From contig NZ_JAVALZ010000007.1 in assembly GCF_030730865.1 (NCBI RefSeq), positions 1 to 64,000 of the forward strand: DNA of 64,000 nucleotides, read 5' to 3'. The notes beneath the pieces are model-generated. The model was not told the DNA's origin and made no database searches. It worked only from the letters and a program-made list of their open reading frames with translations. The stretch is from Uliginosibacterium sp. 31-16 (lineage in GTDB: Bacteria; Pseudomonadota; Gammaproteobacteria; Burkholderiales; Rhodocyclaceae). The translations under genes were made by a program, and so were the position numbers. This document shows positions 1-64,000 of the stretch, piece by piece (position 1 is the first letter of the stretch; each line of letters opens with the position of its first letter).

Positions 1-72
1 CAGGACCGTGAAACGAAACCGCGCCGATGATAGTGTGGATTGCCCATGCGAAAGTAGGTCATCGTCAGACTA
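1..72 (+). rRNA. rrf: 5S ribosomal RNA, 3' part
   Basis: The first ~72 bases match the conserved 3' half of bacterial 5S rRNA: GAAACG, GCGCCGATGATAGTGTGG, CCCATGCGAAAGTAGG and a closing CATCGTCAGAC. The 5' end lies outside the window, so the 16S-23S-5S operon must extend to the left. A strong terminator follows at once, which fits the end of a ribosomal RNA operon. The exact 3' end is uncertain by a few bases. Confidence 0.9.
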
Positions 73-80
73 TCTATACA

Positions 81-114
81 AAACGCCCCCCTCTGCATCA
101 GAGGGGGGCGTTTT
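81..114 (+). terminator. rRNA operon intrinsic terminator
   Basis: A 13-bp perfect stem (AAACGCCCCCCTC / GAGGGGGGCGTTT) with loop TGCATCA, followed by T residues, sits about 10 bases past the 5S end. It should end the rRNA transcript and insulate dnaB. Confidence 0.92.
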
Positions 115-175
115 ACTTTCTAATTCGATCTGCCCTGAAGTAAACTTCCTTCTCTACTGCGTAGATCCTCCTCCT

Positions 176-1579
176 ATGGCACACCCCCGCGACACCGGTT
201 TTTCTACTCCGCCCATTGAAGACATGCAAATGGCAGCCTTGAAGCTTCCACCACATTCGGTCGAAGCGGAGCAGTCGTTGCTCGGTGGCGTACTGCTCGA
301 CAACTCGGCATGGGATCGCATTGCTGATCTGGTTAGCGAGGTAGACTTCTATCGGGATGAGCACCGAAGAATCTTTCATCACATTGCCAAGTTGATTGAG
401 CAGGGAAAGCCGGCCGATGTGGTGACGGTTTTCGAATCACTGGACAAAAGCGGTGACGCACAGCACGTTGGCGGCCTGGCCTACATCGGAGAGATTGCCA
501 ATAACACTCCGTCTGCTGCGAATATTCGGCGTTATGCAGAGATTGTGCGTGAACGAGCAATTCTGCGAAAGCTTGTGACGGTTGGAGATGAAATTGCGGC
601 CAAAGCCTTGACTCCATCCGGTCGGGATGCAAGCCTGATTCTTGATGAGGCCGAAGCGAACATTCTGAATATCCGTGATGAGGGAAGTCGTCACAACAGT
701 GGGTTTGTTCCAATCCAGCCGGTATTGGGCCAAGTCGTAGACAGAATTCAGGAGTTGTACGACAGGGATAATCCGGCAGCAGTTACTGGAGTACCAACTG
801 GTTTGGCAGACTTGGACAAGATAACGTCTGGACTTCAGGCCACAGACATGATCATTGTCGCTGGTCGTCCGGGGATGGGTAAAACATCGTTTGCTCTGAA
901 TATCGCAGAAAGTGTCGCCCTTGAGGCTCAACTGCCTGTTGCTGTTTTCTCAATGGAAATGCCGGCGACGCAATTGGTGATGCGATTTATTTCGTCTGTA
1001 GGGCGATTGGATCAGCATCGATTGAGAACAGGGAAACTCAATGATGATGAGTGGCAACGCTTGTCTTACTCCCTTGGGCGATTACATGAAGCCCCGATTT
1101 TCATTGATGAAACGCCAGGGCTCAATCCCATTGATTTGCGGGCACGGGCTCGACGGCTGCATCGTCAATGCGGAGGGAAGCTGGGTTTGATTGTTATTGA
1201 CTATCTACAATTGATGACATCACACAAAGAGACGGACAACCGTGCGGCTGAATTGTCAGAAATTTCGCGCTCGGTTAAATCGCTGGCCAAGGAGCTGCAT
1301 GTGCCAATCATGGCACTTTCTCAGCTGAATCGCAGTCTTGAGCAGCGAACTGACAAGCGTCCGATGGCATCTGATTTGCGAGAATCTGGCGCCTTGGAGC
1401 AGGATGCAGATATCATTATGTTTGTGTATCGTGACGAAATTTACCATCCAGATACAGAAGACAAGGGTAAAGCGGAGTTAATCATCGCCAAGCATCGTAA
1501 TGGTCCGACGGGGATGGTCCCGCTAACCTTTATCGGTGAGTACACGCGTTTCGAAAATTATGCTCAAACAGGGTATTGA
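176..1579 (+). CDS. dnaB: Replicative DNA helicase DnaB
   Basis: Hexameric 5'-3' helicase that unwinds DNA ahead of the replisome and recruits primase. The 467-residue product has the N-terminal DnaB domain (LPPHSVEAEQSLLGG near residue 25), Walker A GRPGMGKTS near 233, Walker B LIVIDYLQLM, and the C-terminal LSQLNRSLEQR...DLRESGALEQDADIIMF block. The frame stays open upstream to base 8, but that part would be read through the 5S rRNA and terminator. The ATG at 176 gives the family's usual length (about 470 aa). No Shine-Dalgarno site precedes 176; the sequence there is pyrimidine-rich. The ATG at 223 is a less likely alternative. Bases are less GC-rich than in the genes further right. Confidence 0.96.
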   Translation: MAHPRDTGFSTPPIEDMQMAALKLPPHSVEAEQSLLGGVLLDNSAWDRIADLVSEVDFYRDEHRRIFHHIAKLIEQGKPADVVTVFESLDKSGDAQHVGGLAYIGEIANNTPSAANIRRYAEIVRERAILRKLVTVGDEIAAKALTPSGRDASLILDEAEANILNIRDEGSRHNSGFVPIQPVLGQVVDRIQELYDRDNPAAVTGVPTGLADLDKITSGLQATDMIIVAGRPGMGKTSFALNIAESVALEAQLPVAVFSMEMPATQLVMRFISSVGRLDQHRLRTGKLNDDEWQRLSYSLGRLHEAPIFIDETPGLNPIDLRARARRLHRQCGGKLGLIVIDYLQLMTSHKETDNRAAELSEISRSVKSLAKELHVPIMALSQLNRSLEQRTDKRPMASDLRESGALEQDADIIMFVYRDEIYHPDTEDKGKAELIIAKHRNGPTGMVPLTFIGEYTRFENYAQTGY

Positions 1580-1601
1580 TGCTGGACACATGCGTGTGAG
1601 C

Positions 1602-1641
1602 CCCAAAGAAAAAGGCCGCGTTAGCGGCCTTTTTCTTTGGG
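1602..1641. terminator. Bidirectional terminator between dnaB and lipoprotein gene
   Basis: An 18-bp perfect stem, arms 1602-1619 and 1624-1641 around loop GTTA. A- and T-runs on the two sides let it terminate both dnaB (+) and the convergent lipoprotein gene (-). Confidence 0.93.
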
Positions 1642-1656
1642 AAACCTTGTGGTCAG

Positions 1657-2046
1657 TTAGGGCTTGGCAACTTTCCAATCTGCTTTGCTTTCCCCTTTTC
1701 TATCACCAGGCTTTTTGTCTTCCAAGTAGTTGTACAGAGGTTTCCCCTTGTAAGCCCACTGTGTCATGCCATCGTCGCGTTCAAAAATTGTCCAGTCGCC
1801 TTTAGCTACGTCGTCCGGGGTAGCGAAGAGCGGCGGCCAATTGAACGGGCACTTGACGTTACAGACGCTTTTTCCCGGAGTGATATCTTTGTCAAAGGTG
1901 TAAAGCGTGATGCCATTGTGGTCCACCAAGACGCCATCTTTGACAACGGCTGGTGTAGCGGGGGGGGTGTAGGTTGGCGCAGAGCTGCAAGCAGAGAGCA
2001 ATGCGAGCGAGAGTGATGCAACGACGAGGCTAAGCTGATGCTTCAT
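1657..2046 (-). CDS. Lipoprotein with secreted-repeat (Lipoprotein_15 type) domain
   Basis: 129-residue exported protein. An N-terminal signal ends in a lipobox (LLSAC, Cys near residue 20), so it should be lipid-anchored. The mature part (VKDGVLVDHNGITLYTFDKD...NVKCPFNWPPLFA...GMTQWAYKGKPLYNYLEDKKPGD) matches the COG4315/PF03640 family of predicted secreted lipoproteins, two repeats of a 'G.TLY.F..D..G.S.C...C...WPPL' pattern. The family's function is unknown. It follows the lytic transglycosylase gene on the same strand, 86 bases downstream, and ends at a shared bidirectional terminator. Confidence 0.85.
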   Translation of the reverse strand: MKHQLSLVVASLSLALLSACSSAPTYTPPATPAVVKDGVLVDHNGITLYTFDKDITPGKSVCNVKCPFNWPPLFATPDDVAKGDWTIFERDDGMTQWAYKGKPLYNYLEDKKPGDRKGESKADWKVAKP

Positions 2047-2132
2047 GGGTTTGTCCTCCTAGTGTGTTGTCAAGCAAACTCTGGGGTCTTCATTGACGCC
2101 AAACAGCATTATTCCAAGTACTACGACCTTTC

Positions 2133-2768
2133 TCAACGAGTAATTGTAGTGGGTGATGATTGCGCTACTTTGTCAGGCATGAACTTCCAGTTGCTTTGCC
2201 ATGCGGCGTGCACTGCATTGGGGTACTCAGGGCGCCCCAAACTGCCGTTATAGCGCCCCAGCGCACGGTATAAGTCACCTTTTTCAATGTCCAGGTAGTA
2301 GCGCAGGATGGTGCAACCATAACGCAGGTTTGTGCGCAAATGGAATAAGTCCTGATCTGTTGTCCCTATTTGTTTTACCCAAAAGGGCATTACCTGCATC
2401 AGGCCACGAGCGCCAGCACTGGACACCGCGTACTTTCGGAAACCGCTTTCAACTTGGATCAAGCCGAGTACCAACTGGGGGTCAAGCCCTGCACGCTGAG
2501 CTTCGTAATATACGGTTTTAAGCAGTTCGATGCGCTCGCGGGTATCCGGGATCTTGCGGCCCAAGCGTGGCACCATCTCGTTGAGCCAGCGAAGCTTTTC
2601 ATCGAACGATGAAAAGATGGGCTCAGGAGATGCCCGATCACTTACCGCCGAGTGAAGCGCCGCTTGCACGCTTGCAGCAAGAGCCTCTTCCTTTTGTGCG
2701 CCGGCCCAAGCAGGCGTACAAAGCAGGGCGTAAGTAAGAGGGGCAAGCCAGTAGCGCATCTGCTTCAA
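2133..2768 (-). CDS. Lytic transglycosylase (SLT domain)
   Basis: 211-residue periplasmic enzyme expected to cleave the MurNAc-GlcNAc bond of peptidoglycan. A signal peptide (ALLCTPAWA) leads, then the SLT fold: catalytic Glu in [12 protein letters not shown], the [12 protein letters not shown] motif, [13 protein letters not shown] and [15 protein letters not shown]. The start ATG overlaps the proS stop by 4 bases, so the two are probably translationally coupled. The pairing with proS is common in betaproteobacteria and does not itself suggest a functional link. Confidence 0.9.
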
Positions 2769-4471
2769 CCAAGCTGCGATTTGACGAATGTGGCGGCTTC
2801 GGCAATGGCGATTTTGGATGCCTCTGCATCGCGGCGCCCTTGGTACTCCGCCATACCTTCCTTCAGACCACGTTCGCCGATAACGACACGGTGCGGGACC
2901 CCAATCAGTTCCCAGTCAGCAAACATCGCACCAGGTCGCTCGTCACGATCGTCAAGGATCACGTCGAAGCCGGCTGTCTGAAGTTCGGTATAGAGAGCTG
3001 TCGCGGCTTCCCGCACCGTCTCCGAGCGGCTCCAGCCCATCGGGCAGATGACGATCTGGAAAGGTGCAATGGCGTCCGGCCAGATGATGCCGCGCTCGTC
3101 GAAATTCTGCTCGATGGCGGCCCCCATGATGCGGGTCACGCCGATGCCGTAACAGCCCATCTCCATCACCTGCTCCTTGCCGTCCTCGCCGATGAACTTG
3201 CAGCCCATGGCTTCGGAATAACGCGTGCGCAACTGGAAAATGTGGCCGACTTCGATGCCGCGGCAGATGGCGAGAGTGCCCTTGCCGTCGGGCGACGGAT
3301 CGCCGGCGACGACGTTGCGGATGTCGGCAACTTTGGGTTCCGGGAAGTCGCGACCGACGTTGGCGCCGGTGTAGTGGTAGTCGTTTTCGTTGGCGCCGAT
3401 GACAGCATCGGCCATCACGGCAACGGAGCGGTCCATGTAAACCTTGCCCTGGAAGCCGATCGGGCCGATGGAGCCTGGTTCGGCACCGAAAGCTTCGCGG
3501 ATCGTGGCGGGTGAGGCAAAGCGCAGCGGCGAGAACACGCCCGCCAGCTTGCTGGCCTTGACTTCATTCAGCTCATGATCGCCGCGTAGCAGGAGCAGTA
3601 CCGGTACGCCTGCGTCGCCATCGACGATGACGGACTTGACGGTCTGGCAGGCGTCGATCTTGAGGAAGGCGGCGAGCTGTTCGATGGTCTTGGCGCCAGG
3701 CGTGTGAATCTTCGTCAGTGCGGCTGATGGAGCCGGGCGCGACGTCGCGGGTATCAGGGCTTCCGCCAGCTCGACGTTGGCTGCGTATTCCGAGTCCGGG
3801 TTGTAGGCGATGGCGTCCTCACCGGTCTCTGCAATCACGTGGAATTCATGCGAGCCGGTGCCGCCGATAGCGCCGGTATCGGCCGCTACTGCGCGGAACT
3901 CAAGACCGAGACGAGTGAAGATCAAGGAGTAGGCGCTGAACATGTTCTGGTATTCGCGCTTTAGATCGTCGAAGTCCTTGTGGAAGGAGTAGGCGTCTTT
4001 CATCGTGAATTCACGACCGCGCATGATGCCGAAGCGCGGGCGGCGCTCGTCGCGGAACTTGGTCTGGATCTGGTACAGATTTTTCGGCAGTTGGCGGTAG
4101 CTGCGCAGGTCCTGCCGGACGATGTCGGTGATGACCTCTTCCGAGGTTGGCTGCATGACGAAGTCGCGTTGATGGCGGTCCTTGAAGCGCAGCAGTTCGT
4201 CCCCCATCTTGTCAAAGCGGCCGGTTTCCTGCCACAGCTCGGCGGGTTGCACGATGGGCATGGAAAGCTCCACTGCGCCGGCTCGATTCATTTCCTCGCG
4301 GATGATGTTCTCGATCTTGCGGATCACTCGCAGCCCCATCGGCATGTAGTTGTAGATGCCTGCGGAAAGTTTCTTGATGAAGCCCGCACGCATCATCAGC
4401 TTGTGGCTGATGATTTCTGCATCGGAGGGAGCTTCCTTGAGGGTTGATATGTAAAACTGGCTGGCACGCAT
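2765..4471 (-). CDS. proS: Prolyl-tRNA synthetase (bacterial type)
   Basis: Class II aminoacyl-tRNA synthetase that charges tRNA-Pro. The 568-residue length matches the E. coli-type enzyme (572 aa). Visible landmarks are motif 1 ([22 protein letters not shown]), motif 2 ([26 protein letters not shown]), the inserted YbaK-like editing domain (about residues 230-400) and motif 3 ([26 protein letters not shown]) before the anticodon-binding domain. Start at 4471 begins [19 protein letters not shown], as expected. Followed in an overlapping arrangement by the lytic transglycosylase gene. Confidence 0.98.
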
Positions 4472-4615
4472 GATCGGAGGCTAGACGTATTCGTTAAATA
4501 AGCCGGGATTGTACCTGAGCGTCAGTAATGGCGGGCGCTGCGGGGAAGGGTGGTTTCCTTGCCCGATGATCTGTGAAAGAATCGTGTCAAACGTTCAACA
4601 TTCAGGTGAATTCTC

Positions 4616-5140
4616 ATGCTCGACCGGGACGGTTATCGCCCCAATGTCGGCATCGTCATCGTCAACTCGAATAACGAGGTTTTTTGGGGCAAGCGCATCC
4701 GCGAACATTCCTGGCAGTTTCCGCAAGGTGGCATCAAGCAGGGTGAATCACCCGAGCAGGCGATGTACCGCGAGCTCTACGAGGAAGTCGGCTTGCGTCC
4801 CGAGCATGTGCGCGTGCTCGCCCGGACCCGTGACTGGTTGCGCTATGACGTGCCCAAACACTGGATCAAGCGCGAATGGCGCAGCACCTATCGTGGTCAG
4901 AAGCAGATCTGGTTCCTGCTGCGTCTGGTTGGGCGCGATACGGATATCAGTCTGCGCGCGAGCGGGCATCCGGAGTTCGACGCCTGGCGCTGGACTGATT
5001 TCTGGGTGCCGCTGGAGTCCGTCATTGAATTCAAACGCGGCGTCTATCGTCTGGCGTTGAACGAACTTGCAGACATGCTGTTTCATGGCGACCTGCAGTC
5101 CCGTCCTCGCGCCTACGCGCTCGATGCGGCGGGGGTGTGA
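4616..5140 (+). CDS. rppH: RNA pyrophosphohydrolase RppH (Nudix)
   Basis: Removes pyrophosphate from the 5' end of triphosphorylated mRNA and so starts RNase E-dependent decay. 174 residues. The Nudix box is complete: [23 protein letters not shown] (about residues 38-60). The N-terminus [16 protein letters not shown] and the [14 protein letters not shown] block are typical of RppH/NudH. The stop codon overlaps the next gene's start by one base, so it likely forms an operon with coq7. Confidence 0.95.
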
Positions 5141-5775
5141 TGATGTCTTTCTCCCTGCTTGATCGCGCGATCCTGAATTTCGACCGAGCATTGCGTACGC
5201 TGGCCGCGCCACCACGTTCCTTACGGCCTGTGCCCGGATGCGATGAGCCGGAAACTGTGCTGTCCGATGCGGAGAGGCGCCATACGGCGGCGCTGATGCG
5301 GATCAACCATGTCGGCGAAATCTGCGCTCAGGCCCTGTATCAGGGACAGGCCATCACGGCGCGAACGAGCCATGCGCGTGTCGCGCTGGAGCAGGCTGCC
5401 AATGAAGAGACCGAGCATCTTGCATGGACGCTGCAGCGTATTCAGGAATTGGGTGGGCGAACCAGCCTGCTCAATCCTTTGTGGTATGCAGGGTCTCTGT
5501 CGATCGGCGTAGCGGCAGGGCTGGCAGGAGATCGCTGGAGCTTGGGGTTCTTGGCAGAAACGGAGCGGCAAGTTGAGGCGCATCTGAGCTTGCATCTTGC
5601 GAAAGTCGCTCCCGAGGACCTTCGCTCCCGCAGCATCCTCAGTCAGATGAAGACGGATGAAACTGTGCATGCCGAAATGGCCGTCAATCTTGGCGGCAGC
5701 GCACTGCCCCCGCCCGTGCGGGGGGCTATGCGCCTCGCCTCGCGTGTAATGACTACGCTGGCTTATCGCGTGTAG
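5140..5775 (+). CDS. coq7: Demethoxyubiquinone hydroxylase Coq7
   Basis: Di-iron monooxygenase for the penultimate hydroxylation of ubiquinone synthesis (2-polyprenyl-3-methyl-6-methoxy-1,4-benzoquinone). The iron-binding carboxylates and histidines are visible: MRINHVGEICAQALYQGQ, NEETEHLAW, ETERQVEAHLSLH and KTDETVHAEMA. A GTG at 5137 and ATGs at 5140 and 5143 are all possible starts; 5140 is chosen, giving a one-base overlap with rppH (TGATG). Ends only 7 bases from the convergent osmC-like gene, with no terminator between. Confidence 0.93.
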   Translation: MMSFSLLDRAILNFDRALRTLAAPPRSLRPVPGCDEPETVLSDAERRHTAALMRINHVGEICAQALYQGQAITARTSHARVALEQAANEETEHLAWTLQRIQELGGRTSLLNPLWYAGSLSIGVAAGLAGDRWSLGFLAETERQVEAHLSLHLAKVAPEDLRSRSILSQMKTDETVHAEMAVNLGGSALPPPVRGAMRLASRVMTTLAYRV

Positions 5776-5782
5776 AAGGTGC

Positions 5783-6208
5783 TCAGGCTGCTGGCGTGCT
5801 CACTATTTCGAAGTCGTGAGTGATCTCGGCCGTCTTGCCCAGCATGATTGATGCGGAGCAGTACTTGTCTGCCGAAAGTTTGATGGCCCGCTCGACGACT
5901 TCGTGTTTCAGGCTCTCGCCGCTGACCACGTAGTGATAGTGGATGCGCGTGAATACCTTCGGATCTGTTTCGGCCCGCTCTGCGCGCAATTGGACCTCGC
6001 AGCCGGTGATCGCATGCCTGCCACGCTTCAGGATCAGCACCACGTCGTATGCGGTGCATCCGCCTGCGCCTGCCAGAATCATTTCCATCGGACGTGGGGC
6101 CTGATCCTTGCCGCCAAGTTCGGCAGCGCCTTCCATGGCGACTTGATGTCCGCTGCCTGTGACGGCGAGAAATCGGGCGTCGCCATCCCATCTGATTTTG
6201 CATTCCAT
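5783..6208 (-). CDS. OsmC family protein
   Basis: 141-residue cytoplasmic protein of the OsmC/Ohr superfamily (YhfA-like branch), whose members reduce organic hydroperoxides or act in stress responses. The two conserved cysteines are present in AGAGGCTAYDVVLIL and DKYCSASIMLGKTAEI. The frame is open for 80 codons upstream, but the ATG at 6208 is preceded by an AGGAGG ribosome site and starts the recognisable family sequence (MECKIRWDGDARF). The precise substrate is unknown. Confidence 0.9.
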   Translation of the reverse strand: MECKIRWDGDARFLAVTGSGHQVAMEGAAELGGKDQAPRPMEMILAGAGGCTAYDVVLILKRGRHAITGCEVQLRAERAETDPKVFTRIHYHYVVSGESLKHEVVERAIKLSADKYCSASIMLGKTAEITHDFEIVSTPAA

Positions 6209-6422
6209 GATCGGGGTCCTCCTGTTTGGGGTGGTGAGTGTAGCGCCTGAACACGAGCCTCTCAAATTTGGCGCAGAGTTCGCGCTGCACTGCAGCGGAG
6301 GGGTGATTTGCGAGGAGGGGGGGGCGAGCAATTGCTCAGGTTCGTGACGGCAAGGCTTTTTGGAAGATAAATAAAACCAATGTTTCAATAGAAACATTCT
6401 CCGTTTGTCAAACAAATAAATC

Positions 6423-6451
6423 TTGCAATGCACCATACGGCTGGTCATAAT
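6423..6451 (+). promoter_or_regulatory. Sigma-70-like promoter for a probable sRNA
   Basis: TTGCAA (6423-6428) and CATAAT (6446-6451) are separated by exactly 17 bases. Transcription would start near 6458 and end at the terminator finishing at 6560. There is no plus-strand coding sequence between them. Confidence 0.55.
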
Positions 6452-6457
6452 CAGACC

Positions 6458-6560
6458 GTGCTGATCGATTTGCCAAGCAAGTCTGGGTCAGAAGTTTGTC
6501 TCCTCCACCCTCCTCCTTTGGTGTGGACTTGGCGCAGCCCCACAAGGGCTGCGTTTTTTT
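6458..6560 (+). ncRNA. Probable small regulatory RNA with anti-Shine-Dalgarno loops
   Basis: A promoter-like pair upstream and a strong terminator downstream delimit a ~100-nt transcript with no open frame of note. GCCAAG (6472-6477) can pair with CTTGGC (6528-6533 region), enclosing a C/U-rich segment. Inside it, CACC (6506-6509) pairs with GGTG (6520-6523), leaving TCCTCC (6511-6516) in a loop; another TCCTCC lies at 6501-6506. Both are complementary to Shine-Dalgarno sequences, as in known anti-SD trans-acting RNAs of other proteobacteria. I do not recognise the family. Transcription is inferred, not shown. Confidence 0.5.
6533..6560 (+). terminator. Intrinsic terminator of the probable sRNA
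   Basis: An 8-bp perfect stem CGCAGCCC / GGGCTGCG with loop CACAA and seven T residues (6554-6560). It lies between the divergent osmC-like and rplM genes, so it cannot serve either of them. Confidence 0.9.
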
Positions 6561-6639
6561 ATTGCAAATCCTCGGTGGTGCGCGAATGAAGCTGGTAGCG
6601 TTTGGCTCGTGAGTGTTTTGCCGAATGTGCTGATCTTGT

Positions 6640-6669
6640 TTGACAGCACTATTTTAAAAGGCATATACT
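6640..6669 (+). promoter_or_regulatory. rplM-rpsI promoter
   Basis: TTGACA (6640-6645, consensus) and TATACT (6664-6669) with an 18-base spacer. The start point would be near 6676, leaving a ~60-nt leader before rplM. Confidence 0.75.
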
Positions 6670-6682
6670 TGCCGACTTTCCG

Positions 6683-6700
6683 CGTACGGGTGTCCGTACG
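6683..6700 (+). promoter_or_regulatory. Hairpin in the rplM leader
   Basis: A perfect 7-bp stem CGTACGG / CCGTACG with a GTGT loop starts just after the predicted transcription start. In E. coli this operon is autoregulated by L13 through its leader; whether this hairpin plays that role is inference. Confidence 0.45.
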
Positions 6701-6735
6701 ACGCACAACACAAGACAAGACTAGAGGAAACTCTG

Positions 6736-7164
6736 ATGAAGACCTTTTCCGCCAAGCCGCATGAAGTGACGCACGACTGGTTCGTCGTCGATGCGACTGA
6801 CAAGGTGCTCGGTCGTTTGGCTAGCGAGATTGCTCGCCGCCTCCGTGGCAAGCACAAGGCTATCTATACGCCGCACGTTGATACCGGTGACTTCATCATC
6901 GTCACGAACGTTGAAAAGCTGCGCGTTACCGGCGACAAAGCGCTGGACAAGAAGTACTACCGTCACTCCGGTTATCCCGGCGGTATTTACGAAACCAACT
7001 TCACCAAGCTGCAGCAGCGCTTCCCGGCGCGCGTGCTTGAGAAGGCTGTCAAGGGCATGCTGCCCAAGGGGCCGCTCGGCTACGCCATGCTCAAGAAGCT
7101 CAAGTGCTACGCTGGTGCGGCTCACCCGCACGCTGCGCAGCAGCCCAAGGTGCTGGACATCTAA
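6736..7164 (+). CDS. rplM: 50S ribosomal protein L13
   Basis: 142 residues, the standard bacterial length. It begins [52 protein letters not shown] and contains [32 protein letters not shown], both diagnostic of L13, an early-assembly 23S rRNA binder. An AGAGGAAA ribosome site precedes the ATG. First gene of the two-gene rplM-rpsI operon. Confidence 0.98.
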
Positions 7165-7179
7165 TCAGGAGCGAGAGTA

Positions 7180-7575
7180 ATGCCCGTCGGTCAATATAAT
7201 TACGGTACGGGTCGTCGCAAGACGGCTATCGCCCGTGTCTTCATCAAGGCAGGTTCCGGCAAGATCGTTGTCAATGGCAAGCCGGTTGACGAGTTCTTTT
7301 CCCGCGAAACCGGCCGCATGATTGTGCGTCAGCCGCTTCAGCTGACCGAAAACACTACGAGCTTTGACATCATGGTCAACGTGATCGGTGGTGGTGAGTC
7401 GGGTCAGGCTGGTGCTGTGCGTCATGGCATTACTCGTGCCCTGATTGATTTCAGCCCGGAACTGAAGCCTGTGCTGAAAAAAGCAGGTTTTGTTACCCGT
7501 GATGCACGTGAAGTTGAGCGCAAGAAAGTCGGCTTCCGCAAGGCTCGTCGGCGTAAACAGTTCTCCAAGCGCTAA
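7180..7575 (+). CDS. rpsI: 30S ribosomal protein S9
   Basis: 131 residues. The N-terminal [14 protein letters not shown] and C-terminal [20 protein letters not shown] are signatures of S9, whose tail reaches the P-site tRNA. It starts 15 bases after the rplM stop with an AGGAG ribosome site, and is followed by a terminator. Confidence 0.98.
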
Positions 7576-7594
7576 GCGCTGGTGGATTGTCGGC

Positions 7595-7626
7595 AAAAAG
7601 CCCGCTTTGGCGGGCTTTTTGTTTTT
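7595..7626 (+). terminator. Terminator of rplM-rpsI
   Basis: Stem AAAAAGCCCG / CGGGCTTTTT around CTTTGG, followed by more T residues, 20 bases after rpsI. Confidence 0.9.
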
Positions 7627-7651
7627 TGTCCTGTTCCTGGGCTTGGGTTAA

Positions 7652-7684
7652 TAAAAAGGGCCGCCCTATGGCGGCCCTTTTTTC
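7652..7684. terminator. Bidirectional terminator before folE2
   Basis: Perfect stem AAAGGGCCGCC / GGCGGCCCTTT around CTAT, with A- and T-runs on both sides. It sits just past the 3' end of the minus-strand folE2 gene and can also back up the rpsI terminator. Confidence 0.88.
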
Positions 7685-7700
7685 TGAACGCTTACGTTTT

Positions 7701-8501
7701 CTATAGGCGCTTGTCGTGCTCGATCAGAGCATAAGCCGAGTGATTGTGGATCGATTCAAAGTTTTCAGATTCCACTACATAAGCGTCGATGCGGTCTTCT
7801 GAGTTGAGGCGGCCAGCTACGTCACGCACCAGATCTTCAACAAATTTTGGATTGTCGTAGGCGCGTTCGGTTACGTATTTCTCGTCCGGGCGTTTGAGCA
7901 GGCCAAACAGTTCGCAGGAGGCTTCGGCCTCGGCAAGTTCGACCAACTCTTCAATCCACACCAGTGCATTGGTTTGTGCTGTGATGGTTACGTGCGAACG
8001 CTGGTTGTGCGCTCCGTAGGCCGAGATCTTTTTCGAACATGGACACAGGCTGGTGACCGGCACGATTACCTGCATGGTCAGCGTGAAGTGCCCTCCATCC
8101 TTGATTTCACCAACGAAACGGACATCGTAGTCCATCAGGCTTTCTACGCCGGAGACGGGTGCTTTCTTGTTGATGAAATAGGGAAAGCGCATTTCGAGAT
8201 GGCCGGTTTCGGCTTCGAGGCGTTTGACCATTTCACGCAGCATCGGCTCAAAGGATTCGACCGAAATTTCGCGATCCTGACTATTCAGTATCTCTACGAA
8301 GCGTGACATGTGGGTGCCCTTGAAGTTGTGGGGCAGGCCGACATACATGTCGAAGGTCGCTATGGTGTGTTGTACGCCCTGGCCGCGGTCCATGACGCGT
8401 ACAGGGTGGCGGATGGATTTGATGCCGACCTTGTTGATGGCCAGATGGCGGCGATCTTCAAAGCCTTGGACGTCAGGAATCGTATTGTCTAGGGTGTTCA
8501 T
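7701..8501 (-). CDS. folE2: GTP cyclohydrolase FolE2 (type IB)
   Basis: Converts GTP to 7,8-dihydroneopterin triphosphate, the first step toward folate and queuosine. The 266-residue protein carries the FolE2 catalytic Cys context [22 protein letters not shown] and the motifs [11 protein letters not shown]-like ([23 protein letters not shown]) and HMSRFVEIL. The open frame extends 32 codons upstream, but ATG 8501 ([19 protein letters not shown]) matches the family start. FolE2 replaces zinc-dependent FolE in many bacteria and works with other metals. Confidence 0.94.
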
Positions 8502-8609
8502 GCGGGGGCCTTGTCTATGTGCCTCGACCCTGACGGGGCGGGCGTTTTTTGTGTCAGTCGAGGGACGAAGTCTATAAATCCTGAGCAAAAAGCTCAACTA
8601 TGCGTGTCT

Positions 8610-10460
8610 TTAGGTTTTGGCTATTGCCGGATGGTTAAGGATTCTCTCGACGATTGAATGGGTATCCAGGCCCATATCATGCAGAAGCTGTGCCTGATCG
8701 CCGTGATCCACAAACTGGTCAGGCAGTCCAAGGTGCATGACTGCTGTTGTCATGCCTGCATTTGCCAGTGCGCGCGATACTTCACTGCCAGCGCCGCTGA
8801 TTACTGCGTTTTCTTCCAGTGTCACGAGCAGGTCGTGCGATGCTGCCAATTCACAGGCCAGCCCGGCATCAAGAGGCTTGGCAAAACGCATGTTGGCAAC
8901 GCTGGCATCCAGAATCTCGCCAGCCTTCAGGGCTTCGTGCAGCAGCGTACCAAAAGCCAGCAGAGCGATCTTTTTGCCTTTGCGGCGGACTTCTCCCTTG
9001 CCGATATCCAGAGCCTGCATTGTTGGCTGGGGCAGGGTGCCGTTGCCGCTGCCCCGCGGATAGCGCACCGCAGAAGGGCCGTCATGCCGGTAGGCGGTAT
9101 AGAGCATCTGGCGACATTCATTTTCGTCGCTGGGCGTCATGACCACCATGTTTGGAACGCACAGGAGGAAGGACAGATCAAAAGCTCCGTGGTGTGTGGC
9201 GCCATCTGCGCCGACCAGACCACCGCGATCAACCGCCAGCATGACCGGCAGATTCTGCAGCGCAATGTCGTGAATCAGCTGATCGTAGGCGCGCTGCAGA
9301 AAGGTGGAGTAGATTGCCACGACCGGTTTCATGCCTTCGCAGGCCAGACCGGCGGCAAAAGTGAGAGCATGCTGCTCGGCAATCCCGACGTCAAAGTAGC
9401 GTTGCGGGAATTCCTGTTCAAAGCGCACCAAGCCCGAGCCTTCGCGCATTGCGGGTGTTATGGCCATCAACCGGTCGTCCTGTGCGGCCATGTCGCAGAG
9501 CCAGTCAGAGAACACCTGAGTGAAAGTCAGTTTGCTGCTGCCATTGCCGGCCTGGATGCCTGCGGCACGGTCGAATTTTCCAACCCCGTGGTAAAGCGTC
9601 GGATCCGCTTCCGCCAGTTTGTAGCCTTGGCCCTTGCGGGTGATCACATGCAGGAACTGTGGTCCCTTGAGCTTGCGAATGTTCTGTAGTGTCGGGATCA
9701 GGGCGTCCAGATCGTGACCATCGATCGGTCCGATATAGTTGAAGCCAAACTCCTCGAACAGCGTGCTGCCTGGCGTAACCAGTCCCTTGACGTGCTCTTC
9801 CACCTTTTTGGTCAGCGAAGCGCCGAGTACTTTCTCGCCTGCACGGCGGGCTGCAGCATAGGTGCGGCCGGAGAGCAGGCGGGCAAGAATCTTGGTCAGC
9901 GCACCTACCGGAGGTGAGATTGACATCTCGTTGTCATTCAGGACGACGAGCAGGTTGGCATCCAGTACGCCCCCGTTATTAAGCGCTTCGAAAGCCATGC
10001 CGGCAGACAAGGCTCCGTCGCCGATTACGGCGATGCCGTGGCGGTTCTCTCCCTTGTGCTGGGCGGCTACGGCCATACCCAGTGCGGCGGAGATCGACGT
10101 GGACGAGTGAGCAGTGCCAAAGGTGTCGTATTTGCTCTCGCAACGACGCGGAAAGCCTGAAATCCCCTTGTACTGGCGCAGTCCCGCCATGGCTTCACGG
10201 CGGCCGGTGAGGACCTTGTGAGCGTAGGTCTGATGGCCTACGTCCCAGACGATGCGGTCGGCGGGGGTGTCGAAAACGTAATGCAGGGCAATGGTCAACT
10301 CGACCGTGCCAAGGTTCGATGACAGATGGCCGCCGGTCTTGGATACGGATTCCACCAGAAATGCACGCAGTTCATCGGCCAGTTGTGGCAGTTGTTTGCG
10401 ATCAAGCTCGCGCAGCTCGCTTGGTGCATTGATCGTTTTCAGCAGCGGGTAGGAGTTCAT
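8610..10460 (-). CDS. dxs: 1-Deoxy-D-xylulose-5-phosphate synthase
   Basis: Thiamine-diphosphate enzyme that condenses pyruvate and glyceraldehyde 3-phosphate in the first step of the MEP isoprenoid pathway. 616 residues, normal length. Visible: [18 protein letters not shown], the ThDP/Mg motif [15 protein letters not shown]...NDNEMSIS, the IGPIDGHD block, and the transketolase middle domain [19 protein letters not shown]. Last gene of the xseB-ispA-dxs operon, which covers isoprenoid precursor supply. Confidence 0.98.
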
Positions 10461-10502
10461 GGGTCGGGGGATTGCCCTGTAATTATCCGTGTGTGTGGCG
10501 AA

Positions 10503-11396
10503 TCAGAATTGGCGGCTGACGATGTAATGAGCCAGCTCACGCAGGCGCAACGCCCGCTCGCCAAAGCCAGCCAGCGCCGCCGTGGCTTCTTCGGCCAGTT
10601 CGTGAGCCAGAGCTTTGGACTCGGCAAGGCCGAGGATGCTCACATAAGTGGGTTTGTTATTGGCGGCATCCTTGCCGGCTGTCTTGCCCAGCGTGGCGGT
10701 ATCGGCAACGGCGTCGAGCACGTCATCGACCACCTGGAACAGCAAGCCGATGCATTTGGCGTAGCGATCCAGATGCTGCAGTTCTTCGTCGCTGACTTCG
10801 CCGGAAAGGGCTCCGAGCAGCACTGCGGCGCGAATCAGGGCACCCGTCTTGTGCAAGTGCATGACTTCCAGTTCGACACGCGAAAGATCCTTGCCGACCG
10901 ATGCCAGATCGATAGCTTGGCCGCCAGCCATGCCGCGCGAACCTGAAGCCTGTGCAAGAGTGTGGATGGCGCGCAACTGGCGGATAGGGGCGGCAAACAG
11001 GCCGGGCGCGGAGAGAATGTCAAAGGCCTGCGTCTGCAGTGCATCGCCAACCAGCAGGGCGGTAGCTTCGTCGTACTGAACGTGTACGGTGGGTTTGCCC
11101 CGGCGCAGCGCGTCGTCGTCCATGCAGGGCATGTCGTCGTGCACCAGCGAATAGACGTGAATGCACTCCACGGCACAAGCTGCGGCATCCAGAGTGGCGA
11201 CAGGGGCGCCGGCAAGCTCGCCGGCGGCGAAAGCGAGCAGCGGGCGGACACGCTTGCCACCGCCCAGAGTGGTGTAGCGCATGGCTTCGTGCAGGCGCTC
11301 CGGCGCAATGCTGGCCGCGGGCAGAGCCTGTTCCAGAGCGGTTTCCACGCGTTGCTGCTGGCGGCGCATCCAGTCCTTGAAGTTCGTTTCGCTCAT
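10503..11396 (-). CDS. ispA: Farnesyl diphosphate synthase (polyprenyl synthetase)
   Basis: Condenses isopentenyl and dimethylallyl diphosphates to geranyl then farnesyl diphosphate. 297 residues. First Asp-rich motif DDMPCMDDD in YSLVHDDMPCMDDDALRRG; second DDVLD in LLFQVVDDVLDAVADTATLGKTAGKD. ATG 11396 (MSETNFKDWM) overlaps the xseB stop by 4 bases; a longer frame upstream lies inside xseB and is rejected. Followed 42 bases later by dxs. Confidence 0.95.
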   Translation of the reverse strand: MSETNFKDWMRRQQQRVETALEQALPAASIAPERLHEAMRYTTLGGGKRVRPLLAFAAGELAGAPVATLDAAACAVECIHVYSLVHDDMPCMDDDALRRGKPTVHVQYDEATALLVGDALQTQAFDILSAPGLFAAPIRQLRAIHTLAQASGSRGMAGGQAIDLASVGKDLSRVELEVMHLHKTGALIRAAVLLGALSGEVSDEELQHLDRYAKCIGLLFQVVDDVLDAVADTATLGKTAGKDAANNKPTYVSILGLAESKALAHELAEEATAALAGFGERALRLRELAHYIVSRQF

Positions 11397-11632
11397 TGGG
11401 TGTCTCCGGCAGGCAAATCGACGAGCTGGCCGTCTTCCAGCATTCTGATCTTCTGCTCTGCTGCTGTCAGTGTGCCCTGGCATTGGCGCAGCAACGTGAT
11501 GCCGCGCTGATAGCTGGCCAGCGCCTGCTCCAGGGGAAGGTCGTCGCGCTCCATGGCGGCTACGATGGATTCAAGCTCGGCGACGGCCTTCTCGAAGCTT
11601 TCGGGCTGTTCAGCGTGTTTGCTCTTGACCAT
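11393..11632 (-). CDS. xseB: Exodeoxyribonuclease VII small subunit
   Basis: 79-residue subunit of ExoVII, which degrades single-stranded DNA. The sequence ESFEKAVAELESIVAAMERDDLPLEQALASYQRGITLLRQCQGTL followed by AEQKIRML is the family signature. The ATG at 11632 (MVKSKHAEQP) gives the usual short length. A frame extending to 11794 would run across the intergenic palindrome and is unlikely. First gene of the xseB-ispA-dxs operon, a conserved order in proteobacteria. Confidence 0.92.
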   Translation of the reverse strand: MVKSKHAEQPESFEKAVAELESIVAAMERDDLPLEQALASYQRGITLLRQCQGTLTAAEQKIRMLEDGQLVDLPAGDTQ

Positions 11633-11697
11633 GGCGTGGGGGCGGGCTTTCTGAGGCTGGCTCGGGGTAAACTCGTGATTATAATTTATTGCTAAGG

Positions 11698-11744
11698 GGC
11701 TGTTGTTATACATTCGCCGATCCGCCGAATGTATAACAACAGCC
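11698..11744. repeat. Perfect 19-bp inverted repeat in a divergent promoter region
   Basis: Left arm GGCTGTTGTTATACATTCG (11698-11716) and right arm CGAATGTATAACAACAGCC (11726-11744) are exact reverse complements around a 9-base loop. It sits between the divergent xseB and Rieske genes. Each arm contains TTGT-N3-ACA, which resembles half of a FadR/GntR-type operator. It could be an operator, a hairpin near the 5' end of either mRNA, or a mobile palindrome. It lacks a T-run for termination on either strand. Confidence 0.85.
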
Positions 11745-11775
11745 TCAGGTTTCCGGCTGAAAAGGATTGTCCTGC

Positions 11776-12885
11776 ATGTCCGATAACGCATCATCCCGCC
11801 TGCTGGCTCCTGCAGTCTCGCAACTGCCGGTGTCGGCTTACTTTGATCCGGCTTTGTTTGAAGTGGAGAAGCGCCTGCTTTTCGATGCCGGGCCGGGTTA
11901 CGTCGGGCATGAACTGATGGTGCCGGAACTGTCTGATTACTACACGCTGGGCTGGCAGGACCACGCCCGCATGCTGGTGCGCGGCGAGGACGGTGTGCAT
12001 GCCATGTCCAACATCTGTCGTCATCGCCAGGCTGTCATGCTGGAGGGGCGTGGCAAGGCGCGCAATGTGGTGTGCCCGGTGCATCGCTGGACCTACACCA
12101 ATGAGGGCGAACTGATCGGAGCGCCGCATTTTCCGCAGAACCCCTGCCTGAATCTGGGGCGGCAGAAGCTCGAAGCCTGGCAAGGCCTGCAGTTCAAGGG
12201 GCCGCGCAGTGCGAATGCCGATCTGGCTGGCATGAAGCTGGCGCCGGAGCTGGATTTTTCCGGCTATGTGCTGGGGCATGTCGAGCATCACACCTGCAAC
12301 TACAACTGGAAGACTTTCATCGAGGTTTATCTGGAGGACTATCACGTTGCGCCCTTCCATCCGGGCCTGGGCAACTTTGTCACCTGTGATGATCTGACCT
12401 GGCAGTTTGGTGACTGGTATTCCGTGCAGCGCGTTGGCGTCACCTCGTTGCAGAAGTCCGGCAGCCCGGCCTATGCGCGCTGGCAGAAAGCCGTGCTGGA
12501 ACTCAATGGCGGCGAGTTGCCCAAGCATGGCGCGATCTGGCTGACCTATTTCCCCAATCTCATGGTCGAGTGGTATCCGCATGTGCTGGTGGTCAGTCAT
12601 CTGCAACCACTGGCTGTGGACAAGACCCTCAATGTGGTCGAGTTCTATTACCCCGAAGAAATTGCCGCCTTTGAGCCTGAACTTATCGAAGCCGAGCGTG
12701 CCGCCTACATGGAAACCGCCATTGAGGATGACGAGATCGGCGAACGCATGGATCGCGGCCGCGCCGCGCTGCTCAAACAAGGTATCAATGAAGTCGGCCC
12801 TTACCAGTCGCCGATGGAAGACGGCATGCAGCACTTTCACGAATTTTATCGTCAGCAGATGGGCGATTCGCTGAAGGTGCTTTAA
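11776..12885 (+). CDS. Rieske [2Fe-2S] aromatic-ring-hydroxylating-type oxygenase, alpha subunit
   Basis: 369 residues. The Rieske centre ligands are visible in NICRHRQ...CPVHRW (CxH-x17-CxxH, about residues 78-100). The catalytic domain has the mononuclear iron pair in EDYHVAPFHPG (about residues 188-197). Such enzymes hydroxylate or demethylate small substrates using an electron-transfer partner; none is encoded alongside, so the substrate is unknown. ATG 11776 is preferred over a TTG at 11767 because AAAGGA precedes it. It is divergent from xseB-ispA-dxs across a long palindrome. Confidence 0.85.
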   Translation: MSDNASSRLLAPAVSQLPVSAYFDPALFEVEKRLLFDAGPGYVGHELMVPELSDYYTLGWQDHARMLVRGEDGVHAMSNICRHRQAVMLEGRGKARNVVCPVHRWTYTNEGELIGAPHFPQNPCLNLGRQKLEAWQGLQFKGPRSANADLAGMKLAPELDFSGYVLGHVEHHTCNYNWKTFIEVYLEDYHVAPFHPGLGNFVTCDDLTWQFGDWYSVQRVGVTSLQKSGSPAYARWQKAVLELNGGELPKHGAIWLTYFPNLMVEWYPHVLVVSHLQPLAVDKTLNVVEFYYPEEIAAFEPELIEAERAAYMETAIEDDEIGERMDRGRAALLKQGINEVGPYQSPMEDGMQHFHEFYRQQMGDSLKVL

Positions 12886-12894
12886 GCCGGGTGG

Positions 12895-13012
12895 CTGTAG
12901 AGCCGCTTCTGGCGGGCATCTCCGGCATGGCATGCTGCTGAAGCAGATGGATATTGAGTGTGCAACAGGTTTGTCTGAAGAGGCCCGCCAGGTGCGGCTC
13001 TTCGGGCACGCT
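12895..13012. repeat. GAAGAG-family palindromic repeats (locus 1)
   Basis: Two units follow the Rieske gene. The clearer (12973-13010) pairs CTGAAGAG and CCCGC with GCGG and CTCTTCGGG. The first (near 12897-12944) begins TAGAGCCGCTTCTGGCGGGCA. No T-run follows, so this does not look like a terminator. Confidence 0.6.
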
Positions 13013-13157
13013 TCCAGGATGGCGGCTCTTGCGATGAAGCGGCTTCTCTATTGGCGATATATTCCTAATTCTTCTAAATCAATCATGTATTGAGCTAATT
13101 CTGGATATGAAGACGTTGCATACTGGCCTCACCCCCAAGTACCAACGGAGCCAGAAC

Positions 13158-14162
13158 ATGCACAAAACCCTCAAACTTGCTTTTGCCGCCGCCGCTCTGA
13201 TCGGTGCCGTGAGTGCCGCCCAGGCCCAGCAGAAGGAAATTCTCAACGTCTCCTACGATGTCGCGCGCGACGTGTTCAAGGATTACAACCCGCGCTTCAT
13301 CGCGGCATACAAAGCCAAGACCGGCGAAGAGCTGGTGGTGAAGCAGTCGCATGGCGGTTCTTCCAAGCAGGTACGCGCCGTCGCTGATGGTCTGGAAGCC
13401 GATGTGGTGACCATGAACCAGCCGACCGATGTGAGCTTTCTCGCCGAGAAGGGCCTGCTTGCGGCCGACTGGAACAAGAAATTTCCGAACAACGCCTCGC
13501 CTTACACCTCCGCCATGGTGTTCATCGTGCGCAAGGGCAATCCCAAGGGTTTCAAGGATTGGAGCGATCTGGTCAAGCCAGGCGTGACGATCACCCTGCC
13601 ACACCCCAAGAACACGGGTAACGGCCGCAATACCTATCTTTCTGCCTGGGGCTGGGCGCAGCGCCAACCCGGTGGCAATGAGAAGACTGCCGCCGCTTTC
13701 GTTGGCGCCTTCCTCAAGAATGTGCCGGCTTTCGCGCCGGGCGGGCGGGATGCAACGACCAACTTCATCCAGCGTGGTCAGGGTGATGTGCTGATTACCT
13801 TCGAGAGCGAAGCCGAGTTGATCGCGCGTGAATTCGGCCGCGGCAATTTCGATGTGGTCTATCCGACCCAGACCCTGCAGACCGAATTCCCGGTGGCCGT
13901 GGTCGACAAGGTGGTCGACAAGCGTGGCACCCGCAAGCAGGCTCAGGCTTACCTGGAATATCTGTGGAGCAAGGATGGCCAGGAGAATGCTGCGCAGAAC
14001 TATCTGCGCCCGACCGACAAGGATGTCCTGAAGAAATATGCCGCGCAGTTCCCGCCGATCAAGACCTTCACGGTTGAAGAAGTTTTTGGCAGCTGGGACA
14101 AGGCTTTCAACGCGCACTTCAAAGACGGTGGCTCGTTTGATCAGGTCTATCAGGTAAAGTAA
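13158..14162 (+). CDS. sbp: Sulfate ABC transporter substrate-binding protein
   Basis: Periplasmic receptor that delivers sulfate (or thiosulfate) to the CysTWA importer. 334 residues with signal peptide (AFAAAALIGAVSAAQAQ). The family signatures [58 protein letters not shown] and GRDATTNFIQRGQGDVLITFESEA are all present. ATG 13158 follows ACGGAG; an upstream in-frame ATG at 13107 would add a non-signal-like tail. The upstream region holds an A/T-rich stretch with ATTCC elements resembling CysB sites, a weak hint. First gene of sbp-cysT-cysW-cysA. Confidence 0.95.
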   Translation: MHKTLKLAFAAAALIGAVSAAQAQQKEILNVSYDVARDVFKDYNPRFIAAYKAKTGEELVVKQSHGGSSKQVRAVADGLEADVVTMNQPTDVSFLAEKGLLAADWNKKFPNNASPYTSAMVFIVRKGNPKGFKDWSDLVKPGVTITLPHPKNTGNGRNTYLSAWGWAQRQPGGNEKTAAAFVGAFLKNVPAFAPGGRDATTNFIQRGQGDVLITFESEAELIAREFGRGNFDVVYPTQTLQTEFPVAVVDKVVDKRGTRKQAQAYLEYLWSKDGQENAAQNYLRPTDKDVLKKYAAQFPPIKTFTVEEVFGSWDKAFNAHFKDGGSFDQVYQVK

Positions 14163-14180
14163 GCGATCCAACCGGACTGC

Positions 14181-14207
14181 AAGGGGCCGGCCATGCCGGC
14201 CCCTTTT
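14181..14207 (+). terminator. Terminator-like hairpin between sbp and cysT
   Basis: Perfect stem GGGGCCGGC (14183-14191) / GCCGGCCCC (14195-14203) with a three-base loop and four T residues, ending only a few bases before the cysT ATG at 14212. It probably terminates or stabilises most sbp transcripts, so the receptor is made in excess over the permease. The hairpin also fills the place where a cysT ribosome site would lie. Confidence 0.7.
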
Positions 14208-14211
14208 CATC

Positions 14212-15069
14212 ATGACAAGAAAATCACATCGTGTCCTGCCCGGGTTCGGCCTGTCTCTGGGCTACTCGCTGGTCTACCTTTCGCTGCTGGTGCTGATTCC
14301 GCTGGGGGCGTTGATCGCCAGGAGCGCGCAACTCTCGCTGGCGGATTTCTGGGCAATCGCCACCACTGAGCGGGCCTTTGCCGCGTACAAGATCACCTTT
14401 GGCTGTGCGTTGATCGCAGCCATCGTCAATGGCGTGTTCGGCCTGATTGTCGCCTGGGTACTGGTGCGTTATGACTTCCCCGGCAAGCGGCTGGTCGATG
14501 CCTTTGTCGATCTGCCCTTCGCGCTGCCTACTGCCGTAGCAGGGATCACCCTGACCACGCTGTATGCCAGCACAGGTTGGGTGGGGCAGTTCCTTGAAGG
14601 CGTGCTGGGTTTCAAGGTGGCCTTCACGCCCGCCGGCATTGTCGTGGCGCTGATCTTCATCGGCATTCCTTTTGTGGTGCGCACGGTGCAGCCGGTGATC
14701 GAGGATATCGAGCAGGAAGTCGAGGAGGCCGCCGCCAGCCTTGGCGCCACACGCGGGCAGACTTTCTTCCGGGTGCTCTTGCCCGCACTTTTTCCGGCCT
14801 TGCTGACCGGTTTCACGCTGGCGTTCTCGCGTGCCGTTGGTGAGTACGGCTCGGTGATCTTCATCGCAGGCAACATGCCGATGGTGTCCGAAATCACGCC
14901 GCTGCTGATCATCTCCAAGCTGGAGCAATATGATTTGCCCGGTGCCACGGTGCTGGCGGTGGTGATGCTGGTGATCTCCTTCGTGCTGCTGCTGGCGATC
15001 AACCTGCTGCAGTGGTGGACGGCCAACCGGCATAGCGGTCGCCACATCGAGAACGGGGTGCAGGCATGA
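14212..15069 (+). CDS. cysT: Sulfate ABC transporter permease CysT
   Basis: Inner-membrane permease subunit (also called CysU). 285 residues with about six membrane segments, the N-terminal RVLPGFGLSLGYSLVYLSLLVLIPL typical of CysT, and the EAA loop EEAAASLGATRGQTFFRVLLPAL that contacts the ATPase. Its stop overlaps the cysW start by 4 bases. No ribosome site is visible before the ATG. Confidence 0.96.
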   Translation: MTRKSHRVLPGFGLSLGYSLVYLSLLVLIPLGALIARSAQLSLADFWAIATTERAFAAYKITFGCALIAAIVNGVFGLIVAWVLVRYDFPGKRLVDAFVDLPFALPTAVAGITLTTLYASTGWVGQFLEGVLGFKVAFTPAGIVVALIFIGIPFVVRTVQPVIEDIEQEVEEAAASLGATRGQTFFRVLLPALFPALLTGFTLAFSRAVGEYGSVIFIAGNMPMVSEITPLLIISKLEQYDLPGATVLAVVMLVISFVLLLAINLLQWWTANRHSGRHIENGVQA

Positions 15070-16022
15070 GCACAGTCCGTCGCGTGAATACCGAGTCCCT
15101 GCTGGTGCGCTGCGTACTGATCGTGCTGGCACTGGGCTTCCTGTTCTTCTTCCTGGGCCTGCCTCTGCTGGCGGTGTTTGCCGAGGCGTTCAAGCAAGGT
15201 TTCGGGCCGTACTGGCATGCGCTGATGGAGCCGGATGCGCTCTCCGCGCTGGGGCTGACCTTGCTGATTGCCTTGCTGGTCCTGCCTCTCAATCTGCTGT
15301 TCGGTCTGGCGGCAGCCTGGGCCATTGCCAAGTTCGAGTTCCGGGGCAAGAGCCTGCTGACCACCCTGATTGATCTGCCCTTCGCGGTGAGTCCGGTGGT
15401 GGCCGGCCTGCTGTTCATCCTGATCTTCGGTCGGCAGGGCTGGCTCGGCCCCTGGCTGCAGGCGCATGACATCAAGATTATCTTCGCGCTGCCCGGGATG
15501 GTGATCGCCACCATGTTCATCACCTTTCCCTACATTGCACGCGAGCTGATTCCGCTGATGCAGTCACAGGGCAAGGACGAAGAGGAGGCTGCCGTTTCAC
15601 TCGGCGCTTCGGGTTTGCAGATGTTCTGGCGCGTCAGCCTGCCAAACATCAAATGGGGTTTGCTGTATGGCGTGATTCTGGCCAACGCCCGTGCCATGGG
15701 GGAGTTCGGCGCGGTCAGCGTGGTTAGCGGGCACATCCGTGGCGAAACCAATACGCTGCCCTTGCACGTCGAGATTCTTTACAACGAGTACAACACCGTC
15801 GGTGCCTTTGCCGCCGCCTCGGTGCTGGCCTTGCTCGCGCTGGTCACGCTGGTGGCGAAAACCTTTGTGGAATGGCGGATGCAGAAAGAGACCGAGATGC
15901 TCAGCGCGGAGTTGCCACCTGAGCGCGCGCCCCTGGCTGCGGTTGTGCAGCAAGCAGCCTCTCAAGCGGGGGACGGAAAACTTGAGGCGGCCCGGCGTTC
16001 TCCGGAAAGGATTGAAAAATGA
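15066..16022 (+). CDS. cysW: Sulfate ABC transporter permease CysW
   Basis: Second permease subunit. 318 residues, longer than E. coli CysW (291) because of a charged C-terminal tail after residue ~280. EAA loop [29 protein letters not shown] and the conserved [32 protein letters not shown] are present. It overlaps cysT and cysA by 4 bases each, suggesting translational coupling. Confidence 0.96.
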
Positions 16023-17092
16023 GTATTGCAGTCAAGAACATCAGCAAGCGCTTCGGCAATTTCACCGCGCTCGATAACATCTCGCTGGAAATTCCTACCG
16101 GCGAACTGGTGGCGCTGCTTGGCCCCTCCGGCTGCGGCAAGACCACGCTGCTGCGAATCATCGCGGGCATGGAGTCTGCCGATCAGGGATCGGTGCATTT
16201 CCACGGTGAAGAGGCCACCCACGTGCACACGCGTGAGCGGCAGGTCGGTTTCGTGTTCCAGCATTACGCGCTGTTCCGCCACATGAGCGTATTCGAGAAC
16301 GTGGCCTTCGGCCTGCGTGTCAAGCCGCGCGCGACGCGCCCTTCCGAATCCGAGATTCGCGAGCGGGTGATGAAGCTCCTCAAGCTCGTGCAGCTGGACT
16401 GGCTGGCCGAGCGTTATCCTTCGCAGCTCTCGGGTGGCCAGCGTCAGCGGATTGCGCTGGCCCGCGCCCTTGCGGTGGAACCCAAGGTCTTGCTGCTCGA
16501 CGAACCTTTTGGCGCGCTCGACACGCAGGTACGCAAGGAGCTGCGCCGCTGGCTGCGTCGACTGCACGATGAAATGCATATTGCATCAGTGTTCGTGACC
16601 CACGACCAGGAAGAGGCGCTGGAGGTGGCCGACCGCGTGGTGGTGATGAACAAGGGGCGAATCGAGCAAATGGGTACGCCGGATCAGGTTTATTCGGCTC
16701 CGGCCAGTCCGTTTGTGTACCGCTTCCTGGGCAACGTGAACGTATTTCACAGCCGCGTGCACGGACAATGGGCAGATGTCGACCGGGCTGCGCATGTCGA
16801 GAAAGACGAGGCGCTGGCCTTTGTGCGCCCGCATGACATCGAGATTCAGCGGGAGTCGTCGGACGGTGCATTGTCAGCCGGTGTGCTGCACGTGCAGGCC
16901 ATCGGTCCGCTGGTGCGCGTCGAGGTCGAACATCAGGGCGAAGTCTTCGAGGTCGAGCTGACCCGCGAACGCCACAACCAGCTGGCTCTGGTGGCGGGCG
17001 AAACCGTGTGGCTGCGTCCGCGTAACCTGCGTGTGTTCCAGGGCGAACAGATGGTGAGCAGCCAGACCTTCGATCTGGGCGCCGGGATCTGA
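16019..17092 (+). CDS. cysA: Sulfate ABC transporter ATP-binding protein CysA
   Basis: ATPase of the sulfate/thiosulfate importer. 357 residues: Walker [11 protein letters not shown]-loop [12 protein letters not shown], signature LSGGQRQR, Walker [12 protein letters not shown], and switch His in FVTHDQEEA, followed by a C-terminal regulatory domain ending [13 protein letters not shown]-terminal [36 protein letters not shown] matches CysA. Last gene of the operon, followed by palindromic repeats rather than a clear T-run terminator. Confidence 0.97.
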
Positions 17093-17135
17093 AGCTACCC
17101 GAGGCGACCTTCCTGCAAGGCATGTCCGGCAAGCC

Positions 17136-17237
17136 GCTTCTGGAGCGCCTCTTCAGGCAGGTGTGCTGAAGAGGCTTGTCAGTTGCGGGTCTTGGGGTAG
17201 GTGTGCCTGAAAAGCTTTACAGGCGCGGGTCTTGGGA
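17136..17237. repeat. GAAGAG-family palindromic repeats (locus 2)
   Basis: A perfect 10-bp stem, GCCTCTTCAG (17147-17156) / CTGAAGAGGC (17166-17175), lies between cysA and the convergent DUF2726-like gene. Two degenerate units follow, each ending GCGGGTCTTGGG (near 17185-17197 and 17224-17235). Confidence 0.65.
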
Positions 17238-17260
17238 GGTCGGTCCGCCGCTCCCGGCGT

Positions 17261-17890
17261 TCAGGCGCTTTTCGGTTTGAAAATCTGGTGCCGCATGTCC
17301 TCGCGCTTGGGCAGGGCATCGGCGCGCCAGCGCAGCACGCGCAGGCGGTGCTGGCGCAGCAGGGTTTCGGCGCGGTCGAGCATCGGGTCGGCATGCTGAC
17401 GTTCGATGAAGATCACCACGGCCGGCGTGAAATCCTTTTTGCACAGCACGAAATCTGCCGGCACGCGCGGTGGCGGTGGGGCGTGCGGATCAAGCAACGT
17501 GGCGATATCCACACCGGCCATGACAGGGAAGCCCGGCATGTCGGTCTGCAGCCGCAGGAAAACCTCCTGTGCAGCCGCATCCAGCAAGGGTTTGCGGCGT
17601 CCATGATGAAAATCGTTGGCGGGCGCGGGGGGGCGGTGCGGCGTCTGCAGATCGGCCGCCATCGGGGCTGTGCGAACGGTCTTGTGAGCCGGACGGGGGC
17701 TGCGTGCTTGAGGGAGAGGGGCTGGCGCCGCGGCGGGCTGCTCGATCTCTTCACGCTGGGCCATCAGAAGCGCCAGATGGTCGGCGTCGAACTCGTGGCG
17801 ATTGGCGAAGCGCTCCTGCCACACCCGCCAGGCGCGTAACAGGAAATAGCCCATCACACCGATGATTGCCACCAGGATCAGCCAGCCCAC
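17261..17890 (-). CDS. Membrane-anchored DUF2726-like protein
   Basis: 209 residues. One N-terminal membrane segment (WLILVAIIGVMGYFLLRAW), then a Pro/Ala-rich linker, then a C-terminal domain from about residue 100 (LLDAAAQEVFLRLQTDMPGFPVMAGVDIATLLD...ADFVLCKKDFTPAVVIFIERQ) that resembles DUF2726, a domain with a restriction-endonuclease-like fold. The usual D-E-D/E catalytic set is only partly recognisable (ADFVLC, FIERQ). Function unknown. It is convergent with cysA. Confidence 0.7.
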   Translation of the reverse strand: MGWLILVAIIGVMGYFLLRAWRVWQERFANRHEFDADHLALLMAQREEIEQPAAAPAPLPQARSPRPAHKTVRTAPMAADLQTPHRPPAPANDFHHGRRKPLLDAAAQEVFLRLQTDMPGFPVMAGVDIATLLDPHAPPPPRVPADFVLCKKDFTPAVVIFIERQHADPMLDRAETLLRQHRLRVLRWRADALPKREDMRHQIFKPKSA

Positions 17891-17943
17891 GTCTTCGTCT
17901 CCGCAAAATTTCGGGCATTGTAGTGCGTCGTGGTGCCAAGCGG

Positions 17944-18420
17944 CTAGGCAGGCGTCACGGGCATGCTGCCATCTGTCATGCCATCTTGCTGGCCAGCCAG
18001 ATCGGCGAGGATCGGGCAGTCGGGGCGCTGATCCCCGGCACAGCAGGCGGTGAGCTGGCTGAGGGTGTCCACCATTCCTTGCAACTCACCAATGCGCGCC
18101 TGCAGTTCAGCGATGTGTGTCGCGGCAATTTTCTTGACGGCGGCACTGGAGCGCTGACGGTCCTGCCACAGGCCGAGCAGGGTGCGGATTTCGTCCATCG
18201 AGAAGCCGAGTTTGCGGCTGCGCAGGATGAAACGCAGAGTGTGAATGTGTTGCAACGCATACACGCGGTAATTTGCTGCGGTGCGTGGCACCGCGCCGAG
18301 CAGGCCAAGTTCTTCATAGTGGCGAATCATCTTGATGGAGACGCCGCTGGCGAGCGAGGCCGCGCCGATGTCGACGAAACCGGCTTCGAGGGCGCTGGCG
18401 TGTTCAAGCGGGACGGGCAT
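17944..18420 (-). CDS. cueR: MerR-family copper-responsive regulator CueR
   Basis: 158 residues. N-terminal MerR helix-turn-helix (VDIGAASLASGVSIKMIRHYEELGLL) and a dimerisation helix. The metal-binding loop near the C-terminus has the CueR pattern of two Cys spaced by seven residues (CAGDQRPDC, then PIL), which binds a single Cu(I). CueR activates promoters with a 19-bp spacer by DNA distortion; two such sites lie upstream of copA and copZ in this window, making these its likely targets. It is separated from copA by cysC and a chemoreceptor gene. Confidence 0.85.
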   Translation of the reverse strand: MPVPLEHASALEAGFVDIGAASLASGVSIKMIRHYEELGLLGAVPRTAANYRVYALQHIHTLRFILRSRKLGFSMDEIRTLLGLWQDRQRSSAAVKKIAATHIAELQARIGELQGMVDTLSQLTACCAGDQRPDCPILADLAGQQDGMTDGSMPVTPA

Positions 18421-18654
18421 GACTGTTCCTGTATGGAAGGGTGCTGTTTGCGCGGGACATGTGCGATTGTTTGATCATGGCTGATGAAGGCTGTTTTTGA
18501 AATTGCCGCTGCGATGGAGTCGTGCATGCATTTGACGCCCTTGTCGGTGCATGTCAGGAAGCAATTGTGCATAAAACCCGTTTTACTGCGGCGGAACGGG
18601 CCTGAATTTGTGATACTGCGCGCAACAGTCTTGTGATCGATGGAGAAACGCCGC

Positions 18655-19257
18655 ATGGCAAGCAACATTACCCGGCACGAAGCCCTTGTGCCGGCTGAAG
18701 CACGTAGCCGGTTCTTTGGCCATGAGTCTGCAACGATCTGGCTGACCGGCCTCTCGGGGGCCGGGAAATCGACCATCGGTTTTGCTCTTGAACACGCCCT
18801 GATCAATGCCGGCAGGGCGTGTTATGTTCTGGACGGAGACAATGTCCGGCATGGTCTGAACAAGGATCTGGGGTTCTCGCCGGAGGATCGCGCAGAGAAC
18901 ATCCGCCGGATTGCCGAAGTGGCACATCTGCTCAATGATGCCGGCCTGATGGTGATCACCGCTTTTATTTCACCTTATCGCGCTGACCGGGCAATGGCCT
19001 GTGAAATCATTGGTGCGGACCGTTTCATTGAAGTGCACGTTGCCACGGATCTGGCTGTGTGCGAGCAGCGCGATCCCAAGGGCCTGTACGCCAAGGCACG
19101 AGCCGGAAAAATTCCCGACTTCACAGGCATTTCTGCTCCTTACGAAGCGCCTGATGCTCCCCGGATCGTGCTGGATACCGCGAGTTTTTCCGTAGAAGCC
19201 TGCGTCGCTTCCATTCTTGAGGTTCTGCGTCCACGCATTCTGGAAAGCAAGGGTTGA
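18655..19257 (+). CDS. cysC: Adenylylsulfate kinase (APS kinase)
   Basis: Phosphorylates APS to PAPS in sulfate activation. 200 residues from ATG 18655, which has GGAG eight bases upstream; the in-frame ATG at 18640 contains that ribosome site and is less likely. P-loop GLSGAGKST, DGDNVRHGLNKDLGFSPEDRAENIRR, and TAFISPYRADR are diagnostic. It stands alone here, 1.5 kb from the sulfate importer, and no cysD/N/H genes are in the window. Confidence 0.95.
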   Translation: MASNITRHEALVPAEARSRFFGHESATIWLTGLSGAGKSTIGFALEHALINAGRACYVLDGDNVRHGLNKDLGFSPEDRAENIRRIAEVAHLLNDAGLMVITAFISPYRADRAMACEIIGADRFIEVHVATDLAVCEQRDPKGLYAKARAGKIPDFTGISAPYEAPDAPRIVLDTASFSVEACVASILEVLRPRILESKG

Positions 19258-19358
19258 TGGAACCTGGCTGATGCAGCAGGCGCCGGGTGGTTCACCGGGC
19301 ATGGACACTGCCGCTTTTCTCGCCTGTCCTGCCGTGAAGTTCTTTGCTGCGTGATTTG

Positions 19359-21311
19359 TCAGGAAATCCTGGTGATGTATTGCCGCGGTTCCGGAGAGGC
19401 TCCAGCGGTCGTGGTTCCGGTGTTGGTCAGCTTGAAAAAGGCCATCAACTGCTGCAGCTGTTCGGCCTGACTACTCATTTCCTCGGCGGTGGCGGCGAGT
19501 TCTTCGGAGGCTGAAGCATTCTGCTGGGTAAGCTGTGAGAGTTGGCCCAGCGCCGTATTGATCTGGCCGACACCGCCGGATTGCTCGGTGGACGCTGCGG
19601 CGATTTCCTGCACCAGCTCCGCGGTCTTCTGGATCGAAGGCACGATTTCATCGAGCAGCTTGCCCGCCTTTTCGGCCATGCCGACGCTGCTGCCTGCCAG
19701 CTCACCGATTTCCTGTGCAGCCACCTGGCTGCGCTCGGCCAGCTTGCGCACTTCGGCAGCGACCACGGCGAAGCCCTTGCCCTGTTCGCCAGCGCGCGCT
19801 GCTTCGATGGCCGCGTTCAGCGCCAGCAGATTGGTCTGGTAGGCGATGTCGTCGACGATGCCGATCTTGCTGGCGATCTGTTTCATGGCCTGCACGGTTT
19901 GTGCCACGGCCTCGCCACCCTCGCGCGCCTCGCTGGTAGCCTGGCTGGCCATGTCGTCGGTCACACGGGCATTGTCGGCATTCTGGGTCACCGAACTGCT
20001 CATCTGTTCCATCGAGGCCGAGGTCTCTTCGACACTGGCGGCCTGCTCGCTGGACGATTGCGACAGCGACTGCGAGGTGGCACTGATCTGGCCTGCAGCA
20101 CCGCTCAGGCTGTCGGCAGCGTTGCGTACCTCGGCGATGGTCCCGGCGAGCTTGCTGCTCATCGCATGCATGGAGCCAAGCAGCTTGCCGACTTCATCTC
20201 GACTGTGCGCTTCGACACGTACCGTCAGATCGCCTGCGGCTATTTTTTCGAACACCTGCACGGCGTCACTCAGGGGGCGACTGATCCAGCGTCGGCCCAG
20301 CAGGGCGACGCTGCCGGCAATCAATAATGCGATCAGCAGGACGGCGACGATCAGTTGCTGCTGGATGCTGCGCGCATCACGCGTGAATTCGGCGACGAAA
20401 CCGTCGGAGACGACCAGCCAGTTCCAGTGTGCAAAGCTGCCAAACACGCTGAGCTTTTCCTGTGTCCCGCCTTGCGGGCTCTTTTCGTCCCAGATGAGGC
20501 TGCCGGCCTTCTGCTCCAGCATCTGGCGGATCACCGCCTGGTTATCTGCGGATTTCAGATCCAGCAGGCTCTGGCCCTCTGCGCTGGCGTGCACCACGGC
20601 CTTGCCTGCGTCGGCTTCGCTGCTCTCAAGTACAAAGACGTGGCCCGTATCACCGACGCGAATGTCGCGGATCTTCTGCTTCAGCGCAGCCAGCCCTTCG
20701 GTGAAATCAATACCGATGAAGCCGATGCCAATAACACGGCCGTTTTCTGTCAAGGGCACGTAGCGCACGATGTAGTCGCGCCCGAAGAGCTTGGCGCGCC
20801 CGGTGTAGGGCTTGCCGGCCAGTGTCAGCTCATAGGCTGGGTGCTTGTGGTCGAGCTGGGTACCGGTGGCACGTTGGCCCTGAGCATCTTTCAGCGAGGT
20901 GGCCACTCGCGTGAAGTCCTCTCCCTCGCGTACGAAGAGCGTGGCGACGGCGCCCGAGGCGGCAGTGAAGCTGTCTATCAGCGCGGAGCTTCTCGTGTGG
21001 TCGGCTTTCACGCTGCTTTGACGCAGCGTTTCCGGCACCGCACTGCCGAGACGCGAAACGAATTCGGCACCAAGCTGGGTGGCCGCATTTTCCAGGCTGG
21101 TGGCGTAGACCTCCGCCATATCCACGATGCGCTGATTGGCCACCTGCAGCGAGGCCGTCGCACTGGCCTGCATGCGGCTGGAGAGCTGGCTGCACAGGTA
21201 GGTGCCGGCAACCCCAAAAACCAGAACCAGAAGACCGACAGTGAGCAGGCTCAGGCGGGTCGCGATGGACAGATCGGCGAAACGCCGCCGGATGGGCGCT
21301 GGCTGTGGCAT
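19359..21311 (-). CDS. Methyl-accepting chemotaxis protein
   Basis: 650-residue transmembrane chemoreceptor. TM1 (about residues 17-40), a large periplasmic Cache-type sensor (about 41-317; [27 protein letters not shown] and [12 protein letters not shown]), TM2 (about 318-341), HAMP, then a signalling domain with the conserved tip [25 protein letters not shown]. No CheR-binding pentapeptide at the C-terminus (ends YITRIS). ATG 21311 is preceded by AAGGAG; the frame remains open further upstream. The ligand is unknown. Close downstream of copA on the same strand (130 bases). Confidence 0.93.
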
Positions 21312-21441
21312 GACAGGCTCCTTGGGAATCCGGGCATGAGTCCGGGGCGGATTTCGCAGCCCGATGTTTGTGCTCTCGCCCGTCACCTGAAGGATTTCGG
21401 CAGGCCCGCCCGATTGCTGCAGGGGCTTGCCCGAATGGGTG

Positions 21442-23802
21442 TCAGACCTGCCGCCCCCGCCAGTGCTTGAGCAACAGCGCATTCGTCACAACGCTGACGC
21501 TGGAGAACGCCATCGCCGCACCGGCAATCACCGGGTTGAGCAGTCCTGCAGCGGCCAGTGGAATGCCGATCAGGTTGTAGATGAACGCCCAGAACAGGTT
21601 CTGGCGGATTTTCGCGGTGGTTCGCCTTGAAATGTCTATGGCATCCATTACTCGGCGCGGGTCGGTCTGCATCAGGGTGATGCCTGCCGCGCCCATGGCC
21701 ACGTCAGTGCCGCTGCCCATGGCGATGCCGACATCTGCAGCAGCCAGTGCGGGTGCGTCGTTGATGCCATCGCCGACCATCGCAACCGTGCCGTAAGCCG
21801 CATGCAGCTCGGTGACGATGCGTGCCTTGTCGGCGGGCAACACTTCCGCGCGCACGTCTTCGATACCCAGTCGCGCGGCGATGGCGGCAGCACTGGCGGC
21901 GTGATCTCCGGTTAGCAGCACCGGACGGATGCCGGCGACCTTGAGCGCGGCGATGGCGGTGTGCGCCTCGGGGCGCGGTGTGTCGCCGAAGGCGAAGAGG
22001 GCAAGCAGCTTCGGCGTTGCGGCGATTTCGGCCAGCCACGAGACTGTATGGCCCTGCGCCTGATGCGTGGCGGCCTGAGTCGTGAGCGTAGCGGTATCGA
22101 AGCCCAGTTCGCCCATCCAGCGCAAGCTTCCCAGCGCGTAGTCACGCCCCTCGACGCTGCCGCGAATGCCGCGTCCGGCCTCGGCCTTTACGCCTGTTGC
22201 GGTCGGTAGCGTGAGGTCATGCGCGGCCAGAACGACGGCATGTGCCAGCGGATGTTCGCTGCCTGTTTGCAACGCGGCGGCGATGGCGAGTGCACCGTCG
22301 CTGCCGGATTCGATGGCAGCCAGCGTCGGTTTGCCCTGGGTCAGCGTGCCGGTCTTGTCGAAAGTCACGACCTGCACGCGATGGGCGATCTCCAGCGCTT
22401 CGGCGTCGCGGATCAGGATGCCGTGTTTCGCCGCTACCCCGGTGCCCGCCATGATCGCGGTGGGTGTGGCCAGCCCCAGCGCGCAGGGGCAGGCGATCAC
22501 CAGTACCGCCACGGCGTTGAGGATGGCCTGTTGCCAGTCGCCCACAGCAAAGCCCCAGCCGAGCAGTGTCAGCAAGGCGATCACCAGCACCGCTGGCACG
22601 AATACCGCCGCAACCTGATCAACCAGATGCTGGATCGGAGCTTTCCTGGCCTGAGCGTTTTCCACCAGCTCGATGATGCGCGCCAGTGCTGTCTGCGCGC
22701 CGACAGCGGTGGTGCGCAGTGCGATCAGTCCTTCGCCATTCACGCTGCCGCCGATCAGCACCGCGCCGGGCGATTTGGCTACCGGCAGGCTCTCGCCGGT
22801 GATCAGCGCTTCGTCGATGTGTGAGACGCCCTCGGCCAGCACCCCGTCCGCCGGGATGCGCTCGCCGGGGCGCACGATCACGATGTCATTGACGCGAAGC
22901 TGGTTAATGGGAATTTCGCGTTCGCCATCTGCAGTACGCAGCCGTGCGGTTTCAGGACGCAGCGCCTGCAGGGCGCGGATTGCCTCGGTGGTCTGGCGCT
23001 TGGCGCGGCTTTCCAGCCACTTGCCGAGCAGTACCAGCGTGATGACCACGGCGGCAGCTTCGAAGTAGAGATGCGTGCTGTGCCCGCTGAGCAGCAGCCA
23101 TAGCGAGAGGAAATACGCGGCGCTGGTCCCGAGCGCCACCAGCAGGTCCATGTTGCCACTGCCCGCGCGAGCGGCCTTCCAGCCAGCACGGTAGAAGCGT
23201 GCGCCGAAGACGAACTGCACCGGTGTGGCGAGTGCCAGCTGCAGCCAGCCCGGCAGCATCCAGTGCGCGCCGAACAGCTCGGCCAGCATGGGCAGCACCA
23301 GCGGCAGGCTGAGTGTAATACTGAGCATCAGCGCGAGCCGCTCCCTGTCTTGTTTTGCAGACATGGTGTCTGTAGAGGCAATGCCCGCTTGGTTCTCGCG
23401 GGCGATGCCGTCGAAACCCGCGCGCAGCAAGGCTGCCAGCAGGGGCTCGATTTCCGCATCCAGCCGGGTGTGCACGCGCGCCGATTCACTCGCCAGATTT
23501 ACCTCCACCGCCGTCACGCCCGCCACTTTCAGCAAGGCCTTTTCGACACGGCCGACGCAGCTCGCGCAGGTCATGCCCAGCACATTCAGATCCAGCGTGC
23601 GTTCGGGCACATCGAATCCGGCGCGCTGAATCGTGGTGAGCACCGCGTCGAGTGCCACTTCGCCACTCACGCTGGCGCGTTCGCTGGCCAGATTCACCGT
23701 CGCCTCGGCCACGCCGGGCGTGGCGCGAAGCATTTTCTCCAGGCGTGTCGAGCAGCTTGCGCAGGTCATGCCTTCGATGGGGAGGGAGTAGTGCTGGCTC
23801 AT
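21442..23802 (-). CDS. copA: Copper-exporting P1B-type ATPase
   Basis: 786-residue inner-membrane Cu(I) pump. Two N-terminal heavy-metal domains each carry GMTCASC (near residues 12 and 76). The transmembrane metal site is CPC in [16 protein letters not shown]; phosphorylation site DKTGTLTQG; nucleotide-binding SEHPLA; hinge [20 protein letters not shown]. The C-terminal [14 protein letters not shown] contributes the usual N..SS residues of copper pumps. A promoter with a 19-bp spacer, typical of CueR control, precedes it. Confidence 0.96.
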
Positions 23803-23832
23803 GATGAATTGCCGTGTGAGGTTGATGCCTGA

Positions 23833-23863
23833 AGTCTGGAGGCTACCATCGTGGGAAGGTCAA
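23833..23863 (-). promoter_or_regulatory. CueR-type promoter of copA (19-bp spacer)
   Basis: On the minus strand TTGACC (23858-23863) and CAGACT (23833-23838) are separated by 19 bases, the over-long spacing typical of MerR-family activators. The spacer begins TTCCC, so the start reads ACCTTCCC, the left half of the CueR operator; the right half (GGTAGCC) is only a partial match. Confidence 0.65.
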
Positions 23864-23879
23864 GCGGTGCCGAGTGTCT

Positions 23880-24010
23880 GGTATCGGGGGTGTGCCTTGT
23901 TCTCGATACGTTGCGCTCCGCATGGCTCCCGGACCGAACGGAACGGGTGTGCTCGCTTGAGTCGCTTCAAATCGCTCGGTCCGAGTGTTCGGCAAGACCG
24001 GGGGTGTCGA
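23880..24010. repeat. Inverted repeats in the copA-copZ spacer
   Basis: This spacer holds overlapping dyads, notably CGGACCGA and its partner TCGGTCCG about 50 bases later, and TATCGGG / TCTCGATAC-like parts. It resembles the nested hairpin at 49194-49354 in motif content (CGAACGG, CGAGTG). No gene is seen. Confidence 0.4.
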
Positions 24011-24038
24011 GGCCGGAGCATGATATGTAAGCAGGCGC

Positions 24039-24069
24039 TTGACTCTCCCCCCGTGGCAAGCATGATGAT
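24039..24069 (+). promoter_or_regulatory. CueR-type promoter of copZ (19-bp spacer)
   Basis: TTGACT (24039-24044) and GATGAT (24064-24069) are separated by 19 bases. The spacer CTCCCCCCGTGGCAAGCAT resembles known CueR-activated sites. It lies 30 bases before the copZ start. Confidence 0.55.
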
Positions 24070-24099
24070 TCATGCATCAACCCACCCAAGGAGCCAAGC

Positions 24100-24291
24100 A
24101 TGTACGAATTCACCGTTCCCGGCATCAGCTGCGGCGGCTGTGCCAAGACCATCACCCGAATCCTCGGCGAGCTGGATGCGAACGCCAGAATCGAGATTGA
24201 TGTGGCGACCAAGCACGTCAAGGTTGAAACCAGCCAGCCGCGTGAGGCTGTGGTGGCGCGCCTTTCCGAGGCGGGCTTTGATCCGGCCTGA
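24100..24291 (+). CDS. copZ: Copper chaperone CopZ (heavy-metal-associated domain)
   Basis: 63-residue single HMA domain with the metal motif GISCGGC near residue 8-14 (G-x-x-C-G-G-C, a variant of GMTCxxC). Ferredoxin-like fold suggested by the regular pattern KTITRILGELDANARIEIDVATKHVKVET. Expected to pass Cu(I) to CopA. A strong AAGGAG ribosome site precedes the ATG. It is divergent from copA. Confidence 0.88.
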   Translation: MYEFTVPGISCGGCAKTITRILGELDANARIEIDVATKHVKVETSQPREAVVARLSEAGFDPA

Positions 24292-24397
24292 GTGTCCGTT
24301 GGTGCGGCCTGTCGTCATGGATTGTTGCAAATCTGCTCCAGCAACATGGTCTATACAGGGAGGATGAGAAAACTCTTAGCTGCTGTGGAGGCCATGC

Positions 24398-25495
24398 ATG
24401 TCCGTTCTTGAGCACATGTTGTTTGGCTCGGTGCATTTTGCTGACGCGAAAGAATTCAGGGCTTTCCAGTTCAAACTCCTGTGCATCGTGCTGCCAGTTG
24501 GCGCGCTGACCACCGTGCTCCTGCTGCTTGGCGTCGCTTCCGGCGCCAACCTCATCGATGCGCGCCACGTCATCTCGATGAGCGTCTTCACTACCCTCAG
24601 CGTGGTGTTGTGGTTGCTGCTGCGCGGGCAGCCACAGCGCTTCCTGCGCGTGGCCTGGCCGTATGAAATCCTCTGCCTGCTCGAATACGTGTCCGCCCTG
24701 TATTTCGTCTCCGAAGACGAAATGCGCGTCATCTGGTTCTTCACCAACATTCCCGGCGTGTACATCCTGCTCGGCCAGCGTGCCGGGCTGGCCATCACGG
24801 TGCTGAGTGTCGTTGGTCTGGCGCTCGGCAACGGCTTGTTGCCGCGGCCGTATTCATCGAACGGCATGGCCACCCTGCTGGCCGCGCTCGCCTATGTCGG
24901 CGCGTTCTTTCATGTGTATGGCGCGCGCTCCCTGTCCTATTTCTTCCGCATGCGCGAATCCAATGGGCAACTGCGCCACATGGCCAGCCACGACCCGCTC
25001 ACCGGCCTGCTCAACGCCCGTGCCTACTACGCGGCCTGCGACCAGATGATCCACCTCGCCACCCGCAACCGCACGCCCTATGCCGTGCTCTTCGTCGATC
25101 TCGATCATTTCAAGCGCATCAACGACACGCATGGTCACGAGGCCGGTGATTTGGTGCTCAAATGCGTGGCCGCCAGGCTCATGGAAACTGTGCGCCAAAG
25201 CGATGCTGTCGGCCGCGTGGGCGGTGAGGAGTTCTCTGTCTTCCTGCCCAACACCGATCTGGCCGGCGCGCTGCGTCTGGCCGAATCCCTCCGCCTCGGC
25301 ATCGAGGCGCTCATGCCGGATATCGGCAGCCAGCGCCTGCGCATCACCGCCAGCATCGGCGTGGCGCGCAACCAGCACAGCGAACAGTCCATGGCCGAGA
25401 TCCAGCGCCTCGCCGATCAGGCCATGTACGACGCCAAGCAGCGGGGCCGCAACCGCGTATCGGCCGTCGAGCTCGATCAGGCGGCGATGGTCTGA
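24398..25495 (+). CDS. Membrane diguanylate cyclase (GGDEF)
   Basis: 365 residues. The first ~175 residues form five or six membrane segments with no recognised sensor domain. The C-terminal GGDEF domain has HDPLTGLLNARAY, FVDLDHFKRINDTHGHEAGD, and an intact active site GGEEF near residue 274. An inhibitory RxxD site (RQSD) lies five residues before it, so product feedback is likely. Makes cyclic di-GMP. The stop codon is part of the GAAGAG repeat that follows (GTCTGAAGAGG). Confidence 0.93.
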   Translation: MSVLEHMLFGSVHFADAKEFRAFQFKLLCIVLPVGALTTVLLLLGVASGANLIDARHVISMSVFTTLSVVLWLLLRGQPQRFLRVAWPYEILCLLEYVSALYFVSEDEMRVIWFFTNIPGVYILLGQRAGLAITVLSVVGLALGNGLLPRPYSSNGMATLLAALAYVGAFFHVYGARSLSYFFRMRESNGQLRHMASHDPLTGLLNARAYYAACDQMIHLATRNRTPYAVLFVDLDHFKRINDTHGHEAGDLVLKCVAARLMETVRQSDAVGRVGGEEFSVFLPNTDLAGALRLAESLRLGIEALMPDIGSQRLRITASIGVARNQHSEQSMAEIQRLADQAMYDAKQRGRNRVSAVELDQAAMV

Positions 25496-25567
25496 AGAGG
25501 CCCGGCTGGCGCGGCTGTGCAGACGGTCTGCCTGCAGACGCAGGCGGGGGGCTGTTCTTCGGGCAGG
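25491..25567. repeat. GAAGAG-family palindromic repeat (locus 3)
   Basis: Begins TCTGAAGAGGCCCG within the cyclase stop codon and ends GCTGTTCTTCGGGCAGG. It includes an internal palindrome GTCTGCCTGCAGAC (25525-25538). The rest of the 366-base space to the lipoprotein gene at 25862 shows no gene; an AAGGAG ribosome site lies just before that gene. Confidence 0.6.
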
Positions 25568-25861
25568 TTGTGTGTGGGGAGCTCATGCTCCGCGTGGGAG
25601 CCAGTGACGTGGCGATCAAGGAAAGTCCATGAGGCAAGGCTGTGTGGAGCAACGTACGGCTGCGTACAAACAGGTCAACACCGCCGACATCGTCTGCAAT
25701 GACGCATCACTTCACAATTTGATGCTCTGCCAATGGAAGCTCAATGTAATGACGATAATGACGAAAGTTAATCTCAGGCCCCGAAGGTACAGCTTGTAGG
25801 GCTGTGCGGTCGGGAGTAGCGTGCGCATTGTCATATTTTAAGGCATGAAGGAGCAGGCAAA

Positions 25862-26497
25862 ATGAGTTTCACGAAACCGGTAATTGCTTCGGCGCTGGTG
25901 CTGGCTTCAGGGTTTTTGCTGAGTGCCTGCGGCGGAGGTGGTTCGAGCGATGCCTCGCGCGACGATGGTGCGGCAACAGGCTGTACTGCTACCGTTGTCG
26001 GATCGGTGCAATCGTTCAATCTCGGCACCACCGCGCCGCCGACCTCCATGGGCGGCTACACCATGCAGGCGTTTGATCAGACAGCGCAGAACGCCGTTGC
26101 TAATTTCGCCAACGTCACGACGATTCCCGGCAGCCCGATTGGCGGTAACCTGACTCTGGCTGCCAGCGCCACCAAGCGCACCGTACCAGGCGGCGGCTGG
26201 GCGACGTGGTCTCACAGCTATACCGGGGTCGTGTACTACACCGCCAGTACGACGAACACCCTGACGCTGCCTGCCGGCACGGCGGCGTTCTACTTATATG
26301 CCGAACCCAATTCAGGCACGGTGGCCATCACCGCCACCACCGATTCTGGTGCAAGCAGCGGTCCGATCAGCGTGGTCGGTACCTCCGGTGCAAATGGCTT
26401 CGGCTTTGCCGCGCCGTGCGGTTCAACCATTTCCACCATTACGGTCACTCAGGCTTCCAGCGATTTTGCCATCGGTGAATTCGGGATAGCACAGTAA
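25862..26497 (+). CDS. Secreted lipoprotein of unknown function
   Basis: 211 residues. Signal sequence with lipobox LLSAC (Cys near residue 22) followed by a GGGGSSD linker. The rest is rich in Thr, Ser, Gly and Ala with regular beta-strand patterning (NTLTLPAGTAAFYLYAEPNSGTVAITATTDSGAS), like a beta-sandwich. One Cys early and one late (GCTATV, APCGST) might form a disulfide. I do not recognise a family. It is monocistronic, between palindromic repeats. Confidence 0.75.
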   Translation: MSFTKPVIASALVLASGFLLSACGGGGSSDASRDDGAATGCTATVVGSVQSFNLGTTAPPTSMGGYTMQAFDQTAQNAVANFANVTTIPGSPIGGNLTLAASATKRTVPGGGWATWSHSYTGVVYYTASTTNTLTLPAGTAAFYLYAEPNSGTVAITATTDSGASSGPISVVGTSGANGFGFAAPCGSTISTITVTQASSDFAIGEFGIAQ

Positions 26498-26603
26498 GGG
26501 CTGCTTCGCTGCTGCCGGGGAGGCTTGCGGAACGGTGTTTGTCCAGCAACTGGGCCGTACGCTGATTCACCTCATGCCTCGAATAGCCGCATGTAGCAAG
26601 TCC

Positions 26604-26697
26604 GGTAGGGTGCGCACCGCGCACGCGGATTCGATCCTCCAAGCCAGCCGGTTCGGTGCTTGATCGGCCGAAATGGTGCGCAATGCGCACCCTGCAG
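26604..26697. repeat. GGTGCGCA...TGCGCACC inverted repeat pair
   Basis: TAGGGTGCGCACCGCGCACGC near 26606 and GGTGCGCAATGCGCACCCT (26674-26692) face each other across a CGATC/GATCGG dyad. A related element lies at 31812-31905. It abuts the 3' end of pap. Confidence 0.6.
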
Positions 26698-26699
26698 CC

Positions 26700-28178
26700 T
26701 CACCCCAGCGTCCCCTCCAGCCGCTCACAAATCGCCTTCAAAATCTTCACCCGCGCGAAGTTCTTGTCATTGGCCTCGACCACGACCCACGGCGCCTTGC
26801 CGGTGCTGGTGCGGTCGATCAGGTCGACGGCGGCCTGCTGGTAGGCGTTCCATTTCTTGCGATTGCGCCAGTCTTCTTCGGTGATCTTGAAACGCTTGTG
26901 CTCGATCTTTTCGCGCTCCTTGAAGCGGCGCATCTGCTCGGCCTTGTCGATCTGCAGCCAGAACTTGATGACGATGCTGCCGGCTTCGACCAGTTCGTGT
27001 TCGAAGTCGTTGATCTCGGCGTAGGCACGCAGCCAGTCGGCTTCGGCGCAGAAGCCTTCGATGCGCTCGACCAGCACGCGGCCATACCAGGAGCGGTCGA
27101 AGATGGTGACCCGGCCCTGGCGCGGCATGTGCCGCCAGAAGCGCCACAGATAGGGCTGGGCGCGCTCCTCGTCGGTGGGCGCGGCAATCGGTACGATCTG
27201 GAACTGGCGCGGGTCCAGCGCGGCGGTGATGCGGCGGATGCTGCTGCCCTTGCCGGCGGCGTCCATGCCTTCGAAAGCCAGCACGAGCGAGCGACCAGTA
27301 AATTTTTTATGCCGGGCGAGTTCTGAGAGGCGCCCCTGCCACTTGGCGAGTTCGCGTTCGTATTTCTTTTCGTCGAGTTTTTGCGTGAGGTCCAGCGCGC
27401 TCAGCACGTTGCGATCATCGATGCGTTTCACCAGCGGGACGGCAGGAGCGACCTGAGGCGTTTTGCTGTTTTCAAGCCGGGCCTTCAGCGATTCCAGCAG
27501 CGCCCGGCCGACACGCAGGTTGCGGTAGTTGTCGTCGGTGCCGTCGACGATGATCCAGGGTGCGGCGGCGGTGTTGGTAACGCGCAGCACGTGGCCGGCC
27601 ACGTCCTGAAGCTCGTCGTAAGTTTTGGTGCGGGCCCAGGAAGTTTTGGTGACGCGCCAGGCGGTACGCGGGTCTTTCTCCAGTTTCTTCAGGCGCACCA
27701 CCTGGCCTTCACGGGAGAGGTGGAACCAGAACTTGAGGACCAGTGCGCCTTCATTGACGAGCATGGTCTCGAAGCGGTTGATCTGTTCCAGGCGGTTGTC
27801 CAGTCCGTTGCGCGAGAGTTCGCGGGCGATGCGTCCGGCAATCGGCTGGGAGTACCAGGAGCCGGAGAAGATGCCGATGCGGCCCTTGGGCGGCAGCGCA
27901 CGCCAGAAGCGCCACATGAAGGGGCGTTCACGTTCTTCGTCGCTGGGTTCGACGAAGGCCATGGTGCTGAGAAAGCGTGGGTCCATCCATTCGTAGAGCT
28001 GGGCGATGGTCTCGCCCTTGCCGGCGCCATCCACGCCGGAGATCAGCAGCACGACCGGAAACCTGCCTTGCTCACGCAAGGCGTTCTGGGCCAGCAGCAA
28101 CTCGTTGCGCAGAGCTTCTTCTGCTGCACGAAAGGTCTTCTTGTCGATGGCGTGGCCGACTTCGGCGGATTCGAACAT
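26700..28178 (-). CDS. pap: Polyphosphate:AMP phosphotransferase (fused PPK2 domains)
   Basis: 492 residues made of two PPK2 domains. Each has a Walker A: GVDGAGKGE (about residue 48) and GMDAAGKGS (about 303). Each also has the lid/Walker B region: FSGSWYSQPI in the first and FDRSWYGRVLVERIEGF in the second. Class II PPK2 enzymes use polyphosphate to convert AMP to ADP. The second domain keeps the canonical DRSWYGRVLVER; the first is diverged (GSWYSQPIAGR). ATG 28178 (MFESAEVGHAIDK) matches the family; 14 upstream codons are rejected. Confidence 0.92.
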   Translation of the reverse strand: MFESAEVGHAIDKKTFRAAEEALRNELLLAQNALREQGRFPVVLLISGVDGAGKGETIAQLYEWMDPRFLSTMAFVEPSDEERERPFMWRFWRALPPKGRIGIFSGSWYSQPIAGRIARELSRNGLDNRLEQINRFETMLVNEGALVLKFWFHLSREGQVVRLKKLEKDPRTAWRVTKTSWARTKTYDELQDVAGHVLRVTNTAAAPWIIVDGTDDNYRNLRVGRALLESLKARLENSKTPQVAPAVPLVKRIDDRNVLSALDLTQKLDEKKYERELAKWQGRLSELARHKKFTGRSLVLAFEGMDAAGKGSSIRRITAALDPRQFQIVPIAAPTDEERAQPYLWRFWRHMPRQGRVTIFDRSWYGRVLVERIEGFCAEADWLRAYAEINDFEHELVEAGSIVIKFWLQIDKAEQMRRFKEREKIEHKRFKITEEDWRNRKKWNAYQQAAVDLIDRTSTGKAPWVVVEANDKNFARVKILKAICERLEGTLG

Positions 28179-28286
28179 GGCGATCCTCTGGCTGGTGGCG
28201 TTGAACTGCCAGTATGTCACGCGCGTGCGCCGGTTGCCGGCCGGAGGAAAGGGCAGGGCAACAAGAGGAACGGGGTGTGCCGCGTC

Positions 28287-29342
28287 TCAGGGGTGAGCGA
28301 AGGTCACCACATGATCGACATCCAGACGGATGCCGATGCGCTGGCCGATGGCGTGATCGTGATGGCTGGGCACCAGCGACAGCACTTCCGCACCGCTGGG
28401 CAGGCGCAAGGTGTAGAGGATTTCGGCGCCCTTGAAGGCCTTGCGCGCCACCTCGGCCTGCAGCGGACTGGCGTCGTCATGCACGATGTCGTCCGGCCGC
28501 AGCAGTACATCCACTTCGCACACGCTGGAACCATGACAGCACTCCACCGGCACTGTCGAATTGAGCCGGCCGAGCTCGATCTCCACCGTGGCCGGATCAC
28601 GCACCACGCCGCGCACGATGGCGCCCTGGCCGACGAAATCCGCCACGAAGCGGTTGGCCGGGCGGTGATAGAGCTGCCAGCCGCTGCCCCACTGCTGGAT
28701 GCGGCCCTCACTCATCACGCCGATCTCGTCAGCCATGGCGAAGGCTTCGTGCTGGTCATGGGTGACGAGGATCGCCGCCGTGCCTGCGGTCTTGAGGATG
28801 TCGCGCACCTCCAGCGACAGGCGCTCACGCATCTCGGTATCCAGATTGGAAAAAGGTTCGTCCAGCAGTACCAGTGCCGGACGCGGCGCCAGCGCGCGGG
28901 CCAGCGCCACGCGCTGCTGCTGGCCACCGGAAAGTTCGTGCGGATATTTGTGCGCCTCGCCGGCCAGTCCGACCAGTTCAAGCATTTCGGCGACGCGCGC
29001 GGGCCGGGCGGATTTCGCCAGCCCGAAGCCGACATTGCCCGCCACGGTGAGGTGCGGGAACAGCGCGTAATCCTGGAACACCATGCCGATGCCGCGGGAT
29101 TCCGGCGCCGCATGCTCGATCGCCGAGCCGATCAGGCGGCCCTCGAAGCGGATCTCGCCGGCCAGCAGATGCTCGAACCCGGCAATTGCCCGCAGCACCG
29201 TGGTCTTGCCACAGCCCGAGGGACCGAGCAGGCAGGCGATGTTGCCGGGCGCCAGCTCGAAGCTCAGGCCACGCACCACCTCCTGCGCGCCATAGGCCAG
29301 ACGCAGGTCGCGGGCAGAGAGAACGGAGTTGGCGGCAGACAT
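28287..29342 (-). CDS. fbpC: Iron(III) ABC transporter ATP-binding protein
   Basis: 351-residue ATPase of the FbpC/AfuC type. Walker [11 protein letters not shown]-loop MVFQDYALFPHL, signature LSGGQQQR, Walker B LVLLDEPFSNLD, switch His VTHDQHEA, and a C-terminal regulatory domain with two close Cys (VECCHGSSVCEVDVLLRPDDI). ATG 29342 is chosen because the family sequence begins there; the open frame runs on into the opposite-strand permease. It diverges from fbpB over a Fur-box-like site. Confidence 0.9.
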   Translation of the reverse strand: MSAANSVLSARDLRLAYGAQEVVRGLSFELAPGNIACLLGPSGCGKTTVLRAIAGFEHLLAGEIRFEGRLIGSAIEHAAPESRGIGMVFQDYALFPHLTVAGNVGFGLAKSARPARVAEMLELVGLAGEAHKYPHELSGGQQQRVALARALAPRPALVLLDEPFSNLDTEMRERLSLEVRDILKTAGTAAILVTHDQHEAFAMADEIGVMSEGRIQQWGSGWQLYHRPANRFVADFVGQGAIVRGVVRDPATVEIELGRLNSTVPVECCHGSSVCEVDVLLRPDDIVHDDASPLQAEVARKAFKGAEILYTLRLPSGAEVLSLVPSHHDHAIGQRIGIRLDVDHVVTFAHP

Positions 29343-29366
29343 GTTGGCGGCTTTGAGAGATTCGCA

Positions 29367-29385
29367 GATGAGAATGATTATAATC
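29367..29385. promoter_or_regulatory. Fur-box-like site between fbpC and fbpB
   Basis: GATGAGAATGATTATAATC matches 13 of 19 positions of the consensus Fur box and lies in the divergent promoter region of fbpC and fbpB. Iron-replete repression of both genes is the expected result. Confidence 0.7.
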
Positions 29386-29454
29386 TGGCAGACCTCTGTA
29401 GACTTCGTTTGCGCTGTGGCCAAACGCCTTGCCATTGTTCCTTGACGCCACAAC

Positions 29455-31107
29455 ATGCCCCTCTTGTCTTCCCTGACCCGCCTGCGCCAAGCCTTCAGTC
29501 CGCTCACCCTCGCCGGGGTGCTGTGCGCGCTGGTGCTTGCCGTGCCGGTCGGGGTGGTGGCAGGCAGCGTGTTCATCGGCGGCACGGGCGAGACCTGGGC
29601 GCATCTGGCGGCCACGGTGCTGCCTGAATTCATCACCAACACCCTGATCATGGTGCTGGGTGTCGGGCTGGGTGTCACGCTGCTGGGCGTGGCCTGCGCC
29701 TGGCTCACCGCGATGACCGAGTTCCCCGGCCGGCGTTTCTTCGAGTGGGCGCTGGTGTTGCCCATGGCCATGCCGGCGTATGTGCTGGCCTACGTCTACA
29801 CCGACTTCCTGCAGTTCGTCGGCCCGCTGCAGAGTTGGCTGCGCGAACTCTTCGGCTGGACGCGCGCCGATTACTGGTTCCCCGAAGTGCGCAGCGTGGG
29901 CGGCGCCTGCGCGATGTTCAGTCTGGTGCTCTACCCCTACGTTTACATGCTGGCCCGCAGCGCATTTCTGGAGCGTGCCGGCAGCCTCACCGAAGCGGGC
30001 CGCGCCGCCGGCCTCGACCCATGGGCCTGTTTCTGGCGCATCTCGCTGCCGCTGGCGCGCCCTGCGATCATCGCCGGCGTGAGTCTGGCGCTGATGGAGA
30101 CGCTGGCCGACTTCGGCACCGTGTCCTACTTCGCGGTGCAGACCTTCACCACCGGCATCTTCCGCGCCTGGTTCTCGCTAGGTGATCGCCTCGCCGCCGC
30201 GCAGCTCGCCGCGGCGCTCCTGGGCTGTGTGGCCCTGATCCTCTTGCTGGAAAAGGCTTCGCGCGGACGTGCCCGCCACAGCGCCGGCCCGCGCGCCCGT
30301 CCGGGCAGGCGTGCTGTACTGCGAGGCTGGACGGCCCTCGGCGCGATGGCTGCCTGCACAGGCCCGCTGCTGGCGGGTTTCGGGCTACCTGCCGGGCTGC
30401 TGCTGCGCATGGCCTTCAAGGATGGCGACAGCCAGCTCGGCAGCCGCTATCTGGAACTGGTGAACAACAGCGTGCTGCTCGCTGGCGTCACGGCAATCTG
30501 TGCAGTGCTGCTGGCGGTGCTGCTGGGTTATGCCGCGCGGCTTGCCCGTTCGCGCATTCCGGCCGCGCTGAATCGTCTGGTCGGGCTGGGCTACGCCTTG
30601 CCCGGCTCGGTGATTGCCGTCGGCGTGCTGATCCCGGTGACGCGCTTCGACCAATGGCTGGCCGCACTGATCCAGCAAGTCAGCGGACATAACCCCGGCC
30701 TGCTGCTCACCGGTGGCATTGCCGCGTTGGTCTACGCCTATCTGGTGCGCTACCTCACCGTGGCGCTGGGCACGGTTGAATCCGGCCTCGCGCGCATCAC
30801 GCCCTCGATGGACGAAGCTGCGCGCAGCCTTGGCGCCGGGCGCGGCAGTACGCTCGCCCGCGTGCACTGGCCGCTGCTGCGCGGCAGCCTGCTCACCGCT
30901 GGCCTGCTGGTGTTCGTGGACGTGATGAAGGAACTGCCCGCCACCCTGGTGATGCGCCCCTTCAACTTCGACACACTGGCTACGCAAGCCTACACCTTGG
31001 CCTCAGATGAGCGCCTGAGTGAAGCCGCCACTGCCTCGCTGGCCATTGTGCTGGTCGGGCTGCTGCCGGTGATTCTGTTGTCGCGGCGGATTGGCAGGGC
31101 GCGCTGA
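29455..31107 (+). CDS. fbpB: Iron(III) ABC transporter permease
   Basis: 550-residue inner-membrane protein with about twelve membrane segments in two homologous halves, as in FbpB/SfuB permeases. Each half has an EAA loop: EAGRAAGLDPWACFWRISLPLARPA and DEAARSLGAGRGSTLARVHWPLLRGS. It partners with fbpC (divergent) and fbpA (convergent, 860 bases away). The genes of one transporter are thus split over three transcription units. Confidence 0.93.
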   Translation: MPLLSSLTRLRQAFSPLTLAGVLCALVLAVPVGVVAGSVFIGGTGETWAHLAATVLPEFITNTLIMVLGVGLGVTLLGVACAWLTAMTEFPGRRFFEWALVLPMAMPAYVLAYVYTDFLQFVGPLQSWLRELFGWTRADYWFPEVRSVGGACAMFSLVLYPYVYMLARSAFLERAGSLTEAGRAAGLDPWACFWRISLPLARPAIIAGVSLALMETLADFGTVSYFAVQTFTTGIFRAWFSLGDRLAAAQLAAALLGCVALILLLEKASRGRARHSAGPRARPGRRAVLRGWTALGAMAACTGPLLAGFGLPAGLLLRMAFKDGDSQLGSRYLELVNNSVLLAGVTAICAVLLAVLLGYAARLARSRIPAALNRLVGLGYALPGSVIAVGVLIPVTRFDQWLAALIQQVSGHNPGLLLTGGIAALVYAYLVRYLTVALGTVESGLARITPSMDEAARSLGAGRGSTLARVHWPLLRGSLLTAGLLVFVDVMKELPATLVMRPFNFDTLATQAYTLASDERLSEAATASLAIVLVGLLPVILLSRRIGRAR

Positions 31108-31154
31108 TTCCATGCGCATGGCTGCTTGATAAGCAGCCGCAAAGCGGCCCGAAT

Positions 31155-31323
31155 GTAGGGCGTCAATGAGCAAAGCGAATTGCGCCGAATGAAAGTAGCC
31201 CGTCAGGCAAAGGTCGCAGAGCAAAGCCCGTTCGAGCCTTGCATCGGGCCCGTTTTTCAAGCACCCACATGGAATGAACTTGCAGGCATGCGGCGCAATT
31301 CGCTTTGCTCATTGACGCCCTAC
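31155..31323. repeat. 37-bp inverted repeat pair flanking a short spacer
   Basis: 31155-31191 (starting GTAGGGCGTCAATGAGCAAA) and 31287-31323 are reverse complements at 36 of 37 positions. The 95 bases between hold no gene. Such a paired arrangement resembles REP doublets. It lies just after fbpB in a 313-base space before the DUF2513 gene; the rest (31324-31420) shows nothing except an AGGAGG ribosome site. Confidence 0.85.
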
Positions 31324-31420
31324 GAGTCGTGCCCGAGTATTCGGAGTGCGTCGTACGCGGTCAACCGTTTCTGCGCGGCGGGTAAACGCTCTTCGTTAGG
31401 CATACACCAGGAGGCATCAC

Positions 31421-31789
31421 ATGGTTCGAGACTGGGAGATTATTCGAGCAATACTTGTGCGTTTGGAAAACAGCAAAACCCCGAACGTTTACCTTAACGC
31501 CAATAGCTTTGAAGAATTTCCGATGCAGGAGGTTGCTTATAACATGCGCCTTTTGAGTGAGTCCGGATACATCGAAGCAAAAATCCTCAACTCAAGCTCA
31601 GGTAGTGGCGAAATCAATGTGGCTTTAGCTATTCGTCTCACCAACTCAGGGCATAACTTGTTGGATACGATTCGTAGCGAAAGTATCTGGCAGAAAGTGA
31701 AAGACAAGTTTTCCACTGCTGGAGTTGATATGACATTCGACCTTGTTCTGAGTGTCGGAAAAAAGTTCATAGAGACCACGCTTTCTTGA
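31421..31789 (+). CDS. DUF2513-like protein in an A+T-rich island
   Basis: 122 residues. RDWEIIRAILVRLEN at the start, VAYNMRLLSESGYIEAK in the middle and LTNSGHNLLDTIRSESIWQKVKDKF near the end match the DUF2513 pattern, a small winged-helix-like protein of unknown function common on mobile elements. Ribosome site AGGAGG precedes ATG 31421. Base composition is visibly lower in GC than its neighbours, and inverted repeats flank it, so recent acquisition is likely. It separates fbpB from fbpA. Confidence 0.8.
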   Translation: MVRDWEIIRAILVRLENSKTPNVYLNANSFEEFPMQEVAYNMRLLSESGYIEAKILNSSSGSGEINVALAIRLTNSGHNLLDTIRSESIWQKVKDKFSTAGVDMTFDLVLSVGKKFIETTLS

Positions 31790-31811
31790 AGTTTGCGCGT
31801 GGCTTCACTAT

Positions 31812-31905
31812 TAAAGCCTTGTTGGTAGATGTGCACCGTACACACGGCTTAGGTATGGCCGAATGAGTGGTGCGCACGACGCACCCTACGTACAACAAGG
31901 CCTAC
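31812..31905. repeat. Long imperfect inverted repeat after the DUF2513 gene
   Basis: GCCTTGTTG near 31814 pairs with CAACAAGGC near 31896; inner parts GTGCAC/GTGCGCAC and GGCCGAA add to it. The right half (GGTGCGCACGACGCACCCTAC) resembles the repeat at 26604-26697. Confidence 0.6.
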
Positions 31906-31921
31906 CTTCCGCCCCACCAAC

Positions 31922-31947
31922 AAAAAGCCCCGCACGCAGCGGGGCTT
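31922..31947 (-). terminator. Terminator of fbpA
   Basis: Stem AAGCCCCGC / GCGGGGCTT around ACGCA; read on the minus strand it is followed by a T-run. It lies 22 bases after the fbpA stop. Confidence 0.85.
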
Positions 31948-31968
31948 GTCATTTGCGGAGCCTGAGTT

Positions 31969-32976
31969 TCAACGCCAGCCGGCGCGATCGAAGATCTTCT
32001 GCGCGGCAATCGCGCCCTTGGATGTCTTGCCGATTTCCAGGGTGTCGGCCTTGAAGGGGCCGAGGCGTTCCAGCGCCGGGTTCTTCACCTTCACGCCCGG
32101 TACGGTGGGCCATTCGTTGTTGCCGTCGGCGAAGTAGATCTGGGCTTCGTCGGAAGCCAGATATTCGAGGAACTTGACCGCTGCTTCCTTGTGCGGCGCG
32201 GTCTTGAGCATGCCGCCGCCAGAGACGTTGATGTGCGTGCCCCAGCTTTGCTGGTTGGGCCACACCACGTTGATGCCTTCCATGGCCTTGCGATCATCCG
32301 CGGCGGTGCTGCGCATCATGCGCGCCACGTAGTAGGAGTTGACCAGCGCCACGCCGCATTCACCTGCACCCACGGCCTTGATCTGATCTGTGTCGCCACC
32401 CTTGGGGGCGCGCGCGAAATTGGCCACGAGGCCCTTGGCCCAGGCTTCGGTTTTCGCTTCGCCCTCATGCGCAATCATTGCCGCACCCAGCGAGAGGTTG
32501 TAGGGATGCATGCCGGCGCGCACGCAGACCTGATTCTTGAGCTTCGGGTCGGCGAGCTGTTCGTAGCTCTGCACGTCGGCGGCCTTGATGGCGATCTTGT
32601 TGTAGACGATCACGCGGGCGCGGGTGGAGAAGGCGAACCACTCGCCGGTGCGCAGGTGGGCAGGGATGCGGCTCTCCAGCACTTTGGACTTCACTTCGGC
32701 GAAGAGGCCCAGCTCGTCGGCCTTGGCCAGACGCGTGGCATCCACGGTGATGAACACGTCGGCCGGGCTGTTGGCGCCTTCGTTCTTGAGGCGTTCGAGC
32801 AGCGCGTCTTCCTGCGCCTCGATGCGGTTGATCTTGATGCCGGTGGCCTTCTCGAAATTCTTGTAGAGGGCTTCATCAGTCTGGTAATGGCGGGCCGAGT
32901 AGAGGTTCAGTTCAGTGTCGGCGGCGCTGGCGGGCAGGGCGATGGCCAGCAGCAGGGAAGCGAGGAGTCGATTCAT
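31969..32976 (-). CDS. fbpA: Iron(III) ABC transporter substrate-binding protein
   Basis: 335-residue periplasmic ferric-ion binder. Signal peptide ends PASAAD. LNLYSARHYQTDEALYKNFEKATGIKINRIEA at the start, VNSYYVARM (adjacent Tyr ligands of iron), and WGTHINVSGGGMLKTAPHKEAAVKFLEYLASDEAQIYFADGNNEWP are typical of FbpA/FutA. A Fur-like site lies 55 bases upstream. Works with FbpB and FbpC encoded nearby. Confidence 0.94.
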   Translation of the reverse strand: MNRLLASLLLAIALPASAADTELNLYSARHYQTDEALYKNFEKATGIKINRIEAQEDALLERLKNEGANSPADVFITVDATRLAKADELGLFAEVKSKVLESRIPAHLRTGEWFAFSTRARVIVYNKIAIKAADVQSYEQLADPKLKNQVCVRAGMHPYNLSLGAAMIAHEGEAKTEAWAKGLVANFARAPKGGDTDQIKAVGAGECGVALVNSYYVARMMRSTAADDRKAMEGINVVWPNQQSWGTHINVSGGGMLKTAPHKEAAVKFLEYLASDEAQIYFADGNNEWPTVPGVKVKNPALERLGPFKADTLEIGKTSKGAIAAQKIFDRAGWR

Positions 32977-33030
32977 GAAAGCTCCGTTGAATGGGTCGAT
33001 TGGGGTGGCTGAATCTTACCTGTGATTCTG

Positions 33031-33049
33031 GCAAATGAAAACCATTCTC
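33031..33049. promoter_or_regulatory. Fur-box-like site upstream of fbpA and the DUF2946 gene
   Basis: The site GCAAATGAAAACCATTCTC matches 14 of 19 consensus Fur positions. It lies between the divergent fbpA and DUF2946 genes, so either or both may be iron-regulated. Confidence 0.65.
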
Positions 33050-33122
33050 ATCTTGCGGCGCTCGCACGCTTCGCGCATGAGGCTGATCAGTCATAATCCG
33101 GCTTCCTTTGCCCGCGCTGCTT

Positions 33123-33491
33123 ATGAATCACTTCGCCCGCCTCTCTGTCATCCGGATCGCCTTGCTGGCCGTGCTCATGCATGCGCTGATGCCGCTGCTG
33201 ATGGCGCTGCCGGTACAGGTCGGGGTGAGCATGCAGATGTGCTCGACGCTGGGCGCGAAGAGTGTTTTCGTCCAGTTTGATACCTCCGGGAAAGGCGCAC
33301 CGGACAAGGGTTTGCAGGCACGCTGCCCGCTCTGCCTTGCCGGGACTCTCTTTGCGCTGATGCCGCCTGCAGATGCCCGCCCGGCGCTGCTCTCCGGCCT
33401 GCTGCATGTGCAGGCGCCGGTTCCGCTTGCCGCGCTGGCGCGAGCTGCCGTGTGGCCGCGCTATCACCCGCGCGCACCGCCTGTGGCCTGA
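33123..33491 (+). CDS. DUF2946 family protein
   Basis: 122 residues: an N-terminal membrane segment (IRIALLAVLMHALMPLLMALP), a MQMCST motif, and a CPLC motif (RCPLCLAG) typical of DUF2946, a family often found beside copper and TonB-dependent transport genes. The Cys/Met residues suggest metal contact, but function is unproven. ATG 33123 begins MNHFARLSV; a longer frame from 33108 is also possible. Followed by the PCuAC gene 70 bases later, likely in one operon. Confidence 0.8.
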   Translation: MNHFARLSVIRIALLAVLMHALMPLLMALPVQVGVSMQMCSTLGAKSVFVQFDTSGKGAPDKGLQARCPLCLAGTLFALMPPADARPALLSGLLHVQAPVPLAALARAAVWPRYHPRAPPVA

Positions 33492-33560
33492 TTTTCCACC
33501 TGTTGAATTCATCGCCCGCCTGGTGTGTGGCGATGCAATCCCATTTTTACGGAGAGTCAG

Positions 33561-34031
33561 ATGTTTGCAAAAATCCTCATGGCCGCAGCTGTGCTGCTGG
33601 CCGGTACTGCCCAGGCCCACGATTACACGCTGGGCAGTCTCAAGATCAACCACCCCTGGGCGCGTGCCACGGTCGCTGGTGCGGCTGCTGGTGGCGGTTT
33701 CCTGAAAATCACCAACAGCGGCGCGGCCGATCGCCTGATCTCGGCGCAGGCAGAGGTGTCGAACGCGGTAGAGCTGCACACCATGGTGATGGAAGGCAAC
33801 ACCATGCGCATGCGCAAGCTGGACAAGGGTATCGAACTGCCGGCAGGCCAGAGTGTCGAGCTCAAGCCGGGTGGTCTGCACATCATGTTCATCGAACTGA
33901 AAGCGCCGCTGAAGCAGGGCGATAAATTCCCGCTCAAGCTGAGCTTCGAGAAGGCCGGGGAGATTACGGTCGACGTGCAGATCGAGGCGGTAGGGGCCGC
34001 TGCGGCGCCAGCCATGCAGCACGCGCACTGA
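33561..34031 (+). CDS. Periplasmic copper chaperone PCuAC
   Basis: 156 residues with signal peptide ([14 protein letters not shown]). The Cu(I) ligands are seen as the H-x-M...M...H-x-M set: [45 protein letters not shown]. PCuAC delivers copper to the CuA site of cytochrome c oxidase. The C-terminus ends in a His/Met-rich tail (MQHAH). ATG 33561 follows a GGAGAG ribosome site. Linked to the DUF2946 gene upstream. Confidence 0.92.
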
Positions 34032-34038
34032 GCCCGGG

Positions 34039-34072
34039 GCCGCCGCTCCAGCCGGAGTGGCGGCTTTTTTTT
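34039..34072 (+). terminator. Terminator after the PCuAC gene
   Basis: An 11-base stem GCCGCCGCTCC / GGAGTGGCGGC (one mismatch-type pair) with loop AGCC and eight T residues. Confidence 0.92.
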
Positions 34073-34121
34073 CCGACAGGATGAGCCAGCGTCCTCTTTC
34101 CCCGGCTTTGCCGGGGGTAAA

Positions 34122-34151
34122 GTGGAGCCATCAAGCGTGGAGCCATCAAGC
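34122..34151. repeat. 15-bp tandem direct repeat before the second sbp
   Basis: GTGGAGCCATCAAGC occurs twice head to tail (34122-34136, 34137-34151), ending 17 bases before the GTG start. It could be a duplicated operator half or a slippage product. Confidence 0.9.
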
Positions 34152-34167
34152 TTTCAGGAGCCCTATC

Positions 34168-35175
34168 GTGGATATCCGGATTTTTCGCAAGGCAGGTTTG
34201 GCCCTTGCGCTGGCGCTGGGCCTGAATGGCCTGAGCCTGGCGCAGACGACGCTGCTCAACGTTTCATACGATCCGACACGCGAGCTGTATCAGGATTTCA
34301 ACGCGGCGTTCGCGAGACAGTGGAAGGCCCGTACCGGTGAGAACATCACGCTCCGCCAGTCGCATGGCGGCTCGGGCAAGCAGGCTCGCACGGTGATCGA
34401 CGGGCTGGAGGCCGATGTCGTCACACTGGCGCTGGCATACGACATTGATGCCATCGCCGCCCAGAAACTGCTTGCGCCGGACTGGCAGAAGCGGCTGCCG
34501 CACAACGCAGCGCCGTACACCTCGACCATCGTGTTCCTGGTGCGCAAGGGCAATCCGAAAGGCATTCGCGACTGGCCGGATCTGGCCCGCAGCGGCATCG
34601 GCGTGGTGACGCCGAACCCGAAGACTTCGGGTGGCGCACGCTGGAATTATCTGGCCGCCTGGGGCTACGCCCTGCGCAAGAACGGTGGCGATGAGCTGGC
34701 CGCCAAGGCGTTCGTGAAGCAGATTTTCGGCAACGTGAAAGTGCTGGATTCCGGCGCGCGTGGTGCCACCACCACCTTTACCGAGCGGGGCATCGGCGAC
34801 GTGCTGCTGGCCTGGGAGAACGAGGCGTATCTGGCGGTTAACGAGCTGGGCCGTGACAAATTCGAGATCGTCACGCCCTCGGTGTCCATCCTTGCCGAGC
34901 CGCCGGTGGCGGTGGTCGACAAGGTGGTTGATCACCATGGCACGCGCAAGCAGGCCGAAGCCTACCTGAACTATCTGTATTCACCGGAAGGGCAGGACAT
35001 TGCCGGCAAGCATTACTACCGCCCGCGCGATCAAAAGGTGGCCGCGAAGTACGCCAGGCAGTTTGCACCGGTGAAACTGTTCACCATCGAGGAGCTGTTC
35101 GGCAGCTGGGCCAAGGCGCAGAAAACGCACTTTGCGGACGGCGCCAGTTTCGACCAGATATTTGGCGCGCGCTGA
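34168..35175 (+). CDS. Second sulfate-binding protein (orphan)
   Basis: 335 residues, paralogue of the sbp at 13158. Signal peptide ends [65 protein letters not shown] and [23 protein letters not shown] match the family. GTG 34168 has AGGAG upstream, and no ATG fits. No permease or ATPase genes are nearby, so it presumably feeds the CysTWA importer. It could differ in ligand (for example thiosulfate). Confidence 0.9.
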
Positions 35176-35199
35176 GTGCCTGTTCTGATTGAAGTGCCC

Positions 35200-35310
35200 G
35201 GAGAGCTGCCCCGGGCGGACCTCTTCAGGTGGTCGTGCTGAAGAGGCTTGCTAGTCGAGGCTTTCTGGCATGGGTTGCCGGAAAGCGATGCTGCGTGCGG
35301 GTCCTGGCGA
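35200..35310. repeat. GAAGAG-family palindromic repeats (locus 4)
   Basis: A perfect 9-bp stem CCTCTTCAG (35220-35228) / CTGAAGAGG (35238-35246), followed by a second unit ending TGCGTGCGGGTCCTGG. Similar in build to the locus after cysA. Confidence 0.65.
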
Positions 35311-35313
35311 GGG

Positions 35314-36843
35314 TCAGCCCCGGCGCTCGCAGGCGGTCTTGAACCAGCCCTTGATCGTCGCCGCCGGAATCGCCTTGCCGACGTACTTGTCAAAATTCCG
35401 GTCCAGCGCGCAGGCGTTTGTTTGTGCACCGCCTGTGCAGTTGTAGAGCAGCTGGATTTCCAGCGCTTCGCTGCGGCAGTCGTATTTGATGCCGGTGTTG
35501 CGTGAATTGCCGCTGGCCGAATCGAGGAAGCGGAACCAGGAGAAGACCCGGCCGGTCTCGCTGATGCTGTTCCTGTCGACTTCATAGTTGATCGTGGTGT
35601 TGCCGCTGCCCTTCTCGCTGAACATGGTTTGCCAGCTGTGCTTGAACAGCGTGCCCTGCTCAATTTCGCGCAGCAGGCTCTGCCGGCAGTCCAGTGCCGC
35701 GCCGGCACGTTCGCAGGCCTTGAGTTCAAGTGCCACCATCGGAATGGCCGACAGGCGCGTGACATCGAGTGGCCGCTCCGTGCTGGCGCGTGTGCTGCCC
35801 GTATCTGAAGCGGCGCGGGTCTGCTGCATCAGCTTTTCGGCCGCTGCCGGGGCGATGTCCAGCATGGGCTTGAAGTACAGGCGCCCATCCATCTGGGCGT
35901 CATCGGCGAAGCTGCCTTGCCAGTAATCACCGTTGACCCAGGTGTAACGCCCTTCGCCGGTCTTGCGCCCTTTCGCCCAGGCGCCCTGGTACAGGTCGCC
36001 GCTCTTCCACAGGTAGCTGCCCTGACCATGGGCCTCGCCGGCCTTGAAGTCGCCTTCGTAGCGGTCGCCCGATGCGGCAAACACCTTGCTGCCTTTGCCA
36101 TCGGGCAGGCCGGCCGCGACGCTGCCAAGGTACTTGTCGCCATTCGCGAAAATGATTTCGCCCTGGCCGGCAGGCCGATCCTGCGACCAGTCGCCTTCGT
36201 AGCTCTGGCCACTGGACCACACGAACTTTCCCTTGCCCTGCTTCAGCCCCGCCTGCCACTGCCCGTCGTAACGGTTGCCGGCCTTGTCGCTGTAGCTGCC
36301 GCTGCCATCGGGCGCGCCCGTCTTGAAGCTGCCTTCATAGCGATCCCCGGAACTGAAGATCTTGCTGCCGAAGCCCTCCGGTACGCCGGCTTTCACTTCG
36401 CCCTCGTAACGATCCCGATTGGCAAAAATGAGGATGCCGCGTCCGTCTGGTTGATCGTCCAGCCAGTCGCCTTCGTAGCTCTGGCCGTTGGCCCATTCGA
36501 ACTTGCCGGGGCCCTGACGCTTGCCGTTGAGCATGCGGCCGCTGAAGCGGTCACCGTTGTCCCAGCTGATCGTGACCGAGCCCGTGATCAGCCCGCTGTT
36601 GCCATCCGTAGTGAAGCGCCCCCTGAACGTGGCGTTGCTGGCGCGCAGGGTTTGTTCCGGGATCGACAGGTCTTCCGGCGGCAGCGGAGCCCGCGTCAGA
36701 TCCACGGTTGGCACGGGGCTGTTCGATCCGATGGAAGTCGGCGTGTCTGCCGCGTGTGCCGGCAGGCTCAGCAGGAGGGTCAGCAGCATGCCGGGCAGGG
36801 CAGGCGATGCAGTGTGCAAAAACCAGCGTGGCAGGGTGGGCAT
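35314..36843 (-). CDS. Secreted MORN-repeat protein
   Basis: 509 residues. A signal peptide (MLLTLLLSLPAHAAD) is followed, after a short linker, by about ten MORN repeats (about residues 75-310; units such as YEGDWLDDQPDGRGILIFANRDR and YEGSFKTGAPDGSGSY). The C-terminal ~150 residues have several Cys (KACERAGAALDCRQS, YDCRSEALEIQLLYNCTGG, ACALD, TACERRG) in an unrecognised domain. MORN repeats usually bind lipids or build scaffolds; a periplasmic or secreted form is less usual. ATG 36843 (MPTLPRWFLH) is chosen because it starts the signal sequence. Confidence 0.85.
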   Translation of the reverse strand: MPTLPRWFLHTASPALPGMLLTLLLSLPAHAADTPTSIGSNSPVPTVDLTRAPLPPEDLSIPEQTLRASNATFRGRFTTDGNSGLITGSVTISWDNGDRFSGRMLNGKRQGPGKFEWANGQSYEGDWLDDQPDGRGILIFANRDRYEGEVKAGVPEGFGSKIFSSGDRYEGSFKTGAPDGSGSYSDKAGNRYDGQWQAGLKQGKGKFVWSSGQSYEGDWSQDRPAGQGEIIFANGDKYLGSVAAGLPDGKGSKVFAASGDRYEGDFKAGEAHGQGSYLWKSGDLYQGAWAKGRKTGEGRYTWVNGDYWQGSFADDAQMDGRLYFKPMLDIAPAAAEKLMQQTRAASDTGSTRASTERPLDVTRLSAIPMVALELKACERAGAALDCRQSLLREIEQGTLFKHSWQTMFSEKGSGNTTINYEVDRNSISETGRVFSWFRFLDSASGNSRNTGIKYDCRSEALEIQLLYNCTGGAQTNACALDRNFDKYVGKAIPAATIKGWFKTACERRG

Positions 36844-36930
36844 GGCGGCGTCCGTGAAGTCGCGCCCCGGGCGGCAGGGCTTGATTTGACAATATGCGGG
36901 CCGGCCGGCCGCCGTCAAGCGCCACACCCC

Positions 36931-38028
36931 TCAGAACAGCTCGCCCTGCCGGGGATTGGCGCGTGGCGGACGAAACGCGTGGGTGTTGAGCTGGCGATGC
37001 GCCTGATTCAGCCCCAGGCGCTCGATGGCCAGACGCGCACGTCTGGCGTACAGCTCGGCAAACACGCCGCTGCCCTGCATGCGCCGGCCGAACTGGCTGT
37101 CGCTGGCTTGCCCGCCGCGCATCTGCCGAAGAATGCTAATGACATGGCCGGCGCGATCCGGAGCGTGTTGCGCCAGCCAGGCCGGGAACACCTCGGCCAG
37201 CTCATGCGGCAGGCGCAGCAAGCCGATTCCGGCATGGCGTGCGCCGGCAGCATGGGCGGCCTCGAAAACGGTCTCCAGCTCATGATCGTTGAGTGCCGGA
37301 ATCAGCGGGGCGAACAGCACGCCGCAGGGCACCCCCAGTGCCGCAAGTTCGCGCAGCAGTTCAATACGGCGTTGCGGCGCAGCGGCGCGCGGCTCCATTG
37401 CGCGGGCGAGCTTGCGATCCAGCGTGGTGATCGAGAAACTCACCTCCACCAGATGGTCACGTGCCAGATCGGCGAGCAGGTCGAAATCGCGCTCGATCAG
37501 CGCCCCCTTGGTGACGATCATTACGGGGTGACGGCACTCGACCAGTACTTCGAGGATCGCGCGGGTGACCCCCAGATCGCGTTCCACCGGCTGCCAGGCA
37601 TCGGTATTCATGCCCAGTGCTATCGGACTGCAGCGGTAATTGCGCGCACCCAGCTCGCGGCGCAGCAGGGTGGCGGCATCCGCCTTCCAGGCAATCTTGG
37701 TTTCGAAATCCAGCCCGGCTGAAAGCCCCAGATAACTGTGCGTGGGGCGGGCGTAGCAGTAGGTGCAGCCGTGCTCGCAGCCGCGATACGGATTGATCGA
37801 TTGGGTGAACGGAATGTCGGGCGAGTCGTTGCGGCTGATGATGCTTCTGGCGCGATCCACCCGCAGTTCGGTACGTGGTACGGCAGGCGCTTCCTCCAGC
37901 GAGCCCCAGCCATCGTCGCAGGCCTCGCGACATTGGGATTCAAAGCGCCCGTCGGGGCGTGACACGGCGCCGCGACCGCGAAAGAGCAGCGGACGCAGGG
38001 TGTCAGGGGGCAGAGGATCGGATGGCAT
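36931..38028 (-). CDS. PA0069-family radical SAM protein
   Basis: 365 residues. The radical SAM cluster motif is CEHGCTYCYARP (Cx3Cx2C), in the context SINPYRGCEHGCTYCYARPTHSYLGLSAGLDFETKI, typical of the SplB-like/PA0069 group. This group is widespread but its reaction is unknown. The gene is divergent from aroG, with only 40 bases between start codons. Confidence 0.88.
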   Translation of the reverse strand: MPSDPLPPDTLRPLLFRGRGAVSRPDGRFESQCREACDDGWGSLEEAPAVPRTELRVDRARSIISRNDSPDIPFTQSINPYRGCEHGCTYCYARPTHSYLGLSAGLDFETKIAWKADAATLLRRELGARNYRCSPIALGMNTDAWQPVERDLGVTRAILEVLVECRHPVMIVTKGALIERDFDLLADLARDHLVEVSFSITTLDRKLARAMEPRAAAPQRRIELLRELAALGVPCGVLFAPLIPALNDHELETVFEAAHAAGARHAGIGLLRLPHELAEVFPAWLAQHAPDRAGHVISILRQMRGGQASDSQFGRRMQGSGVFAELYARRARLAIERLGLNQAHRQLNTHAFRPPRANPRQGELF

Positions 38029-38068
38029 CGGCTACAATCGGGAAATCACAAAAAACAACGCCAGAATT

Positions 38069-39151
38069 ATGAACGCCTCCAACCAACTTCACATCGACGA
38101 TGTCCGCATTCGCGAAATCAAGGAACTGACCCCGCCGGCCCACGTGTTGCGTGAATTCCCCGCCACCGAGGCCGCTGCCAGCACCGCCTTTGCCGCCCGC
38201 CACGCCATTCATCGCATCCTGCACGGCGCGGATGACCGTCTGCTGGTGGTGATCGGCCCGTGTTCGATTCACGACACCCAGGCCGCCGTCGAATACGCGC
38301 AGCGCCTCAAGGCACAGGCCGAGCGCTTCAAGGAAGACCTGCTGGTGGTGATGCGCGTGTATTTCGAGAAGCCGCGCACCACGGTGGGCTGGAAAGGCCT
38401 GATCAACGACCCCGGCATGGACAACAGCTTCCGCATCAACGACGGCCTGCGCCTGGCGCGCAAGGTGCTGTGGGAGATCAACGAGCTGGGCCTGCCGGCC
38501 GCAACTGAATTCCTCGACATGATCACCCCGCAATACATCGCGGACCTGATCGCCTGGGGCGCCATCGGTGCGCGTACCACTGAAAGCCAGGTGCATCGCG
38601 AACTGGCCTCTGGTCTGTCCAGCCCGGTCGGCTTCAAGAACGGCACCGACGGTAACGTCAAGATCGCCATCGACGCAATCAAGGCTGCTGCCTCACCGCA
38701 CCATTTCCTGTCCGTCACCAAGGCCGGCCATTCGGCAATTGTGTCGACCGCCGGTAACGAGGATTGCCACCTGATCCTGCGTGGTGGCAAGGCCCCCAAT
38801 TACGACGCCGCCAGTGTGGATCAGGCCTGCAAGGAGCTTGCCGGCGCAGGCGTATCCGCCAAGGTCATGATCGATTTCTCGCATGCCAACAGCAGCAAGA
38901 AGTTCGAACGCCAGATCGAAGTCGCCAAAGACACGGCGGCCCAGCTTGCCGCGGGAGATGACCGTATCTTTGGCGTGATGTGTGAATCGCATCTGGTCGA
39001 AGGCCGCCAGGATCTGGTGCCGGGCAAGGCGCTGGAATACGGCAAGAGCGTGACCGACGCCTGCATCGGCTGGGAAGATTCGGTCGGCGTGCTGGAGATT
39101 CTGGCTGAAGGCGTGCGCGCCCGCCGGGTGAAGAAGGCGCTGGAAGAGTAA
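38069..39151 (+). CDS. aroG: 3-Deoxy-7-phosphoheptulonate synthase (class I)
   Basis: DAHP synthase, first step of the shikimate pathway, from PEP and erythrose 4-phosphate. 360 residues. VIGPCSIHD, FEKPRTTVGWKGLINDPGMDNSFRINDGL, GARTTESQVHRELASGLSSPVGFKNGTDG, and MIDFSHANSSKKFERQ are diagnostic. Likely feedback-regulated, but which amino acid cannot be told with certainty. The ATG at 38069 lacks a clear ribosome site; the open frame upstream is antisense to the radical SAM gene. Confidence 0.96.
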   Translation: MNASNQLHIDDVRIREIKELTPPAHVLREFPATEAAASTAFAARHAIHRILHGADDRLLVVIGPCSIHDTQAAVEYAQRLKAQAERFKEDLLVVMRVYFEKPRTTVGWKGLINDPGMDNSFRINDGLRLARKVLWEINELGLPAATEFLDMITPQYIADLIAWGAIGARTTESQVHRELASGLSSPVGFKNGTDGNVKIAIDAIKAAASPHHFLSVTKAGHSAIVSTAGNEDCHLILRGGKAPNYDAASVDQACKELAGAGVSAKVMIDFSHANSSKKFERQIEVAKDTAAQLAAGDDRIFGVMCESHLVEGRQDLVPGKALEYGKSVTDACIGWEDSVGVLEILAEGVRARRVKKALEE

Positions 39152-39169
39152 GCGTCGGGTTGTGCATGT

Positions 39170-39195
39170 AAAAAGCGGCCTGCGGGCCGCTTTTT
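39170..39195 (+). terminator. Terminator of aroG
   Basis: Stem AAAAAGCGGCC / GGCCGCTTTTT with loop TGCG, 18 bases after the stop. Confidence 0.9.
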
Positions 39196-39208
39196 GTTTG
39201 TTTTTGAT

Positions 39209-39244
39209 GCTTGAAGAGCAAGGCTGGGCGCGGGTCTTCGGGTG
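39209..39244. repeat. GAAGAG-family palindromic repeat (locus 5)
   Basis: CTTGAAGAG pairs with GGGTCTTCGGG over a GGCTGGGCGC centre. It follows the aroG terminator immediately. Confidence 0.6.
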
Positions 39245-39253
39245 TTGGATGAC

Positions 39254-39323
39254 CGCTCCCACGCTCCGCGTGGGAACCCGGTTTGCGACGCTCTGCGTCG
39301 GAGGGCGGACGCAGGAGCGTCCA
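39254..39323. repeat. CACGCTCCGCGTGGGA palindromic repeat, copy 1
   Basis: Three hairpins in a row: TCCCACGCTCCGCGTGGGA (39257-39275), GACGCTCTGCGTC (39287-39299) and GGACGCAGGAGCGTCC (39307-39322). A second copy in the same orientation lies at 39697-39764; the pair flanks the membrane-protein gene. Confidence 0.85.
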
Positions 39324-39340
39324 TTCAAAAGCGGGCTTGG

Positions 39341-39679
39341 TCAGAAATTCCAGTACGCAAAGTTGGCGGCGATGAAGGCTTGATTTTCAGTGTAGAACCA
39401 GAGCGCCCCACCCATCATTGCGATGATCGGCAGAATTGCAATTGCCTTGTTGCGTGCTTGGAAGCGAGGTTGGCGCTCAATCCAGCCCTCTAGCAAGGTT
39501 CCGGTTAAAATCCAGACCGAGAACAGGATTCCTGTGCTGGCGCAAGCTAGCCATCCGGCCTTGGTCGTGGGAAGCAGCGGAAAGATGATCCCGAGCAAAA
39601 TCAGCGTCGAGATGGGGACGGCAAGTAAGGCCATGATCCAAGTACGGGACCAAAAAGAGGCGCGATCTTCGTTGTCCAT
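39341..39679 (-). CDS. Small membrane protein of unknown function
   Basis: 112 residues with three predicted membrane segments (WIMALLAVPISTLILLGIIFPLL, WLACASTGILFSVWILTGTLL, AIAILPIIAMMGGALWFY). ATG 39679 (MDNEDRASFWSRTW) has GGGA upstream. A longer frame would translate the neighbouring repeat and is rejected. It lies inside a pair of direct repeat copies with lower GC than aroG and pgi, as if carried in as a unit. Confidence 0.7.
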   Translation of the reverse strand: MDNEDRASFWSRTWIMALLAVPISTLILLGIIFPLLPTTKAGWLACASTGILFSVWILTGTLLEGWIERQPRFQARNKAIAILPIIAMMGGALWFYTENQAFIAANFAYWNF

Positions 39680-39696
39680 TGTTTCCCTGATTCGGA

Positions 39697-39804
39697 TGGT
39701 TCCCACGCTCCGCGTGGGAATCCGGTTTGCGATGATCTGTGTCGGAGGGCGGACGCCGGAGCGTCCTGATGCCGCACCCACGCGGAGCGTGGGTGCGATC
39801 CCCG
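39697..39804. repeat. CACGCTCCGCGTGGGA palindromic repeat, copy 2
   Basis: TTCCCACGCTCCGCGTGGGAA (39699 region), then TTTGCGATGATCTGTGTCGGAGGGCGGACGCCGGAGCGTCC matching copy 1, then an extra palindrome GCACCCACGC / GCGTGGGTGC (39773-39796). It runs from just before the membrane-protein start to just before the pgi stop. Confidence 0.85.
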
Positions 39805-39808
39805 CGTC

Positions 39809-41437
39809 TCACTTCCCGCCGATGTAACCCAGCAACGCCTCCGTCGAAGCGTCATATCCCGGCCCGCCCGTTCCTGTCAGCCGTTGTTCGATACCGCTGG
39901 CGAGCTGTTTGCCCAGCTCCACGCCCCATTGGTCGAAGGAGTTCAGCCCCCAGATCGAGCCTTGCACGAAGACTTTCTGTTCGTAGAGGGCGAGCAGCGC
40001 GCCGAGGCTGCGCGGTGACAGGTCGTCGAGCAGCAGGGTGTTGCTCGGGCGGTTGCCGGGGAAGGTGCGGTGCGGGATCAGGGCTGCGATTTCTTCTTCC
40101 GGGATTCCCTTGGCAGACATCTCGGCGCGCACTTCGTCGCCGGCCTTGCCTTGCATCAGCGCGGCGGACTGGGCGAGGCAGTTGGCGATCTGGCTGACGC
40201 GGTGCTCGGGCAACTGACCCGGCTGCGACAGGGCGAGGATGAAGTCCACCGGGATCACGGCGGTGCCTTGATGGATGAGCTGGAAGAAGGCGTGCTGGCC
40301 GTTGGTGCCGGGCTCGCCCCAGATCACCGGGCCGGTGGCGTAGCTGACGGCTTCGCCATCGGCGCGTACGCGCTTGCCATTGGATTCCATATCCAGCTGC
40401 TGCAGGAAGGCCGGCAGGCGGTGCAGGGTCTGGTTGTAGGGGATGACGGCGTGGGAACTGCAGCCGAGAAAATCCACGTACCAGATGCCCAGCAGGGCGA
40501 GCAGCACGGGCAGATTTTCGGCCAGCGGCGCGGTGCGGAAGTGCTGGTCCATGTCGGCGGCGCCGGCGAGGAGTTCGTCGAAGCCCTTCGCGCCGATACT
40601 CAGGATGATGGACAGGCCGATGGCGCTCCACAGCGAATAGCGCCCGCCGACCCAGTCCCAGAAGCCGAACATGTTGGTGGTGTCGATGCCGAATTCGGCG
40701 ACCTTGGCCGCGTTGGTCGACACGGCTACGAAATGTTTGGCCACGGCCGCTTCGGAGCCCGCCGCCTTGACCAGCCAGGCACGCGCGCTGCGGGCGTTGG
40801 TCAGCGTTTCGACGGTGGTGAAGGTCTTGGAGGCAATGATGAAGAGCGTGCGCGCCGGGTCCAGATCGGCCAGTGCCTGCGTGAGATGCAGGCTGTCGAC
40901 ATTGGAGACGAAATGCAGGCGCGGGCCGCTGGCATAAGGCTTGAGCGCCTCGCAGACCATCAGCGGGCCAAGATCCGAGCCACCGATGCCGATATTGACC
41001 ACATCGGTGATTGTTTCGCCGCTGAAGCCTTTCCATTCGCCGCTGCGTACGCGTTCGGCAAAGGCGTATGTTTGGGCGCGCACTGCGCGGATCCCGGGTA
41101 GTACGTCCTGGCCGTCTACCAGCACGGGCACGTTGCCCTGGGCACGCAGTGCGGTGTGCAGCACGGCGCGATGCTCGGTGGTGTTGATGCTGCAGCCCTC
41201 GAACATGGCGAACATGTGGGTGCGCAGATCGCATTCGTCTGCCAACGCGATCAGGTGGCGCAGGGTGTCATCGTTGATGCGGTTCTTCGAGTAGTCCAGC
41301 AGGATGCCGCAGGCTTTTGTGCTGAAGCGTTCGGCGCGTGCCGGATCGGCGGCAAAGAGTTCGCGCAGGTGGATGCCCTGCTGACTGTCGGCGTGTTCCG
41401 CGAGGCGTGCCCAGGCGAGCGTGGTGCTTGGATTCAT
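39809..41437 (-). CDS. pgi: Glucose-6-phosphate isomerase
   Basis: Interconverts glucose 6-phosphate and fructose 6-phosphate. 542 residues. [20 protein letters not shown], the second signature [27 protein letters not shown] (catalytic His), and [14 protein letters not shown] are present. ATG 41437 ([17 protein letters not shown]) is chosen; the frame is open for another 150 codons upstream but that region is antisense to repeats and the neighbouring gene. Followed upstream by glk and pgl on the same strand. Confidence 0.96.
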
Positions 41438-41528
41438 GGTGTGTGCTTGTCTCGTATGGTTTCCCGCGATGATAGCCGGGGTGTATGACGCTGGCGAGAG
41501 GCGGGCGGGCCGGCGCTGTTGAGGCCTC

Positions 41529-41610
41529 CTGCCTGAAGAGCCGCTCCCCACCTTGCTGTGCAGCATGCCTGCCTGCAGAGGTCCGCCGTGTGCGGCTCTG
41601 CGGGCAGGGG
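41529..41610. repeat. GAAGAG-family palindromic repeat (locus 6)
   Basis: Begins GCCTGAAGAGCCGCTCC, ends GTGTGCGGCTCTGCGGGCAGG, with GCAGCATGCCTGCCTGCAGAGG between. It lies between pgi and glk. Confidence 0.65.
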
Positions 41611-42594
41611 TCAGGCGTGTGTGATGGCTTGCTCCAGCGCCACGGCGGCGCCGATCAGCGCCGGATTGCTGGCGGTGATGACATAGGTGGGCACTTGTGC
41701 CAGATAGTCCGTGAAGCGCCCTTTGGCTTCGAAGCGGGCGCGGAAATCCGACTGATCGAACCAGGTTCCCAACCGTGGCACGATGCCCCCGCCGATGAAC
41801 ACGCCGCCGCGCGCGCCCAGCGTCAGGGCGAGGTTGCCGGCGACGCTGCCGAGGAGCGCGCAGAAGGTGCTCAGCGTGGCGGTGCACAAGGCATCGGTAC
41901 CCGCCAGCCCGGCGGTGGTGATGGCGGCACTGTCGAGGCTCTGCGCCGTCTCGCCGCGCACCTGTGCCAGCGCGCGGTAGAGGCTGATCAGGCCGGGGCC
42001 GGAGAGCACGCGTTCGGCCGAGACGTGACCATGCTCGCGCAGGAGCAGGGCGGTCAGCGCGAATTCTTCGTCGGTATGCGGCGCCAGGCTGACGTGGCCG
42101 CCTTCACCACCCAGCGGGACGTAGCCCGTGCCGGCAACGACCAGACCGGATACGCCGAGCCCGGTGCCGGGGCCGATCACGCCGATGGCGCAGCCGGGCA
42201 CGCAACTGCCACGACCCGTCTGGCGTCGTTCGGCGTCGGTGAGATGCGGCAGCGACAGTGCCAGCGCGGTGAAATCGTTCACGAAGACGAGCTGCTCCAG
42301 CCCGAGGGCACGGCGCAGCGCCTCGATCGAGAATGCCCAGGGATTATTGGTCAGGCGCAGGGCATCACCGGTGATCGGGTTGGCAATGCCGACCGCACCG
42401 TTGCGCGGCGCTGGCGCACCTGTCTGCTCGCGCCAGGCGCGGATGGCCTCGAGTGGCCCGGCGTAATCGGCGCAGGCCAGACTGGCAATGTGGCTGATTG
42501 GCGCGCCGGGGGCCGCGATCAGCGCGAAGCGGGCATTGGTGCCGCCGATGTCGCCGAGCAGGCGCGGGTAGCTGTCAGCGGGTCCAGAAAACAT
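41611..42594 (-). CDS. glk: Glucokinase
   Basis: Phosphorylates glucose with ATP. 327 residues. Phosphate motif [30 protein letters not shown] (catalytic Asp); [34 protein letters not shown] 42594 is preceded by GAGGAAAC. Its start lies 20 bases inside the 3' end of pgl, so the two are coupled. With pgi, pgl and edd it supports glucose use through the Entner-Doudoroff route. Confidence 0.95.
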
Positions 42595-43258
42595 GTTTCC
42601 TCACTCCTTCTGCGTGCAGGAAGTGACTGACCGGCAAGGCCGGTGTCGAGGTGACCATGGCCTGACCGAAAACCTGCCATTTCGTGTCGCCGGTAATGTG
42701 TAGGATCAGGCTGCGCGTGGCCAGCAGACGTGGCGCCGTGAGGGTCAGGCGTGCCGTAACGGGCGCCTTGCCCTCGGCAAACAGCAGAGGCTGGCCTGTG
42801 GTGTCGAAGAGCGCAGCATCGCGCTGCGGGCTGTCCGGGAAGATCGACGCGGTGTGGCCGTCTTCGCCCATGCCCAGCACCACCGCGTCGAACTGCTCGG
42901 GCAGCGCAGCGAGACGCTGGTTGGCGGCCTCCAGCGATTCGCCCTTGCGGTACAACGGCAGGAAATCTGCTGCGGCTGCCGCACCCTGCAGCAGATGGCT
43001 GCGTACGCTGCGGGCGTTGCTGTGCGGGCTGTCTTCTTCCACGCAGCGCTCGTCGGCCAGCAGGATGCAGACCTTGCTCCAGTTGATGTTCGCGTCGCTC
43101 AGGGCCTTGAAGAAACCCGCCGGCGTGCGCCCGCCGGAAACCACCAGGGTGGCGGTTTCGTGGGCCGCGATGCCGGCGCGCAGGCTGGCGGCCACGCAGG
43201 CTGAAAGCGCCTGATCAAGGGCGTTGGCGTGGGCAAAGGTGTGAAGTTTCAGATTCAC
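42575..43258 (-). CDS. pgl: 6-Phosphogluconolactonase
   Basis: Hydrolyses 6-phosphogluconolactone to 6-phosphogluconate. 227 residues: [43 protein letters not shown], and [19 protein letters not shown] match the family. No glucose-6-phosphate dehydrogenase (zwf) lies beside it in this window, although zwf-pgl pairing is usual. Confidence 0.94.
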
Positions 43259-43564
43259 CGGAATCGTCTCGGCAACTGTGATGCAGGCAGTGTAGCGTGC
43301 GGCGCCGGATTTGCGACACGCTACGTCCGCTCAGGCACGCGCCTGGCGGATTTTTCGGCTGCCAGCCTGAAGAGCCGCCTGTGGATTGCCTTTCCGGGCA
43401 TGCTCCGCGCCAGGGGCCGTCACGCGCGGCGCTGCGGGCAGCGTGCAAGCGGCAGCCGCGGCAGTGGAAAAATCAAACCCTGTAATGGCAGCGCGCTGCT
43501 TGTGCGCAGGGCGGCATTCGACTACTTTCCAGACTCTGGTCCAACCGTTTGCAAGGCGCGCATC
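43259..43564. other. Spacer between divergent pgl and edd, with GAAGAG repeat (locus 7)
   Basis: About 306 bases without a gene. A palindromic unit (43364-43446) begins GCCTGAAGAGCCGCC and ends GCGGCGCTGCGGGCAG. The divergent promoters of pgl and edd must lie here, but I see no confident -35/-10 pair and no full HexR operator (only a TGTAAT half-site near 43481). Confidence 0.6.
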
Positions 43565-45388
43565 ATGTCACTCAACCCCATCGTCGACGCGGTTACCCAA
43601 CGCATCGTTTCCCGCAGCGCCGAAGGCCGCCCCCGCTATCTGGCCCGTCTGGATGCGGCCGTGCCCGGCGCACCCTATCGCGGCGCGCTCGGCTGTACCA
43701 ATCTGGCCCACGGCTTCGCCGCTAGCCCGCCTGAAGACAAGCTGCGCATCAAGGCCATCAAGGCGCCGAACATCGGCATCGTCACGGCCTACAACGACAT
43801 GCTCTCGGCCCACCAGCCCTATGGCGTGTATCCGGACATCATCAAGAGTGCGGCACGCGCGGCGGGCGCCACCGCCCAGGTGGCCGGCGGCGTGCCGGCC
43901 ATGTGCGACGGCATCACCCAGGGGCAGGACGGCATGGACCTGTCGCTGTTCTCGCGTGACGTGATCGCCATGAGCACGGCCGTGGCGCTCTCGCACAACA
44001 TGTTCGATGCCGGCCTGTGTCTGGGCATCTGCGACAAGATCGTGCCGGGCCTGGTGATGGGCGCGCTGCGCTTTGGCCACCTGCCTTTCATCTTCGTGCC
44101 TGCCGGGCCGATGCCGACCGGCATCTCCAATGATCAGAAAGCCAAGGTGCGGCAGAAATACGTGGCCGGCGAGGTTGGCAAGGATGCCTTGCTGGAGAGC
44201 GAATCCCAGTCCTACCATGCGCCGGGCACCTGCACCTTCTATGGCACGGCCAACAGCAACCAGATGATGATGGAGATGATGGGTCTGCATCTGCCGGGTG
44301 CTGCCTTCGTGCCTCCCGGCACGCCGCTGCGCGAAGCGCTGACTCGCGCAGCGACCCGACGGGCGCTGCAGATCACCTCGCAAGGTGATGCCTTCACGCC
44401 GCTCGGCCGCATGATCGACGAGCGTAGCATCGTCAACGCCATTGTCGGCCTGCTCGCCACTGGCGGCTCCACCAACCACACCATGCACCTCGTGGCGATG
44501 GCGCGCATGGCCGGCATTCTGATCGACTGGAGTGACTTCGAATCCCTGTCCAAAGTCGTGCCCCTGATTGCCCGCGTGTATCCGAATGGCGCGGCAGATG
44601 TGAACCAGTTCCACGCCGCTGGCGGCATGGCCTGGGTTGTACGCGAACTGCTCTCTGCCGGGCTGGTTCATGCCGATGTGCGCACCGTCGTCGGGCAGGG
44701 CCTTGCCGCCTACGCCCAGGCGCCGGCGCTGGATGCCAGCGGCAATCTGGTGTGGCAGGACATTCCTGCTGAAAGCGGTGATGCCAGCGTGCTCGCCACC
44801 GCCGCCCAGCCCTTCAGTGCCGATGGCGGCCTGCGTCTGCTGGCCGGCAATCTCGGCCGGGCGGTGATCAAGGTCTCCGCCGTGAAGCCCGCCCAGCGTG
44901 TGATCCGTGCGCCGGCCATTGTCTTCGAGAGTCAGGATGCATTGCTGGCGGCAGCCAAGGCCGGCGAACTCGAGCGCGATTTCATCGCCGTGCTGCGCTT
45001 CCAGGGGCCGCAAGCCATCGGCATGCCGGAGCTGCACCAGCTCACCCCCACGCTTGCCAACCTGCAGGACAAGGGCTTCCGCGTTGCGCTGGTGACTGAC
45101 GGGCGCATGTCCGGAGCCTCCGGCAAGATCCCGGCGGCGATCCACGTCACCCCCGAAGCCCTGGCCGGCGGCCCGATTGCCCGGGTGCAGGACGGCGACA
45201 TGATCGAACTCGATGCCGAAGCCGGCATCCTGCGCGTGGAAAGTCGCGAAACCAATTTCGACGCGCGCAGCCCCGCCGTGTTCAACGGCAGCGGTCAGTT
45301 CGGCATGGGCCGCGAGCTCTTCGGCGTGCTGCGAAAATCCGTCAGCGGCGCCGAACAGGGCGCCACGGTGTTCAGCTTCGAAGAGTAA
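43565..45388 (+). CDS. edd: Phosphogluconate dehydratase
   Basis: Dehydrates 6-phosphogluconate to KDPG in the Entner-Doudoroff pathway, using a [4Fe-4S] cluster. 607 residues. [62 protein letters not shown] (cluster Cys), and [19 protein letters not shown] are typical. ATG 43565 ([10 protein letters not shown]) gives the usual length; the upstream frame crosses a palindromic repeat. The partner aldolase gene eda is not in the window. Confidence 0.96.
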
Positions 45389-45389
45389 G

Positions 45390-45503
45390 AGCCTGAAGAG
45401 GCGCGTGGGGCGGGCTTCTCTGGCGGGGAGTGCTGGAGAGGCCCGTTGCGTGCGGTTCCAGGGGGTGGGTGCCTGAAGAACGAGGCTGCGTGCGGCTCTT
45501 GAT
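45390..45503. repeat. GAAGAG-family palindromic repeats (locus 8)
   Basis: Three units in tandem follow the edd stop: GCCTGAAGAGGCGCG...GGCTTCTCTGG, GGAGAGGCCCG...GCGTGCGGTTCCAGG, and GCCTGAAGAACGAGGCTGCGTGCGGCTCTTG. Confidence 0.65.
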
Positions 45504-45547
45504 GATCCGGCGCGGACGGTCGGGAAAATGAAAAGCGGGCGTTCAGG

Positions 45548-45643
45548 TGTAGGGCGGGTTAGGCGCAGCCGTAACCCGCGCGGAACAGGCAAATCCTGCC
45601 AGAGCGAACGGGTTGTCAGCGCGGGTCAATGACCCGCCCTACA
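45548..45643. repeat. TGTAGGGCGGGT inverted repeat element
   Basis: Perfect 12-bp terminal inverted repeats TGTAGGGCGGGT (45548-45559) and ACCCGCCCTACA (45632-45643) enclose GGTTAGG...CGTAACCCGCGCGG and GCGCGGGT parts. It resembles a non-coding MITE-like palindrome and lies 12 bases from the AlbA_2 gene's stop. Confidence 0.8.
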
Positions 45644-45655
45644 TGGCTTTCCGGG

Positions 45656-46837
45656 TTACGGCCTTTCGTAGCGCGCAAGCAAAGCTTGACCACGCATTTC
45701 TTTAAGTTCAGGCACGTCAAGACACACCTGCTCTCCTGTTGTTTCCAGCAATTGCTCTGACTGTTGTGGCTCGGCGAGTTCACCGGCGAGGATACGGAAG
45801 TTCAGTTGTAGTTTTCCGGGGCCTGAAGGCACGATGGCTAGAGTGTCTGATGACCTCCCTTCCTCGCCGGGAAGCAATGATCCAAATCGAACGTTACAGA
45901 TGGGGTACTCGCCGCTTTCGTCGATACCAAGGAGGGCATCCCGCTGATCAAGCAGCTCTGGCAAGCTACGTACTCCCGTCAGGGCATCCCATGTTTCGCT
46001 CGGCTCACTTGGAATATCTTCGCCGGCCATCATGCGGAAAGACTGCCCATCAAGCGGCTTTACCGAAACTTCCAGCTTTGCGTTCGACAACGGCGTCTGA
46101 GAGCTATTTATTAATGTGAATTTCATTTCGATGAGAGCGGCTTTCATACTCACATACTCGGCATACTCCCGCCAAAAGTCCTCATTGTCGTATCGCCGAA
46201 CGCTAAGCGCGAACTCATACGGACCGGGCCGCTCGCTGGGCGGACTTTTATAGTCAGCTAGCTTCTTAGGGAAACTCAGATACTTCAATGCGACATTTCG
46301 CGGCAAAGGCTCATTGTCTGGCGTGAGCACAGACAGGTTTAACAGCACCTGCCCTCGTCCGGAGTCAGCTAACGTCATTTCTGAAACTTCTGTGAGTGCG
46401 GCCTCATCAGTGCTACTGCCGCGACGGACATACGCAATATGCCGCCTCAGGCCGCCATAGTCCTTTGTAAGAGAGAAAGGGCGTTTTTGCTTTGGAATTA
46501 CGATTATTCCGACTGTTTTTCCTTCATACAGATGCTCTTCATAGCGGAACATCAACTTCGGCTCTACTTTGCTGTTAACGAACTGTTGCAGCCTGGAGTC
46601 ATCAACGCTTTCTGAGATGCCAACCACTTCTGCTGGGTGCGGACGATTATCTTTGAACCCGAGCAGAATGTAGCCTGTTCCATCTCTCCATGCGTTGGCT
46701 ATAGCCAAGATATCCTTCAGCATCTCGGCTTTTTGAGGATCGCTTCCATTAGCGAAGGGATACTGCTCACGCTTAAAGTCCAAATCGACGCCTTCGCTTT
46801 TATAACGAAGCACGTTCAGAAGTTCGCTATTCACCAT
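45656..46837 (-). CDS. AlbA_2 (Schlafen-like) domain protein
   Basis: 393 residues. The N-terminal ~140 residues match the AlbA_2 / divergent AAA-4 domain: EGVDLDFKREQYPF, KAEMLKDILAIANAWRDGTGYILLGFKDNRPHPAEVVGI, and HIAYVRRGSST. The remainder is beta-rich and unrecognised (SSQTPLSNAKLEVSVKPLDG...). AlbA_2 proteins bind nucleic acids and occur in regulators and defence islands, but this one's role is unknown. Ribosome site GAGGA precedes ATG 46837. Lower GC than edd and the pectinesterase gene, and flanked by repeats, hence probably acquired. Confidence 0.8.
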   Translation of the reverse strand: MVNSELLNVLRYKSEGVDLDFKREQYPFANGSDPQKAEMLKDILAIANAWRDGTGYILLGFKDNRPHPAEVVGISESVDDSRLQQFVNSKVEPKLMFRYEEHLYEGKTVGIIVIPKQKRPFSLTKDYGGLRRHIAYVRRGSSTDEAALTEVSEMTLADSGRGQVLLNLSVLTPDNEPLPRNVALKYLSFPKKLADYKSPPSERPGPYEFALSVRRYDNEDFWREYAEYVSMKAALIEMKFTLINSSQTPLSNAKLEVSVKPLDGQSFRMMAGEDIPSEPSETWDALTGVRSLPELLDQRDALLGIDESGEYPICNVRFGSLLPGEEGRSSDTLAIVPSGPGKLQLNFRILAGELAEPQQSEQLLETTGEQVCLDVPELKEMRGQALLARYERP

Positions 46838-47411
46838 CTCTACGTCCTCGACGGTTTAGATGCTTTGCATTAAAGCCCGCTACGGGGCTCAACTCGGAAG
46901 GCGGGTAATATCGTTAAGCAGTCCGTCATGAATGCGGTGTCGCTCTACTCCTAAGCCCCTACCAGTGTCCGCTTTTGGCTTGGCTCAACGACTGTCCGCT
47001 CCTGGCCGAAAGCTTCCAGAACGACAGAACAGCTCCAATCATCCGGCATGCTCCGCAGGGCGTCAATCGCCTGAAAGGCATGGCGCTGGAGGTGGGGCGG
47101 GAAAGGCGCTCCGGCTCGAATTCCCGCAGAGGTTCATCGGCGCTCACGCATGCCCGGCTGCCTCCTGCATCAATCTCGACGGACCTCCCTGATTTGATTC
47201 GCGCCTGCCCCCTTTGATTCACAGGTCTCCGGAGTCGTGGCTTGTTCGGGCCGTGTGGGGGTGTGCGGTGTTCGTGGCGCCCTGACAACCGGTATTGGCC
47301 TTTCGTATGGCGTTGGTCTAAGTTGATGGGGTCCTGTGCTACTTCATGGCAGGTGCTGACACGGTACGCGGCAATCTCGCCGCCAAGCCGGAACCCTCAG
47401 GAGACAAACCA
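46838..47411. other. Gene-free spacer between AlbA_2 and pectinesterase genes
   Basis: 574 bases. It contains a hairpin CCCGCTACGGGG and CCGAG/CTCGG pieces near 46879-46900 and two copies of a TGTCCGCT(T/C)(T/C)TGGC motif (near 46965 and 46990). No open frame has recognisable similarity. The right end must carry the pectinesterase promoter, but no clear pair is seen. Confidence 0.5.
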
Positions 47412-48932
47412 ATGAATCAGAAAATGATGGCGCTCGGGCTGCTTGCCGCCTTGCTGGCGGGCGGTGCGCAGGCGGCCAACCGGCCGGCGGGCTATGTGAC
47501 GATCTGCACCGAGGGCAAAACCTGCTCGGTTGCCAGTGCGACGAATGTCGCCTTCGGCCGTGCCGACAAGTTTTTCTACAAGACGCTTACGGGCAGCTTC
47601 GCGTGCAGCGAAGCGACCTTTGGCGGGCGTATTGCAGGCGGTGTGAATGAATGCTCGGCGGGGTCTTCCTCAGGTAGCTCGTCGAGCTCTTCCTCGTCAT
47701 CCAGCAGCAGTTCATCAAGTTCATCCAGCTCGTCGAGCTCTTCAAGCTCCTCCAGCAGCAGTTCCAGTTCGTCGTCGAGCAGCTCTTCATCGAGTTCGAG
47801 CAGTTCGTCTTCGGGCGGCTGGCCGGCTAGCACAGCGACGCGCCCGCAGCTCTCGGATAGCGTGGCCGCGCAATACGATGTTGCCCAGTTTCTCGCTGCC
47901 AGCGGCACCGTTGGCAGCCTCGTGACGGACAACTGGAACCCGCGCAGCACGGTCATCAACACGCCGGCCACGCCGGATTATCTGGTCGCAAAAAGTGGCG
48001 CCAGCTATTCCAGCGTTCAGGCCGCCATCACCGCCGCGACGCTGGCAGGCAAGACTACGCGGCAGTACATCAAGGTGATGCCCGGCACGTATAACGAACT
48101 GGTGATCGTGCCCAAAGGGCTTCTGGTCACGCTCTACGGCGGGGGCTCCGATCCGAAGGAAACCGTGATTGCGCTTGCCACAGGGGCCAAGCAGACCGGC
48201 GCGCAATTCGCCGCGCTGGCCAATCCGGGCAGTGCCGTCTTCACCAGCAGCACGCCCAGCTCGATCAAGGCCACCTACGATGCCTGTGCCACGAAAAGCG
48301 GCGCGATCGGCACGACCTGCTCGTCGATGTTCGTTGTGAATGCGGATAACTTCGAGGCCATCAACCTGACGATCCAGAACACCTGGAGCGAATCCGTGAA
48401 TGGGGAAACCCAGGCGGTCGCGCTGATGGTGGTAGGCGACCGGGCCTTGTTTTACAAAACCCGCCTGATCGCCAATCAGGACACGCTCTACGTGAAGTCG
48501 ACCGCAGCAAATGTGGTGGCACGCAGCTACTTCGCCAGCAGCTATATCGAGGGCGATACCGATTTCATCTTCGGGCGCGGTACCGCGGTGTTCGACAAGA
48601 GCACGATCTATTTCACCCGTGTGCGCAAGAACAGCAGCACCATCGGCGCGCCCAGCACCTATGGCACGCATCCCTATGGTTTCCTGTTCACCGGCTGCAC
48701 GTTTGCGGTTGATGCGGGCGCGGCAACGGTTTCGCTGGCACGCCAGTGGCCGGAGTCGTCGAGCGCGGGCGTCACCATCGGCAAGATGATCGTGCGCGAA
48801 TCCTACCTGGGCGCGGAGATCAAGAACCCACCCTGGGCCGACTGGAGCAGCAGCAACCCCGTGCAATATGGCACGGCAGCCAGGCCCTATCTGGGCGAAT
48901 ACCACAATACCGGGCCGGGTGCGGCGAAGTAG
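47412..48932 (+). CDS. Secreted pectinesterase with polyserine linker
   Basis: 506 residues. Signal peptide ending AQAAN; a small Cys-containing N-terminal module (YVTICTEGKTCSVASATNVAFGRADKFFYKTLTGSFACSEATFGG) known from secreted pectin-degrading enzymes; a ~50-residue, almost pure serine linker (about residues 84-134); then a CE8 catalytic domain. The latter has QAVALMVVGDRALFYKTRLIANQDTLY, the nucleophile Asp in EGDTDFIFGRGTAVFD, and ARQWP. It demethylates pectin. ATG 47412 follows AGGAGA. No pectate lyase genes are in the window. Confidence 0.93.
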   Translation: MNQKMMALGLLAALLAGGAQAANRPAGYVTICTEGKTCSVASATNVAFGRADKFFYKTLTGSFACSEATFGGRIAGGVNECSAGSSSGSSSSSSSSSSSSSSSSSSSSSSSSSSSSSSSSSSSSSSSSSSSSSSGGWPASTATRPQLSDSVAAQYDVAQFLAASGTVGSLVTDNWNPRSTVINTPATPDYLVAKSGASYSSVQAAITAATLAGKTTRQYIKVMPGTYNELVIVPKGLLVTLYGGGSDPKETVIALATGAKQTGAQFAALANPGSAVFTSSTPSSIKATYDACATKSGAIGTTCSSMFVVNADNFEAINLTIQNTWSESVNGETQAVALMVVGDRALFYKTRLIANQDTLYVKSTAANVVARSYFASSYIEGDTDFIFGRGTAVFDKSTIYFTRVRKNSSTIGAPSTYGTHPYGFLFTGCTFAVDAGAATVSLARQWPESSSAGVTIGKMIVRESYLGAEIKNPPWADWSSSNPVQYGTAARPYLGEYHNTGPGAAK

Positions 48933-48945
48933 GCTGCACGTTCAA

Positions 48946-48979
48946 CAACAAAAAAGACGCTGAGGCGTCTTTTTTGTTG
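48946..48979. terminator. Terminator after the pectinesterase gene
   Basis: A 15-bp perfect stem (arms 48946-48960 and 48965-48979) with loop TGAG; the arms are CAACAAAAAAGACGC and its complement, so it works in both directions. Confidence 0.92.
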
Positions 48980-48980
48980 G

Positions 48981-49057
48981 GTGTCTGCAGAGCCGCTCCC
49001 TGCCTTGTTCTTCGGCATGCCGTGCCCGGAATGCCCGTCCCGTGCGGCAGAGCAGGG
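48981..49057. repeat. GAAGAG-family palindromic repeat (locus 9)
   Basis: A variant unit begins GTGTCTGCAGAGCCGCTCC and ends CGTGCGGCAGAGCAGG. It follows the terminator. The rest of the 417-base space (49058-49193) shows no gene; a nested hairpin begins at 49194. Confidence 0.55.
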
Positions 49058-49193
49058 CGTCATCTTTAAATGCCCCTGCAGCTCAACGCTCTTAGAGGAT
49101 GTTCATGATCTTGCTGCGAGGCCGTTATCAGGGCTCATGCGCTGCTCTTCACTCTGCTGACTGCCTCTCGCTACAGATCGTGAACCGCCTCTT

Positions 49194-49354
49194 ATTGATC
49201 CGGCCTGGTGAAGTTTGAAGTCCGTTCGGCCCGAGTGCGCCCGCAGGGCGTGTATCGAGGGCGGGGCTAAGCCTCGATACAGCCGGCTTTGCCGGCCACT
49301 CGGCACGAACGGTTTTGGAGGCGCAAAGTTCAAACAAAATCGGGCCGGATCAAT
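49194..49354. repeat. 161-bp nested inverted repeat
   Basis: Perfect 12-bp ends ATTGATCCGGCC (49194-49205) and GGCCGGATCAAT (49343-49354). Inside are paired CCGTTCG/CGAACGG, CCGAGTG/CACTCGG, GTATCGAGG/CCTCGATAC, and GCCGGC-TTT-GCCGGC. The right end overlaps the stop codon of the membrane gene at 49350. No target duplication is visible. It could act as a terminator-like structure or be a miniature element. Confidence 0.8.
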
Positions 49355-50129
49355 ATTGCGGCCCATGCCGCCAGGTCACGGCCCAGGCATACAGCGCGGT
49401 GACGGCGAGGATGTCGAAGGCGGGGCCGAAGACGAGGAACAGGGTGGGCATGGCGAGATTGCTGGCGGCCTGGATGAGCAGGGCGTGGGCGAGGAGTTTG
49501 ATCGGCAGGGCGGCGATCAGGTAGGTGGCGATCAGCAGGGTGGCGAGGATGCGGCGCTCGTTGCTGCGCTCGACGATGTAGTGGGTGCAGGCCATGACGG
49601 CGGGCAGCAGCAGGAGCAGGCCCTGGGTGAAAATGCTCAGGGTGCGGGTGTGGTCCTCCACGCTGTAGGCCAGGCCGTCGGGCAGGGCGAGGCTGAACAG
49701 TACGCATGCGCCATGGAAGACGGCGAGCAGGCGCAGCGGGGCGCGGAAAGGGGCGTGCAGATAGCCGGCGAGGAGGTAGAGCAGGCCCGCGCCGGTCATG
49801 TGCGAGGCGAGGTCGGCGAGGTTGGGTGGTGTCAGCGGCAGGCTGATGGCGGCAGCCTCCAGATTGCTCCAGGCCGGCACGATGATGGTGCTGGTGATCA
49901 GCCGGGCATCTTCCAGGGCGAGGTTGGTGATGAGCTGACCTAGGCTGTGATTCCAGAAGCGGTAGATCAGCGGAAGCAGGTGCCAGAGCAGGGCACTGAG
50001 GCTGCTGACAATGAGCAGGGCGCCGAGGAATTGGGCCAGACGCCCGTGCAGCAGGTGCTGATGGCGCTGATAAAGGCTGCGCGGTGGTGGGGCGGTGGCG
50101 ATGACCTGGATGGTTTCTTCGGTGTTCAT
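49350..50129 (-). CDS. Polytopic membrane protein, third gene of a three-gene operon
   Basis: 259 residues with about six membrane segments (e.g. FLGALLIVSSLSALLWHLLPLI, LLAVFHGACVLFSLALP, GLLLLLPAVMACTHYIV, LATLLIATYLIAALPIKLL, DILAVTALYAWAVTW). No family recognised. Start 50129 overlaps the stop of the bactofilin-like gene by 4 bases. An alternative, longer frame in this region is Pro/Arg-rich and is rejected. Confidence 0.75.
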   Translation of the reverse strand: MNTEETIQVIATAPPPRSLYQRHQHLLHGRLAQFLGALLIVSSLSALLWHLLPLIYRFWNHSLGQLITNLALEDARLITSTIIVPAWSNLEAAAISLPLTPPNLADLASHMTGAGLLYLLAGYLHAPFRAPLRLLAVFHGACVLFSLALPDGLAYSVEDHTRTLSIFTQGLLLLLPAVMACTHYIVERSNERRILATLLIATYLIAALPIKLLAHALLIQAASNLAMPTLFLVFGPAFDILAVTALYAWAVTWRHGPQY

Positions 50130-51202
50130 GCGGGGCTCCGCTCATCAAGTACTTCGCCCCGGCGCAGAGCCCAGACGCTGCCATGGGCGATGCAGCCTTC
50201 GCTGATCAGCAGGGTGTCGGCGGCGAGTGTCGAGGGGTGAGCAGGCGAGCCGATTTCGCAGCAACGGCCCAGCTGGACTTCGCTGCGGGAATACACCGGT
50301 CCGTTGATCTGGCAGCCGGGGCCGATGCTGATCGGACCGTCGGCGTAGGCGGCGCCTTCGACGATGACGTTCTGGCCGATGACGATGGATTTGTCGGCAC
50401 GCAGGTCACCGATGATGCGGCAGCCATCGCCAATGACCAGCCGGCCGGAGACGAGCAGGTCAGCCTTGACGGTGTGGCCGGCGGGGATCTTCAGGTTGCG
50501 ACCGTTGCCGGGTTGGCCGTTGCTGCGCTGTGGCGGGTCGAAGCGGGCAACCGTATCGAGCTGATGCGGCCGCTGGGCATCTTCAGGCAGGCGGCCAAAG
50601 ACGATGCGCGGGGCGAGCAGCTGCTCGAACTGGACGCGGCGGGCCAGCGCGATTTCCTGCGCGGCGCTGGCCCAGCCCTTGAGCTGGCCGGCTTCGGCGA
50701 CATCCAGACGACGCTCGGTGCGGACCCAGCGGGTGACCCGGGCGCGGCGGCCAATGGCGATGTCGCGCTGCGACAGGGCACTCTTGACCAGCGCGTTGTG
50801 AGCGACGTTGATGCGCCCTTCGGCGAAGATCTCGCGGTCACAGATCAATTCCCCCGGGATGTCGAGGTGGCCGGCGGCGAGTACGAGGCTGCGCAGGCGG
50901 CGTGAGCCGGGGGGCAACTGTTCGGCGAGATGATTGGAGACCCCGAGTACGATGAAGGGACGGCCGTTTTCGTTGGCGCCGCGAATCGGGCCGCTGTCGC
51001 GCGCCAGATGCAGCAGGTGGGAAAACTGCTCGCGCACCATGCGGCGGAATTCGTCGACACGCGCGGGCGCCTCGGGCAATTGCTCGAGCGGGGTGGCGCG
51101 CGGGGTGCCGCGTGACAGGGTGCGCAGCAGCGGCAGCACGGGCAGCAGCAGGCACAGGACAGCGAGTCCGGCGAAGCTGAGCAGGAACTGATCCGGAGTC
51201 AT
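50126..51202 (-). CDS. Membrane-anchored bactofilin-like (polymer-forming) protein
   Basis: 358 residues. An N-terminal membrane segment (FLLSFAGLAVLCLLLPVLPLL) is followed by a region with two stretches of short hydrophobic repeats, about residues 75-190 and 225-345 (e.g. LLVSGRLVIGDGCRIIGDLRADKSIVIGQNVIVEGAAYADGPISIGPGCQINGPVYSRSEVQLG). These read as a right-handed beta-solenoid like bactofilins (DUF583), which polymerise without nucleotides. Most bactofilins are soluble or short-tailed; the added transmembrane anchor and double solenoid are unusual. ATG 51202 overlaps the upstream gene by 4 bases. Confidence 0.78.
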   Translation of the reverse strand: MTPDQFLLSFAGLAVLCLLLPVLPLLRTLSRGTPRATPLEQLPEAPARVDEFRRMVREQFSHLLHLARDSGPIRGANENGRPFIVLGVSNHLAEQLPPGSRRLRSLVLAAGHLDIPGELICDREIFAEGRINVAHNALVKSALSQRDIAIGRRARVTRWVRTERRLDVAEAGQLKGWASAAQEIALARRVQFEQLLAPRIVFGRLPEDAQRPHQLDTVARFDPPQRSNGQPGNGRNLKIPAGHTVKADLLVSGRLVIGDGCRIIGDLRADKSIVIGQNVIVEGAAYADGPISIGPGCQINGPVYSRSEVQLGRCCEIGSPAHPSTLAADTLLISEGCIAHGSVWALRRGEVLDERSPA

Positions 51203-52764
51203 GTGGAGGCTCCGGCTTTTGCTTCGAGGATGGCGGGGGGCTGATGGGCAGGGGGCGCTGGACGTTCCAGACGGGCACACAGCAGAACGCGCAGACCATC
51301 GACCAGACGATCGACAAAGCTGAAGCTGGACAAGGGCAGCAGCCGGATTTCGGTGCGTATGCCGGCCATGCGCGCGGCCGCCGCCATGCTGAAGGCGGGG
51401 CCGGGATGCCCGTGCGGATCGAAGCTGGTGGCGGCGCAGAGGGCCATGGCGAGGCCGGCGCTGAGCGGGGCGCCGACGAAATACAGGGCGATGCCACAGA
51501 GCAGGCTGGCCAGCCAGATCAACGGCAGGGCGGCCGAGAAGAAGGCCGCGCCACCTTGCAAGCGGGCTCCCAGCGGGATGCGAGGGTTCAGCAGCAGGGA
51601 CGCCATGCGCATGCTCTGCCAGGCTATCGAGATGCGCATGCGTGGCGATTTGATCAGGTCGGGCGAGTCTTCGGCGCCACAATGCACGATCTCGCCGAGC
51701 AGGCGTGATTGCCAGCCCATGCGGGTGAGACCGAGAACGATGCCGGCGCCGTCCGGGGCGTGCTGCAGGTCCGGGGTGTCGAGACTCTTGACGGCCTGGC
51801 GACGCAGTGCCCGGATGCGGGCCTTGCCGCACAGCAGCAGACTCAGCGCGTCACTTTGCGTGGCGATCAGGGTGTCGGCCTGATCGCCGAGGAGTGCCAG
51901 GCGGGCGCCCAGTGCGCTTTCGGTCTGGGCGGGGATGGCACGGCTGAGCACTGCGCCGATGGCGGGATCAAGCAGCGGGGTAACGGATTGGCGCAGCCAG
52001 GCTTGTGGCAGGGGAGCTTCCTGATCAAGCACGATCAGCGCGCTGCCAATCGAGGTGGCGACCGCGGCATGCAGGGCACTGGCCAGGGTGGTGTTGCGCC
52101 CGCCCATCATCGGCAGCGGGTGCACGCGTTCCGGAAAGGCCTGGGTGAGACGGGCCACGGCGCTGATGACTTCGGCATCGGCCGGGTCGAACATGGGAAC
52201 GAAATGGATGCGCTCGACGGGGTAGTCGAAGAAGCAGCACTGCAGGGCGTCAAGCTGACGACTCTGGGCGGCGGCATCGCCGCGCGCCGGGATGAGGATG
52301 GAAATCGTGGGCCAGGGGGCGTGCTCCATGGCGATGCTGCGGGGCGGGCGGCGCACGCGCACCCGCATGACGCGACTCCATTCGCGCAGCAGGTGCAGGC
52401 CGAGCAGCAGGGCGGTCAGCAGCCACAGGGCGCGCAGGCCGGTTTCAAGATAAGCGCGCAGGCCTGTGGCTGGAACCGGGCTGCTCGATGCGGGGGGGGC
52501 GACCGCTGACGGCGGCTCATTGATGAGCGCGTAAGGCTGCAGCGTGGGTTGCTCGGCGAGTGGTATGGCCGGGCTGAGAGCCAGCGGGGCGTCGTCTTCG
52601 ACCAGATCGAACTGAATCAGTGGCAAGGGAGCATCGGGATCTGTTGCATGCAGCAGCGGATCGAGATTCAGGATTTTTTCTTCACGTGGCGCAGCCAGCC
52701 CCTGGCTGGATGCAAAAAGCATGGCAGCGGTGAAGCAGATGAGGCGGATTGGCTGAGTCGGCAT
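51199..52764 (-). CDS. Degenerate family-2 glycosyltransferase-like membrane protein
   Basis: 521 residues. Signal peptide, a ~75-residue exported-looking segment, a membrane helix (LWLLTALLLGLHLL), then a GT2-like domain (about residues 150-400), two further helices (FFSAALPLIWLASLLCGIALYFVGAPLSAGLAMALC), and a C-terminal tail. GT2 order is kept: ISILIPARGD, MMGGRNTTLASALHAAVA, LIVLDQEAPLPQAWLRQ and a Q-x-x-R (WQSMRMASLL). The metal-binding DxD is replaced by DQE and the general-base region is not evident, so catalysis is doubtful. First gene of the operon. Confidence 0.72.
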   Translation of the reverse strand: MPTQPIRLICFTAAMLFASSQGLAAPREEKILNLDPLLHATDPDAPLPLIQFDLVEDDAPLALSPAIPLAEQPTLQPYALINEPPSAVAPPASSSPVPATGLRAYLETGLRALWLLTALLLGLHLLREWSRVMRVRVRRPPRSIAMEHAPWPTISILIPARGDAAAQSRQLDALQCCFFDYPVERIHFVPMFDPADAEVISAVARLTQAFPERVHPLPMMGGRNTTLASALHAAVATSIGSALIVLDQEAPLPQAWLRQSVTPLLDPAIGAVLSRAIPAQTESALGARLALLGDQADTLIATQSDALSLLLCGKARIRALRRQAVKSLDTPDLQHAPDGAGIVLGLTRMGWQSRLLGEIVHCGAEDSPDLIKSPRMRISIAWQSMRMASLLLNPRIPLGARLQGGAAFFSAALPLIWLASLLCGIALYFVGAPLSAGLAMALCAATSFDPHGHPGPAFSMAAAARMAGIRTEIRLLPLSSFSFVDRLVDGLRVLLCARLERPAPPAHQPPAILEAKAGAST

Positions 52765-52895
52765 GCTCGTCGTTTTTGGTTCGCCCTGATCCTTGCGACA
52801 CCTGCCTTGTGTCTCCCCCCGGCAAGATGCCTCCCGGGCCGATTCTAGCCCGGAATGCCGATGTTGCGGCGGACGTTGTGCCGCCGCAACGTGGC

Positions 52896-53723
52896 TCAGC
52901 CGACTTCCAGATTGTCGATCAGGCGGGTTGTGCCCAGGCGGGCAGCCGCCAGTACGACCAGCGCAGCGTCATCCTGCGGGACCTGCAGGTCGTGACGCTG
53001 GCGGATGGTGATGTAGTCAGGCTGCCAGCCGTGTGCGGCAAGGCTATGCATGGCTTCCTGCTCGATGGCAGAAAAATCCCGGCGACCGGCGGTGATTGCG
53101 GCGGCCACTTTCTGCAATGTGGCGTAAAGACGCGGGGCTTCAGTGCGCTGCTCGACGCTCAGATAGCCGTTGCGCGAGGACAGGGCGAGGCCGTCGGCGG
53201 CGCGCATGATGTCGCAGCCGATGATCTCGATCGGCATGTTCAGTTCCTGCACCATGCTGCGGATCACCATCAGCTGCTGGTAATCCTTCTTGCCGAACAG
53301 GGCGACTTGCGGCTGGACGATGTTGAAGAGTTTGGTGACAACGGTGGCTACGCCCTGAAAGTGCCCCGGGCGCAGTGCGCCTTCGAGAAGGTTGTCGTGG
53401 GCGCTGGCCGGCAGTACGAAATAGTGCTGCGGCACCGGGTAGAGCTCGGCTTCGGCAGGAGCGAAGAGGTGGTCAACGCCTGCCGCTTCAAGTTGTTCGC
53501 AATCAGCCTGAAAGGTGCGTGGATAACTGTCGAAATCTTCGTTGGGTCCGAACTGTATGCGGTTGACGAAGATGCTGCTGACCACGGTATCGGCGTGGAC
53601 GCGGGCGGCCTGCATCAGGCTGATGTGGCCGGCGTGAAGATTGCCCATGGTCGGGGCGAAGGCGGTGCAGCGGGCATCCGCAAGGGCGGTACGCAAGCTG
53701 GCAATGGTGGTATGGATCTGCAT
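52896..53723 (-). CDS. panC: Pantothenate synthetase
   Basis: ATP-dependent ligation of pantoate and beta-alanine, the last step of pantothenate synthesis. 275 residues: APTMGNLHAGHISLM (HxGH), VVSSIFVNRIQFGPNEDFDSYPRT, LEGALRPGHFQGVATVVTKLFNIVQP, FGKKDYQQLMVIR, and LALSSRNGYLS. ATG 53723 (MQIHTTIASLRTAL) matches the family; 45 upstream codons are rejected. No panB/panD in view. Confidence 0.96.
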   Translation of the reverse strand: MQIHTTIASLRTALADARCTAFAPTMGNLHAGHISLMQAARVHADTVVSSIFVNRIQFGPNEDFDSYPRTFQADCEQLEAAGVDHLFAPAEAELYPVPQHYFVLPASAHDNLLEGALRPGHFQGVATVVTKLFNIVQPQVALFGKKDYQQLMVIRSMVQELNMPIEIIGCDIMRAADGLALSSRNGYLSVEQRTEAPRLYATLQKVAAAITAGRRDFSAIEQEAMHSLAAHGWQPDYITIRQRHDLQVPQDDAALVVLAAARLGTTRLIDNLEVG

Positions 53724-54077
53724 TGAATCGGCCGGGAAACGGAGCGAGGTCGCGAGCATGCACCAAGCGCGGGCGCTAGGCAAACCTCCCCATGTTGAGG
53801 GCCCGGCTGGAGAGCCGCATGGGGCGGCGCTGTGCACGTAGCCTGCTGGCACAGGCAAGTCCAGTGCGGGATTCCAGACATGCCCCGAATGGCGCTGCCC
53901 CGACGGGCAAAGTCAGATGAATGGAACTTCCATCGGGCAAAAGCAGGCGTCCGGCTCCGGGCTTGTCGACTAAACATCAGGTTAGGCCAAGCTGTACTGC
54001 ATCCATAGTACTTGTGCCGCTCTCGGTGCCCCATGCCGGAAGTGGTCGAACCCTGTTCCGCCTTGATGGAGTTCTTC
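53724..54077. other. Spacer between panC and the GGDEF-EAL gene
   Basis: 354 bases without a gene. One weak GAAGAG-type unit (53799-53835, GCCCGGCTGGAGAGCCGC...GCGCTG). Two GGGCAAA(A)G motifs near 53909 and 53936 recall part of cyclic-di-GMP riboswitches, but the rest of that fold is not visible. Divergent promoters are expected here. Confidence 0.4.
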
Positions 54078-56426
54078 ATGCATCGAGTCCGGCGATTTTT
54101 CGACTCCGTATCCGTGCGCCACGCGTTGCAGGTGGTGGTGGCGTATTTCGTCATTTCGGTGCTGTGGCTTGGCCTGTCGGATCGGGTTCTTTCCGGACTG
54201 ATTGATGATCAGGAGTTGCTGAGTCATGCGCAAGCCTGGAAGGGCTGGTTTTTCGTTCTGGCTACGACGGGCTGGCTGTTCTGGGTGTTATGGCGCAGCC
54301 GCACACGCATCGAGCGGATTCTGGATGGTTTGCGAGCCAGCGAATTGCGTTTCCGGTCGCTCTTCGAGCGCATCCCGGCGATTGCGGTGCAGGGCTATAC
54401 GACTGAACGGCGGGTGATCTTCTGGAATGCGGCCAGCGAACGGCTGTACGGTTTTCCCGAGCGTCAGGCGCTGGGGCATCTGCTTGAAGATCTGATCATC
54501 CCGCCGGAAATGCGTGAAGGAGTGAAGGCGGCCATGCTTGACTGGGTCAGGCATGGTGTGGCGATCCCGCCTGGCGAGCTGTTCCTGATGCGCAGGGATG
54601 GTTCGCGGGTGCCAGTGTATTCAAGCCATGTGATGCTGGAAAATGCGCTGGGCGAAAAGGAAATGTATTGTCTGGACGTGGACCTGTCGGCGCTGAAACA
54701 GGCCGAAGCCAAGGTGCGTCTGTCAGAGGCTGTGTTCAATGATTCTGCCGAAGGCATCATGGTGACCGATGCCGATAACCGCATTGTTTCGGTCAACGAT
54801 GCTTTTTGCCGGATTACCGGGTACACGCAGGATGAGGTGATGGGCAAAACGCCCAACATGTTCAGTTCCGGTCGGCACAGTTATGCCTTCTATGCAGGGA
54901 TGTGGCGCAATCTGCTGGAGAACGGGCGCTGGCATGGTGACATTCTGAATCGCAAGAAAAACGGTGAGGTATTTCCGGCCTGGCTGGCGATCAGTGCGGT
55001 CGAGGATGATGCGGGCAACATCTCACACTTTGTGGCCATCCTGTCGGACTATTCGGAAAAGCGCGCTTTCGAGGAACGACTTGAATATGTGGCCAACCAC
55101 GATGCGCTGACCGGGCTGCCCAACCGAGCCCTGCTCCAGGATCGTGCCGAGCGGGCCATTACAAGAGCTGCGCGGGATGGTAGCCGCGTGGCTATGGTGA
55201 TGGTGGATCTCGACCACTTCAAGGTGATCAATGATTCACTCGGGCATGCTACGGGAGACCGCCTGCTGCTGGCCGTGGTCGAGCGCCTGAGGGCGTGCCT
55301 TGCGGAGACGGATACGTTCTGTCGCCAGGGGGGAGATGAATTCATCCTGCTGATCCCCGAGGATGTGGCGACTGAACAGCTGGGTGGCAAGCTTCAACGC
55401 ATGCTGACTGAACTGGCCCGGCCTTTTGAACTGGAAGGACGTGGTCTGATCGTGACCGCGTCAATGGGCGTGGCGCTGTATCCGGTGGATGCGGGCAATG
55501 TGGACGATCTGTTGCTCAAGGCTGAAACGGCGATGTATCACGCCAAGGGGGCCGGGCGGAATGCCTTCCGCTTCTTTGCCGAGCAGATGAATGCCGATGC
55601 GCATGAACGCTTTGCCTTGCAGACGCGTTTGAGCGGTGCCGTGGAGCGCAATGAATTGTTGCTGCACTATCAGCCGCAGGTGGATCTGCGCACGCGTCGC
55701 ATCACCGGAGCCGAGGCGCTGGTGCGCTGGCGCGACAGCGAACTTGGATTGGTCGCTCCGGCGCGCTTCATTCCGGTCGCCGAGGAGAGCGGACTGATCA
55801 TTCCGATCGGCGAATGGGTGCTGCGCGAAGCTTGCCGGCAAGCGCAGGCCTGGCGACAAGGCGGTTTGCCGGACATGTTGATTGCGGTAAACATGTCGGC
55901 TCTGCAGTTCAAACGCAGTGATCCTGTCGAGACCGTGCGCCAGGTTCTTGAGGAAACCGGGTTGCCGGGTTACTGCCTGGAGCTGGAGCTGACCGAATCC
56001 ATTCTCGTGGAAGATGCCAATGCGATTCTGGAGACCTTGAAACGTCTCAAACATCTTGGTGTGCAGCTGGCGATTGATGATTTCGGAACGGGGTATTCCA
56101 GCCTAGCCTATTTGAAGCGGTTTCCGATAGACAAGCTCAAGATCGACAAATCATTCGTGCGTGATGTGGTCGAGGATGCGGATGAGGCTGCAATCGTGCA
56201 TACCATTATCCAGCTGGGCAAGAACCTGAAAATGACGACTCTGGCTGAGGGGGTTGAAACCGAAGCGCAGCTGGCTTTCCTGCGGGTAGAGGGATGCCGT
56301 GAGGCTCAGGGTTTTCTGTTCAGTCGGCCACTCGGTTCGGATGACTTCTACCGTTATTTCAAGCAGGCCGAGCTGGCGGGGGCGCCACGCCATCCGTCAG
56401 TATTAGGCGGAGTGCCAGTGCCATGA
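54078..56426 (+). CDS. PAS-PAS-GGDEF-EAL cyclic-di-GMP enzyme
   Basis: 782 residues. Two membrane segments (about residues 15-75), two PAS domains (about 85-200 and 215-335; SLFERIPAIAVQGYTTERRVIFWNAASERLYGFPE and NDSAEGIMVTDADNRIVSVNDAFCRITGYTQDEVMG), GGDEF with intact GGDEF near 418, and EAL with EALVRW near 544, DDFGTGYSSLAYLKRFPIDKLKIDKSFV. Both catalytic motifs are intact, so it may make or break cyclic-di-GMP. ATG 54078 has GGAG six bases upstream; 54066 is an alternative. Its 3' end overlaps the convergent lysE-family gene by 68 bases. Confidence 0.93.
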   Translation: MHRVRRFFDSVSVRHALQVVVAYFVISVLWLGLSDRVLSGLIDDQELLSHAQAWKGWFFVLATTGWLFWVLWRSRTRIERILDGLRASELRFRSLFERIPAIAVQGYTTERRVIFWNAASERLYGFPERQALGHLLEDLIIPPEMREGVKAAMLDWVRHGVAIPPGELFLMRRDGSRVPVYSSHVMLENALGEKEMYCLDVDLSALKQAEAKVRLSEAVFNDSAEGIMVTDADNRIVSVNDAFCRITGYTQDEVMGKTPNMFSSGRHSYAFYAGMWRNLLENGRWHGDILNRKKNGEVFPAWLAISAVEDDAGNISHFVAILSDYSEKRAFEERLEYVANHDALTGLPNRALLQDRAERAITRAARDGSRVAMVMVDLDHFKVINDSLGHATGDRLLLAVVERLRACLAETDTFCRQGGDEFILLIPEDVATEQLGGKLQRMLTELARPFELEGRGLIVTASMGVALYPVDAGNVDDLLLKAETAMYHAKGAGRNAFRFFAEQMNADAHERFALQTRLSGAVERNELLLHYQPQVDLRTRRITGAEALVRWRDSELGLVAPARFIPVAEESGLIIPIGEWVLREACRQAQAWRQGGLPDMLIAVNMSALQFKRSDPVETVRQVLEETGLPGYCLELELTESILVEDANAILETLKRLKHLGVQLAIDDFGTGYSSLAYLKRFPIDKLKIDKSFVRDVVEDADEAAIVHTIIQLGKNLKMTTLAEGVETEAQLAFLRVEGCREAQGFLFSRPLGSDDFYRYFKQAELAGAPRHPSVLGGVPVP

Positions 56427-57018
56427 AAAGCAGGCCGGTAGCGCCCTGCAGCAAGGGAAGCGCGCGCGGGCTGCGTTTGAGCCAGCTGCCGATCCCGCCA
56501 GCACTGGCTGCCAGCATGCAGAACACCAGAGCCGAGATCAGGGTGAACAGGATTCCGAGTACGCCCAATTGCTGGGGAAGGCCCCAGCTTCCGGATTGCA
56601 CGAACTGGGGCAGGAAAGCCAGGAAGAACAGTGCCACCTTTGGATTGATGGCGTTTGCGATCAGGCCACGCTTGAAATGTGGGAGGAAGTGGCCGTCATT
56701 TTCAGTGTTTGACTGCTCTTTGGCGTTTCGCCCCAAACTCTGACGCAATGATTGCCAGCCGATCCAGACCAGATAAGCTGCACCTGCCCATTGCAGGGTC
56801 TTGAAGGCCATGGGCGAGGCGGCGATCAGTGCGGATACGCCCAGTACGGCAAGCAGGGTGTGATTCAGGCAGCCTGCTGCACAGCCGAGTGCAAAACCGA
56901 AGCTGGCACGACGCCCGGCAGATAGTCCAAGGGCAAGAACCCCCAGATTGTCAGGTCCGGGGGCAATGGCCAGCAGCAGTGCTGTAGGAATGAACAGCAG
57001 GAACTGGGCGCTGTTCAT
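56359..57018 (-). CDS. LysE/RhtB-family amino-acid exporter
   Basis: 219 residues with about six membrane segments. The N-terminal LLFIPTALLLAIAPGPDNLGVLALGLSAGRRASFGFALGCAAGCLNHTLLAVLG is characteristic of LysE/RhtB exporters. Also FKRGLIANAINPKVALFFLAFLPQFV. The substrate (lysine, threonine or another) is not predictable. Ten bases separate the start from the bamD stop, so it may share bamD's transcript. Confidence 0.92.
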   Translation of the reverse strand: MNSAQFLLFIPTALLLAIAPGPDNLGVLALGLSAGRRASFGFALGCAAGCLNHTLLAVLGVSALIAASPMAFKTLQWAGAAYLVWIGWQSLRQSLGRNAKEQSNTENDGHFLPHFKRGLIANAINPKVALFFLAFLPQFVQSGSWGLPQQLGVLGILFTLISALVFCMLAASAGGIGSWLKRSPRALPLLQGATGLLFMALALRLILTDGVAPPPARPA

Positions 57019-57027
57019 GAACCGATT

Positions 57028-57795
57028 CTATTTCTGGGCAAGAAAGCGGCTTTGCGGATAGTTCTGGCGAAGCACCCGCTCGGTGTCAGTGCGCAGGGTC
57101 TCCAGCTTGAGTTCTTTGTAACTCTGGATCATCAGTGCCAGGGCTTCCTCCACGGAGCTGGAGGTGCTGTATTTCACGACGACGGCCTGAGCCCGATTGG
57201 CTGCAGCAAGGGGGGCGCGGCGTTTGAGGTAGTAACGGGCAGCGTTCAGCTCATGCGTGGCGAGCGCTTCCAGAAGGGTCTGCATGTGGATGCGGGAGTC
57301 TTCTGCGTACTTGCTCTGGGGGTAACGCGTCACGATGATCTTGAAGGTCTCGAAGGCGTTGCTGGTGGCCTTGGCATCACGATCAGACAGTGGCTGTTGT
57401 GGCAGGAAATTGAACCATTCCTCACTCTTTGCATTTTCGTAGGCCAGCCCCTTGAGGTAGTAGGCGTAGTCAACGTTGGGATGATTGGGGTGAGTCCGGA
57501 TGAAACGATCACAATCGGCAATCGTGGCTTCGTTTTCTTTCAGGCGATAATGCGCGTATGCCGTGTCCAGTTGAGCTTGCTGAGCATGGCGGCCATAAGG
57601 AAAACGGGCCTCCAGCTGTTCGTAAGTAGCAATGGCTGACTCGTAGGAGCCTGAATCGAGCTGTTCCTTGGCTTCGGCATAAGCGCTTTGCGGATCCTTG
57701 GCGGTGGAGCCGGGTTTGGGGGGCGTGTAGCCGCATGCTGCAAGGGCGCACAGGGCGAAAACAACCGGTAGACTACGCAAGGTGGACTTGAACAT
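57028..57795 (-). CDS. bamD: Outer-membrane assembly lipoprotein BamD
   Basis: Essential lipoprotein of the BAM complex that folds outer-membrane beta-barrels. 255 residues with lipobox ALAAC (Cys near 21), then TPR-like repeats: AKEQLDSGSYESAIATYEQLEARFPYGRHAQQAQLDTAYAHYRLKENEATIADCDRFIRTHPNHPNVDYAYYLKGLA. ATG 57795 (MFKSTLRSLPVV) is chosen. Its 5' end overlaps the divergent rluD start region by 14 bases. Confidence 0.95.
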   Translation of the reverse strand: MFKSTLRSLPVVFALCALAACGYTPPKPGSTAKDPQSAYAEAKEQLDSGSYESAIATYEQLEARFPYGRHAQQAQLDTAYAHYRLKENEATIADCDRFIRTHPNHPNVDYAYYLKGLAYENAKSEEWFNFLPQQPLSDRDAKATSNAFETFKIIVTRYPQSKYAEDSRIHMQTLLEALATHELNAARYYLKRRAPLAAANRAQAVVVKYSTSSSVEEALALMIQSYKELKLETLRTDTERVLRQNYPQSRFLAQK

Positions 57796-58771
57796 TCCGA
57801 CACCATCCGAAAGCAATGACGACGATTATAGCGGAAGCCCCGCGGGGGACCGTCGCATTCTCAGTGTTCCATACGAAATGGCGGGTCAGCGTCTTGACGC
57901 CGGACTTGCCATACTGATCCCCGAGTACTCGCGCAGCCGCTTGCAGGGCTGGATCCGGGCTGGCCTGGTGCAGATAGACGAGCTCGTCCGGAATGATCCG
58001 AAGAGCCGTCTGCGTGGAGGCGAGAGCCTTCTGGTCGAGATCGAACCAGATCCTGCAATGTTGGCGGATGCGCCTGAAGACATTCCCCTGAGCGTGGTTT
58101 TCGAGGATGCGCATATCCTTGTTCTGAACAAACCTGCCGGGCTGGTTGTGCACCCCGGAAGTGGCAATTGGACAGGGACGCTGCTGAACGCCTTGCTGGC
58201 GCATGCGCCCCATCTGGCCGAGGTGCCGCGTGCTGGCATTGTGCATCGGCTGGATAAGGAAACCTCGGGGCTGATGGTTGTAGCCAAGACCATTCCCGCG
58301 CAGACAGATCTGGTCCGCCAACTGCAGGCGAGGACCGTGAAGCGTCACTATGCTGCCGTGGTGATGGGCTATCCACCTGTCAGCGGAACGGTGGATGAGC
58401 CGATTGACCGCCATCCGACCCAGCGCACGAAGATGGCGGTGGTGCGGGGAGGGCGCGAGGCACGGACGCACTTCCGTCTGGTCGAACGTCTGCAGGGTGC
58501 GAGCTGGATCGAGTGCGTTCTCGACACGGGCCGTACGCATCAGATCCGCGTGCATATGGCGCATATCGGCCATCCATTGGTGGGCGATCCGGTTTATGGC
58601 GGGCGCAAGAGCTTGCCGTTACCGGCGGGTGACTTTCCGCGTCAGGCGTTGCATGCGTTCCAGTTGGGGCTGAAGCATCCTGCTACGGGGGAAGAAATGC
58701 TATGGCGAGTGTCCCTGGCTGCGGATATCGAACAACTCATGGAGCGTCTGCGCAGCCGCGGATCGGAGTGA
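57782..58771 (+). CDS. rluD: 23S rRNA pseudouridine synthase RluD
   Basis: Makes pseudouridines 1911, 1915 and 1917 of 23S rRNA helix 69. 329 residues: S4 RNA-binding domain (GQRLDAGLAILIPEYSRSRLQGWIRAGLVQID) and catalytic Asp in GIVHRLDKETSGLMVVAKT. C-terminal TGRTHQIRVHMAHIGHPLVGDPVYG. The start is uncertain: GTG 57782 or TTG 57788; the next ATG (57878) would cut the S4 domain. Divergent overlap with bamD is a common betaproteobacterial arrangement. Confidence 0.94.
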   Translation: MDLNIPTPSESNDDDYSGSPAGDRRILSVPYEMAGQRLDAGLAILIPEYSRSRLQGWIRAGLVQIDELVRNDPKSRLRGGESLLVEIEPDPAMLADAPEDIPLSVVFEDAHILVLNKPAGLVVHPGSGNWTGTLLNALLAHAPHLAEVPRAGIVHRLDKETSGLMVVAKTIPAQTDLVRQLQARTVKRHYAAVVMGYPPVSGTVDEPIDRHPTQRTKMAVVRGGREARTHFRLVERLQGASWIECVLDTGRTHQIRVHMAHIGHPLVGDPVYGGRKSLPLPAGDFPRQALHAFQLGLKHPATGEEMLWRVSLAADIEQLMERLRSRGSE

Positions 58772-58778
58772 GCCAAGC

Positions 58779-58997
58779 CTACTCCTCTGCCTGCGGGGGC
58801 TCATCTGAAGTGCTTGCAGGGCCTTTGAGGCGGGATGCGGCACGGCGCCGACGTTCCGGGGTCCCCATCAGCCAGAGAATCAGGCCAAGAGGCAGAATCC
58901 CCCAGAAGGCAAAAGACAGCAGCGCGGCAATCACCGACGCCTGACTGGTCGCAATGACCAGTGCTACAAACAACCAGGCGATTACGACAATGTACAT
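58779..58997 (-). CDS. Small inner-membrane protein
   Basis: 72 residues with two membrane helices (YIVVIAWLFVALVIATSQASVIAALLSFAFWGILPLGLILWLMG) and a basic, polar tail (TPERRRRAASRLKGPAS). Function unknown. ATG 58997 (MYIVVIAWLF) begins the first helix; the longer frame upstream is antisense to phaC. It ends 7 bases after the rluD stop, convergent. Confidence 0.7.
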   Translation of the reverse strand: MYIVVIAWLFVALVIATSQASVIAALLSFAFWGILPLGLILWLMGTPERRRRAASRLKGPASTSDEPPQAEE

Positions 58998-59147
58998 AGG
59001 GGCAATGGCTTGACGCCTATTTTGTGCGCAGCAACAATGGCCGCGAGGCCTGCATTGTGTGGCGAGGCCTTGTCTGGCCGCAAGTCTGGCGGATCTCACC
59101 AACTGAGTGGGGAGTGCCGGAATGACCAACCCCGGGAGATCTGTTGA

Positions 59148-60890
59148 ATGTTGACACCTGAACAATCGCAGGCTGCAGTCGAAGGCTGGATGCGCGCCAG
59201 TCAGAATTTCATGCAAGGCTTTCTGGGGCATATTGCCCAGACGCAGTCCGCCACTCCTGAAGGGCTTTCTTCCTTTGTCAGTTTGCCGCAGATGCCGGGC
59301 CTGGATAACGAGAAAATGGCCCTGTTGCATCGCGAGCATGCCGAGATGCACGCCCGGCTGTGGGGAACTCTGGCACAACGTCAGCCGGGCGACGCAACCG
59401 AGCCGATCATCGCTCCGCCTGTAGGAGATCGCCGTTTTACTGCTCCGGAATGGACTTCAAGCCCGGTGCATGACTACGTGCGCCAAGCCTATCTGATCAA
59501 TGCCCGGTTTTTGAGCGCGGTGGCGGAAGAGTTGCCCATTACGGATCGTGTAGCCAAGAGTCGTATCCAGTTCATGATGCGTCAATACATTGATGCGCTG
59601 GCGCCATCCAACTTTGCTGCGACCAATCCGGAGGTTGTCCAGAAAGCACTGGAAACCAAAGGAGAAAGTCTGACTCAGGGCTTGTTGAATCTGATTGCTG
59701 ATGTTGAAAAAGGCCGGATTTCGATGACCGATGATTCGGCTTTCGAGGTCGGCGGCAATTTGGCAACAACCGCAGGTGGCGTGGTCTTCGAGAATGAAGT
59801 CATGCAACTGATCCAGTACTCTCCCCTCACCGAGAAAGTCTGTAAACGACCGCTGCTCATCGTGCCGCCTTGTATCAACAAGTATTACATCCTCGATTTG
59901 CAGCCTGAAAATTCGTTTGTTCGTTATGCCGTGGAGCAGGGGATAACGGTCTTTCTGGTGTCATGGCGCAATCCCAAAACCGAGCAAGGGCATCTGGGCT
60001 GGGATGACTATCTTGGCGACGGAGTTCTGCAGGCTTTGCAGCTTGTGCGTGAGATTACCAAGGTTGAAAAACCCAATGTTCTGGGATTCTGCATCGGCGG
60101 AACCCTGTTGGCTTCGGCCCTCGCTGTGGCATATGCACGTGGCGAAGATCCGGTTGAAAGTGTGACGTTCCTCACCGCGCTGCTGGATTTCTCCGAGACG
60201 GGTGATATTTCCTGTTTTGTGGATGAGACCGCCGTTGCTTCAAAGGAAGCCACTGTCGGCAGAGGCGGGTTGATGGCCGGGCGCGAGTTGTCTCAGGTTT
60301 TTTCGAGCTTGCGGCCGAATGACCTGATCTGGAATTACGTGGTTGATAACTATCTGAAAGGCAACAAGCCTCCAGTGTTCGACCTGCTCTACTGGAACTC
60401 TGACAGCACCAATCTGCCAGGGCCTTTTGCTGCGTACTATCTGCGCAATACCTACCTGGAAAATAACCTGCGTGTACCGGGCAAGCTGAATATGCTTGGG
60501 GAATCAATTGATCTTGGCCGGGTTACGGCGTCAGCCTATTTTGTTGCCACAAGGGAAGATCATATCGTGCCGTGGCGAACATCTTTTCTGGGGCGGCGTC
60601 TGATCGGCGGGGAGTCCACCTTTGTTCTGGGGGCCAGTGGGCATATTGCCGGGGTTGTGAATCCTGCGTCAAAAAACAAACGCAGCTACTGGACGAATTC
60701 TCTGCCCAGCGCCACCTCGGATGAGTGGCTGGTCAGTGCTGTGGAGCATCGTGGTAGCTGGTGGCCCAACTGGATTGACTGGCTCAAGGCGAGAAGCGGA
60801 GATCTGATTGCTGCTCGTAGCAAGCTGGGGTCGCGTGAGTACAAAGTGAGCGAACCCGCCCCCGGTCGTTACGTGAAGGAGCGAGCCTGA
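59148..60890 (+). CDS. phaC: Class I poly(3-hydroxyalkanoate) synthase
   Basis: Polymerises 3-hydroxyacyl-CoA to PHA at the granule surface. 580 residues, near the class I length. The lipase-like box has Cys instead of Ser: GFCIGG in VLGFCIGGTLLASALAVAYARGE. The PhaC N-terminal domain includes FTAPEW and HDYVRQAYLINARFL. The catalytic His appears as GASGHIAGVVNP, and Asp as FVATREDHIVPW. First gene of phaC-phbB-phbB, followed by phaR. Confidence 0.96.
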   Translation: MLTPEQSQAAVEGWMRASQNFMQGFLGHIAQTQSATPEGLSSFVSLPQMPGLDNEKMALLHREHAEMHARLWGTLAQRQPGDATEPIIAPPVGDRRFTAPEWTSSPVHDYVRQAYLINARFLSAVAEELPITDRVAKSRIQFMMRQYIDALAPSNFAATNPEVVQKALETKGESLTQGLLNLIADVEKGRISMTDDSAFEVGGNLATTAGGVVFENEVMQLIQYSPLTEKVCKRPLLIVPPCINKYYILDLQPENSFVRYAVEQGITVFLVSWRNPKTEQGHLGWDDYLGDGVLQALQLVREITKVEKPNVLGFCIGGTLLASALAVAYARGEDPVESVTFLTALLDFSETGDISCFVDETAVASKEATVGRGGLMAGRELSQVFSSLRPNDLIWNYVVDNYLKGNKPPVFDLLYWNSDSTNLPGPFAAYYLRNTYLENNLRVPGKLNMLGESIDLGRVTASAYFVATREDHIVPWRTSFLGRRLIGGESTFVLGASGHIAGVVNPASKNKRSYWTNSLPSATSDEWLVSAVEHRGSWWPNWIDWLKARSGDLIAARSKLGSREYKVSEPAPGRYVKERA

Positions 60891-60976
60891 ATTGTGGTGC
60901 AGAGGCCGGCGTCGATTCCCGGAGATACCGGTGCCTTCAAAATATCCGGGGAATTCCCGATGAAGGAGATTTCTGA

Positions 60977-61717
60977 ATGAGTCATGTGGCACTTGTAACA
61001 GGCGGCATGGGTGGATTGGGCGAGGCCATCTGCATCAAGTTGGCAGCTCTCGGCTACAGGGTGGTGACAACCTACTCTCCGTCAAATGGTTCGGCGCAGG
61101 AGTGGCTGACCAAGATGCATCACTTGGGCTACGGATTCATGGGAGTCCCTTGTGATGTGACGGATTTTGATTCCTGCAAGTCGTGTGTATCTCAAGTGGA
61201 GCAGGAGGCGGGACCGGTTGATGTGCTGGTTAACAATGCCGGCATCACTCGCGACATGACTTTCAGAAAAATGACCAAGGCTGACTGGGATGCCGTGCTG
61301 CATACCAATCTTGACTCCATTTTCAATATGACCAAGCAGGTCATGGAAGGAATGACTGCACGCAAGTGGGGGCGCGTGATCAACGTGTCTTCGGTCAATG
61401 GACAGAAAGGCGCTTTTGGCCAGACAAATTACTCGGCGGCCAAGGCTGGAATGCATGGGTTCACCAAGGCCTTGGCGCTTGAGGTGGCAAAGCATGGTGT
61501 GACCGTGAATACGATTTCACCCGGCTATATCGGGACACGGATGGTGACGTCAATTCCCAACGAGATTCTCGAATCAAAAATCCTGCCGCAAATCCCGGTG
61601 AGCCGCTTGGGAAAACCGGAGGAGGTGGCCGGTCTGGTGGCTTATCTTGCGTCGGATGAAGCCGCATTTCTGACAGGCGCGAATATCTCCATTAACGGGG
61701 GGCAACACATGTACTGA
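60977..61717 (+). CDS. phbB: Acetoacetyl-CoA reductase, copy 1
   Basis: NADPH-dependent reductase that makes (R)-3-hydroxybutyryl-CoA for PHB. 246 residues of the short-chain dehydrogenase family: nucleotide motif TGGMGGLG, NNAG, catalytic Ser in NVSSVNGQKGAFGQTN and Tyr/Lys in YSAAKAG, PGYIGT, and C-terminal SINGGQHMY. AAGGAG precedes ATG 60977. Tandem with a second copy. Confidence 0.95.
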   Translation: MSHVALVTGGMGGLGEAICIKLAALGYRVVTTYSPSNGSAQEWLTKMHHLGYGFMGVPCDVTDFDSCKSCVSQVEQEAGPVDVLVNNAGITRDMTFRKMTKADWDAVLHTNLDSIFNMTKQVMEGMTARKWGRVINVSSVNGQKGAFGQTNYSAAKAGMHGFTKALALEVAKHGVTVNTISPGYIGTRMVTSIPNEILESKILPQIPVSRLGKPEEVAGLVAYLASDEAAFLTGANISINGGQHMY

Positions 61718-61720
61718 TGG

Positions 61721-61756
61721 TGTGTCGGCATGCCCGGCTCGCGGGCGTGCCGCACA
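61721..61756 (+). repeat. Intercistronic hairpin between the two phbB copies
   Basis: TGTGTCGGCATGCCCG pairs with CGGGCGTGCCGCACA around GCTCG (one bulge, one G.U-type pair). No T-run, so it may affect mRNA processing or stability rather than terminate. Confidence 0.6.
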
Positions 61757-61818
61757 AAGTGCCTGTCTCGTCTCCCCCGCGAGGCTGGCGTCGAAGTTGC
61801 TCAAGTGAGGTGCTGAAA

Positions 61819-62559
61819 ATGGCTAAAAACGTGGCTTTGGTAACAGGCGGCATGGGTGGTTTGGGCACGGCGATCTGCAAGTCTCTGGCCGATGATGGCT
61901 GGACTGTTGTTGCAAACTGTTTGCCAGATTTTCCTCCGGCAACTGAATGGCTCGCCAAGACCAAGGAAGAGGGCTACAGCTTTTTCATGGCGGAAGCCGA
62001 TGTAACCGATTTCGACCAATGCGCGTCCATGGTCAAGAAAATCGAAGCAGAGATTGGTCAGATAGATGTGCTGATCAATAACGCAGGCATTACTCGTGAT
62101 GCAATGTTCCGCAAAATGGGCAAGGATCAGTGGGACGCCGTGATGTCGACCAACCTTGACTCCGTGTTCAATATTACTCATCCGATCCTGCCGCTGATGG
62201 CTGAGCGCGGATTTGGCCGCGTGGTCAATATTTCATCCGTCAACGGGGTCAAGGGGCAGTTTGGTCAGGCTAATTACTCTGCGGCCAAAGCCGGCATCCT
62301 CGGTATTACCAAAGCGCTGGCGCAGGAGGTTGCCAAGAAAGGCGTGACCGTTAATGCGGTGGCGCCAGGCTATATCGGTACGGATATGGTCATGGCCATC
62401 AAGGAGGAGGTACGGGAGCAGATCATCTCGACCATCCCGGTCGGGCGGCTTGGAACACCCAAGGAGATTGGTGATCTGTGCGCCTATCTGGCTTCTGACA
62501 AGGCAGGCTTCATTACCGGAGCGACCATCAACATCAATGGCGGCCTGCACATGTGCTGA
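61819..62559 (+). CDS. phbB: Acetoacetyl-CoA reductase, copy 2
   Basis: 246 residues, same length and architecture as copy 1 with all catalytic residues (NISSVNGVKGQFGQAN, YSAAKAG). Differences lie mainly around residues 28-60 and the C-terminal helix region. ATG 61819 (MAKNVALVTGGMGG) is chosen over the open upstream frame, which crosses the hairpin. Two phbB copies may differ in expression or in chain-length preference. Confidence 0.95.
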   Translation: MAKNVALVTGGMGGLGTAICKSLADDGWTVVANCLPDFPPATEWLAKTKEEGYSFFMAEADVTDFDQCASMVKKIEAEIGQIDVLINNAGITRDAMFRKMGKDQWDAVMSTNLDSVFNITHPILPLMAERGFGRVVNISSVNGVKGQFGQANYSAAKAGILGITKALAQEVAKKGVTVNAVAPGYIGTDMVMAIKEEVREQIISTIPVGRLGTPKEIGDLCAYLASDKAGFITGATININGGLHMC

Positions 62560-62581
62560 GGAAGTGGTGTGTGTGCCGAAG

Positions 62582-62615
62582 ACAGCCTCGCACATCAATG
62601 CGGGGCTGTTTTTTT
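62582..62615 (+). terminator. Terminator of the phaC-phbB-phbB operon
   Basis: ACAGCCTCGCA / TGCGGGGCTGT stem (near-perfect) with loop CATCAA and seven T residues, 22 bases after the stop. Confidence 0.9.
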
Positions 62616-62621
62616 GCGCGC

Positions 62622-62630
62622 TGCTATAAT
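62622..62630 (+). promoter_or_regulatory. Extended -10 promoter of phaR
   Basis: TGCTATAAT is an extended -10 (TGn-TATAAT) box. It sits right after the operon terminator and 47 bases before phaR; a good -35 is not obvious. PhaR may bind nearby for autoregulation. Confidence 0.6.
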
Positions 62631-62677
62631 CCGACGGCAGCACCAGCCTACATCATAACTATCTGGGGACATGCAAC

Positions 62678-63229
62678 ATGGCCGAAGCAACCCGATTGAT
62701 CAAGAAGTATCCGAATCGCCGTTTGTACGATACGGCCTCCAGTTGTTACATCACACTGGCTGACGTACGCGATCTGGTTCTGGGGCAAGAGGTCTTTCAG
62801 GTGGTTGACGCCAAGACTGGCGATGACATTACCCGCAGCATCCTGTTGCAGATCATTCTGGAGGAAGAGAATGGCGGGGCGCCCATGTTTACCAGTGACC
62901 TGCTGGCGCAGATGATCCGGTTTTACGGTAACGCAATGCAGGGATTCATGGGGCGCTATCTGGAAAACAATATTACGGCATTCAGCGACATGCAGGCCAA
63001 ACTGCAGGAGCAAACCAAAAGCCTGTATGGTGAAAACAGCCCGATGAGCAAGGATATGTGGACCCAGTTCCTGAATTTTCAGGGGCCTGCCATGCAGGGC
63101 ATGATGGGAACCTATATGGAGCAGAGCAAGCGCATGTTTGCCCAGATGCAGGAACAGATCAACAGTCAGACTCGCAGCATGTTTACCGGCTTCCCGTTCC
63201 CGGGGAGTGATGAGGCAGACAAAAAATAG
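62678..63229 (+). CDS. phaR: PHA synthesis regulator PhaR
   Basis: 183 residues. N-terminal DNA-binding domain RLIKKYPNRRLYDTASSCYITLADVRDLVLGQEVFQVVDAKTGDDITRSILLQIILEEE is diagnostic. The C-terminal half has Met/Gln-rich helices (MQGMMGTYMEQSKRMFAQMQEQIN) that bind PHA granules. It represses phasin genes until polymer is present. Confidence 0.95.
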   Translation: MAEATRLIKKYPNRRLYDTASSCYITLADVRDLVLGQEVFQVVDAKTGDDITRSILLQIILEEENGGAPMFTSDLLAQMIRFYGNAMQGFMGRYLENNITAFSDMQAKLQEQTKSLYGENSPMSKDMWTQFLNFQGPAMQGMMGTYMEQSKRMFAQMQEQINSQTRSMFTGFPFPGSDEADKK

Positions 63230-63253
63230 TATTGCTTTTGCGAAAAGTGGAAG

Positions 63254-63278
63254 ACGGCGCCAAGTGGCGCCGTTTTTA
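63254..63278 (+). terminator. Terminator of phaR
   Basis: Perfect stem ACGGCGCC / GGCGCCGT with loop AAGT and a T-run, 24 bases after phaR. The remaining space up to rimO (about 210 bases) shows no gene or repeat. Confidence 0.9.
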
Positions 63279-63487
63279 TGCAACGTACCAAGGGCTGAGC
63301 GGACCAGGTGATTGAATAACCCAGGGGCGCGTAAGCGGGCGATATGGGCTGGATTGCTGCATTAGCCAGAGGGCTGGGTTGCTGGATTTGAAAGCCGGGC
63401 TGGGAATTTGGGGCCTGCTAGAATGAGCAGGACAGAGAAAGGGCGTGGTCATTCGGCTACGCCTTGTGTTTTTGCAAGGTTGAACTC

Positions 63488-64000
63488 ATGAGTAAAAATA
63501 GTATTCCCCGCGTGGGTTTTGTCAGTCTTGGGTGTCCGAAGGCGGCAAGTGACGCTGAAAGCATTCTCACCCGTTTGCGTGCCGAGGGCTACGAAGTCGC
63601 TTCGCAATACGCAGGGGCTGATCTGGTTGTCGTGAACACCTGCGGGTTCATTGACGCCGCAGTGGAAGAGTCTCTGGACGCAATCGGTGAGGCGCTCAAC
63701 GAGAACGGCAAGGTTATTGTGACCGGTTGTCTTGGTGCGAAAAAGGATGGCGCCGGACGTGGCATTGTCGAGCAGGTACATCCAAAAGTGCTGGCGGTTA
63801 CCGGGCCGCATGCAACCGAAGAGGTCATGACTGCGGTGCATCAGTATCTGCCCAAACCGCATGATCCCTTCACCGACCTTGTTCCGCCGCAAGGCATTCG
63901 TCTGACGCCAGATCACTATGCATACCTGAAGATTTCAGAAGGGTGCAATCATCGTTGCAGCTTCTGCATTATCCCCTCCCTGCGCGGCGATCTTGTTTCC
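63488..64000 (+). CDS. rimO: Ribosomal protein S12 methylthiotransferase RimO (5' part)
   Basis: Radical SAM enzyme that methylthiolates Asp88 of ribosomal protein S12. The 171 residues present cover the N-terminal MTTase domain ([59 protein letters not shown]; three Cys for the auxiliary cluster) and the radical SAM motif CNHRCSFC in [19 protein letters not shown]. The gene continues past the right edge. Confidence 0.95.

Follow-up and report, generated by a model that had tools for sequence, protein, structure and literature searches.

The small RNA (sRNA) analysed here has its closest relatives in the Rfam family RF02278, 'Betaproteobacteria toxic sRNA', which reportedly goes back to a study by Kimelman in 2012. 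The loop of MmgR, an sRNA of S. meliloti, is of the anti-Shine–Dalgarno (anti-SD) type. The double-hairpin RNAs of Burkholderia belong to RF02278 (Sass 2015, 2017); they rise in biofilm, under starvation and in glucose medium and are structurally similar to NmsR (PMC5688073). The function of the RF02278 RNAs of Burkholderia and Herbaspirillum is called unknown in the accessible parts of the reports. S17 of Bordetella lies beside coq7, depends on Hfq and is a substrate of RNase E; it pairs with the ribosome-binding site (RBS) of a target, which is thereby repressed. It is under the control of BvgA, and an unnamed repressor has been postulated (PMC11722255). The NmsRs of Neisseria use two anti-SD sites and likewise act by RBS pairing (PMC5362039).

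PhaR is a repressor responsive to granules of PHB, a bioplastic that cells store. In S. meliloti, PhaR (AniA) binds and represses mmgR (PMC12542648, PMC8401924); the PhaR motif is a palindrome with the core YGCRNYGCR and the mmgR promoter is among the sites bound (PMC12542648). For PhbF of H. seropedicae the motif TG[N]TGC[N]3GCAA has been reported together with a footprint (PMC3206438). According to a 2021 review, how PHB synthesis is riboregulated in Cupriavidus necator has yet to be deciphered (PMC8401924). In the openly accessible literature no link of RF02278, S17 or NmsR to PhaR was found, and the main texts examined on these RNAs do not name PhaR.

Here, an RF02278 sRNA from Uliginosibacterium sp. 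31-16 is analysed within a stretch of 64,000 nucleotides (contig NZ_JAVALZ010000007.1; referred to as the window). Judging from sequence, it is probable, with some reserve, that this RNA is repressed by PhaR, blocks RBSs and silences scavenging enzymes in PHB-rich cells. The probable control of the sRNA by PhaR is new as far as the searched literature shows; the RNA family itself is known.

Methods

Genes were assigned with Pfam and promoter-like pairs were located with a consensus scan. For comparison, 30 sRNA loci were fetched which, with the window included, are among the best places of the Rfam model in relatives. Covariation was assessed in an alignment of 40 rows, consisting of the window and 39 rows with the exact sRNA core out of 74 distinct named sequences.

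The operator core TGCRNYGCA was suggested by prior inspection of the 30 sRNA loci. A scoring matrix was trained on 28 phasin-promoter sites; in the phasin set the start at L079, an incomplete locus, was miscalled and was kept. The sRNA test set was drawn from at least 120 core-bearing stretches, 80 of which were listed; L125 and L145 were dropped because their upstream sequence was too short, leaving 78 loci. These were mostly from other genomes, although L095, L163 and L168 apparently correspond to G019, G011 and G006, because they have the same PF07879 places, and G006 and G011 had contributed phasin training loci too. The operator test was also run on 30 NmsR-type loci, with one NmsR-type place per genome.

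Results

The sRNA is flanked by an OsmC gene on the minus strand (start taken at 6208) and by the RplM gene (L13) on the plus strand (from 6736), as the preliminary description had placed them and as Pfam agrees; together with coq7 (5137–5775, Pfam Coq7) and S9, these are its neighbours in the window. The sigma-70-like pair TTGCAA-17-CATAAT that had been claimed was located at 6423–6451 (plus strand) as one of five promoter-like matches in 2 kb (0.8 ± 0.8 in shuffles), and rplM has a promoter-like pair of its own at 6640–6669. Transcription would start at about 6458. At least one of Coq7, OsmC, RplM and RpsI is present in 28 of the 30 fetched loci and in 76 of the 80 named stretches listed. 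Rhodocyclaceae, Burkholderiaceae, Alcaligenaceae and others are represented among the named stretches with the core, and two stretches from Bordetella, L115 and L128, have both the exact core and coq7.

A covariance-model search, which the preliminary description had named as a check, matched RF02278 over its full length to 6497–6562 (plus strand) at 54.1 bits, above the curated gathering cut-off of 50 bits, so the family of this RNA is already known. Both traits of RF02278, two hairpins and two CU-rich anti-SD stretches, are present. The preliminary description had not recognized the RNA; its described relatives are the RF02278 family, S17 of Bordetella and, by similarity, NmsR of Neisseria. 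The assignment to the family and to the coq7–osmC–rplM locus is nearly certain. The genome contains one RF02278 match, and 48 of 61 genomes (this one and 60 relatives) have matches at E ≤ 0.001, 34 of them above the cut-off. One to three matches per genome are usual; nine were found in G043 and eight in G013. The 20-nt core TGTCTCCTCCACCCTCCTCC, with both motifs in it, is identical in 26 of the 30 fetched loci (window counted) and differs in L018, L021, L023 and L025; the sequences of the leader and of the terminator stem vary across the 30 loci. The family match, its presence in 48 of 61 genomes and the exact core in 26 of 30 loci make the element more than a chance occurrence.

The two TCCTCC motifs sit at 6501–6506 and 6511–6516, and the proposal of an sRNA with two anti-SD motifs is borne out by the family match and by conservation. 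Loss of the motifs in relatives, named beforehand as evidence against the proposal, was absent, both motifs being nearly invariant. The first belongs to anti-SD site 1 (UGUCUCCUCC, 6497–6506, plus strand), which is mostly single-stranded; this motif comprises single strand and stem base. The second lies in a predicted loop, as had been stated for one of them: the loop of stem-loop 2 (6504–6527, plus strand) holds anti-SD site 2 (CUCCUCC). The invariance of site 1 in the 40-row alignment follows from the selection of 39 rows by the exact core, and the six counted pairs of stem-loop 2 never vary in this alignment, so that covariation is uninformative either way for this stem.

An intrinsic terminator was found where a strong one had been claimed (6531–6562, plus strand), with a hairpin at 6531–6555 (ten pairs, seven GC, loop of five) followed by a T run; terminator-like matches as a class are not enriched over shuffles in the 2-kb scan (2 versus 2.4). 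Its helix covaries, with eight of ten pairs changed on both sides in the 40-row alignment, and covariation over the whole structure amounts to 105 cells versus 36.3 in shuffles (score 0.398 versus 0.152).

The preliminary description had further proposed a structured segment and an sRNA of about 6458–6560 as a unit. The predicted fold of RNA 6458–6560 (−40.4 kcal/mol, z = −3.28) was equalled or bettered by one of 200 shuffles, and in beating the other 199 it supports the structured segment, but the leader stem at 6461–6491 is conserved in neither sequence nor length across the 30 loci, and the conserved unit is 6497–6562 instead. The 5′ leader (6458–6496, plus strand), which differs between species in both respects, contains stem-loop 1 (fold −13.4 kcal/mol); the NmsRb model aligns here with its own stem-loop 1. 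The 66-nt unit 6497–6562 is possibly a processed form, like S17S of Bordetella.

A feature that the preliminary description missed is a PhaR-type operator in the sRNA promoter. It spans 6419–6437, with its core TGCAATGCA at 6424–6432, overlaps the −35 element and scores 18.2 with the matrix, which makes it the second-best match in the 64 kb window. The best is at 59020–59038 (score 18.7), about 110 nt before phaC. A third-ranked match lies at 17435–17453 (score 13.9). The region 59148–63229 is a PHB cluster comprising phaC, encoding PHB synthase (59148–60890, plus strand; PhaC_N 7e-68), two phaB-like reductase genes (by sequence) and phaR, encoding the proposed sRNA repressor (62678–63229, plus strand; PHB_acc_N 5.8e-30, PHB_acc 1.1e-35). 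Both marks of a PhaR regulon member are thus found at the sRNA: an operator-like site in the promoter and a PhaR gene in the genome.

The operator core of the window agrees with YGCRNYGCR of S. meliloti (PMC12542648) and is close to the PhbF motif (PMC3206438), as far as these motifs are given in the accessible texts. Across the 30 loci a TGC-N3-GCA element is present upstream of most sRNA copies, and GCN3GCACAA, on either strand, occurs within 200 nt upstream in 21 (4.17 per kb versus 0.07 elsewhere in the same loci). Of 30 phasin genes taken from 16 of the same genomes, 17 are preceded by TGCRNYGCA (2.76 per kb versus 0.27). The published PhbF pattern TTGCN3GCANCA was found upstream of six of the 30 loci and in the opposite orientation upstream of none, and the literal pattern has 148 matches in the genome versus 12 for the reversed pattern; being both too strict and too unspecific, it was replaced by the trained matrix. 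TTGYNNNGCACMA has 68 matches in the genome versus 16, the sRNA promoter and the site upstream of phaC included, and scanning the window for the consensus with one mismatch allowed gave no more than chance (16 matches versus 19.5 in shuffles). Among the scans of the window, only the matrix puts both sites on top.

Trained on phasin promoters, the matrix placed 68 of the 78 listed named sRNA loci above the 99th percentile and 73 above the 95th percentile of 2760 control windows, which lay for the most part in coding sequence and had a higher GC content (median 0.62 versus 0.43); against low-GC controls only, 65 and 73 of the 78 passed, respectively. Of the 78 loci, column-permuted matrices (100 in all) recovered 2.68 on average and never more than 32. 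L099 (−26) passed by a small margin only, as did two loci from Ralstonia, L156 and L165 (−39); the sites of these three perhaps lie inside the leader of the RNA itself. In L136, L144 and L146 the best operator match is only 38–39 nt before the core, so that a transcript would begin almost at the core, without the leader stem. Ten of the 78 listed loci failed at the 99th percentile and five at the 95th, although their genomes encode PhaR; the ten comprise two from Burkholderia, two from Paraburkholderia MAGs, two from Cupriavidus and four from other MAGs.

PHB_acc_N was found in all 80 listed exact-core genomes. Among the 61 genomes, RF02278 is present in 45 of the 52 with PhaR versus three of the nine without (Fisher p 0.0018, kinship ignored). 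RF02278 is present and PhaR absent by profile search in G045 and G050. In G018 (L017), whose genome is 96% complete, the sRNA comes with a GCN3GCACAA site but PHB_acc_N gave no match, for which either a missing contig or a lost regulator would account.

These data have to be weighed against the possibility of an ordinary RF02278 sRNA without a link to PHB, in which the operator-like sequence results incidentally from the conservation of a TTGC-type −35 region or is the site of another regulator. The site does overlap the −35 element TTGCAA in the window, the ten loci without a good site and the three PhaR-less genomes that keep RF02278 fit this explanation, and the published regulators of the relatives are BvgA and RelA rather than PHB. 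In several loci (e.g. L003, L007 and L012), however, the site precedes the apparent −35 element instead of overlapping it; the matrix that recovers most sRNA loci was trained on phasins, holds up against low-GC controls and fails when permuted; and the PhaR motifs of both S. meliloti and H. seropedicae match (PMC12542648, PMC3206438). An sRNA without a PHB link is therefore considered unlikely, and the operator is in all likelihood of the PhaR type.

NmsR-type loci provide a contrast. Within the order, RF02877 matches (E ≤ 0.001) are present in 56 of 399 genomes. When 20 loci were scanned with both models, the matches of RF02877 and RF02278 coincided in 16, three of these at the second tandem copy; RF02278 always remains below its own cut-off at NmsR-type places. 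Such shared places include L218, L018 and NmsR-type loci. At L218 RF00519 matches the same place too (32.8 bits), and from such shared places the three families look related. Rfam has no clan for RF02278 and RF02877, and since the same places match a shared clan may be due. In f44, which has tandem copies and is presumably Neisseria, the operator exceeds the 99th percentile in none of nine loci, with L217 passing the 95th, and PhaR is present in none of the nine genomes. PhaR was found in 21 of 21 genomes of f27, f32 and f51; the operator is present in four of four loci in f32 (PhaR likewise four of four), in four of 12 NmsR-type loci in f27, at an unusual distance, and in none of five in f51 once a match inside the RNA's own stem at L237 is excluded.

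Candidate targets were sought as AGGAGACA-N0–9-ATG, the complement of UGUCUCCU in site 1. The genome has 27 such sites, compared with five for the reversed pattern, and 13 of the 27 genes belong to pectin breakdown (Pfam, with GH43 counted by inference): several pectate lyase families, rhamnogalacturonan lyase, pectinesterase and GH43. The other genes include those for CstA, glutamate dehydrogenase, a solute-binding protein and an elongation-factor-G-like protein, and two gave no Pfam match; the CstA start site carries the full ten-base complement GGAGGAGACA. In the window, the candidate site at 47399–47406 (plus strand; pattern match G000:C7:47399) precedes a pectinesterase gene at 47412–48929 (plus strand; Pectinesterase 2.2e-28), the product of which is probably secreted, judging from its signal-like N-terminus. 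Its N-terminal module (ANRPxGYxTICTEGKTC) is common to several otherwise different pectin enzymes of the genome.

Ten such sites occur in an 864-kb sample made up of the window and 40 stretches, seven of them in front of genes for pectin enzymes. A homology search with the 13 pectin genes found 12 ORFs in the sample, namely those seven and five more, two of which have near forms; the remaining three sites fall among about 711 other ORFs (crude count), which gives p 5e-12, a value that is too good, just as seven of 12 is inflated, because the queries were chosen by their RBS and themselves account for seven of the 12 ORFs, and because relatedness was ignored. As the N-terminal module is shared by ten of the 13 pectin genes and absent from three, the RBS may be partly inherited, and inheritance would cover part of the pattern, perhaps not all of it. 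Among the extensions of AGGAG found in the sample, ACA does not stand out (10/232, tied with CCG; 2/134 and rank 22 in the first half-sample). The pectin enzymes are plausible as a target set, with the balance somewhat in their favour.

A general anti-SD inhibitor would instead bind very many RBSs and slow growth, with no special target set. Both sites match a generic SD, and, according to the accessible texts, RF02278 RNAs inhibit the growth of E. coli (PMC4603805) and NmsRs harm it (PMC5362039). For S17, on the other hand, toxicity in E. coli is not clear, and its targets form a limited set, one of them verified by compensatory mutations (PMC11722255); site 1 here extends 3 nt past the SD complement, and seven of the ten genes with the extended site in the sample encode pectin enzymes. 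General inhibition is thus regarded as quite improbable, slightly more so than a family member without a PHB link.

Two further explanations concern the nature of the transcript. The RNA points toward RplM wherever RplM was found, as a terminated leader or attenuator of the ribosomal protein operon would; such a cis element is argued against by the sRNA's own terminator, which ends about 78 nt before the separate rplM promoter-like pair, and in Bordetella L115 and L128 the sRNA follows coq7 with no RplM in the 1.3 to 2.0 kb of downstream sequence covered, which leaves this reading very little probability. Least probable of all is a small protein gene: a GTG frame of 43 codons is open from 6458, and S17L has been noted with a 32-residue frame, but the frame here reads through the terminator, which covaries as RNA, and no frame is consistently both opened and closed around the core in the 78 listed loci (crude count).

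Discussion

With PhaR as the repressor, the system would operate as follows. Free PhaR would repress the sRNA promoter; as PHB granules form, PhaR would be sequestered and the sRNA made as a transcript of about 6458–6560, which may then be trimmed to 6497–6562. Its two CU-rich sites would pair, presumably with the help of Hfq, with the RBSs of particular mRNAs and keep these from being translated, in this organism silencing pectin-degrading enzymes and other carbon-scavenging genes (CstA, solute-binding protein), so that a full carbon store would stop foraging. If this is true, an RNA would form a direct link by which PHB storage turns foraging off. RF02278 RNAs are widespread in the searched genomes, and the conserved PhaR-type operator identifies a candidate for their regulator and gives them a physiological meaning; the proposal also bears on bioplastic-producing strains.

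More tentatively, and with somewhat less than even confidence, PhaR-controlled anti-SD sRNAs may be one old alphaproteobacterial and betaproteobacterial module, with MmgR, RF02278/S17 and NmsR as one superfamily, in which the store signals satiety and scavenging is silenced (here pectinases). Neisseria would have lost PHB and PhaR and kept the RNA under new control.

Compared with the described systems, the RNA resembles RF02278 in sequence, in its two hairpins and two CU-rich sites and in the terminator. It differs in an extra 5′ stem and in its single match, compared with four each in B. cenocepacia and H. seropedicae in the accessible reports. With S17 of B. pertussis it shares the core (27 nt are reported as 100% conserved; PMC11722255) and the position next to coq7, and the −35 element of S17, TTGCAT, fits the operator (PMC11722255); S17 differs in its 190-nt precursor and its dependence on BvgA (PMC11722255). 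Exact core and coq7 neighbourhood, the marks of an S17 orthologue, are both found here, and the sRNA is probably an orthologue of Bordetella S17. The order of stem-loop 1, anti-SD site 1, stem-loop 2 with anti-SD site 2 and terminator is that of NmsR/NgncR (RF02877), but the Neisseria RNAs occur as tandem copies under RelA control, with PhaR in none of the nine f44 genomes. Membership of RF02877 was rejected, as the end-to-end alignment scored 36.7 bits, below the cut-off of 52. MmgR (RF00519) was likewise rejected as a family (19.6 versus 41 bits), the similarity being one of working only: MmgR is an Hfq-dependent sRNA tied to PHB, according to the accessible sources, and has a PhaR operator in its promoter, as the present sRNA appears to have. 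A common descent of the two is possible.
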